From Smittium mucronatum (taxonomy: Eukaryota > Kickxellomycota > Harpellomycetes > Harpellales > Legeriomycetaceae), in the NCBI GenBank assembly GCA_001953115.1, contig LSSL01002030.1, positions 1-32,174 of the forward strand: a DNA stretch of 32,174 nucleotides, read 5' to 3'. Shown here one piece after another: positions 1 to 32,174 of this stretch. The position numbers were made by a program, and so were the translations under genes. How positions within the stretch are numbered: the first letter of the stretch is position 1; every line of letters starts with the position of its first letter. Under the pieces are notes generated by a model that did no database searches, was not told the origin of the DNA, and was given only the letters and a program-made list of their open reading frames with translations.

Positions 1-64
1 TAGTGGAGACAGCGCACAGCGTTGCACTATTCTTGGTTGGGAGTAGTGGAGATAGCGCACAGCG
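1..64 (+). repeat. Partial tandem duplication, period 43 bp, in copy A
   Basis: A 21-bp block beginning TAGTGGAGA and ending GCGCACAGCG occurs at 1-21 and again at 44-64 with a single C/T difference. Copy C has this block once. Copy A therefore carries at least a partial extra unit at its left side, and more units may lie before the window. Confidence 0.75.
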
Positions 65-566
65 ATTCGGAGGACAGCGATTCCAGAGGAGAACCATCTA
101 GAAACAGGAGGAACCGATCGTTTAGCACAGCTGAGACATAGTCTAGTGCGCAAGTCCAGCGTTAGACAGTCAGACGGATCTTAGCGTCTAACAGCTATTT
201 GTAGGAAAGCCATGTAGATCAATCCCACGTTTGGGTAGGAGCCTAATTTTATTAATCCTGTTAGAAGTAGGCACTGACTAGGAGCTCAATAGCTTCAATG
301 AACAACAGTTCATTGACAAAGAGCTTAATTCATGACTGCACGTAACCTCAGTCATCCAGCCTACTTGAAGCAATGCCAGGGGGGGTCTTTCGGTTGGTAG
401 ATTGAACCATTTTCCCGTAGGTACGCAGTCGGTAGTCCGGCAGAGGAGCTTATTGTAGTTAGGATAATAGTCTTTTCTATACGTCTTTTTCTTTTTTTCA
501 AATTTTTTTAGTATAGTTTTTAATGACGTTATCTTACAATAAAATTCCGTGATACAAAAAAAAAAA
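1..566 (+). mobile_element. Retroposon copy A (5' end off window), poly(A)-tailed
   Basis: This GC-richer block matches copy C (31772-32174) closely and, in reverse complement, the more decayed copy B (5875-6485). Shared landmarks in order are CTATTCTTGGTTGG, the GCGCACAGCGATTCGGAGGA stretch, ATTTTATTAATCCTGTTAGAAG, GGAGCTCA..AGCTTCAATGAAC, and GGGGTCTTTCGGTTG. The 3' end carries AATAAA at 538-543 followed by 11 A at 556-566, as expected of a polyadenylated, reverse-transcribed RNA. The ribozyme-bearing 5' end seen in copy C would lie before position 1. The reading frame present in copy C is interrupted here by TAG and has no ATG at the equivalent place, so this copy looks non-coding. No LTR, tRNA promoter or reverse transcriptase is visible. 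Confidence 0.75.
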
Positions 567-3500
567 TATATATATGTAGATTATTGAATATTGGCAAAAA
601 ATATGCAATAATTTATTGGAAATTACGTACTAAATTGTAGTTATTTAGATAGATATTTGGTAGTAACACTAACAATAAATTTGGAGATAGAATAAACACT
701 ACCTAAAATCCGTTTCACACGTGATAAATATGCATCTTTGCTCAATTTTTTTTTTTTTAATTTTGAATTATTTATTGTATTTTTTTTAGATTTCATACAG
801 TGAAATTGTATATGGAGATTAAAAAATATCAATAATATTGATTTTTTTTAGAAGATAAAAGCTTCGAATTTTATTTATTTTCTATCTCTCTTTTTATAAA
901 AAATCAATTATCCAAAATTTCAAGTAGATATTTTTTCCTACGACTCCAAATTTTTTTATTAAATTTCAATCCTCCATAAAACTATTTATTTTACGTTTGA
1001 AACACTTATAACGCGTATATTTGGGTCTATATTAGTCTTTTTTAAAGAAATATCTCCTCTTTCAGATATCTTTTTCCATTTATATATATATATCCAATTT
1101 TACAATTTACAAACATTTTTTGAATTAATAATTGTATTTCTGTTTCAAGATAAAATATTTGACTCTTTTATTATAGATGCAGCGATATATATTAAATATA
1201 TAATTAAAAAAATAATTTTTTTATATATATTTAAATGCGTATAAATTACAAAAAAATAAGTTTTTTTTAGGTAGTATTGCATATAGAAAGAAATTTATTT
1301 TTTTGAAAGTGTAAATTTGTTATTCAAAAAAGGTTTATATTTGAAAGTTAAAAAAATCAAAAAAATGATGGATTTAACTGGTAAAATAATGGGATTTGTG
1401 AAAAACTATATGAAAAAACGCCTTAATTTATCAAAATTTCTATTATAATGATAATAATTATTAAAAAAACCTGTTCTTATTGAAATTTCAGTTTTTTTAC
1501 ACTTTTAAGGGGTTCGGATATCATTAGTTTCCAAATTAAAACAATTTATGGTTTTAAAAAACACAATGGAAATTTTAATACCACTTTAATAGCCATTTAG
1601 GATTTTTTTAAATAAAAAAAATGTTACAAGTTATATAAAACTAATTACATAAAAATATGCATATTTATGACACTCTCATTATTAATATCTTTTGAAAAGA
1701 ATACTTTTTAGCTATTAATGACTTTTTAAAATAGTTTGAACCCCTTTATCATTTAATAAGCGCACTAATGACACGGATGGATAAAAAAGATTATGACTAT
1801 AAAATTTTAGAGTTGGTTAAAAAATTATAAACATTATTTATAAATTAAAAAATTAAAAAGATATCTACATCATAACTAGCCTTAACTCTATGCAAATAGT
1901 TTAAATGAGGTTTTAATAAAATAGAGATAAATTTGAAAACATATAATAGGCGATTTTGATATTAAAGTGGATTAGATAGATCCTGAGATTAAAATCACCA
2001 GAAAGATTCAAAAGAATTTTTTTTTTGATAAGTGAAAATTATTTTCAAATAAAAAAAAGAGATTATAGATAAAATTAAAATTTTGAAATTTTCTTAGGTT
2101 GTAAATTTTTCCGATTTCATAAATTGAATAATAAATAAATTAGGATTTTTTCACATAATAAATATGCCTACAAAATAATACCCTCGAAGAAATTATTTTT
2201 AAAAAAATATAAATATATATAAAATAAATCGAAATATTCTCATAGTTTTCTTAATTTGTATCTTAGGTATTAAACGGTAAGAGAGGAATTCAAAATTTTT
2301 TTGATTAGAGGTACCTAAATCAAAGGAGACAGGTTTAAAAAATTTATGAATTTAGAGATTTATTTTTTATTAAAAAAATATATTAGAGGGAGAGGAAATT
2401 AATATATACATATATATCTTAAAAAACAAATATAAATGTAAAAATAAACTTAAAAATAGTGGAATTAGTAGATATTAAATTTTATTTTATTTTGACACCT
2501 AAAAAAAGAATTTTCGACTAAACTTCAACTTAATGCAAAATTAAATTTATTATATGGATCCCTTGGATGTCGTAATAAAGAAAATTTTGACAATTTTTTA
2601 CATTCTAAATAATTTAATCCGAAAAATACTTTAAATTAAAAATAAGAATATTTTTTTATAAAAAAAATCCAAGATATATAGTTATTTCAGAAGCATAAAT
2701 AGATTTATAATTAGAAAAATAAATTTCCATTTTTTTCATTGAATTATAAATGGTTAAATCAGATTTTTTTAAAGATAATTGAAAGTATATAAATGATAGA
2801 AAGATAAAATATAGATAGATAATATTACTAATTAATCTTTAAATTGGTTAATAATATATATTTTCAAAATCATAATTTATGCTAACTGAAACCACAGGGT
2901 CAATTACCAAAATCAAAGTTTTATATTTAATTTTAGAAAAGGAATCAGTATTAATTATTTTTTATTTAAGTATAATTTTATTTAGATAAATTAAAAAATA
3001 ATAATCAAGCATTGAAAATTTGGGGTTTATTCAAATCAACAGATATAAAAAATTATAAATCTTATAAGAAAAAAAATAGAATTAATTTTTTTAAAAAAAC
3101 AATTATATAATTAGCTTATTCTTAATATGAAATCAAAATGATTTAGTTGGTCTTTAATCTCTTAAATTTTTTTATGAATAAATTAAAAAGCTTCGATAAA
3201 AAATATCGAGTATTATACCCATTGAATAAAATTATATCCAGTAAAAAATACATAAAAGAAGCTTTTTATAATGATAATTTTTTCAGGTATTTTTTCAAAC
3301 TGGTAGCCCAATATTTTTGAATTAATAGGATGATGAAGTATATGAATAACCATTTTATTATTAATTATATATATAAATTTAAAATTCTGAAAATTCAATC
3401 AATTTTTTGAATCCTGTGGGGTAAGTTTGTAAATGTCAAATTTCTATTTTTTTTGCTTATTCATCTCCATCAGATTTGATGTCCCTGAGGTTTTTTTTTT

Positions 3501-5865
3501 TTAAAAAAATATTATTCTATTATCAACATTTCTTCAATAGAAATTTTTTAAAATTTTTTCATTAATTAAATTGTTTTTCAATCTATCACGGAGATATTTT
3601 CTCTGTATTTTTTTATCCTTCAATCCCAATATATCAATTTTGCGTTAAGGTTCCTATTTAAAAAGTTTTTATTGAAATATTATCCTTTAGAAATGACGTA
3701 TTTTCAATTTTTTTTCCTTCAAAAATTATCGAAAAATATTACAGGTTCCTAGATTATAAAAATTTCTAAACTTTATTATCGCTATTATAATTTTTTGCAA
3801 AATTTTATTAGTGATAAAACCCTATAAAAGTGATTTAAATAAATAAAGAGGTTATAATTTTGTCTTTATTTGTATTATATTTTCAATAAATTATCCCAAT
3901 TCAAAAAATAGACATCTAAAGATGTATTTGTGGCTTACAGAGCCAAAATAATATTAATTTAGACCAAGAAATTACATTCCTGTGAACTAATGATATATCT
4001 TTGTAATCTTATAAGAAAATTTCTTGAGATTTTAACAAAAAAAAATCAAATAAAATTTAATGAAATATAATTATTTTTACTCAAACAAAATAAATATTTT
4101 TTTGCTTCAAACATCAATTTTCATCTCAATTAGACTCTAAAAAAATTATTAGTTTGAAGGTAGATGTAAACATTATTTATTTTAATATTATTTAATAATA
4201 AATATTTTCCTTTGAAAATAAGATTGAATAGTGTTATTTTTTATTTAAAGTTACCAATAAATTATTTTTTTTCAAAATAGATAAACTTTTAAAAAATTTT
4301 CAATAAGTTTAAAATTCGATATGAAAATGGAATTCAAGCAAGTTTTACTCGATTTGGTTTTATTTTACCAGATCAAAGAAATAATTTTGATGATTAAAAA
4401 GCACATAAATCCAATATTACAGAATATTTATTCCATGTTGGTAAAATTAATTGATTTGTGTAATAAAGAAAATAAATTATTTAGAATTGATATTCAAAAA
4501 CATTTAAAGCATCTGATATTTATCTTTAATATAAGCTAGATTTTTTTTTAAAAATTTAATTATAAAAGCTCTTTTTTTTTAATTTTTAATATTATCATTG
4601 AATATATAATGCCCATTTATAACTGTTTCTAATTTTTCACATATTTGAACCCAAGGATTTTATTCTTATTATAAACCAAAGAGATTCTTGAATTTAAATT
4701 ATCTGGCGAGTTTTTCTCTTTCAATATACTTTAATGAAGTTTAAAAGAGTTTGAAAAGAGTTATTGTAGCCTTTTAGAATTCAAATTGAAAAAATGTATA
4801 TAATTAACCACTGGTGCTTGTATAAGGAGGTTTTAAAATATTAAGATTTTTATCTTATTATATTAAAAGGAAAAAGTGATAGAAAAGTGTCTATTATGGA
4901 GTATCAGATTAAGAATCATTAAAATACGGTAAATTCAAATTCAAATATGTTTTATTTTTATTGATTAAAATGAACTAAATTTTTTTTCAAAAAACTATGA
5001 GACTTTTAGTAAATTAGAACAAAGATGATTCCTCATTTTTTCAAAAAATATAGAAAAATGGATAAATATTATTAATCTTTTCCTAATAATTCTTCTCTTT
5101 TATAAAAAAGAAATTAAAATTATTTTATTTTATTCTTTTCTTCCTTGTGGAATTTTAAATTGTGTAGAAATTAATTCATGATTTACGATATTTTTTTAAA
5201 AAAATTTACACATTAGTAAAATAATGATTTTAAATAGCCAGAGTTGAATAAATGATCGAAATTAATTTTTCATTTTGTTAAAAGAAAAAATAACATGGTA
5301 TAAAAAAAATTCAAAAGTGCATATAAGTCAATTTTTTACACATTTTCTATTAAAAATGATATTTTAATTTAAATCTGATGGAAAATTTATTTAAAAAATT
5401 TACTTGGTTTTGGAAATGTAACTATAGTAAATTTATTACAACTTTAAGAATGCTATTTCATTAAAGATTAAAATGATTTTTTTTATAAATATATTATTAT
5501 ACATTTTAAAATCATTTTTAGAAAAATAAATTGGTATTTTGAACTTTTTATAATAATTTCATTTTAAAAATATTGAAAATGTTTCAAATTTTGTTCTGAT
5601 AGTAATTAAATTTATCAATTTTACAAATTAAAAAATGTATTAAATATACAATTTTTTTAAATTATGGACAATTTTATGTATTAAAATTTAAAATATATAT
5701 ATAATAGAATTATTATCGAAAAATAAATATCTATGTCTCATTAAATATTTTAATAAAATTATTCAGTGTTTTTTCCATTTAAAATTTATATCAATAGATG
5801 GAATAGCTGATTATTATATGTTACAACAAATAATTTATCCTTTATTGAAAAAGAATAGATAATAA
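567..5865. other. AT-rich gene desert, no gene seen
   Basis: This stretch is dominated by A and T runs with only very short chance reading frames. The longest open frame (4321-4539, plus) has no recognisable domain, splice context or codon pattern. I see no RNA gene, tandem array or coding remnant that I can support. Confidence 0.6.
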
Positions 5866-5874
5866 GAAAATATC
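5866..5874. repeat. Target-site duplication of copy B, left
   Basis: GAAAATATC lies one base outside the poly(T) run (5876-5884) that is the reverse complement of the copy B poly(A) tail. The identical 9-mer recurs at 6486-6494 just beyond the other end of the copy. Confidence 0.6.
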
Positions 5875-6485
5875 CTTTTTTTTTATCAATGAATTTTATT
5901 ACATTTCAAGATAAAGCCATCGAAATAATTCTAAAAAAATAAGAAAAAAGGAAAAGATGGTGTGGGAAAAAATATTTTATCAATTAAAATAAGCGCCTAT
6001 GTCTGACTAATGGCTGTGTAACTACGGGAAAAAGGTGCAATATAGCAACCGAAAGACCCCCTACTGGCATTGCTTCAATTTTGTGTATTACTGAAGTCAG
6101 ATGCAGTCAAAAATTAAGCTCTTTTTAAATAAGAAATAGTTCATCGAAGCTGTTGATATCCTATTCATTATCTAATTTTAAAAGGATTAATAAAGTTGGA
6201 TTCCTACCTAAACTTGGGTTTGATCGACATGGTTTTCCCAAAAATAGCTATTAGAAACTGAGAACGGATTGGCTGTCGGAAGCTGGTGTTGTATACTAGA
6301 AAATGTATTAGAATGTGCTAAACAATAGCTTCGTCACATTTCTAGATGACTCTCTTATTTAGTCTCTGTTTTAACTACTCCCAACCAAGAAAAGACAAAG
6401 CTGAATTATTTTTAGAGTATTATACTTCGAAAAATTCAATATTAGGCCCCAAAACCATGTCAAGTTATATCAATATTGGGGGATG
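5875..6485 (-). mobile_element. Retroposon copy B, full-length but decayed, minus orientation
   Basis: Read on the minus strand, this copy runs from a diverged HDV-like 5' region (P1 strand starting at 6482) through the landmarks shared with A and C to a poly(A) tail. AATAAA is at 5900-5895 and nine A at 5884-5876. It is flanked by a 9-bp direct repeat, so it appears to be one complete insertion of about 0.6 kb, which sets the size of the family. Compared with A and C it has many substitutions toward A/T, several at former CpG sites. In the 5' region the CCCC/GGGG core of P1 and the TTCG loop of P4 remain, but P2 and most of P4 are broken and the expected catalytic C is T, so it should be inactive. 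Confidence 0.75.
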
Positions 6486-6494
6486 GAAAATATC
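6486..6494. repeat. Target-site duplication of copy B, right
   Basis: GAAAATATC matches 5866-5874 exactly and lies immediately past the 5' terminus of copy B, as expected for insertion by target-primed reverse transcription. Confidence 0.6.
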
Positions 6495-9400
6495 AATTAC
6501 TTATTTTTTTTACATTAAAAAATGTATCATATATATATGAAGAATGCTTTTTTTTTATTATCACAGAAAAAAATATTTTCATTAATCTATAAATATATAA
6601 AAATTTTACTTAAAAGACGCTAGTTTTCTGTTTTAAATATTTTTCATTTGTATTTTTATAGATAATTGGTAGAAAAATCATTATAATAATACTTTTATTG
6701 GATCAAAACACCCCATAATCTGATTATATAAATTTTTTTTATTAGATTATTATTTTCTGTTCAATATTATAGCCAATTTAAGCATACTAATAGGAAAAAT
6801 AATTTTATTTTCAATTTAAATTATAAAAAATAGTTTTTAATATTCCTATTGGACTTATTATTTAAATTTTTTAATATATAGGTTTAACCGATAAAATTAT
6901 AAACTGGATTAAATCTAAGATTTAATAGTCCACATTGCTATTATTTGTATAAAGCGAGTAGTTTTGATCTTGAAAAAAGCTAAAAGTTTATCAATTATCA
7001 TTCTTAAATTCCAATATATATTTTATTTTGAGGTGGTTATCAAAATTTATAAAAAGTTTATTTAAAAAATATTAATTTTCGTTAATATTAATAAAAATTT
7101 AAAGTAGGTAAGTCATCATAGCTTCTGAATATAATTAAATATGACTATATATGTTTTTTAATTTTATTAATATGAACCTTTTAATAAATGTTAATTTAAA
7201 AAATAAAGAATTTTTTTTAAATAAAACCGCATAAAAGTAGAATAAATCAATAATCTTTATATTATAAATAATATAAAACTAAGTGAAACTAAAAATATTC
7301 TAAAAATATTGGATATTTAATATTATTTACAAAGATATTTAATAAGTTGTAATTAAAAGCTATTTATAAATTTTTCTTTTTGATTTTGCTAAATTTAGTT
7401 AAACCAAAATGAAAGTTCTAATTAAACCAAAATATTAAGTATATATAATTTTTAAGCAATATTTTAATATTATTCCAAGAAAATCCCATAAATATTAAAT
7501 TTCAGAATTTTTTTTTAAAATATTTTTCTTTTATTGAATAAAAGTTGGGATTAATCCACAAGTGAATATAAACTAATCTAAATTTAGTCGAAATTAATTT
7601 CAAATGTAGTATATAGAAAGAATTATAAAAAGAAAAGGTACTGATAATATCTACTACACCGAAAAAATTTCTGTAAAATTATTTCAAAATGGAGGTTTAT
7701 CGTTCCTTGCAAACTGAATTTAAAAATAAATTTTTATAAAAATTTTTGCCATAATATTTCAAAATTTTTTGTTTAAATAAAAGTATGTTTTTTCCTCCAA
7801 GTTTATAATTTTAAAAAAAGATTATTCAATAGCGAAAATTTAAAAAAAAAGAATTTAATTAATGTATAATTTCCAAAAAAATTGGTACTTATTGAAAATT
7901 TTAGCTTCTAGTGTCTGAATATCTGAACTTACACTTTTGATAAATTTTTTATTGGTTGTATCAAAAAAATTGAGACTATTAAAAATCGAACTAAATAAAT
8001 TAAATCAATTTTATCAGTTTATAATTATCATTGTCCATTTTCACGTTTGAAATAAAATGCAGATTTTAAAAAGATATAATAATGAAAATTTTATAAATGT
8101 ATATATTTTTAGAAAAAAAAATAAAAAAGCTGGTAAAAGGTTAGAAATATTGACTCTGTACAGTAAAATAACTATGGAACTGTTAGAAATAAATAAATAA
8201 TAGTTTAAATAGATTTGATATGCTAAATTTTGGCTTAAAAAAAGTTTGATACCTGCTATAATAACTTTAATTCTTATTTTAATTTTTAAAATTAAATCGA
8301 AGATATTCAAGAAAAGATTTTATTTATTAGTAAATAAAATTATGAAATTAAGAAGTTTTTTAAATTAATATCTGAAAAAAGAATCAGTAGTTGATGGTAC
8401 TGACTCTGTAATATTATTTTATTGAAAAACAAAAAAAAGACGCGTAAACTTAATAGTTTTTTAATATATATATATATATTTACTCAGAATTTAGTGTTAT
8501 TTAATAACATGCTATAAATGATGTATTAAAAAAAATAAGAAAATCTTGCCCTGATTTCAATTAATGCGAGTTTTTTTAGTTTTTAAATTATTTCAGTATA
8601 AAAAAAACATAGTTTTTTTTGTAAAATAAGATGTGCGCATTAATTATTACGTAGAAATTTTACCCCATTATAAATAAATTATTAATTTAATTCATGTTGA
8701 AATATAGTAATGAATTTAAAAAGATTAAATTTTCAGATTTTTTAGCCAAAAAAAGATTTTTTTTTTTTTTAAAAAAATAATCTTTTTATTAGTATTTTTT
8801 ATGTTTAACATATAGTAAATCAATTCGTCTACTTTTTATTTTACTTTAAAAAAATTTATTTTTGTAAATAATTCATAAATAATGACTTTTATTGTATTAT
8901 TTTACAAGGTATAATGATTTTTCTTTTTTGAAAAATGTGGTTATATGGAACCACGTTATAAAAAGATTAAAAATATAAAGGGTTAATATCGAAATTGTTT
9001 TATAATAAAGTTTTTTTTTAAGATAATTATAATAAATCGGTTTAAATGAGGCAGTATTTAAAAATAGAGTTTTAATATTGGAATAAATTTTTTTAAATAA
9101 ATATTTATATTAATTTTGAAGAATCTTGATTTCATTTTCATTTTCTATTATTTTTTTTCCGAGACAAATTCATTCAAAAATCAAAACAGATACAGATATT
9201 TAAATCTAAAAAATTTGAATTCGAACGGAATATCAACTTTTTAAATTTTTTCCCCCATATTAATTGATTTTATTAGTAAAAATTTTAAAAAATAAATATT
9301 TGATTTTATTTTTCATATTAATTTTTAAAATATTTTAAATTTTTTTGAATGGATCAGTTTTTAAAAGCATGATTTTATACACAATATATATCCCTCGATA

Positions 9401-11677
9401 ATACCAAAAAAATCTTGCTTCGATATAAAAGGCATTTGATTTTTATGATTTTAAGACAATATATAGTTATAAATTTTTTACCAGAAATCCAAATTTTAGA
9501 TCTTGTTTTTTAAAAAAACAAAATTCGATTTTAAACAATTAATTTTTTCAGTATTATTTACTGTTTAATAAAAATAAAACAAAGCATCAAATATCAAAGA
9601 AAATAATTGAAATATGATAATTTTTTTTAGATGTTATAAAAATATTTAAAAATTATAAAAAAAAACAATAAATTCAGAGTAAAATAAAATGGAAGGCGAG
9701 TCTGGAAAGTATCTAAAGATTCAATTAGCGAAAAATTGGTTATGTTATTGAAAAAATAGTGATAAATACCATACTTTATAGACATTCACGTCTTACTAAA
9801 ATTATTGTGTAAATATGCAAAAAAAGAGAATTTCAAGTACAGAAATTAGCTGTAATTAAAGATAAACAAAAAAAACTCGACTTTTTTTTCAATTAATTAA
9901 CTAAGTTTATTCTAAAACTGTATTTATTGAGATATTGATATAGAGGTGCGTAAAGATTTTATGAATATTGAGAAAAAATTTATGAGTCCAACACAAAAAA
10001 ATATTAGATTTTCCGGAACTGTAGATCCGTAGTCAAATTTATTATTTTGATAAATTTATTAGTATTTTTTTAGGTAATTTTTCCATTTTTGAAAAAATTG
10101 AAGAAATTGTACTCGTTTTTTCATCTTTTTAAATTATTTAAATTGATTTTATTATTGATTTTTTTTAAATTCAAATTAAATATTTTAATTAGAAAAAATT
10201 AGATGATTTTAAAAATTTCATCATAGATCGAGATATAATCTCACAAACTCTCACAAATCCTCATAATTAACATTTATATGAAATAAGAATGTTTAAGAGA
10301 TTTAAATTACTGTTTAATTTGATAAAATTATGCAGTTTATTCTCAATTTGAAGTATTATCAATCAAATAAATTAATGATTACTATACCCTTTTTCTTATT
10401 AATTAGATTCAGTATAAATATATAAGACCAAACTATCTAAAATTCAAACAATTAAAATTTTGAGGGCCATATTTATACATGTGAAAGTAGTAACCTCTGA
10501 TTATAATTTCAAAATTATAATTATTGGGGTTTTTTATATAATATTTCCAATCTGTTTACTATTTAGCACAATTATAAAGGGTTTTACACATTATAGATCT
10601 TGCAATAAATTTATTTTAATTTACTAAAAAGAAAATTACATAGTAAAAGTATATATATATGTAGAATCTAAGAATTATAGATAGAATTTGATAATCGAGT
10701 AAAAAAATTCCTGAATTTAGACCTATTAATGATTTGGAAAAATATTATAAAATATCCGAAAGATGAATTTTTTTGTAAATTATATATGTAAATTTAAACT
10801 TAAATTTTGGAGAGTTGGAGATATCAAATAAGCGCACCTTTTTTTAGAAAAATTCCAGAAATTGTTACTAATCAATACAAGGAATATACTTTGAAAGAAA
10901 TCCGAGGTAAATTAGCTCCATTTTCTGCATAATACCCAGTCTTGTATAAATTTAAAGCATCCAAATTCAATAGATCTAACTATTTATATTTTTTTTGGAT
11001 CGAAAATATATTTTACTATAACTTTATCGATCAGAAATTTATTTAAATTTGAAGGATGTTTATGCCAAAGCAGTTATAGAAATTTCAAATAATAATTTAG
11101 CATAAGTAATCAGACAATATTCTACGATTATTTATGTGAACTCGATTAAAAAATGAAAGTCAGAATTAGCTTATACTTTTCATTTTTTTACCATGTAATT
11201 TAGATAGCAAGCTGAATTTTAGAAAAAAATTTATAGCTGATATTTAATCGAATGGTAAGTAATTTTTCATAATAAATAAATTTTAAGGATAAAAAACTTT
11301 TTTTATAAAGAATTTTTAATTCCTGTTCTTATAATAATTTTTTGGGGGAAAATTGGTAAACATTAAGACTAAGATATTATCATTATGGAGATATTTTTAT
11401 TAGAACTGCATCATATATTTTCAATTTAAGAATATTTTGTGTGGGGTTTTTCATCTTTAAAACACAATTAAATATATTATATTTTTTAGTGTTATCACCA
11501 AAAAATAATTTTGAATTTCCACAACTTTTCAAATTTTTATTTGATTTAAATTTTTTTTATTGTTTATAAAATTGAAGTTATTATCCTTTATTTTCATGAT
11601 AAAAATAAATCTAAATAATGAATTGAATTGTTAGATTGAAGCACATCTAACCAACGGATCTCTATAAGAAAATTAAA
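6495..11677. other. AT-rich gene desert, no gene seen
   Basis: The composition is as at 567-5865. The only longer open frame (8041-8310, minus) translates to a Leu/Ile/Phe-rich chance peptide. There is a TA microsatellite at about 8464-8480. No repeat copy, RNA gene or gene relic is recognised. Confidence 0.6.
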
Positions 11678-11705
11678 AAAATAGAAAATAGAAAATAGAA
11701 AATAG
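11678..11705. repeat. Microsatellite (AAAATAG)x4
   Basis: Four perfect 7-bp units lie 15 bases beyond the stop codon of the secreted-protein gene, within its likely 3' untranslated or terminator region. Confidence 0.9.
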
Positions 11706-11720
11706 AAACAGTCTCTAAAA

Positions 11721-12548
11721 TTATGAAGCTGTTACAGTTCGAGTGGTTGTAAATGTCGAAAAAGATATAAAACTTTCGATAAGTGTGACAGAAGTTAAAT
11801 TAACGGTTCTTGGTGCTAGTGTAGTAGTAGTAGTGACTGTATCAGTCTCAGTTGTAGTATCAGGGGTTTCAACAGTTGTTACTGTATTTGTAACAGGGTC
11901 TTGGGTAAATGTAGAGACAGTTGTTGTGGTAACTGTTTGAGGATCTGCAGTAGATATTTGAGTGGTAGTTGCAGTTGTAGTAGTAGTGGCAGTGATAGGG
12001 TCAGGAGTTTCTGTCTCTGTAAGCGTGCTAGTTGATGGATCAGGGGTAAAGGTAGAGATTGAGGTTGTGGTTGTGGTAATTGGATCTGCTTCAATCGTCT
12101 CAGTAGTGGTTGCTGTTACGAAATCGGTCACAGGATCTTTGGTAGATGTTACGGTTACTACTGATAATGTGATGGTATCTATAACAATAGATGTTACCAA
12201 AATAGGAACAGCCGTAGTTGTTTGTGTGACAGTTTCAGCAGGTTGGGTTTCAGTGAAACTTACTGTGACCGTTTCTTGTTCCAACGTAACTGTTGTTGTG
12301 ACGGTATCAGCCGCGCTTGATGTTGATGCATCATCAAAAAGAGTAACCCCTCCTATGTTGTTAATAGATACCGCAGAAGAAGCTCTAAATTGGTCGGGTA
12401 CAAAAAATGGATCAACTGGTCGTGGAGGTGGAGGTGGCATCCAATTTTGCCTTTTCGCCAATTTTTTTTTTTCAACTGAATCAGAGAGAGAAGATGCTGT
12501 AAACAGTAGAGATGTGATTCCTAATAAAATAAGAGTTCTTTTGCACAT
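11721..12548 (-). CDS. Secreted Thr/Ser-rich mucin-like surface protein
   Basis: This is a single-exon 275-residue frame with an ATG start. Residues 1-22 form a classical signal peptide (basic MCKR, then a hydrophobic core ILLGITSLLF). A Lys/Arg cluster ending AKR at about 31-33 resembles a Kex2-type propeptide site. PPPPPRP follows at about 38-44, then a short Asn/Gly-containing region. From about residue 78 to the end it is almost wholly Thr/Ser/Val with spaced D-P-x-T units (DPVT, DPIT, DPST, DPQT), a pattern typical of heavily O-glycosylated fungal wall or adhesion proteins. I see no transmembrane segment, GPI signal or catalytic domain. Base composition is much less AT-rich than the surrounding desert. 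It is the only supported gene between 0.6 and 21 kb. The function is inferred from composition; no family was recognised. Confidence 0.85.
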   Translation of the reverse strand: MCKRTLILLGITSLLFTASSLSDSVEKKKLAKRQNWMPPPPPRPVDPFFVPDQFRASSAVSINNIGGVTLFDDASTSSAADTVTTTVTLEQETVTVSFTETQPAETVTQTTTAVPILVTSIVIDTITLSVVTVTSTKDPVTDFVTATTTETIEADPITTTTTSISTFTPDPSTSTLTETETPDPITATTTTTATTTQISTADPQTVTTTTVSTFTQDPVTNTVTTVETPDTTTETDTVTTTTTLAPRTVNLTSVTLIESFISFSTFTTTRTVTAS

Positions 12549-13850
12549 TGTTGAAGAGACTAAAAATTCTAAAATATAATAATAAATGGATTGTTTTATT
12601 TAAAATCACTCTTTCTAAAAGAAGATAATTGAATATTAAAAATCCCAATAAATATTAGTGGATTCTTGCGATATATATAGAAAGTTAGATGTGTTAAGGA
12701 AAGTATAAAATAATAAACGAGGAATTAAAGGGTATTTATACCAAATTATAAAACCAAGATTAAAATAGATTAAAAATGATGGAAAATAATAATTCTTTGA
12801 TTATATATTCAGGATCAACATGACATCTTTTGTAAAATAAAACAATATAAATCAAAAAAAAAAAGAGGGCGTTTGAATCTCATGATATATTTCTAGTCCT
12901 ATAAATAAACTGGTTTACAAGATAAACATTAAAAAGCCACCAGAATCATAAGGTAGATGGAATGATCATAAAAAAAAGAAATTATAATCATAAGAATGCC
13001 AATTTATTTTTTTTAACAATTATAAAAACGTCATTTGAAACCCCCAATATAAAGAAATACCAAAACACCGGATGATTTTTTATTTCAAAAAGAAATCTAT
13101 GTCATTAATTGTTAAGACGATATTAAATAACAGCTGATTATTATAGACTTTTTATGATTGGTCCTTGATATGCACCTCCAATAATTCATATGACGCTCTT
13201 GGCATATGCCTAAATACTATAAAATCACAGTATACACTAACATTTTGAGAACAGGGATAAAATGATGACATTGATTATTTGGTCAATGCCACTTGACTTG
13301 AATCAGTTAAAGTAACTGGTTTAATTCTGGTGTTAGCAATATTATATCACCAACAACGTGCAAAAAAGGGTTGGGGTTTAATAAAAAAACTAATTGGGTA
13401 GTATGATATTAAATAATGTTGACAAAAATCAAAAAATATGGAAATAAGAAAAAAAACTAGTTAGTAGTTGAATAAGATTAGCAGAAAATAAGTCACATAT
13501 TTAACTTTAACGATGTATTAATAATAATTAAAATACACACCAATAAAATTTAATAAGGATCATAATGCAAAATCTATGTACTTTAACAAGTAACACCCAC
13601 CAAAAATATATGTTATCGGGCCGGGGTTTTTCTTTCTGGAAAGCCTTATGATTATTTTTATTAAACACATTAAATAGCAGTAATTAGTTTTATGTGACAA
13701 TGCTAAAGAGCCTTAATCAAGTGAAGTAGAGTTGTACCCATTATCGTTAAAGATAGCATCGAGTTATCATCCCCATAGTCGTTGAAAATCTGAAGTATTA
13801 ATAAAACCCCCTTAATGGCTTGAGAAACATATATATATATATATGACCTA
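12549..13850. promoter_or_regulatory. Upstream region of the secreted-protein gene
   Basis: This sequence lies 5' of the minus-strand gene and has fewer homopolymer runs than the desert beyond it. It includes a perfect 10-bp palindrome GGCATATGCC at 13201-13210 and a GC-rich patch around 13618-13626. A TA microsatellite ends it near 13830-13846. I could not define a TATA box, an exon or a second gene. The regulatory role is inferred only from position. Confidence 0.25.
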
Positions 13851-16800
13851 TGGATGGTCATATCCCATAAAAGACCCTATCCCTCTCTTTTTTTTCTTGG
13901 CCTTGAAAAGTGAATAAAATAATTAAAAAAATCTGCATCTTTTTTACATAAGGGTAAAAATGAAAGGGAAGTTTTTCAATGGTTTATGTTAAAGCTCAAT
14001 TTAGGAATTTTTCTTATTATCAATCTAAAGATACCTATAAATTTTGTAAATGGGTATAGGGAATAAATTTAAACAAAAAAAAACTCCCTTTTTAATCCTA
14101 TAAATATTAAACTTCAAAGTCTTGAAAAAAGTTAACTTTAAAAATAAAGACTTTTATGCAAAATAAAAAATTAATCTAATCCCTTTTCAAAATCGTTTTA
14201 ATGATTTTTTTAAGGATGATAGGTCTATAACAACTGTTCTTTAAACGAATTTTTACACTTGATATCGATAAAATACTCAATGTTGTAAATTGAAAATTAA
14301 TAGAGAGATTATCTAGTTAAAGACTTTTTGGGAGGAGGGGGGGGGGATAAAGATTCTTAAATAATATCAGACAAGTGATTTAGGTTTATTGAAAAATCGA
14401 TATCAAGCTGTTTGAAAAAATGTGTTTATTTGCTAAAATTAAAGGCTATATTGAAAAGATGGGAAAATATTGCTAAAGATTTAATTAAATAGTAGAATAT
14501 ATCTCGAAGTAGTATACAATAGAAAGAAATTAGCCATTATAGAAATTTAAAACTCCCATTAATAATTTTAGGATTAATAGAAAAAATGATCAAGATTTTG
14601 AAAATAATAAAAATGATCCAACTTCCAGAGTATTATTAAAATTAATCGAAGCAATCTACTGATTTTAGTATTTGAAAAATAGAACTTTTTAATCACATTA
14701 TGTATATAGAAAACAATTATTTACACAATACAATTTTGATTATTTTTATCTTTTTTATAGAATGGTTTAGCTATAACGCGAAGCAGAAATTTATTTATTC
14801 AATATCCCATGCCCTTGAACTAACTCCTAGTGGGTATATATCCGATATACCGACTAAGGGAGGTAGGATAAAAGTAGTTCTCTTTTCTTTTTAAATTATT
14901 TTTTTGTAGTTTTTACTAGTGTTAAAACATATTAAATGAGTCTCTATAAAATAAATATATATTTAAGTGTTACATTTTTTTAAAAATCGAGTATTCATAG
15001 TTTTTCCAAATTACGTATAAAGTAAAATAATATTTTTAAAGTATAGGTAAAGATAATCTCTATGGAATACTCCCCAATGGTTTATTTTATTGCTTTTTAT
15101 AAAAATAAAAAGCTTTTGACACATCAATTTAGTTTAATATAGTGATATAACCCGCTTAAACTGGTAGAATTGTAATTAGCTTTTAAAAAAATTGATATGT
15201 ATTCATAGATCATACAAAAATATTTTATTTTTATGAAACCTGGAGTTGAAATTTATTAAACTCTAAAATCACATTTTTATCCTTCGTTTTGAAACTTTAC
15301 AGCTATTCAAAGTCCGTTTTTTGATAATTATGGATGAAATTTTTGTATTTCGATTAGGAGAATTAATGAAATATTATCAAAAGGGTTGTATAGATTTAAA
15401 AACATAGTTCTTTTTTTAGATTTATAATTTTCATAAAAAACAGTTGAAATTTCTCTTTCAAGTAAAAAACATAATTTTTTCACAAAAATAAAGAAAAAGT
15501 GCGTTTCTTTAAAAAAAGAATTTTTTTTTTTCTAAATACATAAATCTTGGATAAAATTATATAGGGATTAATTAGTTCTTGATGAAGAGGGTTAAAAATA
15601 TTTGAAAAAGCTTAAAATAAAGTATGGGTGTTGGCGTTTTTACAATTTATAACTAATAAAGAGGATTACAAGCTTTTCACAATTTACATATTAAATAAGA
15701 TGAGAAGCGATGTTTTTTCTGATATATAGAATTAGGTTAGGTATAAAGTTTATTCTATCATATTTTAACTTTTTTTACCAAAAATTAAGCAGAATTATTT
15801 TCTAAATTTTTTTTTAAAATTTATTTCTAACAATAATCCTGATCAGAGTTTTTTTTATGACTGCAAAAAATATTAGTTAACTAATAATTGTCATGATTTT
15901 AATTCTTTCGTGCTATGTGATGAATAAAAAAAAATGTGGAAACTTCAAAAAGAGAAGATTTTAATGAATTAAGACCTAAAATACGAAATAAATAAATATT
16001 GTTCGCTTTATATCTAAAGTCGGTCTACAAAAGCGATAAATTAATCAAAATTTTATTAAATAAAAAACTGTACACTTTTTCTTTAATGAAGATACAAATC
16101 TCTATTTTCCAAATAATGAGAGCAGTCAATTATTTTGGTTAGCTTTATTAACACCCTGAAAGTTATACAGACTTTTCGATATTATATAATTAAACCTCTT
16201 CCAATAAACTCATCTAAATAAAAACTTTCTTTTTAACCATAAAATTTATCAAAAATATATGTATATTGATGTTTTAATAGTTTTTTTACGGGGTTTTAAA
16301 ATTTAATTATTAGTAACCTATACATTGAATAAAAATAATAAGAGTGATTAGGTAACAGACAAAATATGATTATAAAAAAAACTAAATTCGAAGAAAATAA
16401 AGTATTATGATTAAAAATACTTATTGTAATATTCAAAAGGATTTTAAATCAAATAATTATATTTTTTAAAATATAAATTCAGGATTTAAATCACAAAGTA
16501 TTTTCATTTATTAAATAAATGATAAATCTAAACAGAAAAATTATTGTTGATCAGAACCCATTTTTAATGGGTCAATTTTATTATTTTTTTAGGATTTAGA
16601 TTTAGATGTAGCGAAAAATAATAAAGTTGAGTTTCCAATTTTATATTGTTTGGTCTCAAATACAATTAATAAATGGATGGTATTTTCTAAATCATTATTT
16701 TATGCAATAAAAATATTTCAAATATTTTCAAAATACTTAGGAGAAATTTAAAACCAAGTGAGCGAAAAACTATTTAACGATCGCCTACGTAATAGGTAGT

Positions 16801-16887
16801 TATTAGGGAATTTATCTAAAAGACTAAAAAAATTACTGGGATATAATCTAGATCCCATTAAACTTAAATTGATGTGAGAAGGTTTTA

Positions 16888-16907
16888 TAAAATAAAATAA
16901 AATAAAA
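16888..16907. repeat. Microsatellite (TAAAA)x4
   Basis: Four perfect 5-bp units lie directly upstream of the perfect inverted repeat at 16911-16940. Confidence 0.9.
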
Positions 16908-16910
16908 TAA

Positions 16911-16940
16911 TAAATTTGTAAGATTAAACTTACAAATTTA
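16911..16940. repeat. Perfect 12-bp inverted repeat, 6-nt loop
   Basis: TAAATTTGTAAG at 911-922 and CTTACAAATTTA at 929-940 are exact reverse complements separated by ATTAAA. No gene lies next to it, so this may be a chance or recombination-derived hairpin rather than a terminator. Confidence 0.8.
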
Positions 16941-18291
16941 AATTACTTCAAATTGGAAAAAAAATCTCTGAGAAAAAAGGAAAATCTAAATCTAATTATA
17001 GAACTTTTTACGGAAATTTCCATACAGAAAATATGTCATATTAATTTGATAATAAGAAACTTTTATAAAAAAAATAGAGAACTCGGATATTAATACATTA
17101 TAAATAATTCTCTTTTATATTGGAATTAATATAAAAAAGGGGTTTTTTACAATTTTTTTTTTTTTTTATAAAAAAAAATAAATTCAAAACCGCCATTTAA
17201 AAACGTCTAATAAATAAATATGAAAAAGTTTGCTATTCAGACATCTCTTTTTTTATAAGAACTATCTTTTCATAAGATTGGAAAGAGTCTATCTCTGTTT
17301 TAGCAGTTCTTGCATCCTGGATTTAATGGACCATCTTTTATATCGGATTATATCTTTTCTTACGGGAAATTTTCTTTTGATGGGTTCTTTTTATGTTTGT
17401 TGCTTTATATTGTTTTTATTGATTTATTCGTATTATTCGTATTATTATTTTTTTTAATCCAGGAATTTTATTGTAAGATAATGTCAAAAAAATATTATTT
17501 TTTTATTAGTTTAAAAACGTTTTCAAATAAGCAAACTTATTTAGTTTTTTTGTGTTAATATATTTGACTTAAATGACATTTCTCCTAATTATTCAGTCTA
17601 CTACAAGCTAAAATCAAAGTGTACTTACCCAGTAAATATAGCTAATTTTTATTAAATGTTCTTTTTGAAATAATGTGCTTAATACTTGAATATTAATGGC
17701 CATAAATTGGGCGAAATGTCTATTAGACCAATTAGAAACAGGTTAAGAGTCACGTAACCAGTTTTTTGTTATTGATGAAAAAAAGAAGTAAAGTTAGAAG
17801 CAAAAAGGTGATTATTTTCATCGAAAAAATGTAACATTAAGCAATAAGTGGATAAGAAAAAGATTTGTTTGGATTAAGGAAATTGGTGTTAGTTCGGTCT
17901 TCTTTTTTTATTTTGGCTATAAAAAGTATTGTTTAGTATGTGTTTTGACTCTCAGAACTTTTGGTTGTTTAATAAAGTTTCTCGCTCATTCTTAAATCTA
18001 CCGAAAAAAAAAGATGATTTTTATATACGAATAAGTTTGTTGTTCACTGAATTCTATCCCTTTGATTTTTTTTCGGGTTCGACTAGTAAGATTAATTCGT
18101 AAAGTAATTTCCCTGGCAAAATTAATTAATATAGCCATCAAAAGAAAGCTCTAGGAACTATAAATCTTTAATTTATAAATATCCTCCTTTGGGTCTTATC
18201 TTTAAGACATCATAAAAAACCTCCTTTCTGCGGTTTCTTCGTAAATAGTCTACTTATTTTCTTTGTTTTTTTGCTCTATTGATTTTTCGAA

Positions 18292-19016
18292 AAATAACCC
18301 CCGTAAAATCGGCAAAAATCGGCAAAAATTTGCTCCTATTTACTTTTTTTTTTTTTGAAATTTGCACTTATAAAGTAGCACCCCACTTAAGTGCGCAAAT
18401 TGAATCCAGGTTAAAAAAGTGCGCACTTAAGCGGGGTACTACTGTGATCCAATAATTTTTTTGATTTGATAACTTTTATCCAATAGGATTTATTAAACTT
18501 TATCAAAGATTATTGAATATCAAAAATCCCATTTACATTATTGGAGTTTAAACGAGGTGTGCACTTAAGCGTGGTGCTACTTTATTCAATAAAACTTTTA
18601 CTCATATACACACCATTAGTGAATTTTTCAATAAAAATTAAATCTTCAACCTTTTGCGTTCAAAAATGGTCATCAATATCTAAAAATCCTACTATATCAT
18701 GCATTATCTTCGGCTAATTATCTCCATAATGGGGTTTTGTCTCTTAATTTAAAATAAATAGTTAATTTCGCCTTAAACGTCATTTACTAAAATCACAATA
18801 TCAAAAAAAGTTTATCCTTACCAAAGATTATTTCCTTCTCTAAAAAATATAATATATGTTGACATTTGTTACTCCCTAAAATATTTTCTTTAATAATCTC
18901 AGTAAAAAAATCTTGTGTTCATAATATTATTTCAGAGACTATAATCGAAAACCCCTATAAAAATTAAAATAAATATTGTAAAATTGGACAAAAAAGTTGC
19001 AAAAGGGGGGTTATTT
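18292..19016. mobile_element. Possible DNA-transposon relic with AAATAACCCCC ends
   Basis: AAATAACCCCC at 18292-18302 and its exact reverse complement at 19006-19016 bracket about 725 bp that includes the smaller MITE-like unit at 18373-18582. The match stops after 11 bp. No target duplication or transposase remnant is evident, so the call is weak. Confidence 0.25.
18373..18582. mobile_element. Tc1/mariner-like MITE (TA-flanked) with nested terminal repeat
   Basis: TAAAGTAGCACCCCACTTAAGTGC at 18371-18394 and the reverse complement of 18561-18584 agree at all but two positions, giving outward-facing terminal inverted repeats flanked by TA. A third copy of the motif in right-end orientation, GCGCACTTAAGCGGGGTACTAC, sits inside at 18421-18442. 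Read outward from inside, that inner copy begins CAGTAGTACCCC, and a CAGT start is common for Tc1/mariner ends. The family is inferred from TA flanks and end sequence. There is no coding content, so it would be non-autonomous, perhaps one element nested in another. Confidence 0.55.
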
Positions 19017-21208
19017 CCATAAAATCTAATATCTTTAATTGATTTTTTAGAAGCAAAAGCATTTTAAAATTCTCATAAACTTTTTCAAGCTTTATTTTCT
19101 GTTTCTGAGACTTAATTTGATTAATTTTTTGTAAGTTTTAAAAGAAATTATATTTTAAACAATTTTAAAATCCCCGGATGCACCATTAAAAAAATCTGAA
19201 TAAGTAAAAATGCTTTTTAATAAATTTTTTACAAAACATCCCTCATTAGCATGCCATCTTAAAAACTCATGAATATTGGGTTAAGGGGGCTAGAAACACA
19301 CGAAATGTTAATTTTCGACTCTCTGAGCACTCAGAAACCAGTAAAAAAATATGTTAATTTCAGCTCGAATTAAATATATTATCGCCCACTTAGTTTCATT
19401 TCAATTCTCTATCCATTAATGTTATTTGAGAATATTTCAAATTACTTCCAACTGTGGGGTTTTTTTGATAATTTTAAATTGTTTTTTTTGACTGGTTAGG
19501 AACCGTTCGGGTTTGAACTTTCCAACCGTATTTTTTCGATACCCTTTCCATCACTTTCGATTAAAAAAGTCTTTATCTAACTTTTCTAGAAATTTATGTT
19601 TGAAAAATACCAAGTATCTTTTATTCCATTTTTAAAATTTTTCATATTTGGCGGACTTTGGGTCATTTTAAAGACCCCTAAAATCATTTCCGTCTGGTAT
19701 GCAGTCCTAAAATTAGGTACAGTAATTAAAGTTAGATATTTATCTAGTAATTATTATCTCTTATATTTGGATTCTCTTTTTTATATGTGCTAGTAAATCA
19801 ATAAATATTGTTCCTAGTAGAAAATTTAGACATATTTTTGCACTTTTTACTTTCAACACAATTTTTTTTATATGCATCCTTGAATTTAAGCCGCTTTTTC
19901 TGGTGTTTTAGTCTTATTTAAAAACCTTATTGGGTCATAGATACAAACTTTTAGAGTGTTTTCTTCCATAGTTAGCACTTTAAAAAATGATAATATATAT
20001 TTTTTTAAAGGAGATTTATTCCGAATTTAATAAAAATTTATAGAAGTAACTTAAAAAAACTATCAAAAATTTCTTCACCCAACAAACCTCTGTCTTTTTA
20101 ATGGCTCCATACCTTGATTAAATTGATTCGAGGGGGATATTGAATCAATTCAACTCTGGAGTACAAGCGCTTTGGGCACACGGATGCTAATCAGAAATTT
20201 GGAAATTTCAAAGATAAATTCAAGATCGGCCACTTTAAACATTGTTTTTTGTTATTAATAATATAGATTCAAAACTCAAATATTTTCCAGCCCTTTTTAT
20301 ATAAATAAACTCGCCAAATTTGATCTCACTCTCTATTTTTTTATCAATATTTCACCTTTTGACTTCTAAAATGTTTTTTATATATTCATTATTAGCATAT
20401 AAGTAGATAGTTTTTTCTAGAAGGTATATTGGTAACTATATATAATTTAAGGTGGCTAAATACAGATTCTAAATATTCAAAAATAATTGAGATTTATTTG
20501 TTTCCAAATAGATAACAAAATTTCTAATACTAATATACTCTAAAAAAAATTTATCTTGATGTTAATCACTTTGAGGTTATATTACTAAAACATAAATAAT
20601 TTTTTTCGAATTATATATTAGTAATACAGTTAGTTTTTTTTTTAAAAAAAATAATAAAATAAAATATAAGCTATAGATATAATATTATGGAATGTAAATT
20701 ACTAGATTTGATTTCAATCCTTTTGTGATATAAAAATTTATGCTTTTTAGTTCACCTTGAATTTAGACTCCGGAATAATATATTAACAAGGAAATTATTT
20801 TCTATTTAACACACTGAAAAATTATTAAAAGGTTTTATTTCATGACCAGGCTATCTCTCAACACGATAAAAGTGATATTATATTAAATTTTTAAAATAGA
20901 AGTATATCTTTTAAGCATATCAATAACTATATCAATTAAAAGTTAGTGTGTCTGAGGTTATTGAAAAGGAAGAATTTTGTGTACAAACCCTCACAAGAAT
21001 TTTTTTTTTTCTAAATGAAATACGAATAGTAAATTTATTGGTTAGAATTTAAATCCTAAAATGTCTTTGAAGTTATTTTCTTAAAATATTCTTCAAATTT
21101 ATTCCAATATATTATTCATTTTTATTTATTTTACTACTAGAAAAACATATATGGTGGGAAATTACTTTCTCTTTTAAAAACTTGAAAATTTTAAGCGCAA
21201 TAAAACTA
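19017..21208. other. Non-coding stretch, no gene supported
   Basis: The sequence is slightly less AT-extreme around 19480-20350. The open frame at 19596-19793 (plus) is hydrophobic and has no recognisable domain. A hairpin with 9-bp arms (AATTGATTC at 20121-20129, GAATCAATT at 20142-20150) is present. The patch could be an old decayed mobile element, but I found no ends or protein relics to prove it. Confidence 0.45.
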
Positions 21209-22711
21209 TTAAGTCTTTTTTTTTAATTTTCCAAAAAACTTTGAAAACTTGGTCAAGACCTTGGATGCATTAGATACAGAACTTGTTCTTCGCTCACGTT
21301 TTAATGATGGGCTTGATTCATTGGGACTTTTAGGCATTTTTTTGAATGCATTATACAATAAATTTTGGTTGAAATCATCATTTTTATCTTTTTTTTTAAA
21401 TATATCTTTTTTTAGATTGAATCCTGGTTCAACATTCCATATCGGGAATTTCTCTCGAATATCCTCTTCCTGGGGTAACAGTGATTCAATATGATATTTA
21501 TATTTGAACCCCAACATATTTTCTGTATCTGATGGGATTTTAGACTGACTTTTAGAGCTTAAGTAATGAGATGAATAATTTTTTATAATAAAGTTTCCCG
21601 AGCAGTCATTTTCTGGGTGATCTTTTGTTGTATTGCATGTTGTGTTTCTTCTTCTCACTCCTTTCTGTTTAATTTGTTCTTCTCTCTCATTTCTGATACC
21701 ATAACCAATTGAATTTCTGTACTTTAGTCTGATATTTTCTTTTTTAAAATTAGGCCAATCTTTGTACGACTTCAGATATTCTTTTCGCATTTCGAGATTT
21801 GAGTTCATGTACCCAAAAAAAATTTCTTTTGGAGCGCCATTATAGCTTTTATGGGTGTTTTCATAATTTGAATTAGATTCAGCATTTTGCAAAGAATTTT
21901 CGCTGAATTTTTTATTAGAATACTTTAGAAGATTTTTTCCATTTATTTTTTTGTCTTCGAAAGACTGAGAGTATTCCTTGTTTACTTCTTTGTGATTTTG
22001 GAGCTTAGCCTCTTCCTTATTCAAGTCATAATTTTGGGGTTTGTTATCTGCTTTTGATACACTATTGCATCTCATAACTTTATCGTGTTCAGGAAATTTT
22101 TCAGATTTGTGGGTTTGGTCAAAATATAAAGTTTGGTTATATGGTATATTTCCAGTTTTTGGTTTTGTGAATGATTGGAGCTCGTATCCAGATTTTACCT
22201 TTATTCGTCTTATACTGGAATACGGTGTACATATTCTTTGGTTTATTGGGAGAATTTTTTTTTGTGATTTCACCAATTCGTTTGAATTATTTTCTTTTTT
22301 GTATTTTTTTATATCATCAAATAAAATATTGGGTGTAATATATATATTTAGCCCGTCTAAGTTTTTTGTTTTACCGGTTGTTAAAATATCAGAATTTTTT
22401 TGGATAGAATTAGGTATGTACGAGACCTTTAAATCTTTTGATTTTTCATCATAAACTTTCTCATTAAATGTCAAATCTTTATAATATTTAGTGTTATCCT
22501 CAAAAAATGGCTTCAGTTGGAACAAAGTTTTAGATTTGCGAACCAGATTTGAGGATTTCTTTTCTTTGGGATTCGGAACTTCTATTTCATTTTTTTTTAT
22601 TGTTTGTTTTTCTGGTACATAATAATTGACCTTATTGAAATTGTTTGTTTTATCCCTAGTTATCTTTGTTTTGTTAATCGTGCTCTTGAAATATAAACCA
22701 TCAAGCCGATC
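21209..22711 (-). CDS. Unrecognised Lys/Asn/Ser-rich protein, large 3' exon (5' end unresolved)
   Basis: A 500-codon open frame ends at TAA (21211-21209). It opens just after an in-frame TAG at 22714-22712 that fits a splice acceptor (..CAGTAG|GAT), matching the TAG acceptors of the neighbouring genes. No in-frame ATG occurs until deep inside, so at least one upstream exon is expected. The protein is hydrophilic and low-complexity, rich in Lys, Asn, Ser and Glu, and has no membrane segment. Visible details are RLDGLYFKS near the exon start, RRRN basic patches, a PKA-like RRTSS site about 30 residues from the end, and a basic amphipathic tail (KVLTKFSKFFGKLKKK) that could bind membrane or nucleic acid. 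A candidate upstream exon is the open frame 23036-22891, entered by a TAG acceptor, but no GTA donor closes it. No family was recognised. Confidence 0.6.
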   Translation of the reverse strand, partial: DRLDGLYFKSTINKTKITRDKTNNFNKVNYYVPEKQTIKKNEIEVPNPKEKKSSNLVRKSKTLFQLKPFFEDNTKYYKDLTFNEKVYDEKSKDLKVSYIPNSIQKNSDILTTGKTKNLDGLNIYITPNILFDDIKKYKKENNSNELVKSQKKILPINQRICTPYSSIRRIKVKSGYELQSFTKPKTGNIPYNQTLYFDQTHKSEKFPEHDKVMRCNSVSKADNKPQNYDLNKEEAKLQNHKEVNKEYSQSFEDKKINGKNLLKYSNKKFSENSLQNAESNSNYENTHKSYNGAPKEIFFGYMNSNLEMRKEYLKSYKDWPNFKKENIRLKYRNSIGYGIRNEREEQIKQKGVRRRNTTCNTTKDHPENDCSGNFIIKNYSSHYLSSKSQSKIPSDTENMLGFKYKYHIESLLPQEEDIREKFPIWNVEPGFNLKKDIFKKKDKNDDFNQNLLYNAFKKMPKSPNESSPSLKRERRTSSVSNASKVLTKFSKFFGKLKKKT

Positions 22712-23356
22712 CTACTGATAATTCATATTTAATATATTTTAAATCATATAATAAAATGATGCTAGAATATAAACATTTAATGAATATTTTGAGTAAAAGT
22801 ATAAGGAAATCGATTTGAATCAATGTAATTCATTTTAATGTATTATCAATTAGTAATAAAATATCCCACTCTAATAATTCCTTTAAGAGGTTAAATATAT
22901 GAACGAACAATGATTAAAAAGACCGAAGATATTATTTTTGAAATAATTTCGTATTCTTGCAACTCTGATAAAGATCTAATTAAGGTTTGATCATTTGGAT
23001 AAAATATTATATGTTTTTTTTTCTTGGAATTTACTGCTAACTATCCCAAAATCTATAAAATACATTAAAAACGCAGTTTTTGGATAAGTGAATCATGAAG
23101 CAGAATTTAAAATTTATGCGTAAAAGATCGATAGCATCAACAAAATATTGATTTCAGATTAAATTGATTATTGAAATCCGCCTCCTAATCGTAAAAATTG
23201 ATTTTTTTATAAGTTTTAAAAATATCTTTGTTTAAAATTTGTGCATTGTGATAATCAATGTGTGTTGCGTGCGTATAAAAATTTATGACTGTATGAACAA
23301 TCATATATTTTAATTTTTTGAAAAAATAAATATCTGGATCACATTCCATCTAACTA
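22712..23356. other. Gap between unknown gene and cyclin; probable 5' exon or intron sequence
   Basis: On the minus strand this contains the open frame 23036-22891, which includes IIFYPNDQTLIRSLSELQ and begins at a TAG acceptor, and a branch-like CTAAT at about 22851-22855. The exact exons could not be fixed. The 3' untranslated region of the cyclin gene must also lie at its upper end. Confidence 0.35.
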
Positions 23357-24428
23357 TTAGCGGATAAAATAACATATTGGGTTTTGGGAGACTCTAACCT
23401 TATCATGGGTATATATGGGCATTGACCTCCTATGAGCCTTGAAATCGGAGCTTTTGATTGGTGGAGGGGCAGTAATTTTGGGTGCAGTCATTCCATACAT
23501 ATCTGAATTGAAAATCACTTTACTTTTGGTTTTCGCCAGTTGTATCTTGGGATTGTTAGCACTTTCCTGGTGCAATGATAGAATCTCGTTTTGTATGTTG
23601 TATTGTTTGTTTGTATGTGATCTTGTTGGCTGCTGTAGGTAATACATTGAAGATTGGGTGGGTTCTTTGGAAATACTAGTTCTATTTTTTAAAACCGATC
23701 CTAATCTTTCATTATATTGCTCTGTTTCCGCGTTTTTTAACCCCGTAGAGGACAAATTTGAAGGATTCGAGCTTTCATATCCTTTTATTATATTTGCTAC
23801 AAAGTCTAAATCCGAACATTCAATTCTCAAATCGAAATCCTAATGTATCAAAAAACACATTACCTTAAAAATGTAATTAAAAAACTATGAATTTCAAATA
23901 AATAACATCCAAGCATTATCATATCTGTAAATTAATTACCAGCAAGAAAAGAAATTGTTTTTCCATCAAATTCACCTCTGGGATAGAAAACATGCTTGAA
24001 TACTTTGCCCAGTATTTGTTCTTTGGAGATGCATCATTTAAATATTTTCCTGCTATTATTAGAGATGCTAGAAATATTCTATGATATGTGCACTCTATTC
24101 CTTTTGCGCCTGGCGGTAATTTATATTTAAGTCTGCTCAGATATACAAGTGTGCAAATCAATGTCCCAATTTGAACCTTAGATTTAATTACTAAATTTGA
24201 TATGAACTTATTTAACGAAATGAGAGCTGATTGATCCTCCTCAGTTTTAAACCAAGATTTTTGAGAAGTGGGGCTAGGATCTCTGTATTCCCCAAGATTG
24301 CTGAGATTCTGGCTGTCTTTTTTACATTTTATCACTCCTTTAGTGAAGATTGTTATAGTATTTATTATATCTGGAGTGATTGGCCCTTTGAGGACGTCCA
24401 TGGTTTGATCTTTCAGTTCCCAAACCAT
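23357..24428 (-). CDS. PCL/Pas1-family cyclin (Pho85-type CDK partner)
   Basis: There are two exons, 24428-23940 and 23839-23357, joined by a 100-nt phase-0 intron (GTAATT..ATTAG); the product is 323 residues. The junction restores FLFLL-DFDLRIE, a diagnostic stretch of fungal PCL cyclins. The cyclin box spans about residues 68-170: YLSRLKYKLPP (96-106), HRIFLASLIIAGKYLND (116-132), the SPKNKYWAKY segment (134-143) and EVNLMEKQFLFLL (151-163). Known Pcl1/Pcl2/Pas1 cyclins activate Pho85-type kinases in G1 control, polarity and related signalling; this role is inferred from the family. The C-terminal 150 residues are Ser/Asn/Thr-rich and unstructured, with no other domain. The start is the first ATG and leaves a usual-length N-terminal extension. 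The neighbour downstream on the same strand is the unknown Lys/Asn-rich gene; no functional link is evident. Confidence 0.88.
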
Positions 24429-25722
24429 ATTATAATAATATGGAGATTCTCTTGTTTTCTATGAATTTGCTGAAACTAACAACCTTTATTACTAAAACTA
24501 GAGTATTAATTAGAGAAAATATATAGCTTTCTTTTTTCTAAAATAATAAAAGGATTTAGATATGCAATTTTTATATATTGTGTTACAAATGCTATTTCAA
24601 ATAATAATTTTGATCAATATCATCAATACGGTATTTTTGAAAAAGATTTTTTTTTTTAAAGAGTATGTAGATATGAAAGCTGAGAAGAGAATTCAGTGAC
24701 AATTTATTTAAAAAAAACTACAAATGTCTTTTGTAACCAAAGTATCAAATATCCATAGAATATTTATGGACCCTTTTAGAACTATATCAAAAATGTGATG
24801 CCAATGAACTCGTTGCATTATTTCTTTATACAAAGTCAGAAAATCAGTTTTTTGGTTCTAAAATATAAATCGGGCCCCCAATTTTTTATCTGTCATAGTA
24901 ATTTTTTTTTTAAATGTGCTTTCTCGGCTATTCTCGGTGCAGAGAGACCATTTAATTGATGATTGTTTAAAGGCTATGCAGATCTTTTTTAAAAAAATCA
25001 TAGATACCAACTTTATCATGAATATCATGGGTTTATGCTATGATTTCTCATGACATAGATTATTATCAAAATCTATCTAGATATGAGTGAACCATTTCGA
25101 TCTCGATCTAGACTTGACGGAGTGTTTTCTCCTGCTTTCACTATTTGCTATTTTAATTATTGTTTTGTTATCATATTTCGTTTAAAAAAAGTGATAACCC
25201 GATATTATCAATATCGATTTTACATAAATAAAATAAAAATAGGTCTTAAGAAAATCTAGATTGTCTAATAACTAAAACACTGTTATTTGAAGCCTCTAAT
25301 TGGACTGATATCTAGACTTTTTTGGGTCTGGGGTAAAAAAGAGGCTCTCAATTTTTAATCAATGTATCCATTTTGTTTAAATATCAAAGTAGATTGGTCA
25401 AAAATAAAAAATCATTCTCCTACTGAAATGAGTAAATGTTCAGATAAGTAACTGTGAACCTTACGCTTTTAGAGCTGAAGGTTATTAACCAGCTGAGAAT
25501 TTTGGGTCAATTAACAAACGTATCTATTGTATGAACACTCAATACTGGATAGATTACGATTATCAAAGAGAAATCAATCATTTTTCTTAAATATTAGACA
25601 TGGAATTTTTTTGGGCTACGGAAATTTTTAAAGGGAAAAGGCTTTGAAAGTCCAGACAAGATTTAAAATTTTACTTCACCTTTTTAATACTTGTTCAATT
25701 TCGAGATTTTTAATTTTACCTA
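24429..25722. other. Intergenic region 5' of the cyclin, no gene seen
   Basis: No open frame of note is present. A loose inverted pair (AGCCTCTAATTGG near 25291 and AGAGGCTCTCAATTTT near 25341) may be a small hairpin or element relic. Promoter elements of the cyclin could not be identified. Confidence 0.4.
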
Positions 25723-26195
25723 TTAGCATAAACTCCTTTTAATCGATTTTCTAAAAAAAGCTAAAAGAATTTTCCATAATTCAAAGCCCCATTTGACGTA
25801 AGTCAATAAAAAGCTCTTTCCTCTAACAAGACCTTTAAAATTAGCTTTACATCTGGATAAAAGTTCGAGACATCATTTTACAACAAATAGTGGCAAAACT
25901 TGGTTTATTGGCCAGGTATAACGTATATTTATGGAAACTCGAAGAAACCAGCAAATAATGTTCTATAAATTGCTCCAATTGCTGGTACAATGACCATTTA
26001 AAAAACACTTCGGCTTTCGACTCTGTGGAATCCTTATTGGTTGATCGCATCTTTTTTTAATTAAACGTTTACTGTTTATAGCAAATGGAAACTTCTAATA
26101 AATAATAGTAAACCTGGTCTGCAAAAATATGTGATTTTTTTATTCCCAGTATTAACGTCTTTAATATTCCAGGTTGCTTTTTGATCATCGCTCAT
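25723..26195 (-). CDS. Doubtful small hypothetical gene, 3 candidate exons
   Basis: Three open minus-strand segments can be joined in frame to 117 residues: 26195-26114 (starts MSDDQKATWN), 26022-25851 (contains FFKWSLYQQLEQFIEHYLL and PSFATICCKMMSRTFIQ) and 25822-25723 (KSFLLTYVKWGFELWKILL, then TAA). The segments are less AT-biased and more protein-like than chance frames here. The splicing is weak: the first intron would use a GTTTAC donor and a CAG acceptor, unlike the GTA/TAG sites of neighbouring genes, and the second would be only 28 nt. An alternative is a single-exon reading from ATG 26050 to 25847. It may be a decayed gene or one with an unseen structure. No domain was recognised. 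Confidence 0.3.
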
Positions 26196-27486
26196 TATAA
26201 AAATCAAAAATTCGAAATTAAAAATATTTGCTTTAAAATTTATGCTACCAGTGGACTAAATTGTGCCATCATTTTTAGATAATATTTATGCAACTTTTCT
26301 TTAAATTTTCAAGTGGGTTCATATCCATCTTGAATACAAACCGCTCTTAAGATTAGGTAGACATTTTCGGCTTTTAAAAATTAAGAATATTTATAACGCC
26401 CTGGTTTATAGTGCTAATTAATAATAATAAGGATAATAATAAAGATATTGAAAACTGATCTTTTCTTTATCAAATAGCTGTGTTAAATTGATTGAGTGTA
26501 ACAATAAACTTTTGTAAATTTTACTACTTGTTCTTGACAGATTCCCTTTCCAAATTTCTGAAATAAAAATAAATCCCTTTTATAGCCCATATGTCGTAAT
26601 CTCCTACTAAATTAAAAGAAATAAATATTTGGAGTATTTTTTTCCCATGCATGGACCATTAGAACCTTTAATCGGGCAAATAATAAAATGCTTACAAAAA
26701 AGACATTTTTTGCTGTTAAAAGTCTGTACTTATTGCTAATAAATTATATTCAGTTTTTTGATCTAATGATTAGTTACATTTTCTTGAATTTTTTTTACTT
26801 TATTATAAATTAAATTCATTATTTAATGAATTCGAACTATTTGTTAAAGGTTAAAAAAAAGATATTTGTAATTTATATCCATCTGATTTAGAGATTTGGT
26901 GCTAAAACTGACTTTAAATGGAATTGAAAATGATATCTTATATCAAATTGCATAGATATGAAAGGTAATTTAATTAACATCAAGTAAGAATAACATTTTT
27001 AGAATCAAAAATCATCAATGATACCAAGAAAAGTTTCGAAATATTGGTTCTACCCTACTTCAGAAGATTGTGATAGTATCTTGATTTTTCGCTGCTTCTT
27101 CATGTAAAAGAAGCGTAAACAATTAAAATTGAAATTACAATAAAAAATAAAAAACAAATTTAATGTTTTCAAAAGATGAAAATCGAACATTCTCGCCTCT
27201 TTATTAAATTAAAATTTCCGGGAAAAAAATCTATTGATAAATCCCAATTCGATAAAATGAAAAATTATTCAGAACTATGAATCTTACATGATCAATTAAA
27301 CTACTATCTTAATATTCCAATTTAATTTTTCAGGAATAAAAATACATATGAGAAAATCGAAAATTCTTACTAGCAGATTTGGAGAAAGAAGGTGATTTCA
27401 AATCTCAAAAAATCACCAACTTGGAACGAAAAGAATAAAGTTTTTACTATAAATGTAATGTATAAGGACACTAACGAATCTTAAAT
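26196..27486. other. Intergenic region, no supported gene
   Basis: Only short minus-strand frames with ATG occur (for example one starting MDMNPLENLKKSC near 26325). No chain of splice sites links them. The upper end must include the 3' untranslated region of the DSC1-like gene. Confidence 0.4.
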
Positions 27487-30325
27487 TTATATAGGAGGCA
27501 GAGGTGTCCGGCATACAGGACATTCCAGCTTTATTCTCATCCACTATTAATTTAAGTTAATAAAATTTAAAATCAAGACTAAAAAAAATCTTTCAAAATA
27601 ATTATAAATTCTTACCTCATCCAAACATGAAGTATGAAAAATATGGTGGCAAGGAGTAACCATATATGAAGCTCTTCCAATCAATCCGGACCTTGATTCT
27701 GTTTCGACTTGAAGCATACAGATTGCGCATCTCTTACTGGTCACACTTACCGCCGATTCTTGACCCATATCATCATTTTCATTTATTGGACTTGGATTGT
27801 GTATACCTAACCCAGAACTAGAACTATCTCTACGGTCTGTCGAATTTGTTTCTTCGTCGTTTCTGGAAACAAATGGGTGATAGTTGTACGTTTCAGGGAA
27901 AAGCTATAAATTTAATGATGTAAACTGTAAGCTTTTTTATAGACTAAATTAACGAGAAATAGTTACGCTATTTGGTAAGAAAAATCTAGGCCCGAATGAT
28001 TCTTGTAGCAACAATAGAGTCACTTGGAAAAAAACCCACACAATCAGCACAAACACAAGATTACTTTTCTTAATATAAAAAATATTCTCGGGGCACAAAA
28101 AAATATCTATAATAATAAAAAATAATTAATTTGAAAAAAAAAAAAAGATATAACTTTAAATTAAGTAGTTCATTTGATTACATGCTGGATACATAAGTCT
28201 GGTTATACTTGATGATATTATGAATTCGCTAATTGAGGTAGGTAAAAATAATTCAAATGAATTAAATTTTATGAACGTTTAACAGAATAAATGTAGTGAT
28301 TTTTTTTACATTGTTAGACCTTTGCTAGTTCCCCTAATTATATTTCGAATGATTTGGGGAACCCACATCGAGTAAATTAGGAAAAGTATTCCAAAGAGCA
28401 AGTATAGCAAGATCGGAGACTGGCTAGTTGTGTACCAATACAAAAAAAACATTCCGAATATTAAACATGCATCTACAATTCAAATAAAAAGCAATAATTG
28501 AAAATTGAAAAAAAAAAAAGTATTAATATAGAAAAAAATTAGATTGTTTTACTCACAAAATATAAAATATATATTATTTTTGCTGTCAGATCGATCTCCG
28601 TTAGAGGAAGACTCTGCTCTTTGAGAATCACTTATTGAAACCAAATATCGAAGTCCATATATTGAAAGTGAAACAAACATAAAAAATGCTGGAATACTCA
28701 AAGGTATGAAAAGTCTCCCTATTTTCGATGAAAAATAATTAGACGGTTAATAATAAGAATAGCATAACGAATTTTAAATAAATAGAATAAGGATTACTCA
28801 TTGAAATTGCAACTGAAAACAATATTAAACAGATATAACTATCCTGTAAGGAGTACAATCCGATTGTATAAACAGATATTTTTGAGGAAACCTAAAGCAA
28901 AATATGAAACCAGATATAGTAATGGAATAAAAATGGAAAATATTTATTTATTATGCTTAAATGATTAGTTACCGATGGAGTGGGAGAGTAATCTATCTGT
29001 CTCACAAATGTAATCACTTGTATGAGAGAAATCTAGTAAATAAATGGATAAATTTGAAAAATCAAAAGTTAATAATAAAATGTCTTTGTAAAATCAAGAA
29101 ATATGCAGTATTACGATTGAAAATAAGAATGAGGCATATTTGGCCTTCGTTTCGTAAACTTGAATTTTGATTCCTTCCAATGGCTCGGTAGAGTTATTTT
29201 TTTTTGTAGTGAGAACAACATTACAGTTTTGAGAAAAAACTAAAAGATCCAAATCCATTTTTGGAGGCCTTGACATGCTTTTACCAGTTGGATTCTCTAA
29301 CTCTTTTTCAATATCACTCATGTCATCAGATGTAAAGTTTTGACCCACTGGAATGACTTTTCCCAATAAAAAATACTCACAATCTTTATTGGAATCTATT
29401 TTTTTTTTTTCAATAAATCAATAAATTCTTAACTTTAAAACAAATAGAATTGTGAAGTTGAAAACTATAATACCTTCTTCAAGGACCGCATCGTTGAATG
29501 TTTTATTATAATGGTCAATTATAATAGCTCTAGAGTCATTAAAGGTTTTAGAATCTGGCATAATGCTAAGAAGTTTCGAAGGGATCCCAAGATTTTTTTC
29601 ATTATATCCGTACAATATAAATGTTCCATTTTTTTGCCAGTGAATTCCCTCGAATTTTAATAATTCGTTATTACTTTCATTTGTTATCTTGAAAAATCCC
29701 TATAAGATTGAAAATTTTAAAAATTAGCAGAAGAACCAAATAAATGGATTAATTGAACTACCTCTATTAAGCTAGTATTAGAAACCGTAGTCTTAGAATC
29801 TTTGATGTAAATAAACAATGAACCATTATCATCATTCCGAATTCTATGGTAACCAGGTGGTAAAGTGCCGTTATACCATATAGTTTTTTCATCTGCATTT
29901 TTGGCGATAAAATTTCCTAATAAAAAAATATGTAAGATTAATCTTTAGGAATATATAGTATTTTTATTTATAGATACCATTAGCTATTCCGGATATATTA
30001 TGGTAAAAAACCCCGTAATTATCTAAATCTCCTGGATCAAACATTTTCGAGAATTCTTGTTTGGCAAATTTGGGCCAGCTCTAAGTTTTCAAAACGGAAA
30101 ATTAGGGTACAAATTCTGGGGTTTTTTTAACATAGATCATTATAAATGAAAAATCTTTACATCAATTGAAGAATTAGTGAAAATGGAATCCGATAAGCTT
30201 TTAAAATAATCCTTCCGGAATTTATCGGTTATTTTTGATTTTGGTGCTTTCGAATCGTCAGTAAAAATTAGGATCCATAGCAAAAAAATAAGTAAAAGGA
30301 GTCTGAAAGAAGACGACAATTCCAT
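27487..30325 (-). CDS. DSC1: DSC E3 ubiquitin ligase subunit 1 / Tul1, RING-H2 membrane ligase, 13 exons
   Basis: Exons: 30325-30161, 30080-29978, 29916-29762, 29699-29474, 29395-29115, 29032-28973, 28891-28798, 28718-28557, 28472-28310, 28228-28182, 28106-27967, 27903-27616, 27543-27487. They sum to 1941 nt, 646 residues, with all phases matching. An N-terminal hydrophobic segment (about 8-21) leads into a luminal domain to about 295 (YGVFYHNISG, LPPGYHR). Seven membrane segments follow. Family motifs are TPSVSKIS at the exon 6/7 junction, MWVPQIIRNIIRGT in exon 9, and GPRFFLP in exon 11. The C-terminal RING-H2 has C591, C594, C617, H619, H622, C625, C636, C639. Dsc1/Tul1 is the ligase of the Golgi/endosomal Dsc complex, which ubiquitinates membrane proteins and in fission yeast activates SREBP; the role here is inferred. 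All 12 acceptors are TAG; introns are 61-84 nt. Confidence 0.93.
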
Positions 30326-31459
30326 CTCTGAGAATATATATGTATGTATGTAGTATTTTTGTGAGATTTTATGTTTTATTCATTCTAAATAGTAGCTAAA
30401 AAAATACTATGAATTGTTTTGGGGCGATGCTCTAATAATTTTTTAGTTTATTACAAACTGTAACTATCAGTATCTATAAATTCTACATTACATCATGTGT
30501 CTAGCCTAAACTTTTTTTGCTTAGCTGACAGAATATGGCCATCATTTTTTGGCCAATAATATTAGTACTGCGCTTTTTTAGATCTGGTACAATGGGTTTT
30601 ACTTGATTTCACACCCATTTTTCTAACGTAACAAAGAAATGCAGCAAATAATAATGCCTATTGCACTTTGCCCATGGTAGAGTATATCCACCCAAGTTCA
30701 CTAGACTAGTAAAAACCAATCTAACTTGTGCCAATTAAATGTTATAAAAACTCTATTGAAAACAATCTAATAATTTGAGCATTATTGGACTGAGACTAAG
30801 CATTAATTATAACTTGTAATTAACAATTAGATGGTGGCTTACACTACACTTAACTCTAACTCTTTCGTTAACAGCATGAGCACGTACTCAGTTTATAAAT
30901 TTGAATAATGCATCAAATGTAAATATGTATTCAATGGGAGTAAAACAGCGTAAATAAAGACTATGAACTATAGCGTGGTTTGTTCCACTGGAGCTGAAAG
31001 ATTTGTGGTCTGAAAGTGAAAAAAAAAGATATTGATTTTTGGAATTAATATATACTGGATATAGTGGGTATTATATGTTACATATGGTTTGGTTTAGACT
31101 ATTTTTGTATTCTACATAATTTGAACTAGAAGAAATTTATTTTTGAATAATTTTTACTATGAAATTGCTCTTTTCTCTCTTAGGCATTATCGCAATTAAT
31201 ATCTATAAAATATTGAACTTGGATAATTGGAAAATTAAAGTATCTTGAATAAAAAATATATCATTTATAATTGCAATTGAATACATTTATATTTATTTAC
31301 TTAAGTTCTTATAAAAAGAAATTTTCTTGAGTATCATTGTTTAAGATATATTAGAATAATATTGCTAGCCGTCGATAAAACTTATTATACCTGCATCCCC
31401 TTAAACTTCCCTAGACCTTGGACTCTTTAAATCTTTGTATATTCTATATTAAAAAATAT
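30326..31459. other. Region upstream of DSC1-like gene, no firm gene
   Basis: This includes the 5' untranslated and promoter region of the minus-strand DSC1 gene. On the plus strand a 27-codon frame at 31159-31239 (MKLLFSLLGIIA..) looks like a signal peptide exon ending at a GTATCT donor. A TAG acceptor near 31368 could continue it, but the joined product stops within about a dozen codons. I treat it as unproven. Confidence 0.35.
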
Positions 31460-31463
31460 TTAA

Positions 31464-31627
31464 CCCTTTCCGGGCCCAAATTTGTGCCTTGCCCCTATTT
31501 GTGTATATTTGCAATTCTAGTTGGCCCAAAAGTATGATCAGCCCAATGGTACTCAAATAAAATTAAACTAATAATAACATTGAGCGAAAAGTGAAAGCCA
31601 TTTTTTGTACCATCGCCCCTGAAAGGG
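31464..31627. mobile_element. piggyBac-like MITE flanked by TTAA
   Basis: TTAA at 31460-31463 and 31628-31631 flank a 164-bp unit. Its ends are CCCTTTCCGGGCC on the left and, read inward from the right, CCCTTTCAGGGGC, so the first 7 bases are identical and 11 of 13 agree. TTAA target duplication with CCC-starting inverted ends is the hallmark of the piggyBac superfamily. Three GCCCAA motifs occur inside. The unit is far too short for a transposase, so it would be non-autonomous. Confidence 0.65.
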
Positions 31628-31771
31628 TTAAAGATATATACACCTTTTCTAAGGGAAACTCGCAAAAAGTAAATGTGGTTTCAAAAAAGATAAATTTGAT
31701 TTGATATTAGTACATCCAAATAGAATATATGCAAATTTGAATGAAAAAAATGTAAATTCTTATTCATAGAA

Positions 31772-31852
31772 CCCCTAAGAGTGAAATACCTTGCCGTGGT
31801 TTAGGGGATTAATAGTGTACTTTTCGAAGTACACTAGATCAAAATTTCACTC
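31772..31852 (+). ncRNA. HDV-like self-cleaving ribozyme candidate at 5' end of copy C
   Basis: The nested double-pseudoknot order of HDV ribozymes is met exactly. P1 is 772-778 with 801-807 (7 bp CCCCTAA/TTAGGGG). P2 is 779-787 with 844-852 (9 bp GAGTGAAAT/ATTTCACTC). P3 is 788-790 with 798-800 (3 bp) with 7-nt L3 TTGCCGT. P4 is 813-822 with 827-836 (10 bp) closed by TTCG. J4/2 ends C840-A-A-A directly before P2', fitting the catalytic C-N-R-A strand. (Numbers are the last three digits of 31xxx.) Cleavage would fall just before C772, the boundary of the repeat. Deviations from the classical model are C rather than G at +1 and no Watson-Crick P1.1. Copy B aligns across the whole region without gaps in P1, P3, L3 and the P4 loop. 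The call rests on hand folding. Confidence 0.6.
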
Positions 31853-31877
31853 AGAGTTGTACTATTCTTGGTTGGTA

Positions 31878-32027
31878 ATGGTGGAGACAGCGCACAGCGA
31901 TTCGGAGGACAGCGATTTCAGAGAAAGACCATCTCGAAACAGGGGGAACCGATCGTTTAGCACAGCTGAGACATATCATAGTGTCACAATTCCAGTGTTC
32001 GGCAGTCAAACTGATCTCAGCTTCTAA
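31878..32027 (+). pseudogene. Short open frame in copy C, possible relic of a parental ORF1
   Basis: ATG to TAA encodes 49 residues, with the acidic stretch HSDSEDSD followed by a basic RNRGNRSFS segment. Copy A keeps most of the same amino-acid pattern (AHSDSEDSD, PSRNR, NRSFSTAET) but lacks the ATG and has an in-frame TAG, so the frame is not maintained. It may be the truncated beginning of the coding region of an autonomous parent element, as seen in LINE-derived short retroposons. No known domain is seen. Confidence 0.35.
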
Positions 32028-32174
32028 CAGCTATTTTTAGGGAAGCCATGTATATCAAACCCACGTTTGGATAGGATTCTAATTTTATTAATCCTGTTAG
32101 AAGTAGTCTCTAAATAGGAGCTCAGTAGCTTCAATGAACTATTTTCCATTGACAAAGAGCTTAATTCTTGACTG

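Follow-up and report, generated by a model that had tools for sequence, protein, structure and literature searches.

Positions 31772-31852 of a 32,174-nucleotide contig of the fungus Smittium mucronatum (hereafter the window) raise the question of whether the first nucleotides of a dispersed, poly(A)-tailed element can fold as a self-cleaving ribozyme of the HDV class, and what such a fold would do at that place. The 81 nt segment has the arrangement of the HDV nested double pseudoknot, running P1, P2, P3, L3, P3′, P1′, P4, J4/2 and P2′ (Table 1). An original prediction, made from the letters of the window, had listed P1, a 9 bp P2, a 3 bp P3, a 7 nt L3, a UUCG-capped 10 bp P4 and CAAA, and each of these was found where it had been placed. 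The minimum-energy fold of the window copy, computed without pseudoknots, consists of P2, P4 and an alternative small hairpin; such a departure from the full layout is to be expected of a folding program unable to represent crossing helices.

Table 1. Parts of the HDV-like fold and copies of the element located in the window (fold written as RNA).
Feature	Positions	Strand	Remarks
P1, 5′ strand CCCCUAA	31772..31778	+	predicted cleavage just before 31772; +1 is C
J1/2, 2 nt, GA in the family	31779..31780	+	can extend P2 in the window copy
P2, 5′ strand GUGAAAU	31781..31787	+	
P3, 5′ strand ACC	31788..31790	+	
L3, UUGCCGU, 7 nt	31791..31797	+	U20 and G25 lie within
P3, 3′ strand GGU	31798..31800	+	runs straight into P1′
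P1, 3′ strand UUAGGGG	31801..31807	+	
J1.1/4, AUUAA here, CUUAA in the family	31808..31812	+	candidate P1.1 pair G22-C37 lost in the window copy
P4 hairpin, UAGUGUACUU-UUCG-AAGUACACUA, 10 bp	31813..31836	+	helix kept with other letters in subfamily B
J4/2, GAUCAAA here, GA-C68-Y-A-A-A in the family	31837..31843	+	U at 31839, C at 31840
P2, 3′ strand AUUUCAC	31844..31850	+	
5′ 403 nt of a SINE-like retroposon copy	31772..32174	+	ends with the contig
3′ part of another family copy, position 79 to poly(A)	15..564	+	poly(A) begins near 556, preceded by AATAAA at 538-543
Old, degraded relative of full length (70% identity)	5876..6482	-	P1 6/7, P2 1/7, P3 2/3 and P4 9/10 pairs; CUAAA kept

The frequency of such an arrangement in comparable sequence was measured with a descriptor that called for a 7 bp P1, a P2 of 6-10 bp, a 3 bp P3, an L3 of 5-9 nt, P3′ abutting P1′, a P4 of at least 4 bp and C-N-R-A no more than 1 nt from P2′; matches were scored crudely by their pairing. 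As the structure was already known when the descriptor was drawn up, the test is not blind. The window copy scored 70 and the family consensus 65, while the best other place on the + strand of the window reached 47. Dinucleotide-shuffled windows (200) yielded 0.315 matches each on average, the highest score being 51, and 3000 dinucleotide shuffles of the 403 nt element yielded one match (score 45). When both strands of 244,407 bases of loci were scanned, 82 family matches were recovered together with 8 others, the best of which scored 42.

The element that carries the fold is about 618 bp long when complete, non-coding and poly(A)-tailed, with an AATAAA of its own. Its length up to the poly(A) is 617-621 nt in 10 of 12 complete copies, and 623 and 659 nt in the other two. 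The 618 nt copy L036 has no between-stop frame longer than 68 aa, carries AATAAA at 601 and poly(A) from 619, and contains runs of T5-T7 within 549-584, ahead of the poly(A). Across the genome searched (73.8 Mb in 2957 contigs; GC of the window, 25%), the 5′ core of the family gave 886 matches with up to 3 mismatches and the tail 1504 with up to 2, reversed controls giving 0 in both cases; more tail than core matches are what 5′ truncation would produce, with the proviso that the two mismatch thresholds are unequal. The poly(A) of the copy at 31772 is out of view because the contig stops at 32174, and the tail is visible in other copies. The family is thus short, ORF-less, poly(A)-tailed, flanked by target-site duplications and present in many copies, which are the traits of SINE-like non-LTR elements.

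A pol III origin was considered and rejected, as ARAGORN found no tRNA gene in L036, L064 or L037, and the three loci with complete copies had no Rfam match to a tRNA-, 5S- or 7SL-like head. The lack of an ORF together with an internal poly(A) signal fits a poly(A) element of pol II type that a LINE mobilises in trans. A search for a LINE partner with the RVT_1 profile gave at least 151 matches among those listed, with 150 of 605 candidates scored. One locus, L133 (G000:C217:900-3300), is the upstream part of a LINE-like element and has a single frame whose start looks endonuclease-like by eye; its 5′ flank is GC-poor with repeated GGCGC-type motifs. No HDV descriptor match was found in the 5′ flank of this endonuclease-RT frame, and four stretches downstream of RT frames (L134-L137), putatively LINE 3′ ends, resembled the SINE only weakly and mostly in T-rich sequence (best E 0.036). 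Viral contigs contained no exact match to the 18 nt core.

Several further observations concern the window and the distribution of the element. The contig begins and ends (window positions 1-564 and 31772-32174) inside copies of this one element, and among the listed 5′-core matches at least 24 lie within 600 nt of the first base of a contig: the element breaks the assembly. At L066:1459-1536 (- strand) the ribozyme-like segment is intact through P2′ and is followed by unrelated sequence, so that this copy may be truncated, recombined, or part of an element that has only the ribozyme in common. Elsewhere in the window, a cyclin exon of the PHO80/PCL type (23919-24458, - strand; Pfam Cyclin_N and Cyclin) has its closest named relatives in the Harpellales Smittium megazygosporum (60% identity) and S. 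simulii (58%). A RING-finger exon (27547-27903, - strand) has its best Pfam matches below or near the cut-offs, and a Thr/Ser-rich frame of 292 aa (11721-12599, - strand), with no Pfam match, looks like a secreted or wall protein.

The 5′ boundary of the inserted sequence was then delineated from target-site duplications. Twelve complete copies were listed, of which stricter filters left 9 for scoring (L081, L088 and L099 were set aside). In 6 of the 9, the duplication ends at -1, one base before C1, with 15/15 matching positions in L036 and L037, 16/16 in L064, 14/15 in L022, 8/8 in L012 and 13/16 in L056; duplication scores were 7-16, as compared with a maximum of 6 across 1614 mismatched-flank controls. 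The remaining three scored copies (L105, L084, L027) had no convincing duplication. Outside the scored set, the duplication of L088 ends 2 nt off, within a simple repeat, and L099 has none. Upstream of the element, from -20 to -1, no position has the same base in more than 51 of 103 copies. Duplications that end at -1 indicate that the inserted sequence begins at the very nucleotide named +1 by the HDV model. The claim that the 5′ end of the fold is also the start of a poly(A)-tailed retroposon is borne out by these data, and the repeat boundary, which the original prediction had proposed to look for well upstream as evidence against itself, lies at 31772.

Conservation of the fold was assessed in an alignment of 88 of 115 distinct copies, from which copies were dropped if they contained N, were too short, started beyond position 20 or were identical in 88 nt. 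Most of the aligned copies had been chosen for their resemblance to the 5′ region, a choice that makes conservation look higher. The family layout in these 88 copies comprises a P1 of 7 bp, a J1/2 of 2 nt, a P2 of 7 bp, a P3 of 3 bp, an L3 of 7 nt, a P4 of 10 bp and a J4/2 reading G/A-A-C-Y-A-A-A. Of 2375 cells, 96.6% pair, compared with 20-48% when the strands are slid, in a structure derived from the same family. The minimum-energy fold of the consensus without pseudoknots consists of P1, P3 and P4 (-21.7 kcal/mol, z -2.58), and 5 of 200 shuffles folded as low. Within positions 1-80, polymorphisms at a frequency of at least 15% occur at only three sites (66, 69 and 80), all of them unpaired. 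A rank test found no difference in diversity between paired and unpaired positions (p 0.60); mean diversity was lower at paired positions (0.032 vs. 0.049, and 0.024 vs. 0.045 in a set of 26 copies).

At the putative active site, the candidate catalytic cytosine, C68, is present in 85 of 88 copies and is followed by Y-A-A-A. The neighbouring position 69 was rejected as the catalytic base, as it splits between C and U and is C in just 30 of 88. The J4/2 of HDV is C-N-A-A, and that of the family is one A longer. In L3, U20 is invariant (88/88) and G25 nearly so (87/88). A single P1.1 pair, G22-C37, is possible in 80 copies, and A37 is found in 7, the window copy among them.

Measured against its family, the window copy is unusual in several respects. 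Two outer P2 pairs, contributed by U and C at 31851-31852, are private to it; the 9 bp P2 abutting P1 that had been predicted is therefore correct for this copy, whereas in the family P2 has 7 bp and stands 2 nt from P1. Similarly, C-A-A-A does precede P2′ as J4/2, but not in the register conserved by the family, in which C68 is followed by Y-A-A-A; the window copy instead has U-C in place of C-Y at 31839-31840, and U68-C69 recurs in one other of the 88 copies (L029). The absence of a canonical P1.1, counted as a weak point in the prediction, is seen in the window copy, which has A37 in common with six others; in most copies of the family one candidate pair at most could form. With both U68 and A37, the window copy may be a slow or dead ribozyme, and although it has the layout of the ribozyme it is a poor guide to it.

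Covariation among copies, proposed earlier as a check, was weak within the main family: 4 double changes were counted, a number matched by 31 of 500 shuffles, as might be expected of young copies decaying one by one. An older full-length relative in locus L034 led to a sister subfamily, B. A second alignment combined 8 of the 88 copies (subfamily A) with 8 B rows, and was made by sequence alone. The B rows are 6 of 9 B places (C514, C639 and C521 being left out) plus L034 and L142; L145, which has extra letters in its first 40 nt, and the degraded window relative at 6482 were also left out. The B places had been located by similarity to a stretch containing P4 and CUAAA, a choice biased towards conservation of both.

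Between the two consensus sequences, four P4 pairs changed on both sides with pairing maintained (45-64, GC to AU; 48-61, UA to CG; 50-59, CG to UA; 51-58, UA to CG), two more P4 pairs are kept via G-U, and one P2 pair is compensatory (13-78, AU to GC). In the B copies themselves, P4 is paired in 64 of 80 cells as compared with 23-40 when slid, and 2 of 5000 column permutations were as good. Across A and B, 26 cells changed on both sides vs. 13.3 in shuffles (0 of 500 as high), and the covariation score was equalled in 1 of 500; the number of pairs changed (187/500) and of pair types (498/500) was no higher than in shuffles. As these shuffles ignore relatedness among copies, it is the consensus-to-consensus changes that constitute real evidence.

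The other helices behaved differently in subfamily B. P2 is kept in 5 of 7 pairs of the B consensus, and in single B copies it pairs in 29 of 56 cells vs. 34 of 56 when slid by one, with 1088 of 5000 permutations as good. P1 pairs in 36 of 55 cells (34 of 55 in the slid control; 209 of 5000 permutations match) and P3 in 22 of 24 with letters unchanged and hence not covarying; both helices are nearly invariant between A and B. C-U-A-A-A is present in all 8 B copies, as is U20, with G25 in 4 of 8 and G22 in 3 of 8. In single old copies P4 folds no better than shuffles, with the exception of L034 (z -1.9); L142, whose stretch was wrongly delimited, is disregarded in this comparison. The best evidence for the proposed ribozyme fold is the set of compensatory changes in this older subfamily.

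Could the fold be real without being a ribozyme? Structured RNA is often found at the ends of mobile elements, and a conserved hairpin domain might recruit the reverse transcriptase or host proteins, or mark the 5′ end. The weakness of P1.1 would agree with such a role, as would the fact that the strongest covariation lies in P4, which alone also fits a plain hairpin. We consider this explanation unlikely, as the order and lengths of P1, P2, P3, L3 and P4, with C-Y-A-A before P2′, follow the HDV plan with a score that 6.4 Mb of shuffled sequence never reached, and +1 coincides with the first base of the element. A second alternative, which we regard as very improbable, is that an HDV-like ribozyme was formerly active and is now dead in the S. 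mucronatum genome, the C1 start being inherited and the start site set by a promoter. Every core feature is kept in only 44 of the 88 copies; two such features are missing from the window copy, and P2 is gone from the old relative at 6482. Against a dead ribozyme, the 88 copies stay near the consensus at C68, U20 and G25, which is soft evidence given that they were largely chosen by 5′ similarity, and L036, L037 and L064 have recent-looking, mismatch-free duplications of 15-16 bp. That the first 80 nt of the repeat fold in this way by chance is scarcely credible, and is largely refuted by the compensatory changes in subfamily B: Rfam gives no match and AT-rich sequence yields occasional descriptor matches, but the scores of 65-70 stand against a best of 51 in shuffled windows, and the fold coincides with the insertion boundary.

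Taken together, comparison of the copies supports the view that this fungal, poly(A)-tailed retroposon has an HDV-like fold precisely at its 5′ end. The Rfam HDV covariance models, which the original prediction had put forward as a check, did not detect it, with no hit at gathering in the window, nothing HDV-like to E 10 around the site and nothing HDV-like to E 5 in the three loci with complete copies. This does not rule out membership in the class, as earlier HDV descriptors also missed most of the fungal variants (PMC5640933). The C at +1, originally counted as a weak point, is a milder one than it had seemed: a C-G pair at the cleavage site, as here, is typical of the fungal variants (PMC5640933), and several SIDER/NARTc ribozymes of trypanosomatids likewise have C1 at +1 (PMC4035085).

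Three known systems invite comparison. The fungal HDV variants, for which self-cleavage was demonstrated in vitro with examples from Penicillium chrysogenum and Aspergillus niger, are alike in host kingdom; they differ in P4, where a loop-E motif takes the place of part of the helix, and in an additional nucleotide that separates P2 from P3, whereas the present family has a plain 10 bp P4 and a P2 that abuts P3, and the words retrotransposon and transposable are absent from the main text describing them (PMC5640933). R2 ribozymes have a P1 of 6-7 bp, a P2 of at least 5 bp, a catalytic C and, within L3, a conserved G paired with a U (PMC3774820). The 5′-end location, P1, P2 and candidate catalytic C are alike, and U20 and G25 are candidates for the L3 pair; unlike this family, R2 inserts specifically into 28S genes and does so without the short target-site duplications present here (PMC3774820, PMC3414825). 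R2-derived short elements were compared as part of the same group, with no sequence relation shown (PMC3774820, PMC3414825). As a working analogy, the closest known system is that of the trypanosomatid L1Tc/NARTc/SIDER elements, in which poly(A) elements of LINE type and SINE-like kind, high in copy number and with non-autonomous members, begin with an HDV-like fold, C is +1, and the GC pairs of P1 have their C on the 5′ strand (PMC4035085). These elements belong to another kingdom and are likened by layout, not by sequence, and their Pr77 doubles as a promoter (PMC4035085); for the present family, the comparison with LINE-like frames described above yielded no autonomous partner.

We conclude that the first ~80 nt of this SINE-like family very probably constitute an HDV-class self-cleaving ribozyme that would free the element from a longer transcript, the poly(A) RNA then being copied in trans. 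The most likely mechanism, by analogy, is that of other non-LTR-element ribozymes, in which the RNA is cut from a co-transcript, polyadenylated and reverse transcribed elsewhere. The element would be transcribed within a longer RNA from a host promoter, and during transcription its 5′ 80 nt would fold into P1-P2-P3-P4, the fold supported by the comparisons above, with C68 presumably in the active site. Cleavage just before C1 would generate a 2′,3′-cyclic phosphate and leave a 5′-OH on the first nucleotide of the element, and the AATAAA seen in the element, together with the poly(A) machinery of the host, would form the 3′ end. A reverse transcriptase encoded by a LINE and acting in trans would then copy the trimmed poly(A) RNA into a new target, a step suggested by the poly(A), the target-site duplications and the absence of an ORF. 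New copies would thus again start at C1. Self-cleavage, the use of C68, read-through transcription and mobilisation in trans are the steps that we infer.

The release of several non-LTR elements from host transcripts is attributed to HDV-like ribozymes, as documented in animals and trypanosomatids (PMC4035085, PMC3774820). What is new here is an HDV-like ribozyme fold at the 5′ end of a fungal, SINE-like element, the fungal variants not being tied to mobile elements in the main text of their description (PMC5640933). A search of the CC-licensed full-text literature, with subscription papers outside its scope, found no description of HDV-like ribozymes from fungal SINEs or from Harpellales, and putative ribozymes of this kind escape the Rfam models. 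Because it has hundreds of copies in a fungus, sharp insertion boundaries and a covarying subfamily, the element offers a direct way to ask whether a ribozyme or a promoter sets the 5′ end of a SINE. More tentatively, and with slightly less than even confidence, we suggest that the family represents a promoter-less class of fungal SINE whose RNA sets both of its own ends, the 5′ end through an HDV-class ribozyme acting in any read-through transcript and the 3′ end through an internal poly(A) signal. Such a class would be the fungal counterpart, by descent or convergence, of trypanosomatid SIDER/NARTc, with a core that has one P1.1 pair or none and a J4/2 one A longer. If this reading is true, the element would need only to land in transcribed DNA.
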